This document shows positions 1 to 38,111 of a stretch of 38,111 bases of DNA, piece after piece; position 1 is the first letter of the stretch, and each line of letters begins with the position of its first letter. Source of the DNA: a virus; IMG/VR virus record IMGVR_UViG_3300037367_000072, positions 1 through 38,111 of that record; one strand, written 5' to 3'. The notes beneath the pieces are model-generated. The model was not told where the DNA came from. It did no database searches and saw only the letters and a program-made list of their open reading frames with translations. The position numbers and the translations under genes are program-made.

Positions 1-126
1 AGAAGTTCCTGTACTCCCTGTCGATCCCGCAGGCCCTCCCGCGCCACCTGCTCCAATGGCAACGGCCGCAGTGGCTGGAATAGAAGCACTCAAGATATAA
101 GCAATCGAAACGGTTCCGGCTCCCCC
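1..126. repeat. Terminal direct repeat (circular contig overlap)
   Basis: Bases 1-126 are identical to 37984-38109; the last two bases of the window then differ from the continuation at 127-128. This is what an assembler leaves when a circular or terminally redundant molecule is cut at an arbitrary point. The unit genome is therefore about 37,983 bp. The repeat lies inside a coding region, and joining the ends restores one uninterrupted 690-nt reading frame, which supports true circularity. Confidence 0.95.
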
Positions 127-327
127 TCCGCCACCCCCCGCTCCCGCAGAAGCTGTACTACCCCCTCCGCCGCCTGCTCCCCCTCCGATGCAGGTCACTT
201 TGATATAAAGAGGAATCGGGGATGGCCTCGTATAGGACGCCCCCCCTGAAGTCGTAATGACTTGAGTCGTAGGAGAGATCAAGGATGCTGAAGTGCCCGA
301 CGATTTATTAGTAATAAATAAACTCAT
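1..327 (-). CDS. Glycine-rich virion surface protein, N-terminal part (gene crosses the contig junction)
   Basis: The ATG is at 327. The frame runs off base 1 and continues from 37983 down to 37621, giving 229 aa in all. The first ~50 residues are Thr/Ser-rich and lead into a beta-like segment (PLYIKVTCIGGG) followed by long glycine runs. This resembles the glycine-rich tip domains of phage fibres and adhesins, where polyglycine loops form receptor-binding surfaces; that role is inferred. The start lies one base after the stop of the 329-1615 gene, so the two are probably translationally coupled. Confidence 0.8.
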   Translation of the reverse strand, partial: MSLFITNKSSGTSASLISPTTQVITTSGGASYTRPSPIPLYIKVTCIGGGAGGGGGSTASAGAGGGGGGAGTVSIAYILSASIPATAAVAIGAGGAGGPAGSTGSTGTS

Positions 328-328
328 A

Positions 329-1615
329 TTAAGCCTGTTCCATGACGGTCACCGTTTGAGCTGCGGTACTCGACACAATCCAGTAATCCCCAGCATCATT
401 GTTAGCAATAAAACTCTGTCCCGCTACGATCTCAATCCCTCGCGTAGCACCACTATTGGTTACGGTGGATGCCCCGATGTAGAACGTGGCGGTTGAAGCC
501 ACATCGGGAGTGCCCACTAAAGCCACGCGGGTGGCTGCGGGCGCTGATCCTGAAACTGTGAGCCTGACGGCTGTCGTGCCTACTGTGATCGCCGCATTCG
601 TCACCGTGAGGGCCACCGGGGTCGCTTGAACGGAGATCTGACGTCCTCTCGAATCCACTTGGGAAGCGGCTTGTTGTCCATTCGTCAGCGTGGGAAGGGT
701 CGTGTTAAAGACAGCTCCCGTCAGTTCACTATTGATGGCCGCCGTTCCTGCTGCCACAGTCCCCTGCACACTACTCTGCAAAGCGGCTGTCGCTGATCCT
801 CCCGCAGGAGAGGTTAAGATCCTTCCCGAGGAATCCACCTGGATAGCCGCTTGCTGACCATTCGTCAGGGTCGGAAGGACGGTGTTAAACTGCCCACCGA
901 TCAGTTCACTGTTGGTCGCAGCTGTGCCAGGCGCTGTTGTGCCCTGCACACTCACCTGCTGAGCCAGTGTGGAGGCACCCGCGGGAAGAGGAAGGGCTGT
1001 CGCCGAGATGGGCACCACTTGATCAGAGGCTATGACTACGGGAATAGAAGAGCTGGAGTTTTTAGAGCCGAGCGTCGTTGGAGTGCCTCCGTAATCAGTA
1101 ATGTCCATATTAATCGGGGATTGATCACTGGCTATCACAACTGGAATACTAGCGGCGCTCAGTTTTGGTCCGAGACTGGTTGCCACTCCGCCATAATCCG
1201 CGATATTCACAGCCTGAAGGACAGGACCCGCGCTGACGGTCACTGATCCCAAGGCGTTTGTCCCGGCGGGTAATGGGGTATTGGGGGAAAGGGCAACGAC
1301 TTCCGCCGGTTGGGTAGTGACTGCTGCCGTACTTGCGGGCGCTACCCCTGCCACATTGACTCCATCCGAAATCTCAACGGGCCATGCATTGGCCACCGTG
1401 TTCGGTGCTCCTTGGTTTGCAGTCACTACCGAGCTAGGCGTCAAGGGAGCGAGGATTAAATCACCCGCAGGATTCACCTGGACAGGAACTTGCGTGCCTG
1501 TCGGGCTTTCCCCTGCGATGAGAGTCGAATCAGGCTGGATAGGACCACCATTAGGCCCTACTGAGGGATTAGATGAGATGGCTAGGGTCGCGGGCCATGT
1601 ATAGTTTTGGGACAT
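329..1615 (-). CDS. Repeat-containing tail fibre or surface protein
   Basis: A 428-aa protein rich in Ala, Thr, Val and Ser with almost no charged stretches, typical of beta-structured virion proteins. Internal duplications are clear: a ~45-residue unit ending in LPTLTNGQQAA-QVDS-GR occurs twice in the C-terminal half, and a shorter unit around SIPVVIASDQ also occurs twice. The C-terminal ~90 residues look like a separate beta domain. It belongs to the late minus-strand block between the glycine-rich protein and a 129-aa beta protein. A fibre or baseplate role is inferred from composition and position; no enzymatic motif is seen. Confidence 0.6.
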   Translation of the reverse strand: MSQNYTWPATLAISSNPSVGPNGGPIQPDSTLIAGESPTGTQVPVQVNPAGDLILAPLTPSSVVTANQGAPNTVANAWPVEISDGVNVAGVAPASTAAVTTQPAEVVALSPNTPLPAGTNALGSVTVSAGPVLQAVNIADYGGVATSLGPKLSAASIPVVIASDQSPINMDITDYGGTPTTLGSKNSSSSIPVVIASDQVVPISATALPLPAGASTLAQQVSVQGTTAPGTAATNSELIGGQFNTVLPTLTNGQQAAIQVDSSGRILTSPAGGSATAALQSSVQGTVAAGTAAINSELTGAVFNTTLPTLTNGQQAASQVDSRGRQISVQATPVALTVTNAAITVGTTAVRLTVSGSAPAATRVALVGTPDVASTATFYIGASTVTNSGATRGIEIVAGQSFIANNDAGDYWIVSSTAAQTVTVMEQA

Positions 1616-1621
1616 AATTCA

Positions 1622-2011
1622 TCAACTCCCGACCTGTTTTGTCGTTGTGAAAATTGTAGCTATTCCATCACCCGCTACGGTTGAAGTATAAGCTAACCGG
1701 ATAGCAGTATAAGGCAGTCCAATCAGAGCAATACCAATTTGATCAGACGCGCCCGTTAAGGTAGGAGTTCCAGAAAGAGTGAGTGTGATCCAATTTCCAG
1801 GATTGGAAACCTGATTATTTAAATTGATCGTATAGTCATCACTCACCTGAACCGCGAACGTCCCAGTGGAAGTTGTCGAGACCACATTAATCTGAAAACT
1901 CACATTATCGCCCCATTCAATTTCATGAGCAGGTGTCGTAAAGGAAGTCGCCATAGGAAGAATGACAGCTTGTAAAGTCGGAGTTTTAAAAACTTTTTTT
2001 CCTGCCATCAT
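1622..2011 (-). CDS. Small beta-rich virion protein, paralogue A
   Basis: 129 aa, beta-rich, with the order NVSFQINV, TGTFAVQVS, GNWITLTL and RLAYTS. The same order appears in the proteins at 37237-37605 (NVGFQLDW, GTFSFQIS, GNWITLPV, RFVYTA) and more weakly at 36144-36560, so this phage carries a three-member family. A small jelly-roll-like surface or decoration role is a guess. The start ATG follows a run of six G at about 2013-2018 that could serve as the ribosome-binding site. Confidence 0.6.
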   Translation of the reverse strand: MMAGKKVFKTPTLQAVILPMATSFTTPAHEIEWGDNVSFQINVVSTTSTGTFAVQVSDDYTINLNNQVSNPGNWITLTLSGTPTLTGASDQIGIALIGLPYTAIRLAYTSTVAGDGIATIFTTTKQVGS

Positions 2012-2033
2012 TCCCCCCAGGGATGTATATGAG

Positions 2034-4658
2034 TCATCGCGACTCCGCCTTTTGCATCGGCGTTTTGATTTCCTGACTGAGATTGAGCTTATCTAATCCC
2101 TTTTGCCCTGTCGCCTTTTTTCTTCCCTGATTTTCAGCACTCATCTGATCTTGTTTTTCTTGCTGCTGGCTAGGACCCATCAGCGTTTGTTGGTTAGCTG
2201 AGATCGATTCAGCCGATAGAGTCGAGACTAAATCCTCACCCAGGAAAAGGCTCAGACTCACTTTCAGGGAATGAGGGATAGAATCCCTTTCCTCTTCTGA
2301 TTGATTCACAAAATCATTCAATACCGATTCTTTCATCTGTCCATAGAGAGTAGGATAAACAGAAAGGAGGGCCTCCATATGTTCGACTGTCAGTGTGCCA
2401 TTCTTCAGCTCAGAGAGGACGGATACCGGGTCTTCTACGATCTGCTGATATCTGCCAAATTTGGCCAACTCGGCAGGGCTCGGGTCAAGAGGACGTGAGA
2501 GAAGTCTCCTCTCTCCTTCTTGCGGGATCTTGCTTTGTAAGAAAAGAACTCCCCGAGAGGTGGTGACCTGCATGGCTTGCGTGATGTTGGGCGCTACATC
2601 CCTGATCACCTCTGTGTTCTCGGTCAGGACATCAACGAGGTAACCTGGATCAGCTACATACTGATTGAATTTCTTAAAGAGCTTTTGGCTCTTTTCTACT
2701 TTCTCTTCATGAGCCAATTTGGAAGCTAAATAGGCCGCAGCTGGTTCTTTGAGCCCCTCTTTGAAGAGCGCTTTGGTTTTAGCATTGATCTCATGCCGGG
2801 TTCGATTGAGGAATGCTTCTAGTTTGGCTAAGCGACGTAATTGCTGGCCAGGGTCAGATAAAGTATTGGTTGCGTAGATCAAACTTCCTAGGAGGGGATT
2901 GACTGCAATAGTGCCCAAATTGACAGCTTCCGCAATGGGGACGTTATGCTTGCCGGAAAGGAGATTATTCGTGGCACGATTCAGCGCGCCTTGCTCAAGC
3001 AATTCTTCAGATAGGTTCGTTGCTTTTGAAATGAGTTCTTTTCCTATTTCTTTATCAAATTTCGAAGAGAAAAGAGTTTTTTGATTATGGGCCCATTCAT
3101 TAGAAAGTTCAAACTGATCAATGAAATTTTGTGCGCTTTCAAAGAAATCTTCTAAGGCATCTTCTTTTCTAATCCCTCTCAGTTTTCCAGATTGCCCAAG
3201 GTAATTTTTAAAAGCTTCAGGATTTAACTCAAATTCAAGATGGCCCGTTTTAGTTGATTTTTTATAAGTAAATAATTTCCTAAACTCTTTCGCAGCTGTT
3301 CTAAATTCATTATAAGCCTCATTAAAGGCACCCGTTCGGGCTCCTGCGTTGCCCCATACTTCTTCATTGGTCAAAGCATTCTTGAGTTCTATTCTGAGCC
3401 CCCTCAGTTTAGCCTGAGCTAATTTTTGAGGACCTGTGATAATAGTATCAAAAACAATGCGATCATCTACTGCCCGACGAAATCCAGTCAAAACATTATA
3501 AACATCAAGAGCACTTTTTGCCTTACTCATTTCTCCAGTAAATTCATTAATCAAAGCTTTTAATTGGGCAGCAGCATGAGGAATGTTTTCACTCGTGGCA
3601 TTATAAAGTGCACTGTGCTCAATCATTTCATTGACTAAATCGACGGCTTTTTGGAATTGAGCCATCGCAAAATTCCTAGCACTCTTTCTATTTATGTTTT
3701 GCAGAAGTTCTTTATTTTCTAAAGGTCTAATTTCTTGGAAGGCTTTCTTTTCTAAATCATCTATATGATTGATAAGGGAATCAGTTTCTTGCATGGTTTT
3801 ACGGACAAGATCTTCTTGCTTACTTGCATTGACAAGCGTTTTAGCACGTCTTGGAATGACAAATTCAATATCTTCAAGGGATTTATTAGAAAGAAAAGAA
3901 GAAATTTTAGCCACATTCTTAAGGAGATTTTCTTTTACTGTCTTTGCCGCCTTGGCAGCGTAGGGAAGGGCTACTCCTCCTAATTTGAAAGCTCCTGTCA
4001 TGGCTCCTGTCAGGAGTTCAGTTCCTCCCACATAAGACAAGATTTCTTCTCCTGTCATCTCAGGATGTCCTAAAGCTTCCTCGGTGACGAGTCTCCCCGT
4101 GGCATAGAACGTGCCTTCGACAATACCGCCCACAATAGCGGCGGGAACTTTCGTTAAGGCCGCATCGACAAACTTAGCCGTGCCAGGATGGGAGATGAGA
4201 TCTGCTACGGCTTTTGCTGCGGGCTTTGTGAGAGGTTTGGTGAGGTTGTAAGCGCCTTTGCCTAAGAGGTTGACTCCCTTGATGAGATTGGGCCCAGGAA
4301 CCATCATGGAGCCTGCAACGCCCGCAATTTCACCTGCTAGGCTTGCTCCTGGATTGTATTCCTCAAGACCTGCTAAAGTCTCAGGACTGATGAGGCCTGT
4401 CTTGGTCAGCGCCTGATCAGAGAGGCCAAAGGAGGCAGCCCTGGCAGCTGAGAGGGCACCCGCACCCAAAGGCCGTTCCTGGTACACCTTTTCATCTGTT
4501 TTCTTCTTGATCTCATCCGGAGTTGCCAACCTAAAAAGGCCGCGAGGGATGGCATCTTCTGCCTCTTCAGCATCGATGGAGCCATACCGGCCTTCGCCAT
4601 CAAATCCTTGGACTCGGGCTTTCTTGATCGGTTCTAGGAGGGCTTGATCCTGGGCCAA
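2034..4658 (-). CDS. Large internal virion (ejection-type) protein
   Basis: 874 aa. The N-terminal ~90 residues are mixed. Residues ~95-250 are Gly/Ala-rich amphipathic or hydrophobic segments (GASLAGEIAGVAGSMM, AAIVGGIVEGTFYATG). The remainder is long charged alpha-helix, and the C-terminus is Gln/Lys-rich. A large helical protein with membrane-active stretches, encoded next to two other helical proteins behind the nozzle gene, is the pattern of podoviral ejection proteins; no transglycosylase motif is visible. The TTG start at 4658 is chosen because GAGGAG lies 8 nt upstream and the previous gene stops at 4660. Confidence 0.6.
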   Translation of the reverse strand: MAQDQALLEPIKKARVQGFDGEGRYGSIDAEEAEDAIPRGLFRLATPDEIKKKTDEKVYQERPLGAGALSAARAASFGLSDQALTKTGLISPETLAGLEEYNPGASLAGEIAGVAGSMMVPGPNLIKGVNLLGKGAYNLTKPLTKPAAKAVADLISHPGTAKFVDAALTKVPAAIVGGIVEGTFYATGRLVTEEALGHPEMTGEEILSYVGGTELLTGAMTGAFKLGGVALPYAAKAAKTVKENLLKNVAKISSFLSNKSLEDIEFVIPRRAKTLVNASKQEDLVRKTMQETDSLINHIDDLEKKAFQEIRPLENKELLQNINRKSARNFAMAQFQKAVDLVNEMIEHSALYNATSENIPHAAAQLKALINEFTGEMSKAKSALDVYNVLTGFRRAVDDRIVFDTIITGPQKLAQAKLRGLRIELKNALTNEEVWGNAGARTGAFNEAYNEFRTAAKEFRKLFTYKKSTKTGHLEFELNPEAFKNYLGQSGKLRGIRKEDALEDFFESAQNFIDQFELSNEWAHNQKTLFSSKFDKEIGKELISKATNLSEELLEQGALNRATNNLLSGKHNVPIAEAVNLGTIAVNPLLGSLIYATNTLSDPGQQLRRLAKLEAFLNRTRHEINAKTKALFKEGLKEPAAAYLASKLAHEEKVEKSQKLFKKFNQYVADPGYLVDVLTENTEVIRDVAPNITQAMQVTTSRGVLFLQSKIPQEGERRLLSRPLDPSPAELAKFGRYQQIVEDPVSVLSELKNGTLTVEHMEALLSVYPTLYGQMKESVLNDFVNQSEEERDSIPHSLKVSLSLFLGEDLVSTLSAESISANQQTLMGPSQQQEKQDQMSAENQGRKKATGQKGLDKLNLSQEIKTPMQKAESR

Positions 4659-4659
4659 A

Positions 4660-6168
4660 TTAGGGCTCCTCTTCGGTAAAGGAGGTTAATTGGTTTCTAG
4701 GACGTTTATAATTAAATAATCTTGTTTCATAAACCGATTGCAGTTTATTTTTCAGGTTTTTGGCTAACTGATCATTCTTAGCTTCCCAGTTAAAATCAAG
4801 AAGGCTAGCTGGATTTCCAAACTGCTTTTGAAGGAGATCAATATCCTCATGGCTGAGGCGCGTGAGTCCTTCCATTTTCTGAAGATCAAAAGGCAATTTT
4901 GCCACGATGGATTGAATCTTGGCTCTCTTATCTTTCAAAGGAAAAGTGGCCCAACGTGAACTTTTAGCTAATGTCTTGATTTGATCCAGCATATCCATAA
5001 CAGGCGTAAATTCTTGCTGGAAGTCTTTCACGATCTTAGCATCTTCGGGCGTATTGGCTCTTACGAAACGTTTCTTGCCATTCGCTCCTTCCACTCCAAT
5101 TCTGACTTTGGCATATTCCGGCTCTTTTAAGAGGGAGTAAGGCTCGGTTCCTTCTTCAAATCCTGGTTCAATGCCTGCGATGCCCAAGGATTTAGCTTCT
5201 GCTTGCTGGGCTGCCACTTGCTGAAGGAGTTGCTGGGCTTCTTGATTGAGCTTCACTGTGGCCTCAGCTCCCCGAATTTGCGCTTGCTGATTGCCTGACT
5301 GAGCCGCTGCCTTCTCGATGGCCGCGGCCGTGACCGCTTTCAACTGAGCTTGGCGGTAGAGGATGGCTGAGTTTTCATTCTGAAACCGGGCTACGTTCTG
5401 GCTAAAGAGAGAATTGGCATTCTGAATGTTTGTTTTCTGTAAATCAATATCCCGGTCGATGTTGCGATTGAGGATATCTAATGCCGCATTGCCTCCTTGA
5501 CCAGTCAAAGAGCTTCCAAAACCTGAGAGAAGGACCGAAATGATGGCCTGCGTTTTATCTCCATCTGATTTGCTTTGCCAGAAGCGGTTGGGATTGACTC
5601 CGTTTCTGACTACTTTTTGAATGGCTTCTATCTCACTTTCGAACTTCTTATAATTGGCCTCAAAGGTACCGATAGTTTCTGCCACTTGAGCTTGCTGAAG
5701 TTGTTCCAGAGTTTGAGCTTTGAGGGTAGCCTGAAATTCTTTCGTCTTTGCTTTTTCTATGCCCACTTCTCCGATCTCTTTAGCTAGCGTTTCATTGGCT
5801 TTGATCATGGCAGGAGTGAGAGGGAGAGCAGGAGCCTCTTGCACTGCCTGAGAAGGCAGAGCGCTGGACTGGACGGGAGCCGCTGGTAAGGGAGCAGGAG
5901 CTGGAACAGGTGCAACCGGCTGTGCAGCCGCCTGATTTTGAGAGAACGCTTTCACATCCTCATTCAGCTTTGCCATGTCATCTTCTAGAGCCGCTGGAGC
6001 CCTCTCAGGCTCTTTGACCTTGAGACTTTGAAGGCGCTGGATAGCAGCAGGATCGAGACCCTTCTTGGCGACTTGAAAAACGGAGTTATCGGCATGCTTT
6101 TTGACCTTAAAGGTAGTCTCGTCTTCATCTAAGACGTCATAGGGCAGCTCTGCTGCATTATCTGGCAT
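4660..6168 (-). CDS. Internal virion protein, Ala/Gln-rich helical
   Basis: 502 aa. A short N-terminal domain is followed by a Pro/Ala linker (residues ~80-115) and a long Gln/Ala-rich coiled-coil region (~120-325), then a charged C-terminal helical domain. The start ATG has a strong AGGAGG upstream and overlaps the end of the 308-aa gene by 11 bp; it is directly followed by the 874-aa gene. The trio looks like a set of ejection proteins, but the assignment rests on order, size and composition. Confidence 0.55.
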   Translation of the reverse strand: MPDNAAELPYDVLDEDETTFKVKKHADNSVFQVAKKGLDPAAIQRLQSLKVKEPERAPAALEDDMAKLNEDVKAFSQNQAAAQPVAPVPAPAPLPAAPVQSSALPSQAVQEAPALPLTPAMIKANETLAKEIGEVGIEKAKTKEFQATLKAQTLEQLQQAQVAETIGTFEANYKKFESEIEAIQKVVRNGVNPNRFWQSKSDGDKTQAIISVLLSGFGSSLTGQGGNAALDILNRNIDRDIDLQKTNIQNANSLFSQNVARFQNENSAILYRQAQLKAVTAAAIEKAAAQSGNQQAQIRGAEATVKLNQEAQQLLQQVAAQQAEAKSLGIAGIEPGFEEGTEPYSLLKEPEYAKVRIGVEGANGKKRFVRANTPEDAKIVKDFQQEFTPVMDMLDQIKTLAKSSRWATFPLKDKRAKIQSIVAKLPFDLQKMEGLTRLSHEDIDLLQKQFGNPASLLDFNWEAKNDQLAKNLKNKLQSVYETRLFNYKRPRNQLTSFTEEEP

Positions 6169-7084
6169 GATGACCTCCTAGTCTCTTTTCTAACTGAGCT
6201 AACCGCTGTTCTAACTTCTGCTGCGCGGCTAGAACTGATCCATAGGACTTAGGCTCTTTCACCTTTCCACCGTGTGCATAGTCCTCACGCATCAAGTGAT
6301 CGATGAATTCTTTGGCTAGCTCTGGATCATGAGCTTTGGAGCGGGGGATCACGATCTCTCCCGGAGAGAGCATGGTAGGGACAGTATCATTTTGTCTTGA
6401 ATCCCCTGCAACTTCTGCATGACCTTCGATCTCTCCTCCTTGGGATTTTCCGGCTATTCCTTTGATCCCTAGAGCCTCACCTCCCGCTTTAGCTCCTGCT
6501 CCGAAGAGAGCCTGATTGGACGCTGCATTAGCTGCTGAGACGCCTGCATTAATCTGGTTATTAGCATTCTGCGCTCCATAGAGGTTTTGTTGATAACCGA
6601 GAGCATGATTGCCTTGCGCGTTCAGATTCTGCATCAGTCCTTGTTGACCTGCTTGCTGTGTCTGGGCCTGCAGAATTGCGCTCTGGTTAGCTGCCTGTTG
6701 ATTGGCATTGGTCGCGTTCTGGGAGGCTAGGCGTCCCGACAAAGCGGGATTAAGACCCTTCTGAGAGGAAATAAGGCCTTGTTGCTGAGCAATGTTCTGA
6801 TCCGTGGCAGCTCTTAACTGAGCTTGGGCCAAGGCTGAACCAAACTGCGCTTGATTGCGAAGCATTGAGTTCAGTTCTTGCTGCTGAGCGTAGGTTTGAT
6901 CTCGCTCCGCCCTATTCCTCAGAAACTCGCCATAAGGATCAAACTCATTATTGGCTTGATAGTCAGATTGTAAGCCTAAAAGGCCACCCACTTCTCCTAA
7001 AGGACCTCTCGTATTGCCTTTTAAAGCCCCTAAACCAGCAGCTGCTGTGTTGACTGGAAATCCTAGAATATCTCCAAAATTCAT
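6158..7084 (-). CDS. Internal virion protein with SPGEIVIPRS motif
   Basis: 308 aa. Residues ~75-205 are extremely Gln/Asn/Ala-rich. The C-terminal third holds DTVPTMLSPGEIVIPRS followed by HGGKVKEP, a motif seen in many phage structural proteins, usually those packed inside the head or tail. A short coiled coil (QQKLEQRLAQLEKRL) ends the protein. It lies between the nozzle gene and the 502-aa internal protein. Function beyond virion component is unknown. Confidence 0.55.
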   Translation of the reverse strand: MNFGDILGFPVNTAAAGLGALKGNTRGPLGEVGGLLGLQSDYQANNEFDPYGEFLRNRAERDQTYAQQQELNSMLRNQAQFGSALAQAQLRAATDQNIAQQQGLISSQKGLNPALSGRLASQNATNANQQAANQSAILQAQTQQAGQQGLMQNLNAQGNHALGYQQNLYGAQNANNQINAGVSAANAASNQALFGAGAKAGGEALGIKGIAGKSQGGEIEGHAEVAGDSRQNDTVPTMLSPGEIVIPRSKAHDPELAKEFIDHLMREDYAHGGKVKEPKSYGSVLAAQQKLEQRLAQLEKRLGGHHAR

Positions 7085-7099
7085 AAATCTGTCCTTTCC

Positions 7100-10072
7100 T
7101 TAACCATAACTAACCGCAGCAGGTAGTTTCCTGACACCTTTTTTAACCCCAAGATCAAAAGAAAGGCCCGATAAAGTGAGGCCTCCTGCTGCGCTTCCTG
7201 TAGGGATTTCTACCATAGTAATCTGCATGGCCGTACACTTCTGAAAGATGGGGAAAATTCTAAAATCCTGGGGAACTGTGCTGGCAAGGATAGGGATCAC
7301 ATCCGTCTGGACAGGCGTAGGATCAAAGTCAACCGCCGTAGTCACTTGGAGGGACGTCGCGTTCACGGCAGTTGCCAGAAACACAAAACGCCAGACCCGT
7401 TGATACCCATCTAACTCCGCAAAGGAGAACCAACCCGTCGTCAAGGACAGCGCCAAGGGCACTCCGTTGTCCGTAAAGAGGCCTTCCGTTTGTTCTAAAA
7501 CCACTCCATTGGATTGTAGCCCCGTGTAAAGGTGTTTATAAATCGTCGTGTCCACATAAGAGAGGCCTGAATGAATCGCCCATTGATTGACTAGGTAATC
7601 ATAGATCAGAATCACATTCGTATTCAGGCTCAGTCTCACTTGCGTTGTATTGGCCAGCAGTGATGATCCTGTCACTAGAAAAGAGTTAAACTCTTCCACC
7701 CTAGCCCCAATGTAAGTCAAACTTAAATCCCTACCCAATAAGAATATCCCTTTTCGAGTCGATTGGAAGATGAGTCCAATAGGAATAGTGACGATAGAGT
7801 CTTGATTAATACATCCCACATCACTAGTAATAATTTGAGGAAAGCTAAAATCATTATTGACTCCTGAAGGCGCCGGGCCATCACCGATTACATAGAAAAT
7901 ATTTGAATTTTTAAACAGAATTAACTTATCATCGAGCACTCCCATTGCACGAATAGGGCCGCCCAGTTCATCCACATTCTGCGTGAAGAGGTCAGAGAAC
8001 TCGGCTGGGAAATCCCCCACTACTTGTTTAGAATACCACCACGTAAGCGGGGTATCGGCCTGTACGGCAATGAGTCTATTCTTAAAGGGCACGAGGATAT
8101 CGGACGCAGGCGGAGCAATATTCTCTACCTCTCCCCCGTTCGTATAAAGCTGAGTGTTATTTGCAATCGTTGCGTCACTACTGATATCTGTGAAAGAAAC
8201 GGGATCGTCTAAATTAGGACTTGAACCGACCTTATAAAAAATTGTTCCTCCATTTTGAGTCCTCCAGAAGACCACCTGAATGTTTCTTATCTTATAGAAT
8301 TCAGAAAGAGAGGTTCCGTTCACAGTCAAGAATAATGTTTCCGTAGTAGTTGATCCCCCTACCACAACAGGAATTCCGGCGCTTGGAGCTGAACGATGAA
8401 GGTTCCCTTCGTCATCGATCCATTCATAAGTGACAACGTAACTGTAGGTACCTGAGGAAATAAATCCGCCCGTCGTTGAACTCCCCGTCAAAGCTCCTTG
8501 TGTCGGAAACACAGTAAAGCCGCTCTCGGCAACGCCTAACCCATCATAGATACTGACAATGCCACCCGAAAGGTTCAAATTATCGCCGAGTTCAACGGAT
8601 CTAATTCTTGTAAAAAGGGTGTCTAAGCATCGGTCCACATTATAGAAATTGGTGATTACTCCACCTACCGCGCTATTTTGAACTGCTCTTAGATAAGGAA
8701 TCACAACCTGTGTGGTTCCAATCGTAGCCACACTGTAAAGCTTAACAGAAGGCCTTCCCGCTGTATTTTCAGAGAACTTAAAAAGCTGAGTATAGGTTGC
8801 AGTCGCAAGGGTTACCCCCGTAAACTGGAGGACGACATAAAGAGCTTGATCAATGACTTGCACGGTTCCAACAGGCACCATATCCACAAACGAAATGGCG
8901 ACACATCCAGTACCATTATATAAAAAGGCATTGCTAGCCAGTCTCACATTAAAAAGACTAAGCAGTATGTTTGCCGCGAGCGTAGCAAGCGATACGATCA
9001 CTTCTGTCACTAAGTGGGGAGCACTTCCTATCGCTGATTCAAAAAAAAGATAAAATTGCGAAGTATTAATCCAAGTTCCAGCGAGCTGAACGGTCGCGGC
9101 ACTCGATAAGATGGCCCTTGCCGGTATGATCGCGACAAGAGTAGGCGAATAGATCCCCATCCAGACGCTCGATCCATCAAACCACATCGGATAAAGATTC
9201 CCCGAAGGGTCAATCGCAAGAGCAAGAGCCGTTGTAGCTGCACCACCTATGGCAACGGTCCCTGTATTGATCATGCTTGAAGAATAAGAATTGAGGAAAA
9301 CCCCACCGCCTGCTGCAGCAGATAAGGTGTAAGCTTGAGTAGCCGACTGCACTCCTACCACCGAAGGAATGGCAGACGTAGTGGGGATAAGAAGCGTTGG
9401 ACCGCTTAGAGTCGGCGTCGCCGATGCGAAATTAATATTGAAGAGTTCGACATTTGGAGTGGTTGAGTCCTGAACCGTGAAATAAAAGATCGTTCCAAAG
9501 ATGAATACGTTAAATCCAAATTCGTTCGAAGCCCCTAACCCGTCGTTATAGGTTGTCTGAAAAAGCGTTGTTCCATTCACTGTGTCTAAAAGGACAAAAG
9601 TAATATTCGTTCCCGGCTGGCCAGTGAGGTAATTTCCCCCCCATACATAAGCTTCAATCCCTGTGACCGGATCTCTCGCCATTCCAATTCCACTGCCAAA
9701 GGCCGCATTATATCCTACAGGAAGGGATGAGATGGAATTAGCAACTTTTTGAGAAAGCCTCTGTCCCCCTGGAGTCTGAACAGCTACCCACTTCTGTTCC
9801 GTTTCACTAAAGTTGTAGAGATATTCGTTATCTGATAAGATAAGTTCGTTCTGGAACTGGTGAATAGAATTCCCGGCAGTGATATTGCCCGGCGTATTGT
9901 AAAGCAAAGTCGATAAGGCCATCGACCCCGCATCTTCGGTGATCTCCTTTGGGGAAATAAACATACCGTTCTGAAGAATTAACATCTCGCCGGGCAAGAT
10001 CTGCTTGGGATCCACCTTCGTATTCAAGCCCTTATCAAATGAGACTGCTAGTTTTTGAGGGCTTAAGGGCAC
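7100..10072 (-). CDS. Tail nozzle / packaged-DNA stabilisation protein (P22 gp10- or T7 gp12-like)
   Basis: 990 aa. The N-terminus carries FDKGLNTKVDPKQILPGEM, the opening of podoviral stabilisation proteins. Around residues 720-800 come DKLILFKNSNIFYVIGDGP, SDVGCINQDSIV and IFQSTRKGIFLLGRDL, a beta-propeller-like signature of the P22 gp10/nozzle family. Such proteins form the ring below the portal and adaptor and plug the packaged DNA. It is longer than P22 gp10, with an extra beta-rich central region. The start is GTG at 10072 with AAAGGAAG upstream. It follows a 103-aa protein and the adaptor, matching podoviral gene order. Confidence 0.75.
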   Translation of the reverse strand: MPLSPQKLAVSFDKGLNTKVDPKQILPGEMLILQNGMFISPKEITEDAGSMALSTLLYNTPGNITAGNSIHQFQNELILSDNEYLYNFSETEQKWVAVQTPGGQRLSQKVANSISSLPVGYNAAFGSGIGMARDPVTGIEAYVWGGNYLTGQPGTNITFVLLDTVNGTTLFQTTYNDGLGASNEFGFNVFIFGTIFYFTVQDSTTPNVELFNINFASATPTLSGPTLLIPTTSAIPSVVGVQSATQAYTLSAAAGGGVFLNSYSSSMINTGTVAIGGAATTALALAIDPSGNLYPMWFDGSSVWMGIYSPTLVAIIPARAILSSAATVQLAGTWINTSQFYLFFESAIGSAPHLVTEVIVSLATLAANILLSLFNVRLASNAFLYNGTGCVAISFVDMVPVGTVQVIDQALYVVLQFTGVTLATATYTQLFKFSENTAGRPSVKLYSVATIGTTQVVIPYLRAVQNSAVGGVITNFYNVDRCLDTLFTRIRSVELGDNLNLSGGIVSIYDGLGVAESGFTVFPTQGALTGSSTTGGFISSGTYSYVVTYEWIDDEGNLHRSAPSAGIPVVVGGSTTTETLFLTVNGTSLSEFYKIRNIQVVFWRTQNGGTIFYKVGSSPNLDDPVSFTDISSDATIANNTQLYTNGGEVENIAPPASDILVPFKNRLIAVQADTPLTWWYSKQVVGDFPAEFSDLFTQNVDELGGPIRAMGVLDDKLILFKNSNIFYVIGDGPAPSGVNNDFSFPQIITSDVGCINQDSIVTIPIGLIFQSTRKGIFLLGRDLSLTYIGARVEEFNSFLVTGSSLLANTTQVRLSLNTNVILIYDYLVNQWAIHSGLSYVDTTIYKHLYTGLQSNGVVLEQTEGLFTDNGVPLALSLTTGWFSFAELDGYQRVWRFVFLATAVNATSLQVTTAVDFDPTPVQTDVIPILASTVPQDFRIFPIFQKCTAMQITMVEIPTGSAAGGLTLSGLSFDLGVKKGVRKLPAAVSYG

Positions 10073-10088
10073 TTGGGTTCTTCCTTTC

Positions 10089-10400
10089 TTAAAAGATAGC
10101 GATATTTACGGTGACATTCGCAGTTGTATTTAAAGCTAAAAATTCCGTGGGACTGGTTTCCGTGGCTTGAGAATCCCAAATATTAGCCTGCGCGTTCTGT
10201 CTCACGATGAACCATCCTTGCAAAGTTCTACCGATCATGATCGGGACCTGATTGACTGATCCAGTCGTTAAAATGACATTTTGTAAGATGATACATGCAG
10301 CAATGGGATTAGATAGGATCGGCATGAGAGACGCTCCCAGAGCTTGTTGGAACTGATTGAACTGCCTATCTTCTGTTTGTTGATAAGGAATTTTAATCAT
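10089..10400 (-). CDS. Small conserved virion-block protein with a rebuilt start
   Basis: 103 aa with a hydrophobic core (PILSNPIAACIILQNVIL) and a beta-rich C-terminus; function unknown, but it sits between adaptor and nozzle as in related podoviruses. Its first codons are duplicated. The frame starting at 10675 reads ATG ACC ATT AAA ATT CCT and then runs into the inserted element at 10411-10656; on the other side a fresh ATG (10400) is again followed by ATT AAA ATT CCT and the conserved body. A new AAGGA lies upstream of the rebuilt start. Confidence 0.7.
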   Translation of the reverse strand: MIKIPYQQTEDRQFNQFQQALGASLMPILSNPIAACIILQNVILTTGSVNQVPIMIGRTLQGWFIVRQNAQANIWDSQATETSPTEFLALNTTANVTVNIAIF

Positions 10401-10669
10401 AAGGATTCCTTAGCGCACAAACCTCTCCCTTGAGGGAGAGGATCGCGCTTGCCTTTCAGCTCCTGTTGCGCTATACAAGCGGAAGTAACGTCACCCACGG
10501 GACGTGGGAAAGTGCGCGCGGAGAGCAATTTAGACGAGGGACGGATGGAATATGCCAACCTTCGCAAGCTCGTGGAAACGCGAATCGGGGGAGAGGAGGC
10601 AACGATGCCGAACGGATCCCGGGAAGCTCCGGTCTTCAGACTGGAGAGCTGTTCACAAGGAATTTTAAT
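10385..10669. repeat. 13-bp direct repeat flanking the first HEARO-like element
   Basis: The 13-mer aaggaattttaat occurs at 10385-10397 and 10657-10669, the second copy starting exactly at the 3' edge of the element. It corresponds to codons 2-6 of the interrupted 103-aa gene. HEARO/ISC-type elements are not expected to make target duplications, so this may reflect imperfect repair or selection for restored expression. Confidence 0.85.
10411..10656 (+). ncRNA. HEARO/IscB omega-RNA-like element, copy 1 (5' part diverged)
   Basis: The 3' ~170 bases match copies 2 and 3: gtgcgcgcggagagca, then cgcaagctcgtggaaacgcg, then gggagaggaggca, then a terminal hairpin (ctccggtc / ga-tggag) and gctgttcac. 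The 5' part is shorter than in the other copies but again begins with a strong hairpin (cctctccc / gggagagg). It sits antisense to the structural operon at the start codon of the 103-aa gene. The family name is from recall of HEARO/ISC element architecture; the structured, repeated nature is seen directly. No IscB gene is adjacent. Confidence 0.6.
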
Positions 10670-10675
10670 GGTCAT

Positions 10676-11407
10676 TTAGTAGAACCCCTGTCCGGAGCCT
10701 GAACCACTTCCACTTGGCCACCAGAGATCTCCCCATTGGTTGTCCGCCACTACCGTCGGAGAGCCTGCATCTCGATTCTCTGCGGCTGCTTCAATGCGTT
10801 CTATCAGAGCTAATTTCTGATTCACAAAGACGCTCGTATCACTCTCTTCTTTTGCTAGAGCTTTGATACAGGCGTCCACAATCACGTATTCCCCCCAACC
10901 GCTGATTTGATCGAGTGTATCGGTAGGAGCTACCAAAGTGATGAGTTCAGGGATATACCAAATTCGCATCGTCTGATTGGCTGATGGAATAGGAGTCAGC
11001 CAGATTTGATTCTCATTGAGCCTATACCTCATGTTCGTGACGCCATAGAAAGACTGGAAGTTAGGAACGGCAAAGCGATTGCGATCTGAGAAATTGAAAG
11101 GCCTGATTGTCACCCAAGAGTCCTGATTCAGTCCATTTGAAAGAGACAAATCAACGCCGAGTAGCTTATAAAAATCAGCGGGCAGATTAAAGAATTGATT
11201 CACCCCGTCCGTCACAAAGGTATAGGGAATCTGAACATAGTAATTATTCCCATAACACTGAACAATCAAATCATAGAGTTCGAAATAGGATTGATTAATA
11301 TAGCTCGTTAACTCGGTATCTGTGACGAATTGGGAATTCACGAAGTCAGCACGCTGTCTCACCGCCGCAATGAGCTGAGTGAGGGTCAAAGTCGTGGAAG
11401 TGGACAT
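10676..11407 (-). CDS. Head-tail adaptor (P22 gp4 / T7 gp11-like)
   Basis: 243 aa. The N-terminal helical part (LIAAVRQRADFVNSQFVTDT, ELTSYINQSYFELYDLI) and the later NFSDRNRF ... YRLNENQIWLTPIP ... MRIWYIPE are typical of the small adaptor that docks under the portal in podoviruses. The C-terminus ends in a Trp/Gly/Ser tail. It lies immediately before the 103-aa protein and the nozzle gene in transcription order, which supports the call. Confidence 0.7.
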   Translation of the reverse strand: MSTSTTLTLTQLIAAVRQRADFVNSQFVTDTELTSYINQSYFELYDLIVQCYGNNYYVQIPYTFVTDGVNQFFNLPADFYKLLGVDLSLSNGLNQDSWVTIRPFNFSDRNRFAVPNFQSFYGVTNMRYRLNENQIWLTPIPSANQTMRIWYIPELITLVAPTDTLDQISGWGEYVIVDACIKALAKEESDTSVFVNQKLALIERIEAAAENRDAGSPTVVADNQWGDLWWPSGSGSGSGQGFY

Positions 11408-11410
11408 GTC

Positions 11411-11644
11411 CTACTCCATTTCTTGATTACGCATCTCGTGATGAAAAGCCTTCATCGCTTCCATGAGATCGTGTGCGGATTTAGATTCAAACGCCATGAT
11501 CATATCTTCGCAGATGGCTTTCATGGCGCTTGAACCTTCCTCCATTTCTTCCTCGGGCTTCATCTCCCCCATTCTTTCAGAGCCGTCAGGCTTCATTCGA
11601 TCTAAAATGACAGATACGGTTTTTCTGTTTCCTGGGATGATCAT
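11411..11644 (-). CDS. Small acidic Met/Glu-rich protein, unknown function
   Basis: 77 aa, rich in Glu and Met, mostly predicted helix. It starts at ATG 11644, two bases after the stop of the 220-aa gene, and ends three bases before the adaptor start, so it is part of the late operon. No family is recognised. Confidence 0.6.
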   Translation of the reverse strand: MIIPGNRKTVSVILDRMKPDGSERMGEMKPEEEMEEGSSAMKAICEDMIMAFESKSAHDLMEAMKAFHHEMRNQEME

Positions 11645-11646
11645 GA

Positions 11647-12309
11647 TTACTCTCCTGCGACCAATACGGATGAGTTACTCAGATAAAAGCTCATGCCTAA
11701 AACTGAGTTATTGGCTGGCGCGGTGGCAACTCCTGGCGATCCTTCCATCGTGCGAACCAGAATGTAGGGATGCTGACCGCCTCCTGGGGGATTCAGCTGA
11801 ATAGTCGTATTCGGATCTCCCACGACTTCTAGGTACTGAATCCCAGCTCCATTCACAGCAGGGATCTGAACCTGACCCGTGCCTGTGCCTGTGAAAGTGT
11901 TCCCAATGAAGGAGACACCGACTTGGGCCACAGTTCCGGCTGGAACCCCTAAGAGCTGCCAGTTGGCTTGAGTCGTTGTCCCTACTACCGTGATGATATA
12001 AACAGTCCCTGCGGTCAGCCCTGCAGTGACCAGAATAGGCGTGCCACTCGTCTGAGTCACAAACCCACTAAAGCCGCCATAGTACTTGTAAAACGACCCA
12101 TCCAAGAACACTTTGAAGTAACCTACCGGAACATTATTACCTGCTACAGGAACTGTGGAGTGACCAAAAACCTGGAAAATGCCAGGTCCTTTTAAGTTCC
12201 GTTGACCGAGTCCATTTCCATTCGTCGAATCGATCACGAAATTGCAATCGAGAAGAACGGGAGTGATATGCCGGGTATAGAAAAACTGACGGTACATTGC
12301 ATTAGACAT
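11647..12309 (-). CDS. Virion-associated beta-rich protein, unknown
   Basis: 220 aa. The N-terminus YRQFFYTRHITPVLLDCNFV is followed by Gly/Thr/Val-rich beta sequence; the last ~40 residues contain LVRTMEGSPG and SVLGMSFYLSNSSVL. Its place directly after the decoration-type and capsid genes suggests a capsid-associated or head-surface protein. No enzymatic motif is seen. Confidence 0.55.
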   Translation of the reverse strand: MSNAMYRQFFYTRHITPVLLDCNFVIDSTNGNGLGQRNLKGPGIFQVFGHSTVPVAGNNVPVGYFKVFLDGSFYKYYGGFSGFVTQTSGTPILVTAGLTAGTVYIITVVGTTTQANWQLLGVPAGTVAQVGVSFIGNTFTGTGTGQVQIPAVNGAGIQYLEVVGDPNTTIQLNPPGGGQHPYILVRTMEGSPGVATAPANNSVLGMSFYLSNSSVLVAGE

Positions 12310-12319
12310 GAGTCGCTCC

Positions 12320-12718
12320 TTATTGTTCCGTGACGGGAAGAGGTAGAGGGTTCACAGTGACGGTAGAGGCAGTCGGAGTCGTCACGCTTCCATCACTGCA
12401 CACAATGCTAGCTGTGATCGAATACGTGCCTGTTCCTGCTCCAATCGGACCTGTGGAGGGAGCAAAGAAGGTGGTTTGATAAGAGAGTCCTAACGTCCCA
12501 CCCGCAGGCACCGCAATGGCAGCTCCGGGACCTAAATTGACCACTCCCTGAGCTACGGACACAACACTGAACGTGTCTCCCGTAAAGGTGCAAAAGGGAG
12601 TGACTGAAATGACATTGAGCGCACCCGATCCTGAGTTATTGATGATCAGTGTGTTCGTACACGGCTGATTGATCAAAAGCGTGGTCGGGCTAGATGAGAT
12701 CGTTGCAGTAATAGCCAT
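12320..12718 (-). CDS. Ig-like capsid decoration protein (candidate)
   Basis: 132 aa and nearly all beta: an opening strand ITATISSSPTTLLIN, an alternating hydrophobic pattern, a central FFAPSTGPIGAGTGTYSITA and a closing TVTVNPLPLPVTEQ. This is the look of a single Ig-like or BACON-like domain as found in phage head decoration proteins. It is the next gene after the major capsid gene, separated from it by a terminator hairpin. Decoration is inferred from fold type and position. Confidence 0.5.
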   Translation of the reverse strand: MAITATISSSPTTLLINQPCTNTLIINNSGSGALNVISVTPFCTFTGDTFSVVSVAQGVVNLGPGAAIAVPAGGTLGLSYQTTFFAPSTGPIGAGTGTYSITASIVCSDGSVTTPTASTVTVNPLPLPVTEQ

Positions 12719-12731
12719 AAAATTCCTTTCT

Positions 12732-12783
12732 TAAAAAGAGGTGAAGGAAGAGACCGGGGGGCCGGAAACTCTCCCTTCACCCG
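12732..12783 (-). terminator. Terminator after the capsid gene
   Basis: On the minus strand a long stem (GGTGAAGG with CCTTCACC, 12740-12747 and 12774-12781, extended by AGAG/CTCT pairs) is followed by CTCTTTTT. It lies in the 79-bp gap between the capsid stop and the next gene and would end or attenuate capsid transcripts. Confidence 0.7.
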
Positions 12784-12797
12784 AGTGGAGCAGACCG

Positions 12798-14942
12798 TTA
12801 AGCAGAAAACTGCACAACAGCATTCCAGCCTGGAGCATTCGTTCTCAGTTGCGCATAATACCCAACGCGGACTTCGCCCGCATCTGCATTATAAACTCGA
12901 AGCATCTCTAGCCCATCGCCGTAGCGAAGGATCTGAGGCGCTTCACCCAAGGATTCCAAACACCAAGTGTCCATCTGTAAAAGATAACCAGTGAATACCT
13001 GACAATTGCGATCAGGGAACACCTTGATCATGGAATTCGCTCCATTGACCATGATGCCTCGGAAAGCGATTTCAGCTGGGCCTTTGAGGTCGATGTATTG
13101 AACTTTCGAGCCCAAACTCTTTTCGAGAGCCGAATAGCTGCCAAAATTAGTCACACATACATTGGGCTTCCCGCCTTCTCTTGCTAAAAGCGAGCTAGAG
13201 TCAATCAGGGCTTCCTCGATTGATTCCCCAGTTCCGTTGTAAGTCACACCGGCTAGACGCACTGTATCAACTGACCGATTCACTCCAAAGAATGAATCAG
13301 TGGCAACAGGAGGTGTCACTGGAATCCAAGCCGAGAGGCCTTTCACTTTCAGGTTACTATCGCCCTGCACGACCAAGAACGAATTGGTTACCCAAGTCGC
13401 TGATGGAGTCGCTGGTGAAGTGAAGGTGAATTGCCCGAGACTGCGATTGACGGCTGTGATCACGCCTACATCGGTAGAGGGTGTACCTCCATCGGTGAGA
13501 GTCGAGATCAGATACATATTGATTTCAAACTGCACGATATCAGCTGCATTGACCAGCTGCACAACTGATGTAAACGGACCTGCGCCTGTCGTCGCGATGG
13601 TCAGGATTTGACCAATCGAGCCTGTTCCTGAACGGAACAAGGCAGAAGCAAGAGAATTAGTGATCGACCGAATCGCTCCATCGATGACTAATTTTGAGCC
13701 TTCTAAGAAGGCCATCTTATCAGTCCGGCTGGCTAGCATCGTCTGATTGTCCAAAGTGGCTATGGAATAGTCACTCGAACGGGTGAGTAAAAAGGATTCA
13801 ATTTGAACAGGTGATTGATTTCCCTGCGCGTTGCTAAACGTGCTGGATCGGCCTTGGCTTACGCCTGTGATAATCGGAACTGGCTTATATTTCTGTACTG
13901 TTTCCGTCAGGCTTTTTATCCTGACATCAGCCGCTTATTCTATGCGATTACCTTTTCGCATATTCTCTTTCGCGGGTAAGTACTGAAGGTTCCAGGGGAC
14001 ATGCAAACCTCTTACGGCTTTACCTTTCAGAGGAATAATATGATCCACATGATATCCTACAGGGCGATTTAAATAGAAAGTTCGCATCTGTAAAAAATGC
14101 TCTTTGGTCACCCACGGAGGCGTGGCCTTGAGTTTATCTGCGCGCTTGCGGCGGTGATATCTCATAAAGTATTCTTTACGCGATTGATTAATCCTTTGTC
14201 CACGTTCTTTAGGCTGCCTATCTTGCCATTTTTTCTGATAGGGCCTTCTACGTTCGACAATCTCAAATCTATTCTCTTCAAAATACTTTCTACAAAGTTC
14301 GCTTTTGCATTGTTTGCAGGGAGATCTCCTCACTGATCCCGTTCTATTTTTTACTAGATAGAAATCAATGAGAGGTTTTTCCTTTTTGCAAACCGTGCAA
14401 ACCTTATTTTGCTGGTCGGCGTACGTCTTCAACCCTTGCGGGTGTCGGGCACTCATGGACCCATTATATTCACCTTGACTGTTATTGTCAAAATGGTTCA
14501 GGGTCTACGCTCTACGGGGTTTCGGTTGTTAAGCCTAACTTCCCACGGCATTAGCGTCGCAGCTTTTGCCGTATTTGCCCAATTTGTACAAGCCGCTTAC
14601 GCGGCTAGGGTAGCAAATATATTACCACCAAAGTCAGTGTTTTTCTTAACCATAGCTAAGAAAGGATTCAATATGTTAGCTTACGTTTCTTGGGTTATGC
14701 GTAAGATCAGACTGTATATCATGCGGTTCTCGCATCCCTTGTCAGTCGTTCGAGCGCGTTGTTAAGTGGCGCTACGGTCTTGGCTACTTCTAGCTATTAA
14801 CCGTTATTCGGGTACTGCACCTAAAGATTCCTCTCCAGGCGGACAATTTCCCATCAGCATAAACGAGGTTTTCAACAACCTGCCCATCATAGAGTTCCTT
14901 CAAAGCCGCGTTCATCGCGGTGAGGTCTAGATAGGCGCCCAT
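12798..14942 (-). CDS. Major capsid protein, three exons (14942-14853, 14668-14624, 13892-12798)
   Basis: Exon 1 (30 codons) starts at ATG 14942 behind TTAGGAG and ends ...NLVYAD. Exon 2 (15 codons) encodes NPFLAMVKKNTDFGG. Exon 3 (364 codons) opens with KYKPVPIITGVSQGRS. Joined, they give a 409-aa capsid protein with the expected VENLVYADNPF...GGKYKPVP sequence of this HK97-type family. Downstream landmarks include GAIRSITNSLASALFR, KVKGLSAW, FGVNRSVDTVRLAG, GSKVQYIDLKG, FRGIMVNGA, IKVFPDRNC and VGYYAQLRTNAPGWNAVV. The pieces are separated by two group I introns. Without splicing exon 1 meets a stop soon after the boundary, so functional capsid needs RNA splicing. Confidence 0.9.
13893..14623 (-). 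ncRNA. Group I intron 2 in the capsid gene (731 nt, with HNH ORF)
   Basis: The upstream exon ends GGUGGU and pairs perfectly with GCUACC in the intron, giving the required U-G pair at the 5' splice site (P1). P2 is AGCCGC-GUAA-GCGGCU. P4 is ACGGC/GCCGU enclosing P5 AGC/GCU. P6 is GGG/CCC with an inner GUUA/UAAC. P7 is GACCC/GGGUC and P8 is UUGAC/GUCAA. The HNH ORF begins 2-3 nt after the P7 3' strand, and a hairpin GUCAGG/CCUGAC closes the P9 region. The intron ends in G before AAATAT. Boundaries were chosen to restore the capsid frame and agree with P1 and terminal-G rules. Confidence 0.88.
13935..14456 (-). CDS. HNH homing endonuclease encoded in capsid intron 2
   Basis: 173 aa. The N-terminal zinc-binding part has two Cys pairs, CTVCKK and CKQCKS. 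A basic middle region (RRPYQKKWQDRQPKERGQ) follows. The HNH core is YHVDHIIPLKGKAVRGLHVP then WNLQYLPAKENMRKGNRI, with the His-Asp-His and the trailing Asn/His-type metal site. Such enzymes cut intronless alleles so that the intron copies itself in. It starts just downstream of the intron P7 and is probably translated from the pre-mRNA; AAGGTG ~14 nt upstream is a weak ribosome site. Confidence 0.9.
   Translation of the reverse strand: MSARHPQGLKTYADQQNKVCTVCKKEKPLIDFYLVKNRTGSVRRSPCKQCKSELCRKYFEENRFEIVERRRPYQKKWQDRQPKERGQRINQSRKEYFMRYHRRKRADKLKATPPWVTKEHFLQMRTFYLNRPVGYHVDHIIPLKGKAVRGLHVPWNLQYLPAKENMRKGNRIE
14669..14852 (-). ncRNA. Group I intron 1 in the capsid gene (184 nt, ORF-less)
   Basis: P1 pairs exon GCUGAU with GUCCGC (one mismatch, U-G at the splice site). 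P2 is CCUGGAGA-GGAA-UCUUUAGG with a GNRA loop. P4 ACGGUU/GACCGU encloses P5 GCUA-GAAG-UAGC with A-rich joining segments. P6 is AGCGC/GCGCU. P7 is GACUG/CAGUC within the typical ...GAUAUACAGUC element, P8 is AUGCG/CGCAU and P9 is CUUACG/CGUAAG. The intron ends in G. All core helices are present in only 184 nt. Removal joins YAD to NPFLAM in frame. Confidence 0.88.
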
Positions 14943-15197
14943 TGTATTTCTCCTAAAATGAAATAACGGAATGTGAGCAAACGGCTCGTTTTGTTTGACT
15001 GTTCCCGTGATTCAAGATCGGGCCTGATAGAATGGAGTTTCTAGAAAGATCTGTGTGATCCTCACCACTTCCCCCCAGGGAAAGAGGACCACATGAGTAA
15101 GGTATGAGGCTTTTTTACAATTCTCAATCTTAATTTGTGGTAGGTAGAACTGAAATCCTAGCGGCGTGGAAAGCGGTGGTAGCGGGCGAGTTGTCCG
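14943..15197 (-). other. Capsid 5' leader, no gene seen
   Basis: A 255-bp gap between the capsid start and the TnpB-type element. It holds the capsid ribosome-binding site (TTAGGAG, ~8 nt from the ATG), a G-run at about 15073 and a small inverted repeat CGAGC/GCTC near 14985. No ORF with a plausible start is evident on either strand. It probably represents leader that used to be continuous with the scaffold operon before the element inserted. Confidence 0.6.
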
Positions 15198-15581
15198 TTG
15201 ACATCCTCCCCGCCGTAAACGACGGGGATTCCCCGTGAAGGCCTTTCATGCCCGAAAGGCTCCTGAACAAACCTCCAGGAGTTACACCGCTATGGTCATT
15301 ACCCACCGCAGCTCGCCAGCACTCTCAAAGAGTAAGCTTAATTTTGGACTCCAGTCTTCTCTTTTACGCTCAAGCTTCCTTATGGAAAATAGTCTTAAGC
15401 AGATTAGACCTTCAACGTCTCAATGGGTTTGCTATTTACTTAACAGATTTTACCGAGCGAAAGATGATTTTTATCGCTCGAACCGCATACCTGATTTTCA
15501 AAGAACAAAAACCTTAGATAGCGCAGTAGGAATAGAAAGGCAAGCCTTATATCCCCGTGCTGAACCACGGGGTTTTACGGC
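15198..15581 (-). mobile_element. IS200/IS605-type miniature element with TnpB omega-RNA-like end, copy A (384 bp)
   Basis: Read on the minus strand, the left end starts GCCGTAAAACCCCG with hairpin CCCCGTG/CACGGGG, followed by ATATAAGGC. The right end carries three hairpins (CTCCTG/CAGGAG, CCTTTC/GAAAGG, CCCCGTCGT/ACGGCGGGG) and finishes GGAGGATGTCAA. That right end is the form of a TnpB guide-RNA scaffold, in which the guide is the flanking DNA directly after TCAA. Copy B at 31069 has the same layout with compensatory changes. The interior encodes no TnpA or TnpB. It is inserted between the capsid and a 69-aa gene, co-oriented with the operon. Mobilisation in trans is inferred. Confidence 0.75.
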
Positions 15582-15762
15582 TAAAAAGGATAATATAGAT
15601 CCTGTGAAAGTCAGACGCCACTGGAGACACGCTAAAGGTAGATGACCCTATGGCTAGGCTCAATATAAGGCTAAATATGGATAGCCCCAGTCGCGCGGGG
15701 CCTAGGGTTTCTTTCTAGTTTACAGTAAATCGTTTACAGTCAAGCACGGCAACTCTTCCTCT
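15582..15762 (+). other. Intergenic region with a hairpin and repeated gtttacagt
   Basis: No gene seen. A GC hairpin (GCCCC 15684-15688 with GGGGC 15697-15701) followed by tttctttct could act as a weak plus-direction terminator. The 9-mer gtttacagt occurs twice (about 15718-15726 and 15732-15740), and the longer tagtttacagtaa also appears inverted at 19419-19431 upstream of the portal gene, so it may be a phage regulatory site. Confidence 0.35.
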
Positions 15763-15972
15763 CTATGCGAAAGGTTCCGGCTTCAACTCCTCGCTTCCTG
15801 ACCATTCCTCAATTTCCTTCATCGTATATTTCTTGATAATGCACACTTCGATTGCATCTTCCGAAGGCATCCTTAGATAAGGAGTACCAAAATAATAGAC
15901 TTTGCGTTCTGTATCTGTTTCAGGATGAAAAGATTCTAGAAATCGAATGATCATTGATTGAGAATCATTCAT
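15763..15972 (-). CDS. Hypothetical 69-aa protein
   Basis: A small acidic protein with the pattern RKVYYFGTPYLRMPSEDAIE and an acidic C-terminus. It starts three bases after the scaffold stop and precedes the capsid in transcription order, so it is likely translated with the scaffold. The family is unknown. Confidence 0.6.
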   Translation of the reverse strand: MNDSQSMIIRFLESFHPETDTERKVYYFGTPYLRMPSEDAIEVCIIKKYTMKEIEEWSGSEELKPEPFA

Positions 15973-15975
15973 TTT

Positions 15976-16824
15976 TTAACCTAACTTGGCCAATGCCCGC
16001 CGAATCCGGTCATTCTCCACCGAAGGAGTCAGCATCGAAGGAGCGCTAGACAGCATCTGATTATTGAGTGTCTTAGAAGTGGATCTTTCTTCATCAGGAC
16101 CAGACTGAGTCTGCACTTGAGGAGGAGAAAGGAGGGAATGTCCTTTGGTCACTTCATCCCTTAAATAACCCTCTACCAGGTCGGCTGCTTCCTTCATGGA
16201 AAGAAGCTTAGGCTTACCCTGAGCGCGTGTCCTTCTGAAATGCTCATGCGTCGTAGCTAGGACCATCTCATGAGCGTCATAGGCGTTGAGTAGCTTATAA
16301 TCCGTATCATTCGCCGTCGTGAATTCCGCGATGCCTTCCCTGTAATCATTCAGCTGCTCTTCATATTCCTGCTGAGCTGCGGCGACCTGCTGCTGAATCT
16401 GACGCTGCTCTTTCTCATACTGCGCTTGCTTGAGTCGCTCGATCTCATCTTTCACCCCATTGATCTCAGCTTCGGGGGTAGGCTTCTCACCATTCAGAAC
16501 GTAGTTCGTGAGATCTGTATAATTCAGACCTAAGCTTTCTAATGTTTTGATGGGATTGATCTTGGCGCTTTGTCTGAGTTGATCAAAATTCCTCACCTGC
16601 TGCTCCCGGTGCCTGAGCTCTTGATCATAGCGCTTCATTTCCATGCGCTTTTGGAGCATGGCTCGTTCCTTCTGAGCAATGGCAGCTAGTCTCGGACTGG
16701 CTAGTCCTTCTTTCTCGGGAACAGGTTCTTGTATTTGAGCTTCAGGAACGGCAGGTGCGGCCTCTGGTGCTGATTCGGCAACTGGCATTGTACTTGGGAT
16801 ATTCAGTAAATTTTCCATGTTCAT
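15976..16824 (-). CDS. Capsid scaffold protein
   Basis: 282 aa. A Pro/Ala/Glu-rich N-terminus (to ~35) is followed by a long charged helix (RLAAIAQKERAMLQKRMEMK, then EIERLKQAQYEKEQRQIQQQ) predicted as coiled coil. The C-terminal end is short and basic (NDRIRRALAKLG), as expected of a capsid-interacting helix. Position between portal and capsid, size and composition match podoviral scaffolding proteins, which template the procapsid and are removed before packaging. There is no sequence motif that proves it. Confidence 0.7.
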   Translation of the reverse strand: MNMENLLNIPSTMPVAESAPEAAPAVPEAQIQEPVPEKEGLASPRLAAIAQKERAMLQKRMEMKRYDQELRHREQQVRNFDQLRQSAKINPIKTLESLGLNYTDLTNYVLNGEKPTPEAEINGVKDEIERLKQAQYEKEQRQIQQQVAAAQQEYEEQLNDYREGIAEFTTANDTDYKLLNAYDAHEMVLATTHEHFRRTRAQGKPKLLSMKEAADLVEGYLRDEVTKGHSLLSPPQVQTQSGPDEERSTSKTLNNQMLSSAPSMLTPSVENDRIRRALAKLG

Positions 16825-16833
16825 TCCTTTCTT

Positions 16834-17025
16834 TTAAAGGTGGAATGGAATGGAGCAACATCCAAACTGTTCTTGAAACTGAATCTTTAAGGGACTGACC
16901 GCATAAGTTTCTAAGGTTTCTTGCAAGTCATCCTTTTGAAATTTCATTTCTTCCACCCCATAAAGTTTGTAATAGGAGAGGAGCTGCTCTAACTGGGTTT
17001 TTGTGATGATCACTTCGTTTTCCAT
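16834..17025 (-). CDS. Hypothetical 63-aa protein
   Basis: A small acidic protein with pattern TQLEQLLSYYKLYGVEEMKF. Its start overlaps the stop of the 94-aa gene by one base, and it sits nine bases before the scaffold start. Part of the portal-scaffold operon; function unknown. Confidence 0.55.
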   Translation of the reverse strand: MENEVIITKTQLEQLLSYYKLYGVEEMKFQKDDLQETLETYAVSPLKIQFQEQFGCCSIPFHL

Positions 17026-17309
17026 TAATGCATCCTTAATGAACCGCGTTTGCCCCAGTTCTTAGGCCTAGCTGTTTCTTCCACCACCACACGGTGTTTC
17101 ACTCCATTATGATCTTTCCATTCACATTCTCCGGTCAAGAGAATGGACCTAGCTAGATCAGGCACTTTACCAAAGGTCGTATTTCTTAGCTCAAACTGAA
17201 GCTCATGAATGAAGGGCACTTGATCTATCCAAGGGTCATTCTCTTCACCAGGGAAGGTCAGGTAATAGGTGAAATAGCGGGTGTCATAGGTCTTGTTTTT
17301 AATTCCCAT
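17025..17309 (-). CDS. Hypothetical 94-aa protein
   Basis: The pattern YFTYYLTFPGEENDPWIDQV is followed by a beta-rich part and a basic C-terminus. The order portal - small genes - scaffold is common in podoviruses, so this may be a minor head protein. It overlaps the 75-aa gene by 11 bp. No family is recognised. Confidence 0.55.
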   Translation of the reverse strand: MGIKNKTYDTRYFTYYLTFPGEENDPWIDQVPFIHELQFELRNTTFGKVPDLARSILLTGECEWKDHNGVKHRVVVEETARPKNWGKRGSLRMH

Positions 17310-17526
17310 TTTTTATCTCTTTCATCATTTCTTGTCTGAGCAGTTCAGTAGCACGCTCTATCGCTTTTTGATGAATGACCTTTTCATATTCTTTAATCGT
17401 TTCATCTTCTAATTGTTTATCCAACTTTTCCCAAATGATCACCGCTCGTTCTAACCGATCTTGATCCTCAAACGTATTTCGAGCTTTGAATGCTCGTTCC
17501 ATCTTCTCTAAATTAATCTCTCTCAC
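17299..17526 (-). CDS. Hypothetical 75-aa helical protein
   Basis: Highly charged and almost entirely predicted helix. Its ATG overlaps the portal stop by four bases, indicating translational coupling with the portal gene. Function unknown. Confidence 0.55.
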   Translation of the reverse strand: MREINLEKMERAFKARNTFEDQDRLERAVIIWEKLDKQLEDETIKEYEKVIHQKAIERATELLRQEMMKEIKNGN

Positions 17527-19394
17527 GCAGCCCTCAAGTTAGGAACAAGATTAGACTGGGGCGTAGGCTCAGGATTAGCGGGGGGAATAGCTTGTAAGGG
17601 CGGCTCTTGGGGGACAGGAGCCATCTTGGCCATCAAAAGATCAATTTGGGAAATGAACCGGCGAATGAGTTCTAGTTTCTCTTCTTCTAACCCATTCCTC
17701 TTTCCTTGGGACATATACTCTAAAGCCAGTTCTCTCCCTAAGTCAAGATTATCAAATTCATCAGGAGCCGTGTAAGTTCCTTCGTCGATGATCTCTTCAA
17801 AGATTTTATGGAAATAGTCTTCCTGTGAGTTCTGAAGAGTTTCAATCTGCTCGGTATCAGGGAAATCAAGAAGACGTCTTCCTTCGCGGATGGTGTACAT
17901 GCCCGCTTGAATGTATTCCTGCACAGTCTGAAGACGCCCAGCAGGATCTTGAGGGAGAGAGGAAACGGGGAACACCTTCATGACAAACTGGTCATCTCTG
18001 AGATTGATATCCTTCCAATCGATGGTTTCGATGAAGTTCTTTTGGACTGAGATCACCTTATAGTCTTTCTTCTCTTCATAGATACTACGGCCTTCGGCGA
18101 CGGACAGCTTCGCTAGTTCCATATAGAAATCTTCATAGCAATGGCCGACCGTCATAAAGCGATCTGATTCGATGTTGGACATCTCGCGAATGGCTACTGC
18201 GGCATCTAAGCCCGGTTGCTTCTGAGAGAATGCCGACATTTGACTAATGCCCGATTGTTCATAGGCTGATTCCTTCAGATTCTGAAGGTGCGAATAGAGT
18301 TCAATGGGAACAATCCCAGGCACAATATATTCTGGGACTTTTCCTGTGTAACAGATCACGGCTCCGATATCATTTGAAAGGTGTTCTTTCACGATCTTAG
18401 ATCCGTTTTCAAGAAGGATCTTAAATGTGCCCGCTAGATGCATGCTCCTTTGGATGATCCAGAGAAGTTTGTTGATTTCTAATTGGATATTCTGAATCTG
18501 CTCGGCAAGTGCCTGACCCCACCAGCCATACATTCGTTTGTTCCATCTGAGGTGAGCAAAGGGGAAGTAAGGCTTATGCCATTTCTCTTCAAAGAGATTT
18601 CCATTGGGTACATTAATCGTATGAATTCCGTCCGTGGCATCAGGTCCCGAGGGCAAATGCCAGGACTCCACGATCGTGATCTGGTCAGCCACATTTTGGT
18701 AGGCTCCCAGGAGATCAGCGGAGGCCGAAATCGTATCAATAATAAGCTGCTTTTTCCCTGGGAATAAATCGATGGCCATAGACCTATCCACGTTTTTAAC
18801 GCGGTGGATCTGTCTTGGGTATCCGTAGAATGACTCGACTTGGTCGACATAGAGTTCCGAGGGAATAACTCGTTCCCAGGCCACTCGGCCATGTTGAGCG
18901 AAGACGTGAACGATCCCATCCCCAAAGACACAAGCATCCCGAAACGCATCGGTCCCCAGAGTATAAGCATGATTTTCATAGAAAATGCCATCTACGAACT
19001 TATCGAGTTTTTTAGCTTTGCGCTGAATCTTATAATCGCCGCCTTGAGTCAGAAAGAGAGGTTTCGGCTTTGATTTTGAGATCTTGCTTGTCACGGTGTC
19101 AATGCAGCTTTGCACGACGTTATAACTGATCCGATCTTTCAAGGTGTTTTGAACGGATGCGATCTTGGAGTAGGACAGGCCATTTAAGCCCATCAAGTTG
19201 GAATTGCCGTAAAGGCGAGTAGAGATCTGATACTGCGTCTGACGTTTTGAGTCATATTCTGAAAGCATTTTAACAATGCCGCAGATGGCTTGCGCTCGTT
19301 CGGTCTTATCCACTAACCACCATTTCCGAGCATAGACATCTCCTGAAGAAGGAGCACCGTCACTGTTGAATTTTGTGTAGTCAATGGTCATCAT
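17523..19394 (-). CDS. Portal protein
   Basis: 623 aa. Recognisable features are the N-terminal helical part, the ISYNVVQSCIDTVTSKISKS segment (residues ~90-110) typical of podoviral portals, KAKKLDKFVDGIFYEN, DACVFGDGIVHVF, LRWNKRMYGWWGQALAEQIQ and the long C-terminal helix ending in a Pro-rich tail. The portal forms the dodecameric ring through which terminase pumps DNA. It sits downstream of the large terminase. The ATG-ATG start is preceded by a run of eight G (19395-19404 region). Confidence 0.85.
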   Translation of the reverse strand: MMTIDYTKFNSDGAPSSGDVYARKWWLVDKTERAQAICGIVKMLSEYDSKRQTQYQISTRLYGNSNLMGLNGLSYSKIASVQNTLKDRISYNVVQSCIDTVTSKISKSKPKPLFLTQGGDYKIQRKAKKLDKFVDGIFYENHAYTLGTDAFRDACVFGDGIVHVFAQHGRVAWERVIPSELYVDQVESFYGYPRQIHRVKNVDRSMAIDLFPGKKQLIIDTISASADLLGAYQNVADQITIVESWHLPSGPDATDGIHTINVPNGNLFEEKWHKPYFPFAHLRWNKRMYGWWGQALAEQIQNIQLEINKLLWIIQRSMHLAGTFKILLENGSKIVKEHLSNDIGAVICYTGKVPEYIVPGIVPIELYSHLQNLKESAYEQSGISQMSAFSQKQPGLDAAVAIREMSNIESDRFMTVGHCYEDFYMELAKLSVAEGRSIYEEKKDYKVISVQKNFIETIDWKDINLRDDQFVMKVFPVSSLPQDPAGRLQTVQEYIQAGMYTIREGRRLLDFPDTEQIETLQNSQEDYFHKIFEEIIDEGTYTAPDEFDNLDLGRELALEYMSQGKRNGLEEEKLELIRRFISQIDLLMAKMAPVPQEPPLQAIPPANPEPTPQSNLVPNLRAA

Positions 19395-19435
19395 CCCCCC
19401 CCGGAGATTGTTAAAGAGTTACTGTAAACTAAAAA

Positions 19436-19807
19436 CTATAACTGAGATTCACTTTTTCTTGTATCTTCACCCTCAAAAGTAAAAGTATCTGTACTTGCAA
19501 AAAGCATCTCATGATCAGGCGGCATGTCGGTTTTTGAAATGGCAGCCACGGTTTCAGCGATATCGGTAGCTTGAGAAACTGATACAGATTGAGGCTGAAG
19601 GCTACCTAATCCTAAAGTAGAATAATGAGGATAAAATTTTACTTTGAGTCCATCCATTTCAAACTCAGAGACTTCATATTTCTTAGCTAATTTCAAATGT
19701 TCTTCTAGTCTTTCAAGTCTGAACCTAGACTCATGTTTTAATTCATTTAGAAATTGTTCACCTTCAGTAGTCATGTTGTTCCAAATCTCCCCAAATCTCG
19801 TGCTCAT
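19436..19807 (-). CDS. Hypothetical 123-aa protein
   Basis: A charged helical N-terminal half (EGEQFLNELKHESRFRLERL) and a Ser/Thr-rich C-terminal half. It overlaps the end of the large terminase by 44 bp and precedes the portal. Such overlap argues that it is expressed with terminase; function unknown. Confidence 0.5.
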   Translation of the reverse strand: MSTRFGEIWNNMTTEGEQFLNELKHESRFRLERLEEHLKLAKKYEVSEFEMDGLKVKFYPHYSTLGLGSLQPQSVSVSQATDIAETVAAISKTDMPPDHEMLFASTDTFTFEGEDTRKSESQL

Positions 19808-21197
19808 TCTTATTCTCTAGTTGTTGTAACGCGACTTCTTCCATTCTGTCTATCTGTTCCTGCATCCACTCAGGAGAGCCTTTCTTGATCTTGATGGGTT
19901 CAGCCTCGGACAGCCAGTGGAGGGACTCACGGAAGGCATAGAGGACGGCGTCTGCGATATCAGAATGGAAGCGCTCTGAGATTTTCAGCTTCTCAGGATT
20001 CTCTATATTCTTCTCCCACTCCACCAGAGCGGTATCAGAAGCAAAAGGACCGGAAGGACGTGCAAAGAAGCGCTGAGTACGTAAAGCATCATTGAGCAAT
20101 TCGATATATTCAAATTTCCTCACTTTCTCCGCCGCTTTGATAGGAAGAGAGTAACGCTTTTGAATCTCTTCGGCTATCTTTTTACCTAAGCCGCCTGTAT
20201 CCATGACTATTCGGAGTGGGTCATATTCTTTAATAATTGATTCCAATTGGAGAGCGAGTTCACTAATCCCTTGTTTTGCTCGAACATGCTCCGAAACGAG
20301 GTAGGCATGTTTAACGGTGGGGTCCCATCCGATAACGGCGATGGCATCACTATCCTCATATCCAAGGTCGACACCCACAACATATTCCCATCGAGGGAGT
20401 ACACCCATTTCTCGGCTATGTCCGTTTCGAATTGGATCATATCTAAATACCAATGCATTAATATCGATGACCCATTGGGCAAAACACTCTCTTTGAATTG
20501 TTGCGTCTTGGCTAGTAATTCCTTTTCTTTTGAGTTCACGTTCGAGTAGCTCCTTGGGCGTTTTGCCCGATTTGATGAGGAGGTATGGATTTTCAAACAT
20601 CGTCCAACTATGCTTCGCCCATTGATCGGAATGAGCGCAATCATAGAAATAACCCATCGGAATGGGACCTGGTGTACCGATCAGGCACAGGGTGCCGTTA
20701 TAATCGAATAGGGCTTTGCTGATCACATCATCAATCAGTTCCTCGATGTGATGCTTAAAGGCCTGAGCTTCATCGATATAGCATTTAGTGATGGCTAGCC
20801 CTCGAAAGTTCTCAATCTCAGCTTTGTGCTTGGCTCCTGAGAGGTAGATCACGGAGCCGTTAGGGAATTTGAGATGAAGTTCGGATTGATTAGGCTCACC
20901 TTTTAAGTTGAAAGTGCGATTGATCTGAAGAAGGTCATTCCACACGATCTGTTTCGCGTTACGCCGTGAGAGAGTAATATACACGCACACCCGGTTAGGA
21001 TTCCTTAATGCTGTATCAATGAGGTCAGCTGCGCAGGAAACGGTTTTGCCTGATCTACGAGAGCACACTGCTGTTTTAAAGGGAGCTGGGTCTTGGATGA
21101 ATGCGATCTGCTCCTTGAAGCAGAATGTTTCAATGGCAAAGGGAACGGGATCTTTCTTTAAGACGGTATGGAGGTCTTGGATGGAGATTCCTCGCAT
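19764..21197 (-). CDS. terL: Terminase large subunit
   Basis: 477 aa. ATPase domain: Walker A-like CSRRSGKTVS (residues ~45-54), Walker B KCYIDEAQ and coupling motif LIGTPGP. Nuclease domain: VVGVDLGYEDSDAIAVIGWD with the first acidic residues, IVMDTGGLGK with the second, and HSDIADAVLYAFRE with the last. This is the motor and nuclease that packages DNA through the portal. Gene order small terminase, several small genes, large terminase, portal is as expected. AGGAGAGGATGA precedes the ATG. Confidence 0.92.
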   Translation of the reverse strand: MRGISIQDLHTVLKKDPVPFAIETFCFKEQIAFIQDPAPFKTAVCSRRSGKTVSCAADLIDTALRNPNRVCVYITLSRRNAKQIVWNDLLQINRTFNLKGEPNQSELHLKFPNGSVIYLSGAKHKAEIENFRGLAITKCYIDEAQAFKHHIEELIDDVISKALFDYNGTLCLIGTPGPIPMGYFYDCAHSDQWAKHSWTMFENPYLLIKSGKTPKELLERELKRKGITSQDATIQRECFAQWVIDINALVFRYDPIRNGHSREMGVLPRWEYVVGVDLGYEDSDAIAVIGWDPTVKHAYLVSEHVRAKQGISELALQLESIIKEYDPLRIVMDTGGLGKKIAEEIQKRYSLPIKAAEKVRKFEYIELLNDALRTQRFFARPSGPFASDTALVEWEKNIENPEKLKISERFHSDIADAVLYAFRESLHWLSEAEPIKIKKGSPEWMQEQIDRMEEVALQQLENKNEHEIWGDLEQHDY

Positions 21198-21207
21198 TCA
21201 TCCTCTC

Positions 21208-21300
21208 CTATTTGAACAGATCCCAACCTAAATGAATAAAATAGCCTAATGCAATCACTGCAACGATGGTCATGATGGCATGCATGAGATTCTCGATCAC
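21208..21300 (-). CDS. 30-aa membrane peptide
   Basis: GTG at 21300 overlaps the stop of the upstream 92-aa gene, with AGGAAAG upstream. The peptide is a single hydrophobic segment (MHAIMTIVAVIALGYFIHLG) ending WDLFK. It ends ten bases before the large terminase. It could be a small holin-like or membrane-modulating peptide; the function is not inferable. Confidence 0.45.
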   Translation of the reverse strand: MIENLMHAIMTIVAVIALGYFIHLGWDLFK

Positions 21301-21575
21301 TTCTTCTTTCCTGGCAGAGAGGAAGAAGGAAGAGGTTCATTGAAGACAGGCCATAATTCGGGATACAAATCAATCCATTTAATATTGGTGGCATAGACTG
21401 CAATGGGACTGGCTTTCGTGAGCTGAGGTGAGGGAATCACTTTCACTCCCCAGGGATACATTTGGAGTTCGCATTCATGTTTCACAGCATTGATGGAGCT
21501 GAGCACTTTGAAATTGTATTGCACTCCGATTTGAAGATTGATTTGTGAAACGAGTAAGGGTTTTTCTAAATTCAT
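21297..21575 (-). CDS. Hypothetical 92-aa protein
   Basis: A mixed alpha/beta protein with Pro-rich segments (MYPWGVKVIPSPQLTKASPI). Its start overlaps the previous gene stop by four bases. It lies inside the terminase operon. The family is unknown. Confidence 0.55.
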   Translation of the reverse strand: MNLEKPLLVSQINLQIGVQYNFKVLSSINAVKHECELQMYPWGVKVIPSPQLTKASPIAVYATNIKWIDLYPELWPVFNEPLPSSSLPGKKK

Positions 21576-21748
21576 AAATTCTCCTGGTCAAAACCATCAT
21601 AAATAAAATGCCATAATAAAAAACGACTCTCTTCATCTAATAGATTATCGAATCTGCTTTCGAACGATTGAACGATGAAAGTGCATCTTGACGCGATATC
21701 TTTATCTAACGCTTCACATTCCCAATTCTCAAATTCTGTAGGGGTCAT
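21572..21748 (-). CDS. Hypothetical 58-aa protein
   Basis: The preferred start is the ATG at 21748 (MTPTEFENWECEALDK), with CGGAG nine bases upstream; a longer frame to 21787 is possible but would overlap the preceding gene deeply. Acidic, aromatic-rich, helical. Translationally coupled to its neighbours. Function unknown. Confidence 0.5.
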   Translation of the reverse strand: MTPTEFENWECEALDKDIASRCTFIVQSFESRFDNLLDEESRFLLWHFIYDGFDQENL

Positions 21749-22154
21749 AAACCATCTCCGGGTAATGATCGATGATATCATCGACAAAGTAAGTCCAGTG
21801 GGTGAAGTAGCATTGGTTGGGATCGAGTTTGCAGTGAAGGAAGAGTTCCTTAGCTAGGCCTATCTTCTTAAAAGCGTCCTTTGTATAGACCCAGTGGATG
21901 ACTTGTTTAGGTCCTTCTTCAAAGACCAAGTAGGATAAGACGACTTCAGGATAGAGTTCATTGCAAGCTATCCAAACTCGCGTGGTGGGCCTGGATAGGA
22001 TACCCTTCAAAATGACTTCATGATGAGGGTAATAGATGTCTTTTTTAATCTTCTTACAGAAATAAGAATTGTGATGGTAGGTGCGGAGCCAGGAGGAAAG
22101 AATATAGCCCTCGTCGAGTTCATCGACGGGCCTGATCTTGAGATTTTCCATCAC
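21729..22154 (-). CDS. GNAT-like protein in the terminase operon
   Basis: 141 aa. The opening LKIRPVDELDEGYILSSWLR, the central VWIACNE...VVLSYLVFE and the later HWVYTKDAFKKIGLAKELF follow the strand-helix order of GNAT acetyltransferases, with KKIGLAKEL in the place of the acetyl-CoA loop. Phages often encode such proteins near terminase, with unknown targets. The loop is not the classic Q/RxxGxG/A sequence, so catalytic activity is uncertain. Confidence 0.5.
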   Translation of the reverse strand: MMENLKIRPVDELDEGYILSSWLRTYHHNSYFCKKIKKDIYYPHHEVILKGILSRPTTRVWIACNELYPEVVLSYLVFEEGPKQVIHWVYTKDAFKKIGLAKELFLHCKLDPNQCYFTHWTYFVDDIIDHYPEMVYDPYRI

Positions 22155-22585
22155 ACAGGTACAGATTCCTTTTTGGCTTTCTCTCTGACGACTTCAGCAA
22201 TGAGATCATTCAGAAGTTTTTGAGTCATGTTGATGAGTTGTTCTTTTGTCATGGCATTGATTTTCTCAGCTTTATCTGAGAATTCTTGCACTTTTTCATC
22301 AATGGCAGAAGGCTGGGCATCCGAATAACCTAACATGTTTTTAGAAAGCCAAATCAGCATCGTAGCATTGCCTGCCATCGCCACTTCCCACATTTTTCGC
22401 TTGAGAGATTGTTTGCCTACCTCCCGCCCCTTTTCTATTACTGTAGCAAAACGGCGATAAAGTGTGGTGCGTTCACAATCAAGAACAGCTGCCATTTCTT
22501 TTAAAGAACAATTAATAGCCGCCAATTCTTCTACTTGTTTGGGATCGATTTGTAAAAGAGGACGTCCAATCTTGGGCTTAGGCAT
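22151..22585 (-). CDS. terS: Terminase small subunit
   Basis: 144 aa. An N-terminal HTH (VEELAAINCSLKEMAAVLDC then ERTTLYRRF) is followed by SLKRKMWEVAMAGNATMLIW and LSKNMLGYSD, the pattern of Terminase_2-like small subunits, and then a charged helical C-terminus. It recognises phage DNA for packaging and stimulates the large subunit. It lies four genes upstream of terL on the same strand. Confidence 0.75.
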   Translation of the reverse strand: MPKPKIGRPLLQIDPKQVEELAAINCSLKEMAAVLDCERTTLYRRFATVIEKGREVGKQSLKRKMWEVAMAGNATMLIWLSKNMLGYSDAQPSAIDEKVQEFSDKAEKINAMTKEQLINMTQKLLNDLIAEVVREKAKKESVPV

Positions 22586-22850
22586 GCTCAGCTCGTTTCT
22601 CAGGGGACATGCGCAGACAAGTGGCGCAGAGTTTTTTCTGTTGATCTAAGTAGGAGTGAGAAGTGAAGGGGGTCTTACAGCAGGAACAAGTATGGGTCCG
22701 ACAATCTTGGCAAATGCCTGTTTTATGATTGGTCATCGTAGTACAAGTAGGGTTGCGACACGGACGATACGCGTTGGATTGTTTCTTTCTAGCCCCCATA
22801 GATCTGTGATTCCATCCTAGAAGAGGGGATATGTCAACTACTCTTTTCAT
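22578..22850 (-). CDS. Zinc-ribbon protein (about 90 aa)
   Basis: The frame is open to 22949, but ATG 22850 (MKRVVDISPLLG), with GGAAG upstream, or ATG 22799 (MGARKKQ) are more plausible starts. It carries several Cys pairs: CRNPTC, CQDC, CSCCKTPF and CATC, so it probably binds two zinc ions. The C-terminus overlaps terS by eight bases. It may bind DNA or protein; no HNH residues are visible. Confidence 0.5.
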   Translation of the reverse strand: MKRVVDISPLLGWNHRSMGARKKQSNAYRPCRNPTCTTMTNHKTGICQDCRTHTCSCCKTPFTSHSYLDQQKKLCATCLRMSPEKRAEHA

Positions 22851-22920
22851 TTTCTTCCGACCCCGCAAAGAAGGATGATGATGAAAAGGACAATCAGCCA
22901 GCCTAGAAATGCGTGTTCGA

Positions 22921-23349
22921 TCACGGAGTGTCCTTTGCCCTCTTCTCATCCTGAGAGAGGGAGGACTCTTCTATGAGAATGGATTCTATTTCATCCTCGT
23001 CTGGAAGAGTGATGGGAGAGTGAAGGCATTCTTTTTGTTTCGTCACAGTCGGTTTATTCTTCATATTATATTTATAAATCATCCATTCTTTCACTTCTTC
23101 ATGATCCACACGGCTTTGTTTTTCTGTCAAGGAGAGTTTTGAATAAAGAATGGAGCAGGGCTGAAGGAGGTCATAGCCGATGGTCATGTAAACGAGGAAT
23201 TGACTAGATGGAATGGAATAATCGATTAAACCACGGTGCAAATAGGTAGCGATGAAGAAATTCCTATGGTTTGAGATAGGAGTTGTGGACATGGTCCGAA
23301 GCCAGTCGGCATGGGCAGAGGATAACACAATGAGCATCCAAAGTAACAT
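22921..23349 (-). CDS. Putative secreted/periplasmic protein
   Basis: 142 aa. The N-terminus MLLWMLIVLSSAHADWLR reads as a short signal peptide with cleavage after AHA. The mature part has aromatic-rich sequence (HRNFFIATYLHRGLIDYSIP) and an acidic C-terminal tail. Together with the products at 27104 and 28264 this phage seems to export several small proteins. Function unknown. Confidence 0.55.
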   Translation of the reverse strand: MLLWMLIVLSSAHADWLRTMSTTPISNHRNFFIATYLHRGLIDYSIPSSQFLVYMTIGYDLLQPCSILYSKLSLTEKQSRVDHEEVKEWMIYKYNMKNKPTVTKQKECLHSPITLPDEDEIESILIEESSLSQDEKRAKDTP

Positions 23350-23380
23350 GAGTCATCCTCTGCCCGGACAAAGCGAGCAT

Positions 23381-23767
23381 TTAAAACGGAATATCAGTTT
23401 CATCAAAGGAGGTTTGAAAAGTAGGTTTTTCCTCTGATGATGATTTGTCCTCCTGTTTGTGATCTTTAATCAAAGACAGAGAAAATACAATCACTTCTGA
23501 ATTGATTTTAGATTGACCATTTTTATCGACATAGGGTTCATGAGATTGACGCCCTTCGACGAAGATCTTCTGACCTTTCTTCATGTGGGGAGCGTTCTGT
23601 TCAGCTAGGCGACCCAAGAGCTTAATGCGGTGCCAAGTGGTTTTGTAGGTGCCATCTTTTTGGCGCTCAGAGGTGGCTAGGCTGACGCTGGCGTAGGCGT
23701 TGCCTCCTTGGCCGTGTTTGAGTTCTGCGTCTTGGCCTAAGTTCCCTTGTAGGTAAATGCGGTTCAT
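23381..23767 (-). CDS. ssb: Single-stranded DNA-binding protein
   Basis: 128 aa. An OB fold starts MNRIYLQGNLGQDAELK, continues ATSERQKDGTYKTTWHRI and KKGQKIFVEGRQ, and ends in the acidic tip TSFDETDIPF that recruits partners in bacterial SSBs. ATG 23767 is preferred over GTG 23779 because MNR is the usual SSB start and the ATGA overlaps the upstream stop. It acts with the ERF protein encoded upstream in recombination or replication. Confidence 0.9.
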   Translation of the reverse strand: MNRIYLQGNLGQDAELKHGQGGNAYASVSLATSERQKDGTYKTTWHRIKLLGRLAEQNAPHMKKGQKIFVEGRQSHEPYVDKNGQSKINSEVIVFSLSLIKDHKQEDKSSSEEKPTFQTSFDETDIPF

Positions 23768-23920
23768 GATTTGAGCCACTCTTCTGCTTGTTTGATTCCC
23801 TCTTGGTGCATGAGGAGCGCGTATTCATAAGAACTACACCTCCTTTGATACTCTTGATCATGAGGTCCTTCAAAGATCATGGTTTCAAAGAGGATGGGTT
23901 GCCCTTTTTGATCGAAACTC
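23764..23920 (-). pseudogene. C-terminal fragment of the conserved phage gene split by HEARO-like copy 2
   Basis: The open frame reads FDQKGQPILFETMIFEGPHD, then a helix ending EEWLKS and a stop at 23764-23766 that overlaps the ssb start. This is the second half of a small protein family common in phages (N-terminal half ...STVFLGMDHNF, second half ...LFETMIFGG...). The first half lies at 24249-24413 on the other side of the element. No convincing own start is visible, though ATG codons occur within it. Confidence 0.75.
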
Positions 23921-24247
23921 ATCCGCAAACTCCGTTCTTTAGGGCGGAGTCAAGGATGAGCAAGCCTTTAGGCTTGCGTTCCCTTTCCCGATGCGGCATA
24001 CGAAATATAGATCTTTGAAAATGAGATATACGGTTTGAGGGAAAACAATCTGTCCCTCTATAAAATCTAAAAAGTATAACGTCACCCGGGGAACACGGGA
24101 AAGTGCGCGCGGAGAGCAAATCAGACGACAAAAGAGTGGAATATCTCAACGGTCGCAAGCTCGTGGAAACGCGAATCGGGGGAGAGGAGGCAATGGTGCC
24201 GAACTGATCCCGGGAAGCTCCGGTATTTATACCGGAGAGCTGTTCAC
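23921..24247 (+). ncRNA. HEARO/IscB omega-RNA-like element, copy 2 (327 bp)
   Basis: Order of structure: hairpin CTCCG/CGGAG, spacer, hairpin CAAGCC-TTTA-GGCTTG, a long middle part with GAGGGA/TCCCTC, then the conserved core (gtcacccggggaac, gtgcgcgcggagagca, cgcaagctcgtggaaacgcg, gggagaggaggca), the terminal hairpin CTCCGGTAT/ATACCGGAG and GCTGTTCAC. Copy 3 has exactly the same length, and its hairpins keep pairing by compensatory changes (CCGGTCT/AGACCGG; GGGGAC/GTCCCC; CCCCCCTC/GAGGGGGG). It is antisense to the gene it interrupts. No nuclease gene is present. Confidence 0.65.
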
Positions 24248-24248
24248 G

Positions 24249-24413
24249 AAAATTATGATCCATTCCTAAAAAAACCGTAGACACCGTCATAGAACCTATT
24301 TGAGTTTTTTTTACGATTCGAAGATGATTTGATTTTTGAAACCAAAGATTCCATTTCATTGAGTCCGGTTCTGGATGGATTTGATGGTTTTCATCGATGG
24401 TGTAATAGATCAT
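24249..24413 (-). pseudogene. N-terminal half of the phage gene interrupted by HEARO-like copy 2
   Basis: ATG 24413 gives MIYYTIDENHQIHPEPDSMK, then WNLWFQKSNH and a conserved STVFLGMDHNF, after which the frame enters the element and by chance stays open for ~110 more codons to 23919. The intact family is ~100 aa and of unknown function, frequent in phage early regions. The start overlaps the upstream membrane-protein gene by 23 bp. Whether the two halves are still made separately is unknown. Confidence 0.75.
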
Positions 24414-24645
24414 AGATCTGACCTTTCGTCATCCAGAGGATGAAAGAGAAAATACCGACGAGTTGAAAGCACCAGAGAGTGAAGATGAGAGATTTGATGG
24501 CTTTGACTTCCTGGTAAAGCTGCTCGATTTGATCATTCACGTCTCGGTTCTCACTGATGGAGAGGATGGCGCGGAGGATCAGTCCGAGTTGCATTTTGAG
24601 GTCTTCGAATTCGTGTTGTTTCAAGATATGGGGTTCATGGCTCAT
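24391..24645 (-). CDS. Small membrane protein with coiled coil
   Basis: 84 aa. A charged helix (DVNDQIEQLYQEVKAIKSL) is followed by one transmembrane segment (IFTLWCFQLVGIFSFILWMT) and a short tail. Coupled to the ERF gene by a four-base overlap. Function unknown. Confidence 0.55.
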   Translation of the reverse strand: MSHEPHILKQHEFEDLKMQLGLILRAILSISENRDVNDQIEQLYQEVKAIKSLIFTLWCFQLVGIFSFILWMTKGQIYDLLHHR

Positions 24646-25262
24646 TTGATTTCCTTGGCTTTGATTTCGGATTCTATTTCTAGGCAGAGAATATCAAATT
24701 CTTGGTCAGATAATTGAGAGGCTTTTTGAGATCTTCCGTTAGAGATTCTGCTGACGGCATAATCCAACTTTTGCCGATTCCAATGGGCCTTTTTGAAAAG
24801 AGCGTTCATTCGAGGCTGCCTCTCAGTGAGATCCGTTGAAGCTCCATCATCGTCTTTGGGGCCTGGACTTTCATCTGTCTCTCCTAAGCAAAGGAGGGCG
24901 ACTAGAGAGCAGCGTTTGGCATAGGTGGCGGCTGCCATGAGGCCCTGCATGTCCCTTTTCCCTGGAAGGAGTTTCATTCGAGAGGTGAGCCATTCCCCTG
25001 AGGTATGGATGAGGGTGGTATCAATAAAATAGTCCTCTCCTTCAGTGCGCAAGGGCTGCAAGATCGCGATGCTATTGCGGCTGAGAGGTCCCGTAATGGC
25101 TTCGACCACGTCACACAGTTTCGTATATTTAGATTTAAAGAAGGGGTTGACTCCTTCCTTGGTGACAGGACCCATCTCTCCCTGCGCTTTGGCGAGAGCT
25201 TCAGCTAGTTTTCCTAATGTTTCACTGTGCACGGGATTCCATTTCTGCGATGAGTCGCACAT
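24642..25262 (-). CDS. erf: ERF-family single-strand annealing protein
   Basis: 206 aa. The N-terminal domain has LAEALAKAQGEMGPVTKEGV and NPFFKSKYTKLCDVVEAITG, then LLPGKRDMQGLMAAATYAKR, which are hallmarks of the ERF superfamily (strand annealing, genome circularisation and recombination). The C-terminal ~60 residues are a charged helical extension. Encoded just upstream of the ssb gene, the usual pairing. Confidence 0.88.
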   Translation of the reverse strand: MCDSSQKWNPVHSETLGKLAEALAKAQGEMGPVTKEGVNPFFKSKYTKLCDVVEAITGPLSRNSIAILQPLRTEGEDYFIDTTLIHTSGEWLTSRMKLLPGKRDMQGLMAAATYAKRCSLVALLCLGETDESPGPKDDDGASTDLTERQPRMNALFKKAHWNRQKLDYAVSRISNGRSQKASQLSDQEFDILCLEIESEIKAKEIK

Positions 25263-25392
25263 ATCGTTGGTTCAGTTGGTTGAATTCTTCGGCTTGTTTC
25301 AGATAGCTCTTTTGCGCTTGAATCATAAAGAAAGTAGCTGCTAGCCATAAAATAAAACCAGCTCCTTGGAGCCAGAGTAAAAAAGTGATCAT
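25222..25392 (-). CDS. 56-aa membrane-anchored helical protein
   Basis: ATG 25392 lies directly behind AAGGAGGAAGG. The N-terminal transmembrane segment (MITFLLWLQGAGFILWLAAT) is followed by a charged helix with heptad character (QKSYLKQAEEFNQLNQRYVR). The layout resembles a small spanin- or Rz-like inner-membrane protein, but it is far from the lysis genes. The stop lies 41 bp inside the ERF gene. Confidence 0.5.
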   Translation of the reverse strand: MITFLLWLQGAGFILWLAATFFMIQAQKSYLKQAEEFNQLNQRYVRLIAEMESRAQ

Positions 25393-25565
25393 CCTTCCTC
25401 CTTGTAGGTAGGGACTCTTAATAAGCTAATTAATTCATTATTCAGTTCATTGCCTGCTTGAAAGCCTTCTTCATAGCCTTTCTTATAAGATTCATCAGCG
25501 ATCAGTTGGGAAGTCCAACTAAAAAAATCATCCCATTGTTTCTTCGAATCATAACGGTCAGTCAT
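25389..25565 (-). CDS. 58-aa hypothetical protein
   Basis: ATG 25565, reading MTDRYDSKKQWDDFFSWTSQ, with a later KKGYEEGFQAGNELNNELI helix. Its last codons (GAG GAA GGA TGA) form the ribosome-binding site and overlap the ATG of the next gene. Early-region small protein of unknown function. Confidence 0.5.
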   Translation of the reverse strand: MTDRYDSKKQWDDFFSWTSQLIADESYKKGYEEGFQAGNELNNELISLLRVPTYKEEG

Positions 25566-25575
25566 TTAATTATCC

Positions 25576-25743
25576 TCATTGTTCCTCTTGCTCTTCTTCA
25601 GTCGAGGGATCAGTTGCAGGGCCTGTCACTCCCGAGCCATCGCACAGGGTGCATTTCTGCTCAGGCAGCGCACGCCAGCGGGAGATACTTTCAATCACTC
25701 CGGTTCCCATGCATTTCGGGCATTTGATTTGCTTTTCAGTCAT
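25576..25743 (-). CDS. DnaJ-type zinc-finger protein, 55 aa
   Basis: ATG 25743 (MTEKQIKCPKCMGTGV) overlaps the stop of the preceding gene. Two CxxCxGxG-type half-sites, CPKCMGTG and CTLCDGSG, form one zinc finger like those of DnaJ. The neighbour at 25736 has the same arrangement, so the two may be tandem duplicates. Likely a small zinc-binding adaptor. Confidence 0.6.
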   Translation of the reverse strand: MTEKQIKCPKCMGTGVIESISRWRALPEQKCTLCDGSGVTGPATDPSTEEEQEEQ

Positions 25744-25927
25744 GGGGATCACTCCTATAGGGTTCCATGAACGGGGTTCTTTGACTCTCACGCTGGTGCC
25801 GGTCTTCCTCTACTAGGTAGTCAAATACATCGCCTGTCGTTCCGTTACCCCTGCAATGAGGACAGAGTTTTAGATCGACCCTTTTTCCTGTCCCTTGGCA
25901 TTGACTGCACTTATAACGTTCACTCAT
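25736..25927 (-). CDS. DnaJ-type zinc-finger protein, about 63 aa
   Basis: The start is taken as ATG 25927 (MSERYKCSQCQGTG), nine bases after a G6 run; TTG 25933 is an alternative. It has CSQCQGTG and CPHCRGNG half-sites and an acidic linker. The first residues MSERYK are shared with the next upstream small gene, suggesting duplication of the start region. Confidence 0.6.
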   Translation of the reverse strand: MSERYKCSQCQGTGKRVDLKLCPHCRGNGTTGDVFDYLVEEDRHQRESQRTPFMEPYRSDPHD

Positions 25928-26081
25928 GTACAATCCCCCCTTTATTATTCAAGAGATCATGACTGGAGGGATTTCCATGCCAAGTATCGCCCTGATCTTG
26001 GCCATCATCATTCCAATCGGTGCGGTCATCTTCTGACACAATTTCGTAATCATAGTCAGCATATTTATACCGTTCACTCAT
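25920..26081 (-). CDS. 53-aa acidic hypothetical protein
   Basis: ATG 26081, MSERYKYADYDYEIVSEDD, very rich in Asp, Tyr and Glu. Its start codons match the following gene (MSERYK). It overlaps both neighbours, as expected in a compact early operon. No family recognised. Confidence 0.5.
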   Translation of the reverse strand: MSERYKYADYDYEIVSEDDRTDWNDDGQDQGDTWHGNPSSHDLLNNKGGIVHE

Positions 26082-26244
26082 AATAGGCTCCTAGCATTTC
26101 GTCAGGTTCCCTCTCATCAGAGAGAATGAATTCATTTTCATAAGGAGAACCATCTTTTTGGATTTCAAAAACATCTTCTATTTGTACTTGCAAGGTTCCT
26201 GGGATTAAGATCTGATCTGATTTTTTTGTTTGATTCGTTTTCAT
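26074..26244 (-). CDS. 56-aa hypothetical protein
   Basis: ATG 26244, MKTNQTKKSDQILIPGTLQV followed by an acidic C-terminus. It overlaps the 114-aa gene by four bases and the next gene by eight. Unknown function. Confidence 0.5.
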   Translation of the reverse strand: MKTNQTKKSDQILIPGTLQVQIEDVFEIQKDGSPYENEFILSDEREPDEMLGAYYE

Positions 26245-26585
26245 AAATGGAGATTATCCGAAGACTTAATAGAAGTCAACAATAATTCTTCTTTCTTTTT
26301 GTCTTTTAATTGTTGGATCACATCATATTCTACAAAAAGTTTCTTGAAAAGAATGTCAGTACATCGATAGTAATATCTAACTCTGTTTTCTTGGATAATC
26401 CAATCACCTATTCTAATGAGCTGATCACTCGATGGAAAATGAAGAATCAAGATGTCATTGTCTCTACTCATCAATCCCCTATCAGGGAATTGACAATCGA
26501 TTTCATAGAAATTATTTCCATGCCATTGAAGGGCGATTACCGTATCATTTATTTTCCTATAGTTTCCCATTTTTTGGTTCCTCAT
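26241..26585 (-). CDS. Small conserved phage protein (IGDWII family)
   Basis: 114 aa. The C-terminal half holds LIRIGDWIIQENRVRYYYRC and DILFKKLFVEY, a pattern recalled from many small phage early proteins of unknown function (gene product with a GDWI...C...F...Y core). Start may be the internal MGNYRKIND (26570). It overlaps the HTH gene by 29 bp. Confidence 0.5.
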   Translation of the reverse strand: MRNQKMGNYRKINDTVIALQWHGNNFYEIDCQFPDRGLMSRDNDILILHFPSSDQLIRIGDWIIQENRVRYYYRCTDILFKKLFVEYDVIQQLKDKKKEELLLTSIKSSDNLHL

Positions 26586-26838
26586 GCGTTGTTATTTTTA
26601 GAATCAGAGAGCGTGAAAATCCGAGTTGTGTGAGTTTTACAAAAACCCCAATATGAATGATATCTTGCAGAGAATAATAATCAGAATGAGTTTTACCCCG
26701 ACATTCAGAAGGCCAATGAGGAACGAAAAGAGGCGGTTTTCCTCTTTTAATACGAGTCAACTCAACAAGAAAAGACATTGGAATTTTCAATCTCTCACAA
26801 ACTTCTTGCGTTGTGAATCTAGGTTCTTTTTCAAGCAT
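26557..26838 (-). CDS. MerR-like HTH protein
   Basis: 93 aa. RFTTQEVCERLKIPMSFLVE is a winged-helix/MerR-type recognition unit, and YSLQDIIHIGVFVKLTQLGF with SRSLILKI supplies the following helices. It lacks the long effector or dimerisation region of true MerR proteins, so it may be an excisionase-like or minimal DNA-binding protein. It adjoins the XRE gene. Confidence 0.6.
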   Translation of the reverse strand: MLEKEPRFTTQEVCERLKIPMSFLVELTRIKRGKPPLFVPHWPSECRGKTHSDYYSLQDIIHIGVFVKLTQLGFSRSLILKITTHEEPKNGKL

Positions 26839-27057
26839 TTAATCTTTATTTCTCCGTTCTAATATTTCATCATTATGTTTTTGAATGGAAGTAACAGAAA
26901 TCCCGATCATGCGGCCGATCTTCTTGTGGTACCTGCTAGGGATGGGCTTGACTCCATTTAAGAACTGGGACATCGAGGAGGGCTGTACTCCGCATTCTAT
27001 GGAGAGTTCGACTTGTTTGATTCTTTTCTCTTTGAGTAGGGTTTTGAAATTGATCAT
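26839..27057 (-). CDS. XRE-family HTH regulator (Cro-like)
   Basis: 72 aa. A single HTH: FKTLLKEKRIKQVELSIECG, then VQPSSMSQFLNGVKPIPSRY and KKIGRMIGIS. The size is that of Cro-type repressors. It begins the minus-strand early operon that runs through erf and ssb, so it may regulate that operon; its stop is directly followed by the MerR-like gene. Confidence 0.75.
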   Translation of the reverse strand: MINFKTLLKEKRIKQVELSIECGVQPSSMSQFLNGVKPIPSRYHKKIGRMIGISVTSIQKHNDEILERRNKD

Positions 27058-27103
27058 AGCTGATAGAAGTAACAGAGAAGAAAGAAGAAGTCAAGAATAA
27101 ATG

Positions 27104-27631
27104 TTACATGGGGTCTTCTGTCTTTTCGTCCGGGCCATCGTATCTACGGCGCTTAGGATTCCTATCGTCCAAACAGTTTTCTTTTTCCTCAGGCGTTCCA
27201 GGATTAGACCAGCTAAAGCGTTTAGATAAAGAGGCAGCAGGGGCCTGTGCTCCTGGGATAGGGCTTTGCCTTCTTAACGTAGGAATGAGATACATCAGCT
27301 GGATGGACTCACTTCCTTCAGGGATCGTAATCCGCAGATGCGCATAGGTCAACCTGGCCCATCTGATGCCCTCATCATGGGCACGTTCTGCATCTATGAG
27401 ACGGAACGTGGTGGCTCCCATGAGGATGGGGAGATTCGGCAAACGGATTCTGAGATCAATCACGATGGTGTAGAAATTAGGGAAGCAAATTTCAGGACCT
27501 GTATTAAACAAAGTCAAAACCTCGATATACCGTCTATAAAAAATAGGCGTATCCATAAAGACAGTAGTGGATTCAAAGGCCTGTGATAAAGGAAGAGAAA
27601 AGAGAATGAGAGTAAGGCATGCTTTCAACAT
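27104..27631 (-). CDS. Putative secreted protein, 175 aa
   Basis: The signal peptide MLKACLTLILFSLPLSQAF is clear. The mature part has beta-like segments (NFYTIVIDLRIRLPNLPILM) and a basic/acidic C-terminal tail (NPKRRRYDGPDEKTEDPM) that resembles a nuclear-localisation-like cluster only by composition. It lies before the HEARO-like copy 3. Function unknown. Confidence 0.5.
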   Translation of the reverse strand: MLKACLTLILFSLPLSQAFESTTVFMDTPIFYRRYIEVLTLFNTGPEICFPNFYTIVIDLRIRLPNLPILMGATTFRLIDAERAHDEGIRWARLTYAHLRITIPEGSESIQLMYLIPTLRRQSPIPGAQAPAASLSKRFSWSNPGTPEEKENCLDDRNPKRRRYDGPDEKTEDPM

Positions 27632-27924
27632 GAATCACCCCTTTATACGTTATACAACTGGGGTTTAAAAATTCTACTCTATAGATCAGGTTACATTTGT
27701 CGAGAAGTATCTGTAGGAACAGAAGCCAGGCTGCGCGTTCAATGGAAATGGATGTGTGGATTAGACACGCCGCGCCTCCTGGCCTCTTTGTTGTGAGGAA
27801 CCAGACGACTTAAGGTGCCAGTTCTCCTCTGCGTCTGCAAGCCTTTTTCTCCCGGAGTAGGAAAGAAGGGCTTTAAAGTCAGGGGAATCCGTTTTGCCTC
27901 AGCTGAAGAGTTTGAACCGAAATC
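27632..27924 (-). other. Intergenic region with a possible gene remnant
   Basis: 293 bp without a convincing gene. On the minus strand a start-less frame (27739 to ~27926) ends GVSNPHIHFH and is open from within the edge of HEARO-like copy 3, so it could be the tail of a gene cut by that element, but no matching 5' half is recognised on the other side. A palindrome-like ttgtataacgtataaagg lies just upstream of the 175-aa gene and may be part of its promoter. Confidence 0.3.
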
Positions 27925-28251
27925 ATCCGCAATCCCCCCTCTTTAGAGGGGGGTCAAGGATGATCAAGCCTTTAGGCTTGTATCCCTTCTCCCCGTATGG
28001 CATATGGGTCATAGTTCTTTGACAATGAGATATACGGTTTGGGGACGCACACACTTGTCCCCTATAAAATCTAGAAAGTATAACGTCACCCGGGGAACAC
28101 GGGAAAGTGCGCGCGGAGAGCAAATCAGACGACAAAAGAGTGGAATATCTCAACGGTCGCAAGCTCGTGGAAACGCGAATCGGGGGAGAGGAGGCAACGA
28201 TGCCGAACGGATCCCGGGAAGCTCCGGTCTTCAGACCGGAGAGCTGTTCAC
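27925..28251 (+). ncRNA. HEARO/IscB omega-RNA-like element, copy 3 (327 bp)
   Basis: Same length and boundaries as copy 2: begins atccgcaat, ends gctgttcac. Stems differ from copy 2 in paired positions: first hairpin CCCCCCTC/GAGGGGGG, middle stem GGGGAC/GTCCCC, terminal stem CTCCGGTCT/AGACCGGAG. The core gtgcgcgcggagagca ... gggagaggaggca is unchanged. In IscB systems the guide is the DNA just 5' of the scaffold, here about 27900-27924; that is family knowledge applied by analogy. It lies 12 bp upstream of the plus-strand secreted-protein gene. Confidence 0.65.
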
Positions 28252-28263
28252 ACCGGGGAAACA

Positions 28264-28685
28264 TGAAAAATCGAGTCCTTTTCTCTGTGATTTTGAGTTT
28301 GTGGAGTAGTCAGGTTCTTGGCATGAACCAGGTTCATACTGAACCTCAATTTCCAACTTACACGGTGATTCAAGAAAATAAACCGCTCAGGCATTATCCC
28401 TCCCTTTTGATTGCGACCTACAAAGTCTCGCTCTCCCTGACAGAAGGGCATTACATGACGTGTGTCAGGGATCTGGATCAAGCGGAGGAAGCCGCCTTCT
28501 ACGAACAGAGGTCAGAAGGGTGGTATGAGGCGCAGATGGCCCATTTTAGGGCCTGGGGCTGGGCGATGGAGTCCTTTCCCCCAGGTGCTCCCGTCTCAGA
28601 CAGTTTAAGGCTTCCTGAAGCCTGGGAAGATCCTTTAACGCCTGTCGAGGAGGAAGAGCCGTTCCCAGACCGTAGGGGGGATTAA
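28264..28685 (+). CDS. Putative secreted protein, 140 aa
   Basis: The start is ATG 28264; a longer frame to 28107 only reads through the RNA element. MKNRVLFSVILSLWSSQVLG is a signal peptide. The mature protein has HYPSLLIATYKVSLSLTEGH, a Trp-rich middle and an acidic C-terminus. It stands alone on the plus strand, so it needs its own promoter, possibly within the adjacent element. Function unknown. Confidence 0.55.
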
Positions 28686-28889
28686 AAAGCCTATCCTCCC
28701 TAAAAAGTCCCTCCAGGTAGAAGCCGGGTCCTGTGAAACTCATCAAACAACGAATGAGGCCCTTTCGGGCTGCAGGAATAGTTCCGGATTTTCAGAAAAC
28801 TTTCAGCTTTCCACTTTACTCTTTGACATAAAAAACTTTGCGCTTTGCCTTTTAAGCTTTCAACTTTGAGGTTTTGTGGTCTTGCGACC
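28686..28889 (-). other. Intergenic flank of the permuted tRNA
   Basis: No gene seen. It contains a small hairpin GCCC-TTTC-GGGC (~28764-28775), a degenerate series of cttt-containing heptamers (28804-28869) and gacataaaaa at 28825-28834, the exact complement of the leader upstream of the tRNA. Just after the anticodon stem is a GNRA hairpin GGTC-GCAA-GACC (28878-28889). Confidence 0.5.
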
Positions 28890-28962
28890 GCATTCTCCAA
28901 ATGAATGTGCCTTACCGTTAGGCTATTTCTCAGAAGCCTGAGAAAATAGGATTTGAACCTAT
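28890..28962 (-). tRNA. Circularly permuted tRNA-Gln (anticodon UUG)
   Basis: Minus strand, in order: T arm ATAGG-TTCAAAT-CCTAT (28962-28946); acceptor 3' strand TTTCTCA (28945-28939); linker GGCTTC (28938-28933); acceptor 5' strand TGAGAAA (28932-28926); TA; D arm GCCT-AACGGTA-AGGC; A; anticodon arm CATTC-ATTTGGA-GAATG (28907-28891) with UUG at 28900-28898. The acceptor halves pair over 7 bp; U1-A72, the D arm and the G after A72 (G73) fit tRNA-Gln. A T arm is absent downstream of the anticodon arm, so a linear tRNA cannot be drawn. No CCA is encoded. The leader gacataaaaa pairs with the trailer 10/10. Whether it is processed and ligated is unknown. Confidence 0.75.
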
Positions 28963-29013
28963 ATTTTTATGTCGTTCTTTCTTTTCTCTTTCTCTACCGA
29001 AGGGATCTAAAAC

Positions 29014-29241
29014 TTACTCCTTTTTCTGATTCTTAGGACATAATGATGCTGCTCTGATCGCAAAAAAGCAAGCTTCTTGTAATCTTGTTTTACAAATACA
29101 AAACTCTCTTTGATTGATGGGATCATTTCCCAAAGCAATTTCTAAATGATCTAATAAGTCGGAAAAATAATCTTTGATATGAGTAGTTGTAAGATGACCC
29201 AGATTATTTAATTCATAACTTTTATAGATATCATGAATCAT
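29014..29241 (-). CDS. Acb2/Tad1-hairpin-like protein (candidate anti-CBASS/anti-Thoeris)
   Basis: 75 aa, two long helices. The C-terminal helix QREFCICKTRLQEACFFAIR with AASLCPKN matches the recalled consensus of the small Acb2/Tad1 hairpin family (sre..la.tKLqEA.mWA..AI), and the upstream HIKDYFSDLLDHLEIALG fits the first helix. Members bind cyclic oligonucleotide signals and block CBASS or Thoeris. Aromatic FF replaces the usual MW. A perfect AAGGAGG precedes ATG 29241. The family call is from pattern recall only. Confidence 0.5.
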   Translation of the reverse strand: MIHDIYKSYELNNLGHLTTTHIKDYFSDLLDHLEIALGNDPINQREFCICKTRLQEACFFAIRAASLCPKNQKKE

Positions 29242-29251
29242 TTTATCCTCC

Positions 29252-29791
29252 TTAAATCTCTAGAACAATCGTCGCATTCTTAAGCGATAACTTACCATCT
29301 AACTTCTCTAACTTCTCACTTAAAACTGTATGGCGCTGCAACCACTCAGCATAGTCAATATTCACTTTGTATTGCACTAGCTTCACCTTGTCCTCGGCAT
29401 CTTTAAATACTTGAGGCTGAGTTCCTGCAGTCTTCATATGCCCAGCAATAGCCGTATGAACGCGATGGGTGAACTTAATCTGATCTGCTGAAATCTCCCT
29501 TTTCCAGATGAGCCAATCATGAATAGACCTGGTCTCATCTTCCACCGTAATCTCATTTGAAAGATTAGCCAGACTGATCTTGGCCCGGATGGTCTGAAGC
29601 CTGCGATTCAAATCACGGAGCCCTTGGTACTCGCGCTTGATCATTTCCTCAGATCCGCCCTCCGTAAGGAAGGGATCGGGCAGATGCTCAGCACGAATCA
29701 ATGCGCCTTCAATCTTGGACTGTTTAGTGATCACCTTTTTCTTAATCAGATTAATCTCAGATAATGCTTCTGTGATCGTAATTTTTTCCAT
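29252..29791 (-). CDS. Coiled-coil phage protein, 179 aa
   Basis: Almost entirely helical: ITITEALSEINLIKKKVITK at the start, a central RLQTIRAKISLANLSNEITV, and a C-terminal EKLEKLDGKLSLKNATIVLE. I recall similar proteins in phage early regions, but no function. It is followed ten bases later by the Acb2-like gene, so the two form an operon that may be a host-takeover or defence-evasion unit. Confidence 0.55.
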   Translation of the reverse strand: MEKITITEALSEINLIKKKVITKQSKIEGALIRAEHLPDPFLTEGGSEEMIKREYQGLRDLNRRLQTIRAKISLANLSNEITVEDETRSIHDWLIWKREISADQIKFTHRVHTAIAGHMKTAGTQPQVFKDAEDKVKLVQYKVNIDYAEWLQRHTVLSEKLEKLDGKLSLKNATIVLEI

Positions 29792-29812
29792 ATTTCCTTC
29801 TCATTCAAGGAT

Positions 29813-29851
29813 TAAAAAGGCCGGAGGAATAGTCTGCGTACTCCTCCGGCC
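29813..29851 (-). terminator. Strong hairpin between divergent operons
   Basis: GGCCGGAGGA (29819-29828) pairs perfectly with TCCTCCGGCC (29842-29851). On the minus strand it is followed by TTTTT; on the plus strand by cttctttt. It sits between the minus-strand 179-aa gene and the plus-strand RHH operon, so it would insulate the two or act in the leader of the minus gene. Confidence 0.65.
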
Positions 29852-29871
29852 CTTCTTTTGAATTGGTAAAT

Positions 29872-29959
29872 CCCTAGGAGCTAGGGAATCTACATGAAGA
29901 TGTCTTATAGGGATAAAATAAAGAACACAAGGTTTATTTCATGAAGTTTATTTCATGAA
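29872..29959 (+). promoter_or_regulatory. Operator-like repeats upstream of the RHH operon
   Basis: An inverted repeat CCCTAG-gag-CTAGGG lies at 29872-29886. Two direct copies of tttatttcatgaa lie at 29933-29945 and 29947-29959, 14 bp apart, each centred on the palindrome TTTCATGAA(A/G). Tandem half-site arrays at this spacing are usual for ribbon-helix-helix repressors, and the RHH gene begins 20-40 bp downstream. A -10-like stretch gataaaat occurs near 29912-29919, but no clear -35. Confidence 0.55.
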
Positions 29960-30000
29960 ATTATGTTACTTCCTTGAAGATGAAATTAAAATATAAAAAG

Positions 30001-30153
30001 ATGGACAAAGACGCGGTACTTATCCAAGTCTACCTGCCTAGAAAACTGGCTGAGAGAGTGAAAAAGATCAAAGATCGACAAGGACTGACTTGGACTTCGC
30101 TGGTTTGTGAGTCGGTCACAGCTTGGGTGAAGAAAGGGAAGGAAGTATGTTGA
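30001..30153 (+). CDS. Ribbon-helix-helix regulator (50 aa)
   Basis: AVLIQVYLPRKLAERVKKIK supplies the beta strand and first helix and RQGLTWTSLVCESVTAWVKK the second, an Arc/MetJ/CopG-type dimerising DNA-binding fold. ATG 30001 is used; an in-frame ATG at 29980 would add MKLKYKK. Neither has a good ribosome site. It leads the plus-strand early operon and overlaps the next gene by seven bases, so autoregulation through the repeats upstream is likely. Confidence 0.75.
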   Translation: MDKDAVLIQVYLPRKLAERVKKIKDRQGLTWTSLVCESVTAWVKKGKEVC

Positions 30154-30533
30154 TACAGCCGTCTCCTTTTTGGAAGAAAGGTAAAGATTTCATGTGGCCT
30201 CTAGACAGTGATCACGCCAGCGCGACTTGCTGGTTTCATACGTTAACGAATCTAAAAGTTTTGAGGTCCCTCTCTACGATGCAAAATGGTGTGGAATGGA
30301 TTCATGTGAGTCTATCCAGGTGGGATGCTATTCCTACGTGGATGGATATTAAGAAAGTTAAAAATGAATTTTTGGGAAAAGACGAAGAGGCTTGCATGAC
30401 GTTTCCTAAACAAAAAGATTATGTTAATTTGCATCAACATTGCCTGCACCTTTGGATGCTGAATGATCCGAGGGATGATAGAAATTTTGACCTTCCTAAC
30501 TTGGTGAATCTGAAAAGCGAAGATGCGATATGA
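30147..30533 (+). CDS. DUF7694-like phage protein, 128 aa
   Basis: ATG 30147 with GGGAAGGAAG upstream. The core WIHVSLSRWDAIPTWMDIKK, a helix, then FPKQKDYVNLHQHCLHLWML matches my recall of the DUF7694 phage family (hvS.S...lPtW.e.k..., YVN.h...lHLW). Function unknown. Member of the RHH-led operon. Confidence 0.65.
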   Translation: MLIQPSPFWKKGKDFMWPLDSDHASATCWFHTLTNLKVLRSLSTMQNGVEWIHVSLSRWDAIPTWMDIKKVKNEFLGKDEEACMTFPKQKDYVNLHQHCLHLWMLNDPRDDRNFDLPNLVNLKSEDAI

Positions 30534-30559
30534 AAGATAATGGAAGCAGGACATAGAAA

Positions 30560-30781
30560 ATGACTCTAGAAAATCTTTTACTTTTCGCGATTATTTCAAA
30601 TATCATAGGTTGGATAGTTCAGATCGTTTACAATGTAAAACAGCTTGAATTATATGCAGAACATGCCAGGATCAATGCGGAATTTTTAGAGTTGAGAAGG
30701 AAAGAAAATGAATTCATATCTACCTCAAATAAAAGAAGAGTCTTAGAAGATATTGAAAATGTAGGAGAAAAGGAAGTATGA
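30560..30781 (+). CDS. Membrane protein with cytoplasmic helix, 73 aa
   Basis: An N-terminal transmembrane segment (LLLFAIISNIIGWIVQIVYN) is followed by a charged helix. It overlaps the next gene by four bases. Early-operon protein of unknown function. Confidence 0.55.
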   Translation: MTLENLLLFAIISNIIGWIVQIVYNVKQLELYAEHARINAEFLELRRKENEFISTSNKRRVLEDIENVGEKEV

Positions 30782-30978
30782 AAGAATACGAGAAGCTTGC
30801 AGAAGAATTTATGATGCCAGCTAAATCTTATATTGATCCAAAAAGCGAAGGAGTGGGGCTAGATGCTTTCATTGCAGGGTTTTTGAAATGTCGCGAGATG
30901 GCCATCCGTAATCATATGCACAGTACTGATCACACTCCACTTCATGACCTTTTAACTTTGGGCGAGAAAGAAGTATGA
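30778..30978 (+). CDS. Hypothetical 66-aa protein
   Basis: The opening MKEYEKLAEEF recurs in the next two genes as MKEYEQLADC and MKDYSTLAKDE, so the start region seems duplicated. The ending GEKEV also equals the end of the preceding 73-aa protein, and the DNA around the stop/start junctions repeats (gagaaagaagtatgaaaga). Unknown function. Confidence 0.6.
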   Translation: MKEYEKLAEEFMMPAKSYIDPKSEGVGLDAFIAGFLKCREMAIRNHMHSTDHTPLHDLLTLGEKEV

Positions 30979-31434
30979 AAGAGTACGAGCAGCTTGCTGA
31001 CTGCAAAAACTGCCAAAAAGAATTTTCATATAAGCCGCGAGCTAACCGGTCAAACCTATATTGTAGCCTTGACGTCCTCCCCTTCATAAATGAAGGGGAT
31101 TCCCCGTGAGGGCCTTTCACGACCGAAAGGCTCCTAAACAACCTTTTAGGAGTTACACAGCTATGGTCATGACCCACTACCGTTTGCCAGGATCTCCGAG
31201 AGATAGGCCTAATTTTGGACTCCATTTAGTCCCGTATTTCGAGCTGCCTAATGGCATTTAATTCTCGAAAGAATCTAAACTTCAACGTCTCATTGGAAGA
31301 CAAATACAAGATGACAGCTTCGCTGTCAACGCCTTATATCCCCGACCTGAAGGTCAGGGTTTTACGGCGTGGTTGATAAACAGAATCCAGTTTCAGATTG
31401 GGTTAAAAATGACGATTCATTTCATGGAAACTAG
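30975..31434 (+). pseudogene. Zinc-ribbon gene split by the TnpB-type element copy B
   Basis: The 5' part (30975-31068) reads MKEYEQLADCKNCQKEF and on to NLYCS, a CxxC...C half of a zinc ribbon, then enters the element and stops within ~14 codons. The 3' part (from ~31367) reads VVDKQNPVSDWVKNDDSFHG and stops at 31434. Joining ...TGTAGCC to GCGTGGTT restores one frame (YCSRVVDKQ), so the element appears to have inserted here. An intact homologue would prove it. Confidence 0.65.
31069..31368 (-). mobile_element. IS200/IS605-type miniature element with TnpB omega-RNA-like end, copy B (300 bp)
   Basis: Minus strand: left end CGCCGTAAAACCCTGACC, hairpin GACCTTCAGGTC, GGGGATATAAGGC; right end hairpins CTCCTAAA/TTTAGGAG, CCTTTC/GAAAGG, CCCCTTCAT/ATGAAGGGG, then GGAGGACGTCAAGG. 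Relative to copy A, three of the stems changed on both sides while staying paired. The interior is shorter than in copy A and non-coding. The flanking DNA after GTCAA (31048-31068, minus strand) would be the guide if it acts like a TnpB omega RNA. Confidence 0.75.
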
Positions 31435-31454
31435 AAACTGACAAAAGGAAAAGT

Positions 31455-31658
31455 ATGAAAGATTATTCCACGCTAGCTAAAGATGAGATGAGAGAATTAC
31501 AAAGTAAAACGATGCCGATCCCGGATATCGATGACTCTCCGGGTATGGTCAAAATGATACAAGATGAACTTTTTAAACGATTGAAAGCCAAAGAAGAAAT
31601 TATTGTGGCTCAGCATAAAACCATTGAGTTCCTGTTAGGAAAAAAGAACGGGTCATGA
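31455..31658 (+). CDS. Hypothetical 67-aa helical protein
   Basis: It starts MKDYSTLAKDEMRELQ behind AAAGGAAAAGT and ends in a helix (KAKEEIIVAQHKTIEFLLGK). Last gene of the plus-strand early operon; it converges on the glycosyltransferase gene with a 6-bp overlap. Unknown function. Confidence 0.55.
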   Translation: MKDYSTLAKDEMRELQSKTMPIPDIDDSPGMVKMIQDELFKRLKAKEEIIVAQHKTIEFLLGKKNGS

Positions 31659-32720
31659 CCTAATCCATTTCTTCCAGAAGGGGAGTCCTCTCTCTACATA
31701 TGCCTTCAGCGCCTGATAGCCATTATGAGCGGCATAGGGGTCAAAGAGCAGGTTGCGAGCCACTTGCGCCACACTGGAAGCATCATCCGGCTCTGCGATC
31801 CAGTTGTGAGGCACCCACTCAATTGAGGGACCGACCACCGAAGGAGTTCCCTCGGCAATGCCGTCCGCTGTCACGTTATTGAAGGTTTCCGTGTAGGAGG
31901 GCTGCATGAGAACATTCATCCCACTCACGATATGCCTAAATTCGGGCCAGGATGCCCAAGGAAGCTCTTTGAGGGTCACATTGGACAATCCCTTCGTCCA
32001 AGCCAAGGCGGTCCTGTAGACCACGTTCCCTGCTCCATCCGTGCGACCTGAGTTGATCCAGATCTCGGAATGGCATTTCAGCTGGGTGGTGAGTTCAATG
32101 CCAGCCGCGATGGCCGTTGAGAAGTTCTTATAAATACGCAGAGAGCCAAAGCACCCGATTCGAAGAGTGCCTCCATTCCAAAGTGGCCGGTTCACGGGCT
32201 CCTTCCCATGAAGGTAATAGAGATTGGGCAGGTAGGTCACAGGACTTCGGTACATCTGCTGAAGGGATTCACACAGGCGAAAGCTGTTACTCGCCGCCAC
32301 GAAGTTAGGCACGGTCATTTCAAGCCGGATCGCAGCACGCAGGAAATCAATGGCGGGGGGCTCGGCCTGGAGGAAGCCCACATTGCTATGGCAGTTCTGA
32401 GCAAAGTGGATATGGGGAAAGGCTCTCACCAAGAGAAGGGAAATCGTAGGAACGGGTATCCACTGAGCCATGAGGACCACGTGAGTGACCGGCCTTGGAC
32501 CTGATTCCTGTCCTTGGATAAAGAGAGCCAAATCATCGGCACCAAAGATGGGCCTCGCTTCGGCGAAGATTCCAGCTCCATTTAAAGTTTTAGCGGTATA
32601 ACCTGCTGTGACTCCGAGGCCTATATGCGATGCGTTGCAATCTTTACTAAAGTTCTTATAACAAAGCAGGACATGAGGTTCTCTAGGAATCATCAGGACA
32701 CGATCCAATCTTGGGTTCAA
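31653..32720 (-). CDS. GT-B glycosyltransferase (GT4-like)
   Basis: 355 aa. The N-terminal domain includes SHIGLGVTAGYTAKTLNGAG, an acceptor-side feature. The C-terminal domain has RIGCFGSLRIYKNFSTAIAA (a typical GT-B donor-domain start), then LMQPSYTETFNNVTADGIAE with the E-x7-E-like loop and GTPSVVGPSIEW. It could glycosylate DNA, virion or host envelope. The start is odd: the frame is open upstream (PCGEEFPWIFFP) but has only TTG 32720 or ATG 32693 available, suggesting 5' truncation or a missed start. Confidence 0.75.
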   Translation of the reverse strand: MNPRLDRVLMIPREPHVLLCYKNFSKDCNASHIGLGVTAGYTAKTLNGAGIFAEARPIFGADDLALFIQGQESGPRPVTHVVLMAQWIPVPTISLLLVRAFPHIHFAQNCHSNVGFLQAEPPAIDFLRAAIRLEMTVPNFVAASNSFRLCESLQQMYRSPVTYLPNLYYLHGKEPVNRPLWNGGTLRIGCFGSLRIYKNFSTAIAAGIELTTQLKCHSEIWINSGRTDGAGNVVYRTALAWTKGLSNVTLKELPWASWPEFRHIVSGMNVLMQPSYTETFNNVTADGIAEGTPSVVGPSIEWVPHNWIAEPDDASSVAQVARNLLFDPYAAHNGYQALKAYVERGLPFWKKWIRS

Positions 32721-32818
32721 GGGGAAGAAGATCCAAGGGAACTCCTCACCACAAGGCCCCCTAGGATCTATTTGGGTTGTCTCTTTGCGAAGCTAGCTTT
32801 GTCAAGTACTCTCTGAGA

Positions 32819-33208
32819 ATGAAGAAACTAAAAGCTCCGACGGAGAAGCAAATTGAAACTTTGATCCTGGGCTGGCTGAATGCTCAACCTCTGTGCTTTG
32901 CTTTCAAGGTGAATACAGTGGGGATTTACGACCAGAGGAAGGGGATCTTTCGGAAGAACAAGAATCCCTATGTGATCCAGGGTACAGCAGACATCCTCGG
33001 AGTCTACAGACTTCCTTTGGGGATCGGGGTGTTCTTTGCTCTTGAGGTCAAAACCCCGCAGGCTCTGAAGAGGCTTCACAGACAAAACCGAACGACTCCT
33101 CAACACCTTTTCCTGGATCAGGTCATTCAGTCGGGCGGCTATGGACAGTTCGTCAGTTCTTTGGAAGAAGCTCAGGCTTTCTTTCATACGTTTCTTAAAA
33201 TCGGATGA
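32819..33208 (+). CDS. VRR-NUC nuclease
   Basis: 129 aa. APTEKQIETLILGWLNAQP holds the first Glu, QGTADILGVYRLP the catalytic Asp, FFALEVKTP the E-x-K, and later Q residues (TTPQHLFLDQVIQSGGYGQF) complete the PD-(D/E)XK VRR-NUC core. Such enzymes cut branched DNA or act as Holliday-junction nucleases in phages. ATG 32819 is preferred over a TTG at 32777. It is divergent from the glycosyltransferase. Confidence 0.85.
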   Translation: MKKLKAPTEKQIETLILGWLNAQPLCFAFKVNTVGIYDQRKGIFRKNKNPYVIQGTADILGVYRLPLGIGVFFALEVKTPQALKRLHRQNRTTPQHLFLDQVIQSGGYGQFVSSLEEAQAFFHTFLKIG

Positions 33209-33228
33209 AGAAAACAGGGAGCAGCTGG

Positions 33229-33269
33229 CCAAGGGAATTCCCCTTTTCTCCTGGAAGGGGTTTCCTTGG
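33229..33269. terminator. Bidirectional terminator between convergent genes
   Basis: An imperfect stem CCAAGG..AA..CCCCTT with AAGGGG..TT..CCTTGG lies in the gap between the plus-strand nuclease and the minus-strand O-like gene, with T-rich tails on each side. Confidence 0.55.
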
Positions 33270-33292
33270 TTTTGTCATCAGACGGACGCCCT

Positions 33293-33913
33293 TCATCCTA
33301 CTTTTCCTTCCTTCCATCTTTCGATTTTCGATTGAAGAGACTCACCGCCTCTTGGGATATATTCCCGTTTTCTTTCCTCATGAGCGTCTAGCTCTTTTTG
33401 CCTCTGGGAAATGGTTTCACCTCTGGAAAGACTCTGTGAGATTTTTGATCGGGAGACATTACCCGAAATCAGTAATGTCGATCCCTGATCTTGGGTAATG
33501 TCCCCTTGCTGACATCCTGCATCTTGGGTAATGTCCCCTTGCTGAATTTCTTCGTTGGGGGATAACTCTTTTGGGAAGATGATTCCTTTGCCGCCCTGCA
33601 ATAGTTTTAGCCCTTTGACATCCGGTTTGATGGTCTCCACAGCGTAAACTCTCCCAAACTTTTTCTTATCAAACGCATACCAATAGCAACCCAGGAGCGT
33701 CGTCGAACGCCGGATGATCACGCCCTTTTTTATCAAGGCGTGTATCGATTCGATCACTTTTGTACCCGACATTCCGGTCCCCTCTGAGAATTCCTCAGTC
33801 TTGATTAGCTTTTCCTCGTGGAGATTGCCGTAAAGTTCCCCTATGAGAAACCAGACAATTTTAGATTCTCTGGATGTTAAGGCCGTCTTCCTTAAGATTT
33901 TTACTATTTCCAT
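33293..33913 (-). CDS. O-like replication initiation protein
   Basis: 206 aa from ATG 33913, chosen for AGGAG seven bases upstream (the frame also opens at TTG 33952). The N-terminal winged helix reads ALTSRESKIVWFLIGELYGN, then SGTKVIESIHALIKKGVIIR, and GCYWYAFD, like phage O/replication proteins. The C-terminal linker contains two tandem copies of QQGDITQD, encoded by direct DNA repeats, as lambda O contains its origin. No helicase loader or helicase gene is seen, so host replication proteins must be recruited. Confidence 0.7.
   Translation of the reverse strand: MEIVKILRKTALTSRESKIVWFLIGELYGNLHEEKLIKTEEFSEGTGMSGTKVIESIHALIKKGVIIRRSTTLLGCYWYAFDKKKFGRVYAVETIKPDVKGLKLLQGGKGIIFPKELSPNEEIQQGDITQDAGCQQGDITQDQGSTLLISGNVSRSKISQSLSRGETISQRQKELDAHEERKREYIPRGGESLQSKIERWKEGKVG
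33455..33545. repeat. Iteron-like repeats inside the O-like gene (candidate origin)
   Basis: Two perfect 25-bp direct repeats (33488-33512 and 33521-33545, period 33) share the core GGGTAATGTC. The same core occurs inverted (GACATTACCC, 33455-33464) and as a partial copy (AGTAATGTC, 33471-33479). Repeats within an initiator gene are the arrangement of lambda-type origins. The period is a multiple of three and encodes a repeated peptide, so a pure protein-repeat explanation remains possible. Confidence 0.55.
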
Positions 33914-33968
33914 AGCTACTCCTGCAAAATTTCCTGGTTCTGGATTCTTCAAAGCGTCCCCCTAGGTT

Positions 33969-34005
33969 AAAAAAAAGGCCCTCAGGGTAGTGCTGCCTGA
34001 GAGCC
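33969..34005 (-). terminator. Rho-independent terminator downstream of the lysis genes
   Basis: GGCTCTCAGG and CCTGAGGGCC form the stem on the minus strand followed by eight T (33976-33969). It lies between the end of the lysis genes and the O-like gene, only ~55 bp upstream of the O ATG, so it both ends the late transcript and could attenuate read-through into O. Confidence 0.85.
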
Positions 34006-34258
34006 TCAAATTTGTTTTATCTTAAGTTTGGCACTACTCAAACTTTATTCAGTTTTTCATAGCTTAACTTAAACCTAAGACAAAGCAACCTTTCAATTTT
34101 ATTAACCTGCGAATCCAAAGGGGTTATCATCGGATTCACATCACCTTTATGTACCAGAGCTAGAGCGGAAAGACAAGAAAAAAGAACAAGTGGAGAATTA
34201 TTTTTTTGAATAAATTCAACTCGTTTATAGATATTTATTCCATTTGTTCTTTTTTATC
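34006..34258 (-). other. AT-rich intergenic region with an inverted repeat
   Basis: No gene seen in 253 bp. AAGTTTG (34024-34030) and CAAACTT (34039-34045) form an inverted repeat with an 8-bp spacer that could be an operator. A second pair gaataaattc lies at ~34209-34218. Promoters for the flanking units may lie here, but no clear -35/-10 pair stands out. Confidence 0.4.
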
Positions 34259-34363
34259 CTACTTTGGACTTAAAGCGCCCTCCGTAAAATAAAGAATTAA
34301 ATAGAGTAGCCCAGCAGCTCCGAACAAGAGAATGCCAGTCTCTCTTACCCATCTCCAGTCCAT
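34259..34363 (-). CDS. 34-aa membrane protein of the lysis cassette
   Basis: ATG 34363 overlaps the previous stop (TAATG). One transmembrane helix (ETGILLFGAAGLLYLILYFT) with positive N-terminus MDWRWVR. Its place after a second small hydrophobic protein and a lytic transglycosylase suggests a holin or holin partner. Confidence 0.55.
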   Translation of the reverse strand: MDWRWVRETGILLFGAAGLLYLILYFTEGALSPK

Positions 34364-34512
34364 TAAGAGCCTGCCTTGGGCGCTGTTAAGCTTTTTAAAG
34401 TGTTCACAATCAGTTCTAAAATCGAGTTGGATTTGAGAGAAGGGATCAAAGCCAGTCCCTCGCTGACAGCCAGGAGTGAGCCTAAGACGATCGATAAAGT
34501 GACGGGGTCCAT
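34363..34512 (-). CDS. 49-aa holin-like protein
   Basis: ATG 34512 follows the transglycosylase stop without a gap. A hydrophobic N-terminal half (VTLSIVLGSLLAVSEGLALI) and an amphipathic helix (NSILELIVNTLKSLTAPK). Similar small proteins in other phages are found beside endolysins; the pore-forming role is inferred from context. Confidence 0.55.
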   Translation of the reverse strand: MDPVTLSIVLGSLLAVSEGLALIPSLKSNSILELIVNTLKSLTAPKAGS

Positions 34513-34989
34513 TTAAGTTCCTTTCAACGTCTGATAGTGGGCTAACGTTTCGTTCACATACTGCTGGTTCGGGTAAAGACCGGTCACTTTGTGCAGAGCA
34601 CCTTTTCCACCATTCCAGGCAGCGAAGAGATCAGCTGGGACCTGGGACAACAGTGCCAATCTAGATAACTGTTTACACGTCCAACTGATGGCAGTCTCAG
34701 GCACAAACATCTGCCCCATATAGCCTGAAAATCCCATCTCCCTGAGAAGCCCTCCCATCATCTGAGACAGTCCCCAGCTCATCTTCTGGGTCACATGCTC
34801 TGTGTCCAGAGAAATACCCAGAGTATGGGCCAAAGAATCAGAATCGACAGAATAGATAAAATGAGGCTCATAACGTAACGCATACGGATTCCCTCCACTC
34901 TCTTGTAGAATAATCGCTTTGATCCAAAGAGGATCTAAATGGAACTCCTTGGCTTCATTCTCGATGAAGGCGTCCCAGAGGTTCGTCAT
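34513..34989 (-). CDS. SLT-type lytic transglycosylase (endolysin)
   Basis: 158 aa. The catalytic Glu is in IKAIILQESGGNPYALRYEP (residue ~30). Further SLT signatures are SWGLSQMMGGLLREMG, LFAAWNGGKGAL and NQQYVNETLAHY. No signal peptide or membrane anchor is seen, so it needs a holin. It cleaves peptidoglycan glycan strands at lysis, or acts as a virion lysin. It overlaps the upstream repeat-protein gene by four bases. Confidence 0.85.
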   Translation of the reverse strand: MTNLWDAFIENEAKEFHLDPLWIKAIILQESGGNPYALRYEPHFIYSVDSDSLAHTLGISLDTEHVTQKMSWGLSQMMGGLLREMGFSGYMGQMFVPETAISWTCKQLSRLALLSQVPADLFAAWNGGKGALHKVTGLYPNQQYVNETLAHYQTLKGT

Positions 34990-36119
34990 CCGGGACTCGT
35001 GCTATACAGCCGTCGTTTCTTAAGAGCTTTCCCGAAGGCCCGATCCGTGCTGAGAGGCCCATCTGAAGTTGCATCTCTATTGCCATGACCCGAGCGGCCC
35101 GTAGCTTCAAGGCTCTTCACTTTCCCAGGCCAATTGACCTTCTTCTGACCTGGAATCTTACCAAAGCCTTCATACTCCTCTGGCCATTCCTCCTCATACT
35201 TATGGCTCGTATGAGGCTCGCCAGCGGAGTTAAAATGCTTAGGGTTCCCTGTATCCTCGTCAAAGGTCTCAGGACCCATGGCTTGGCCGCCTAGGTACAT
35301 ATAATTCGGAGCATGCTGGTAGGCACCGCTTTCCATATATTTCCGATCTGGAACGTTATTACTATAATCGCCCGGACCCTCGGTATCAGCGTGGTTGAGA
35401 ATGCCCCCACGATTCATGTACTTCGAATAGGGCCTATTATTCCCATAGGTATGCTTATCCTCTTCGTTCGAATGGTTGAGGACTTTTCCGCCTTCATGCA
35501 TTCCTTTTGATTCATACAGATCCCCACGAGGCCAGTCAAAGGTGCTTCTATTCGGAGCGTATTCGTTATCAAACGTTCTCCCTCCCTCATTCATATACTG
35601 AGCACGGGGCCAGTTGTTCTTATACTCCGATGGCCCTTCAATATTCGAATGGTCGAGGACTTTTCCACCTGCTGACATTCCTTCAACGCGCTTATACTCA
35701 TCACTCCGGGGCCAGTCGTAAATGTCCCGATCTGGGATGTAATTACTGCCCCAAGACCGGCCGCCCTGATTCATGTATTTAGCTCTCGGGAAGTTATTCT
35801 TATAGTCCGAAGGCCCTTCCTCGGCTGAATGATCAAGCACCCTTCCACCATCGGCATAATGGCCCATAGATTTCTCATGGATCTTCTCCTTGATGTCGGG
35901 GTATCCTCCATACTCCCCACCATAGAAGGTATGAATAGGCTCTGAGGAATGACCAAAGGCACGGTTACCGTGACCTACATACCCTCCCTCGTTTACATAC
36001 TCAGGCAGATCATCACCCTTAGATGCCTGATCCCATTCATCGACTTCTTCTTTGGGCATTTTTCCTTTAGACTCCAAATAATGAAAATAACGTCTCTGGG
36101 CATTACTTTTATAGGGCAT
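34986..36119 (-). CDS. Tandem-repeat virion protein with MPYKSNAQRR start
   Basis: 377 aa. The N-terminus MPYKSNAQRRYFHYLESKGK resembles a short conserved opening found in many phage proteins. From residue ~85 come at least three repeats of about 60, 58 and 31 residues, each with GG(K/R)VL(D/N)HS, a (D/E)YKNN-type unit, KYMN(Q/E/R)GG and (in two) DWPR. A further diverged unit follows. Such Gly/Asn/Tyr-rich repeats occur in ejected internal proteins and fibres. Function unknown. Confidence 0.6.
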   Translation of the reverse strand: MPYKSNAQRRYFHYLESKGKMPKEEVDEWDQASKGDDLPEYVNEGGYVGHGNRAFGHSSEPIHTFYGGEYGGYPDIKEKIHEKSMGHYADGGRVLDHSAEEGPSDYKNNFPRAKYMNQGGRSWGSNYIPDRDIYDWPRSDEYKRVEGMSAGGKVLDHSNIEGPSEYKNNWPRAQYMNEGGRTFDNEYAPNRSTFDWPRGDLYESKGMHEGGKVLNHSNEEDKHTYGNNRPYSKYMNRGGILNHADTEGPGDYSNNVPDRKYMESGAYQHAPNYMYLGGQAMGPETFDEDTGNPKHFNSAGEPHTSHKYEEEWPEEYEGFGKIPGQKKVNWPGKVKSLEATGRSGHGNRDATSDGPLSTDRAFGKALKKRRLYSTSPG

Positions 36120-36143
36120 ATGATTTTCCTTTCATAAACAGAT

Positions 36144-36560
36144 TCATTGAATCACCGAAATAGTACACGTTCCTGTGCCTGGAATGATAGATGTATAATT
36201 AAGTTGGGTATAAAGATAGGGAAGACCCACAAGAATCAGGGTAATCGTATCATTTGTTGCACTTACAGTAGGAATAGCCTGAAGAGAACTAGGCACCGTA
36301 ACACTCCCACCACTAGGAATAGGAACAGTAGTAAATGATGCTATCCCTAAAGGAATATCATTAAAAGTGCTTCCATCATTACTTCCCTGAACTGTAAAAT
36401 TACCCGTAGAGTTTGAGGGGGTGACTACAATACTGTAGGTTATATTTCCAAGATTACTGAGTTGCTGAGGCCCATTAAAGGTAAATGAAGATGCCAACGA
36501 TTGTTTAAATGCAATCGACGTAGCGGGTTGATAAGGAAGATTAAAAAGAGTTTGTGTCAT
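36144..36560 (-). CDS. Small beta-rich virion protein, paralogue B
   Basis: 138 aa. Shares the order NITYSIVV, TGNFTVQGSNDG, LILVGLPYLYTQLNYTS with the 129-aa protein at 1622 (IALIGLPYTAIRLAYTS). Thr/Ser-rich and without charged helices. Likely a surface or fibre-associated structural protein; the family link is by sequence pattern only. Confidence 0.55.
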   Translation of the reverse strand: MTQTLFNLPYQPATSIAFKQSLASSFTFNGPQQLSNLGNITYSIVVTPSNSTGNFTVQGSNDGSTFNDIPLGIASFTTVPIPSGGSVTVPSSLQAIPTVSATNDTITLILVGLPYLYTQLNYTSIIPGTGTCTISVIQ

Positions 36561-36567
36561 ATTATCA

Positions 36568-37230
36568 CTATTTTCCTATATAAAATAAGGTCAAATTGCC
36601 GCCAGGAGGTGACACCTGAAAAGCCAAGGAAGGTGCAGTTGATAAAACGAGAACATTGATCTGGTCTCCAGCATTTGCAAAAAGAGCTAATGTTGTACCG
36701 CTGATCCCTTCATAAAAACTGCCAGTGGCCGCATAAAGATAATAAGTCAGATTGTATTGTTTTGTAGTGGTCGCATTGTTAAAAATGATAAGTACAAAAT
36801 CGCCCACATTCGCGGTTCCCTGAAAAAGTCCACTAAAAGTCATTCCATAATATCCTGCGGCGGGAGCTGTATAATATCCAGTGGCAGGATTATAGGCAGC
36901 CGCGGTATCGACATTCACGTTAGATAAAACGATCGGTGTAGGAGTTGTCGTAAACGGACTAGGGCCGACAGGGGTGTCGGCATTTAAAATAATAGGAGCC
37001 GGTAAATCAGATAAAACCAACGCTCTAAAAGTAGGGGGAGCTGCGGCTCCCGTTGCAGGTCCCGCAAAAACAGTATTATCCGCTTCAGGAGCAAGCGAAA
37101 GTGCTAAAGTTCCACTGGTCGTGACGGGACTTCCGGAGACAGTAAAGAGGCTAGGCGCGGATAATGAAACACTCGTGACTGTGCCAGAGCCCCCTCCCGT
37201 ATTGGTAGGATATCGTGCGTATTCACTCAT
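36568..37230 (-). CDS. Tail fibre-like protein with C1q/TNF-like tip
   Basis: 220 aa. The N-terminal part GTVTSVSLSAPSLFTVSGSP, then TSGTLALSLAPEADNTVFAG, is the short collagen-free stalk repeat common in phage fibres. The C-terminal ~120 residues (AAYNPATGYYTAPAAGYYGM, DFVLIIFNN, TTLALFANAGDQINVLV) look like a C1q/TNF jelly roll, often a receptor-binding trimer. Confidence 0.6.
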   Translation of the reverse strand: MSEYARYPTNTGGGSGTVTSVSLSAPSLFTVSGSPVTTSGTLALSLAPEADNTVFAGPATGAAAPPTFRALVLSDLPAPIILNADTPVGPSPFTTTPTPIVLSNVNVDTAAAYNPATGYYTAPAAGYYGMTFSGLFQGTANVGDFVLIIFNNATTTKQYNLTYYLYAATGSFYEGISGTTLALFANAGDQINVLVLSTAPSLAFQVSPPGGNLTLFYIGK

Positions 37231-37236
37231 TTGGGA

Positions 37237-37605
37237 TCAGATTCCTTTCGCTACTACAAGACCTTGAAGAACTCCTGTGCCGCTCGTTGCTGTATAGACA
37301 AACCTCGTATAAAATGCAGACATCTGGTTCAAATCGACATAAGCATCATTTGCTGTTCCCGTCGCTGTAATCGCGGGCGTCACTGGGAGCGTAATCCAAT
37401 TTCCTGCGTTCACACTATTTCCAAGATAATCTTGCGTGTGATTGGATGAGATTTGAAAGCTAAACGTTCCTACAGGCGTTCCCGTCCAATCGAGCTGAAA
37501 GCCTACATTATCTTGATACTCAATCTTTACCGCCGCACTCGTAAAACTGGTCGCCATACTGACGTTTGTTGCGAGATAGACCGGGTAAAGTACGTTTTGT
37601 GCCAT
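37237..37605 (-). CDS. Small beta-rich virion protein, paralogue C
   Basis: 122 aa. Its AVKIEYQDNVGFQLDW ... GTFSFQISSNHTQDYLGN ... GNWITLPV order matches the protein at 1622-2011 (HEIEWGDNVSFQINV ... GTFAVQVSDDYTINLNN ... GNWITLTL). The two are clear paralogues that flank the fibre and glycine-rich genes on the circular map. Confidence 0.6.
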   Translation of the reverse strand: MAQNVLYPVYLATNVSMATSFTSAAVKIEYQDNVGFQLDWTGTPVGTFSFQISSNHTQDYLGNSVNAGNWITLPVTPAITATGTANDAYVDLNQMSAFYTRFVYTATSGTGVLQGLVVAKGI

Positions 37606-37620
37606 TTTTGACTCTTCCTT

Positions 37621-38111
37621 TTATTGATAGAACGATTCGATTAAAACAGCTCCATTTGAACCTGATCCTCCGGCAGCAGATCCCCCCCCCCCGCCGCCCC
37701 CTAATCCATAATTGCCTCCTGCGGTGCCTGCATTTCCAGCTGTTCCCCCTGCACCCCCCGTTCCGCAAGTCCAATTTCCACCCCCTACTCCCCCATACCC
37801 CCCATTGACGCCTGTGACTCCTTCCGTTCCCCCCATGCCACAGCCTCCTGAAAAAATAAAGGTTCCCGTTGCTGGATTACCACCCTGTCCTCCTGTTCCG
37901 GGAGTTCCTACTCCAGAGCCCCCTGTGCCACCCGCTGATCCATTGGCCGTCACCGTGGTCACAGCAAAGGTGGTGGCCCCCCCAGAAGTTCCTGTACTCC
38001 CTGTCGATCCCGCAGGCCCTCCCGCGCCACCTGCTCCAATGGCAACGGCCGCAGTGGCTGGAATAGAAGCACTCAAGATATAAGCAATCGAAACGGTTCC
38101 GGCTCCCCCGC
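37621..38111 (-). CDS. Glycine-rich virion surface protein, C-terminal part
   Basis: Continuation of the gene starting at 327: 120 codons from 37983 to the stop at 37621, with the 37984-38111 part duplicated at the left end. Sequence is dominated by GGxGG motifs and ends SNGAVLIESFYQ. Glycine-rich phage adhesin domains fold as polyglycine-II sandwiches with surface loops that determine host specificity. A run of 11 C at 37682-37692 (poly-G in the coding sense) codes part of a Gly run. Confidence 0.8.
   Translation of the reverse strand, partial: GGAGTVSIAYILSASIPATAAVAIGAGGAGGPAGSTGSTGTSGGATTFAVTTVTANGSAGGTGGSGVGTPGTGGQGGNPATGTFIFSGGCGMGGTEGVTGVNGGYGGVGGGNWTCGTGGAGGTAGNAGTAGGNYGLGGGGGGGSAAGGSGSNGAVLIESFYQ

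What the first reader, a model, noticed from the sequence alone, without database searches (positions are those of the whole stretch)
28825..28973. Circularly permuted tRNA-Gln(UUG) in a phage, enclosed in a flanking stem
Seen: on the minus strand the T arm and 3' acceptor strand precede the 5' acceptor strand, D arm and anticodon arm, joined by a 6-nt linker. All four tRNA stems pair without mismatch and identity features (U1-A72, G after A72, UUG) agree on Gln. The leader gacataaaaa (28973-28964) and the trailer (28834-28825) pair over 10 bp, and a GNRA hairpin follows the anticodon stem. Known: permuted tRNA genes are described mainly in some algae and archaea, where the precursor is circularised. 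Inference: this phage has a permuted tRNA whose ends are brought together for ligation, or a tRNA mimic. No ligase or splicing enzyme gene is seen in the phage.
Basis: partly seen in the sequence, partly recalled or inferred. Interest (0 to 1): 0.92.

Follow-up and report, generated by a model that had tools for sequence, protein, structure and literature searches.

The report
Phage RNA shaped like rearranged tRNA-Gln
A phage carries a small RNA gene that folds into a complete glutamine tRNA written in rearranged order, with its amino-acid end sealed by a tiny loop; hundreds of similar RNAs in phages and bacteria belong with Ro60 'Y RNAs', so it is probably a tRNA look-alike rather than a tRNA that must be ligated, although it keeps glutamine identity better than those do.

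Summary
On the minus strand, 28973-28825 holds T arm, 3' acceptor strand, G73, a 5-nt linker, 5' acceptor strand, D arm and anticodon arm, all perfectly paired, inside a 10-bp clamp. No shuffle in 1000 reproduces it. Reordered, it is tRNA-Gln(UUG). Standard finders miss it.

It is not unique. I found 114 permuted modules in viral contigs and about 100 in bacterial genomes, with the same order, short linkers and end-clamping stems. Those with conserved flanks are Y RNAs: one group matches Rfam YrlA weakly and co-occurs with Ro60 (TROVE). The other sits beside DUF2828, which I predict has the Ro60 fold. Ligation is not needed to explain the layout.

The window's RNA lacks the Ro60-type motif, any YrlA match and any detectable Ro60-like gene, so I do not file it as YrlA. 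Unlike the Y RNAs (13 of 121), its body matches its anticodon isotype and carries the Gln set U1-A72/G73.

Best reading: a closed tRNA-Gln mimic of Y-RNA-like layout. Main rival: a true permuted gene giving a two-piece tRNA-Gln. Both are unproven; no expression data exist.

The parts
28964..28973 (-). 5' strand of the flanking clamp, GACATAAAAA
28946..28962 (-). T arm ATAGG-TTCAAAT-CCTAT
28938..28945 (-). acceptor 3' strand TTTCTCA plus discriminator G73
28933..28937 (-). linker GCTTC closing the acceptor stem (4-nt loop if G73 pairs with C-1)
28926..28932 (-). acceptor 5' strand TGAGAAA (U1-A72)
28909..28923 (-). D arm GCCTAACGGTAAGGC
28891..28907 (-). anticodon arm, anticodon UUG
28886..28890 (-). 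V loop CGGTC; module break lies between this (48) and the T stem (49)
28878..28889 (-). GNRA hairpin GGTC-GCAA-GACC, overlapping the V loop; role unknown
28835..28885 (-). A- and AAAG-rich spacer between V loop and 3' clamp strand
28825..28834 (-). 3' strand of the clamp, TTTTTATGTC
29014..29241 (-). upstream neighbour: 75-aa protein resembling the Acb2/Tad1 hairpin domain (anti-CBASS family), just under Pfam cutoff; context only

Best explanation
A phage small-RNA gene whose transcript folds, unligated, into a complete tRNA-Gln(UUG) shape. The acceptor end is sealed by a 4-5 nt loop and the two transcript ends are clamped by a 10-bp stem at the variable-loop side: the layout of bacterial Y RNAs. 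It most likely works as a closed tRNA-Gln mimic that occupies proteins recognising tRNA. A decoy for a tRNA-cleaving host defence is my favoured target. Shown: sequence, order, pairing, isotype consistency, recurrence of the layout. Inferred: transcription, absence of processing, mimicry as function, the target.
For: Permuted modules with the same order and short linkers recur: 114 non-redundant in viral contigs, 88 with 7/7 acceptor pairs and 105 distinct acceptors; flank stems pair better with their own partner than with another unit's; 106 of 113 hits in bacterial genomes pass. Median linker 5 nt, as here. Those with conserved flanks are Y RNAs: sub-threshold YrlA matches, TROVE in 19 of 40 carriers, DUF2828 in 19 of 50 with a predicted Ro60 fold. 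Published YrlA has an end-paired stem plus T, acceptor and D arms (PMC8394870). No ligase in the record. Upstream neighbour resembles the Acb2 counter-defence family.
Against: No Ro60-type motif in the flanks, no YrlA match at E<=10, no TROVE or DUF2828 gene. The module is isotype-consistent with Gln: with the anticodon loop masked, the three nearest of 3668 phage tRNAs are tRNA-Gln(UUG). Only 13 of 121 Y-RNA-type modules match their anticodon, against 103 of 149 ordinary tRNAs; U1-A72 with G73 occurs in 5 of 214 modules. That fits a real or recently derived tRNA better than a long-standing mimic. No close relative, so no covariation test.
Confidence: 0.48

Rival explanations
1. True permuted tRNA gene without ligation. 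RNase P and a 3' nuclease remove the linker, CCA is added, and a two-piece tRNA-Gln works, held by acceptor stem, tertiary contacts and the 10-bp clamp, as in two-piece tmRNA.
For: Full Gln identity (U1-A72, G73, UUG, Gln-like body), perfect stems, exact break at the V/T-stem border, clamp, no Ro60 motif or partner. Distantly related phages carry linear tRNA-Gln(UUG).
Against: The linker is only 5 nt, which may be too tight for RNase P; no CCA encoded; I found no reported precedent for a permuted tRNA gene in phages or bacteria.
Confidence: 0.25
2. Non-functional relic of a tandem tRNA-Gln duplication that lost the outer halves.
For: Duplication plus deletion would give this order and a short linker at once, and explains retained Gln identity. 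No close relative shows conservation.
Against: A 10-bp clamp beside the module is unlikely by chance (0.1-0.5%); no V-loop or T-arm remnants on the outer sides; all stems intact.
Confidence: 0.13
3. Permuted tRNA whose ends are ligated, giving a circular precursor opened by tRNA nucleases.
For: The clamp brings the ends together; order as in algal and archaeal permuted genes. A host ligase could act.
Against: No RtcB or RNA_ligase family match in the record; the clamp is a continuous helix, not a bulge-helix-bulge splice motif; 51 nt would have to be removed on one side; bacteria have no known tRNA splicing endonuclease (own knowledge).
Confidence: 0.06
4. A Y RNA proper that binds a host-encoded Ro60, with a diverged binding stem.
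For: Same layout; Ro60 need not be phage-encoded; V-loop-break Y-RNA-type modules exist (L045, L378, L415).
Against: No motif; the stem has no internal loop; the YrlA model does not match; isotype-consistent unlike those modules.
Confidence: 0.08

Closest known systems
Bacterial Y RNA YrlA (Rfam RF02553; Salmonella YrlA, PDB 6CU1 as cited in PMC8394870)
   Same: Order T arm, acceptor hairpin with short loop, D arm; 5' and 3' ends paired in a basal stem; tRNA mimicry.
   Different: Here a complete anticodon arm, clamp without Ro60 motif or internal loop, break at the V/T-stem border, 51-nt spacer, Gln-consistent identity, no Ro60-like gene.
Permuted tRNA genes of red and green algae and some archaea (own knowledge; Soma 2014 as cited in PMC10085705)
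   Same: 3' half precedes 5' half; complete cloverleaf after reordering; short intervening sequence.
   Different: Those are circularised by splicing enzymes at a bulge-helix-bulge; here none, and the termini sit at the V/T-stem border.
Permuted (two-piece) tmRNA, RF04321
   Same: Bacterial precedent for a permuted gene whose acceptor ends are joined by a removed linker, pieces held by pairing (own knowledge).
   Different: Here there is an anticodon arm and no tag reading frame was identified; the family does not match the window.

Membership tests
YrlA / bacterial Y RNA | T arm, closed acceptor hairpin, D arm in that order | tested here: met
   YrlA consensus
YrlA / bacterial Y RNA | 5' and 3' ends paired in a basal stem | tested here: met
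   10 bp
YrlA / bacterial Y RNA | Ro60-binding stem motif (UGGYGUA - stem - GUUACUUC / GNYUGUUCC, or UUACAGCAA form) | tested here: not met
   absent from the flanks; motifs
YrlA / bacterial Y RNA | Match to RF02553 | tested here: not met
   (E<=10 on 401 bases); other units of the class match weakly
YrlA / bacterial Y RNA | Linked Ro60-fold gene (TROVE or DUF2828) | tested here: not met
   no long reading frame with a metal-site motif; host unknown
YrlA / bacterial Y RNA | Binds Ro60 and PNPase | not testable with these tools
   needs biochemistry
Permuted tRNA gene | Reordered sequence is a full tRNA | tested here: met
   ARAGORN tRNA-Gln(ttg)
Permuted tRNA gene | Body and identity elements agree with the anticodon | tested here: met
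Permuted tRNA gene | Bulge-helix-bulge at the ends | tested here: not met
   continuous helix
Permuted tRNA gene | RNA ligase in the phage | tested here: not met
   host ligase not testable
Permuted tRNA gene | Mature tRNA with CCA, charged | not testable with these tools
   no RNA data

The most novel reading that the evidence does not exclude
A genuine permuted tRNA gene in a bacteriophage that yields a working, ligation-free two-piece tRNA-Gln, with the clamp serving as an artificial variable arm; it would also be a plausible intermediate between real tRNAs and Y-RNA tRNA mimics.
Probability: 0.25. Interest if true: 0.85.

Novelty: new variant of a known kind. Interest (0 to 1): 0.55.

Why it matters
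tRNA finders do not see permuted tRNA modules, yet they are common in phage and bacterial genomes. The comparison gives a simple sequence test (does the body match the anticodon?) that separates mimic-like modules from real-tRNA-like ones, and the window is a Gln-consistent case without a Ro60-like partner. If it is processed, it would be a permuted tRNA gene of a bacterial virus; if not, it is a tRNA-Gln mimic that may defeat tRNA-targeting defences.

Tried and rejected
1) Chance: rejected. 2) Tandem linear tRNAs misread as permuted: excluded by requiring acceptor complementarity and no ARAGORN tRNA. 3) Self-splicing or protein-spliced mini-introns with permuted exons: I held this when 53 linear tRNAs with the same 40-60 nt hairpin appeared; dropped as the explanation once the element proved to be a Ro60-type stem linked to TROVE or DUF2828. 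What the linear forms do is still open. 4) Phage ligase: none. 5) Known ribozyme at the flanks: no Rfam match. 6) Close relatives of the window's RNA: none by terminase, neighbouring protein or Gln-specific pattern. 7) Filing the window as YrlA: rejected on motif, model and partner. 8) Promoter and terminator scan uninformative; defence-family scan empty. 9) Chen et al. 2014 on YrlA is not in the library.

Full report
What is there. The window is a 38,111-base IMG/VR virus record. On the minus strand, 28973-28825 carries a complete tRNA in circularly permuted order inside a 10-bp clamp. All four arms pair without mismatch. Reordered, ARAGORN calls tRNA-Gln(ttg); as it stands, neither ARAGORN nor Rfam at gathering thresholds sees a tRNA, although the tRNA model gives sub-threshold scores to both halves. 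Under strict criteria the module appears in 0 of 1000 dinucleotide-shuffled windows, and under loose ones in 7. The clamp alone is less striking: 0.1-0.5% of window positions. The five nucleotides after the anticodon arm, CGGTC, make a normal V loop, so the break lies at the V/T-stem border.

Surroundings. Just upstream on the same strand is a 75-aa protein resembling the Acb2/Tad1 hairpin domain (26.4 bits, cutoff 27; a weak PDB match to an Acb2 homologue). The record has terminase, portal, capsid, Erf, SSB and replication O proteins. It has no RtcB, RNA_ligase, TROVE or DUF2828 match.

Relatives of the layout. Pattern scans of viral contigs followed by a structural filter gave many permuted modules. 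After redundancy removal there are 114 with conserved flanks, 105 distinct acceptor sequences, 88 with 7/7 pairs; linkers have a median of 5 nt. In these the break is mostly inside the anticodon stem (28/29), sometimes in the anticodon loop or V loop. The flanks fall into two types. Type B: stem, UGGYGUA, stem, GUUACUUC, with GNYUGUUCC opposite. Type A: stem, UUACAGCAA. The stems pair better with their own partner strand than with another unit's: mean longest run 8.7 against 6.0 (A) and 7.1 against 5.7 (B). A type-B permuted pattern also hits bacterial genomes of many phyla; 106 of 113 hits pass the structural check.

What these relatives are. Type B modules match Rfam YrlA (bacterial Y RNA) below its cutoff, best 39.6 bits. 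Their records carry TROVE, the Ro60 domain; 19 of 40 records tested had it, none of them a type A carrier. Type A carriers instead have DUF2828 (19 of 50 records tested, no type B), often within a few hundred bases on the same strand. An AlphaFold model of a DUF2828 protein from L170 (pLDDT 84.6, pTM 0.84) has nine Foldseek matches at E<=0.001, all Ro60, Rsr or TROVE structures. Published YrlA has a basal stem of paired ends and a tRNA-like domain with T, acceptor and D arms (PMC8394870), and its tRNA-like domain has been suggested as a competitor of an anticodon nuclease (PMC7790460). A Ro60-type protein occurs in some jumbo phages (PMC7824862) and phage YrlA is mentioned in PMC7765460.

Where the window differs. 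Its flanks have no type A or B motif, RF02553 does not match at E<=10, and no Ro60-like gene is seen. In a less biased set (loci fetched by the two flank-independent scans), 15 of 40 modules lacked the strict motifs; by eye several of these are motif variants and a few look like chance hits. The main difference is isotype. With the anticodon loop masked, the nearest of 3668 phage tRNAs are tRNA-Gln(UUG). Ordinary tRNAs match their own isotype in 103 of 149 cases, permuted Y-RNA-type modules in 13 of 121, and V-break modules almost never. U1-A72 plus G73 occurs in 5 of 214 modules. Distant Erf relatives carry ordinary linear tRNA-Gln(UUG).

Interpretation. The layout (sealed acceptor, clamped ends, short linker) is the Y RNA layout, and nothing in it requires ligation. 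I therefore favour a closed tRNA-Gln mimic. The isotype result keeps open a real, ligation-free two-piece tRNA, or a recently derived mimic or relic. I do not assign it to YrlA because three defining features were tested and not met.

Limits. There is no expression evidence, no close relative and no known host. The Y RNA identity of the two flank types rests on weak YrlA scores, co-occurrence and a predicted fold, not on binding data. The literature search covers open-access papers only.

Noticed in passing
L170:845-2275 (-) and L170 ~2443-3050; also L033, L141, L194, L248, L262, L277, L307, L357: DUF2828 proteins lie next to type A permuted or linear tRNA-like RNAs and are predicted to have the Ro60 fold: a probable second, unnamed Ro60/Y-RNA-like system in phages.
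   Followed up: partly
L268, L285, L318, L346, L367, L395, L444: 53 linear phage tRNAs carry the same 40-60 nt Ro60-type hairpin inserted in the anticodon stem; unclear whether it is spliced out, retained, or makes a linear Y RNA.
   Followed up: partly
L238:3001-3220, L239, L240: Cultured Klebsiella phages KP2025, KP13-26 and KP13-16 have unannotated permuted tRNA modules inside their tRNA clusters; in KP2025 they follow a DUF2828 gene, and the phage also encodes an RNA ligase.
   Followed up: partly
L562-L678: YrlA-like permuted modules in Paenibacillus, Cohnella, Actinomadura, Bradyrhizobium, Hyphomonadaceae, Bacteroidetes and others; type B modules tested from phages score under Rfam's cutoff, so RF02553 may miss many of these too.
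   Followed up: partly
window 29014-29241 (-): Acb2/Tad1 hairpin-domain-like 75-aa protein, a possible anti-CBASS gene, beside the RNA.
   Followed up: partly
window 28790-28870 (-): Low-complexity (C/G)AAAG repeats around the 3' clamp strand; a similar spacer is seen 3' of the module in L154.
   Followed up: no
L147:4738-5051 (+): tmRNA in a phage contig that also carries two permuted tRNA modules.
   Followed up: no
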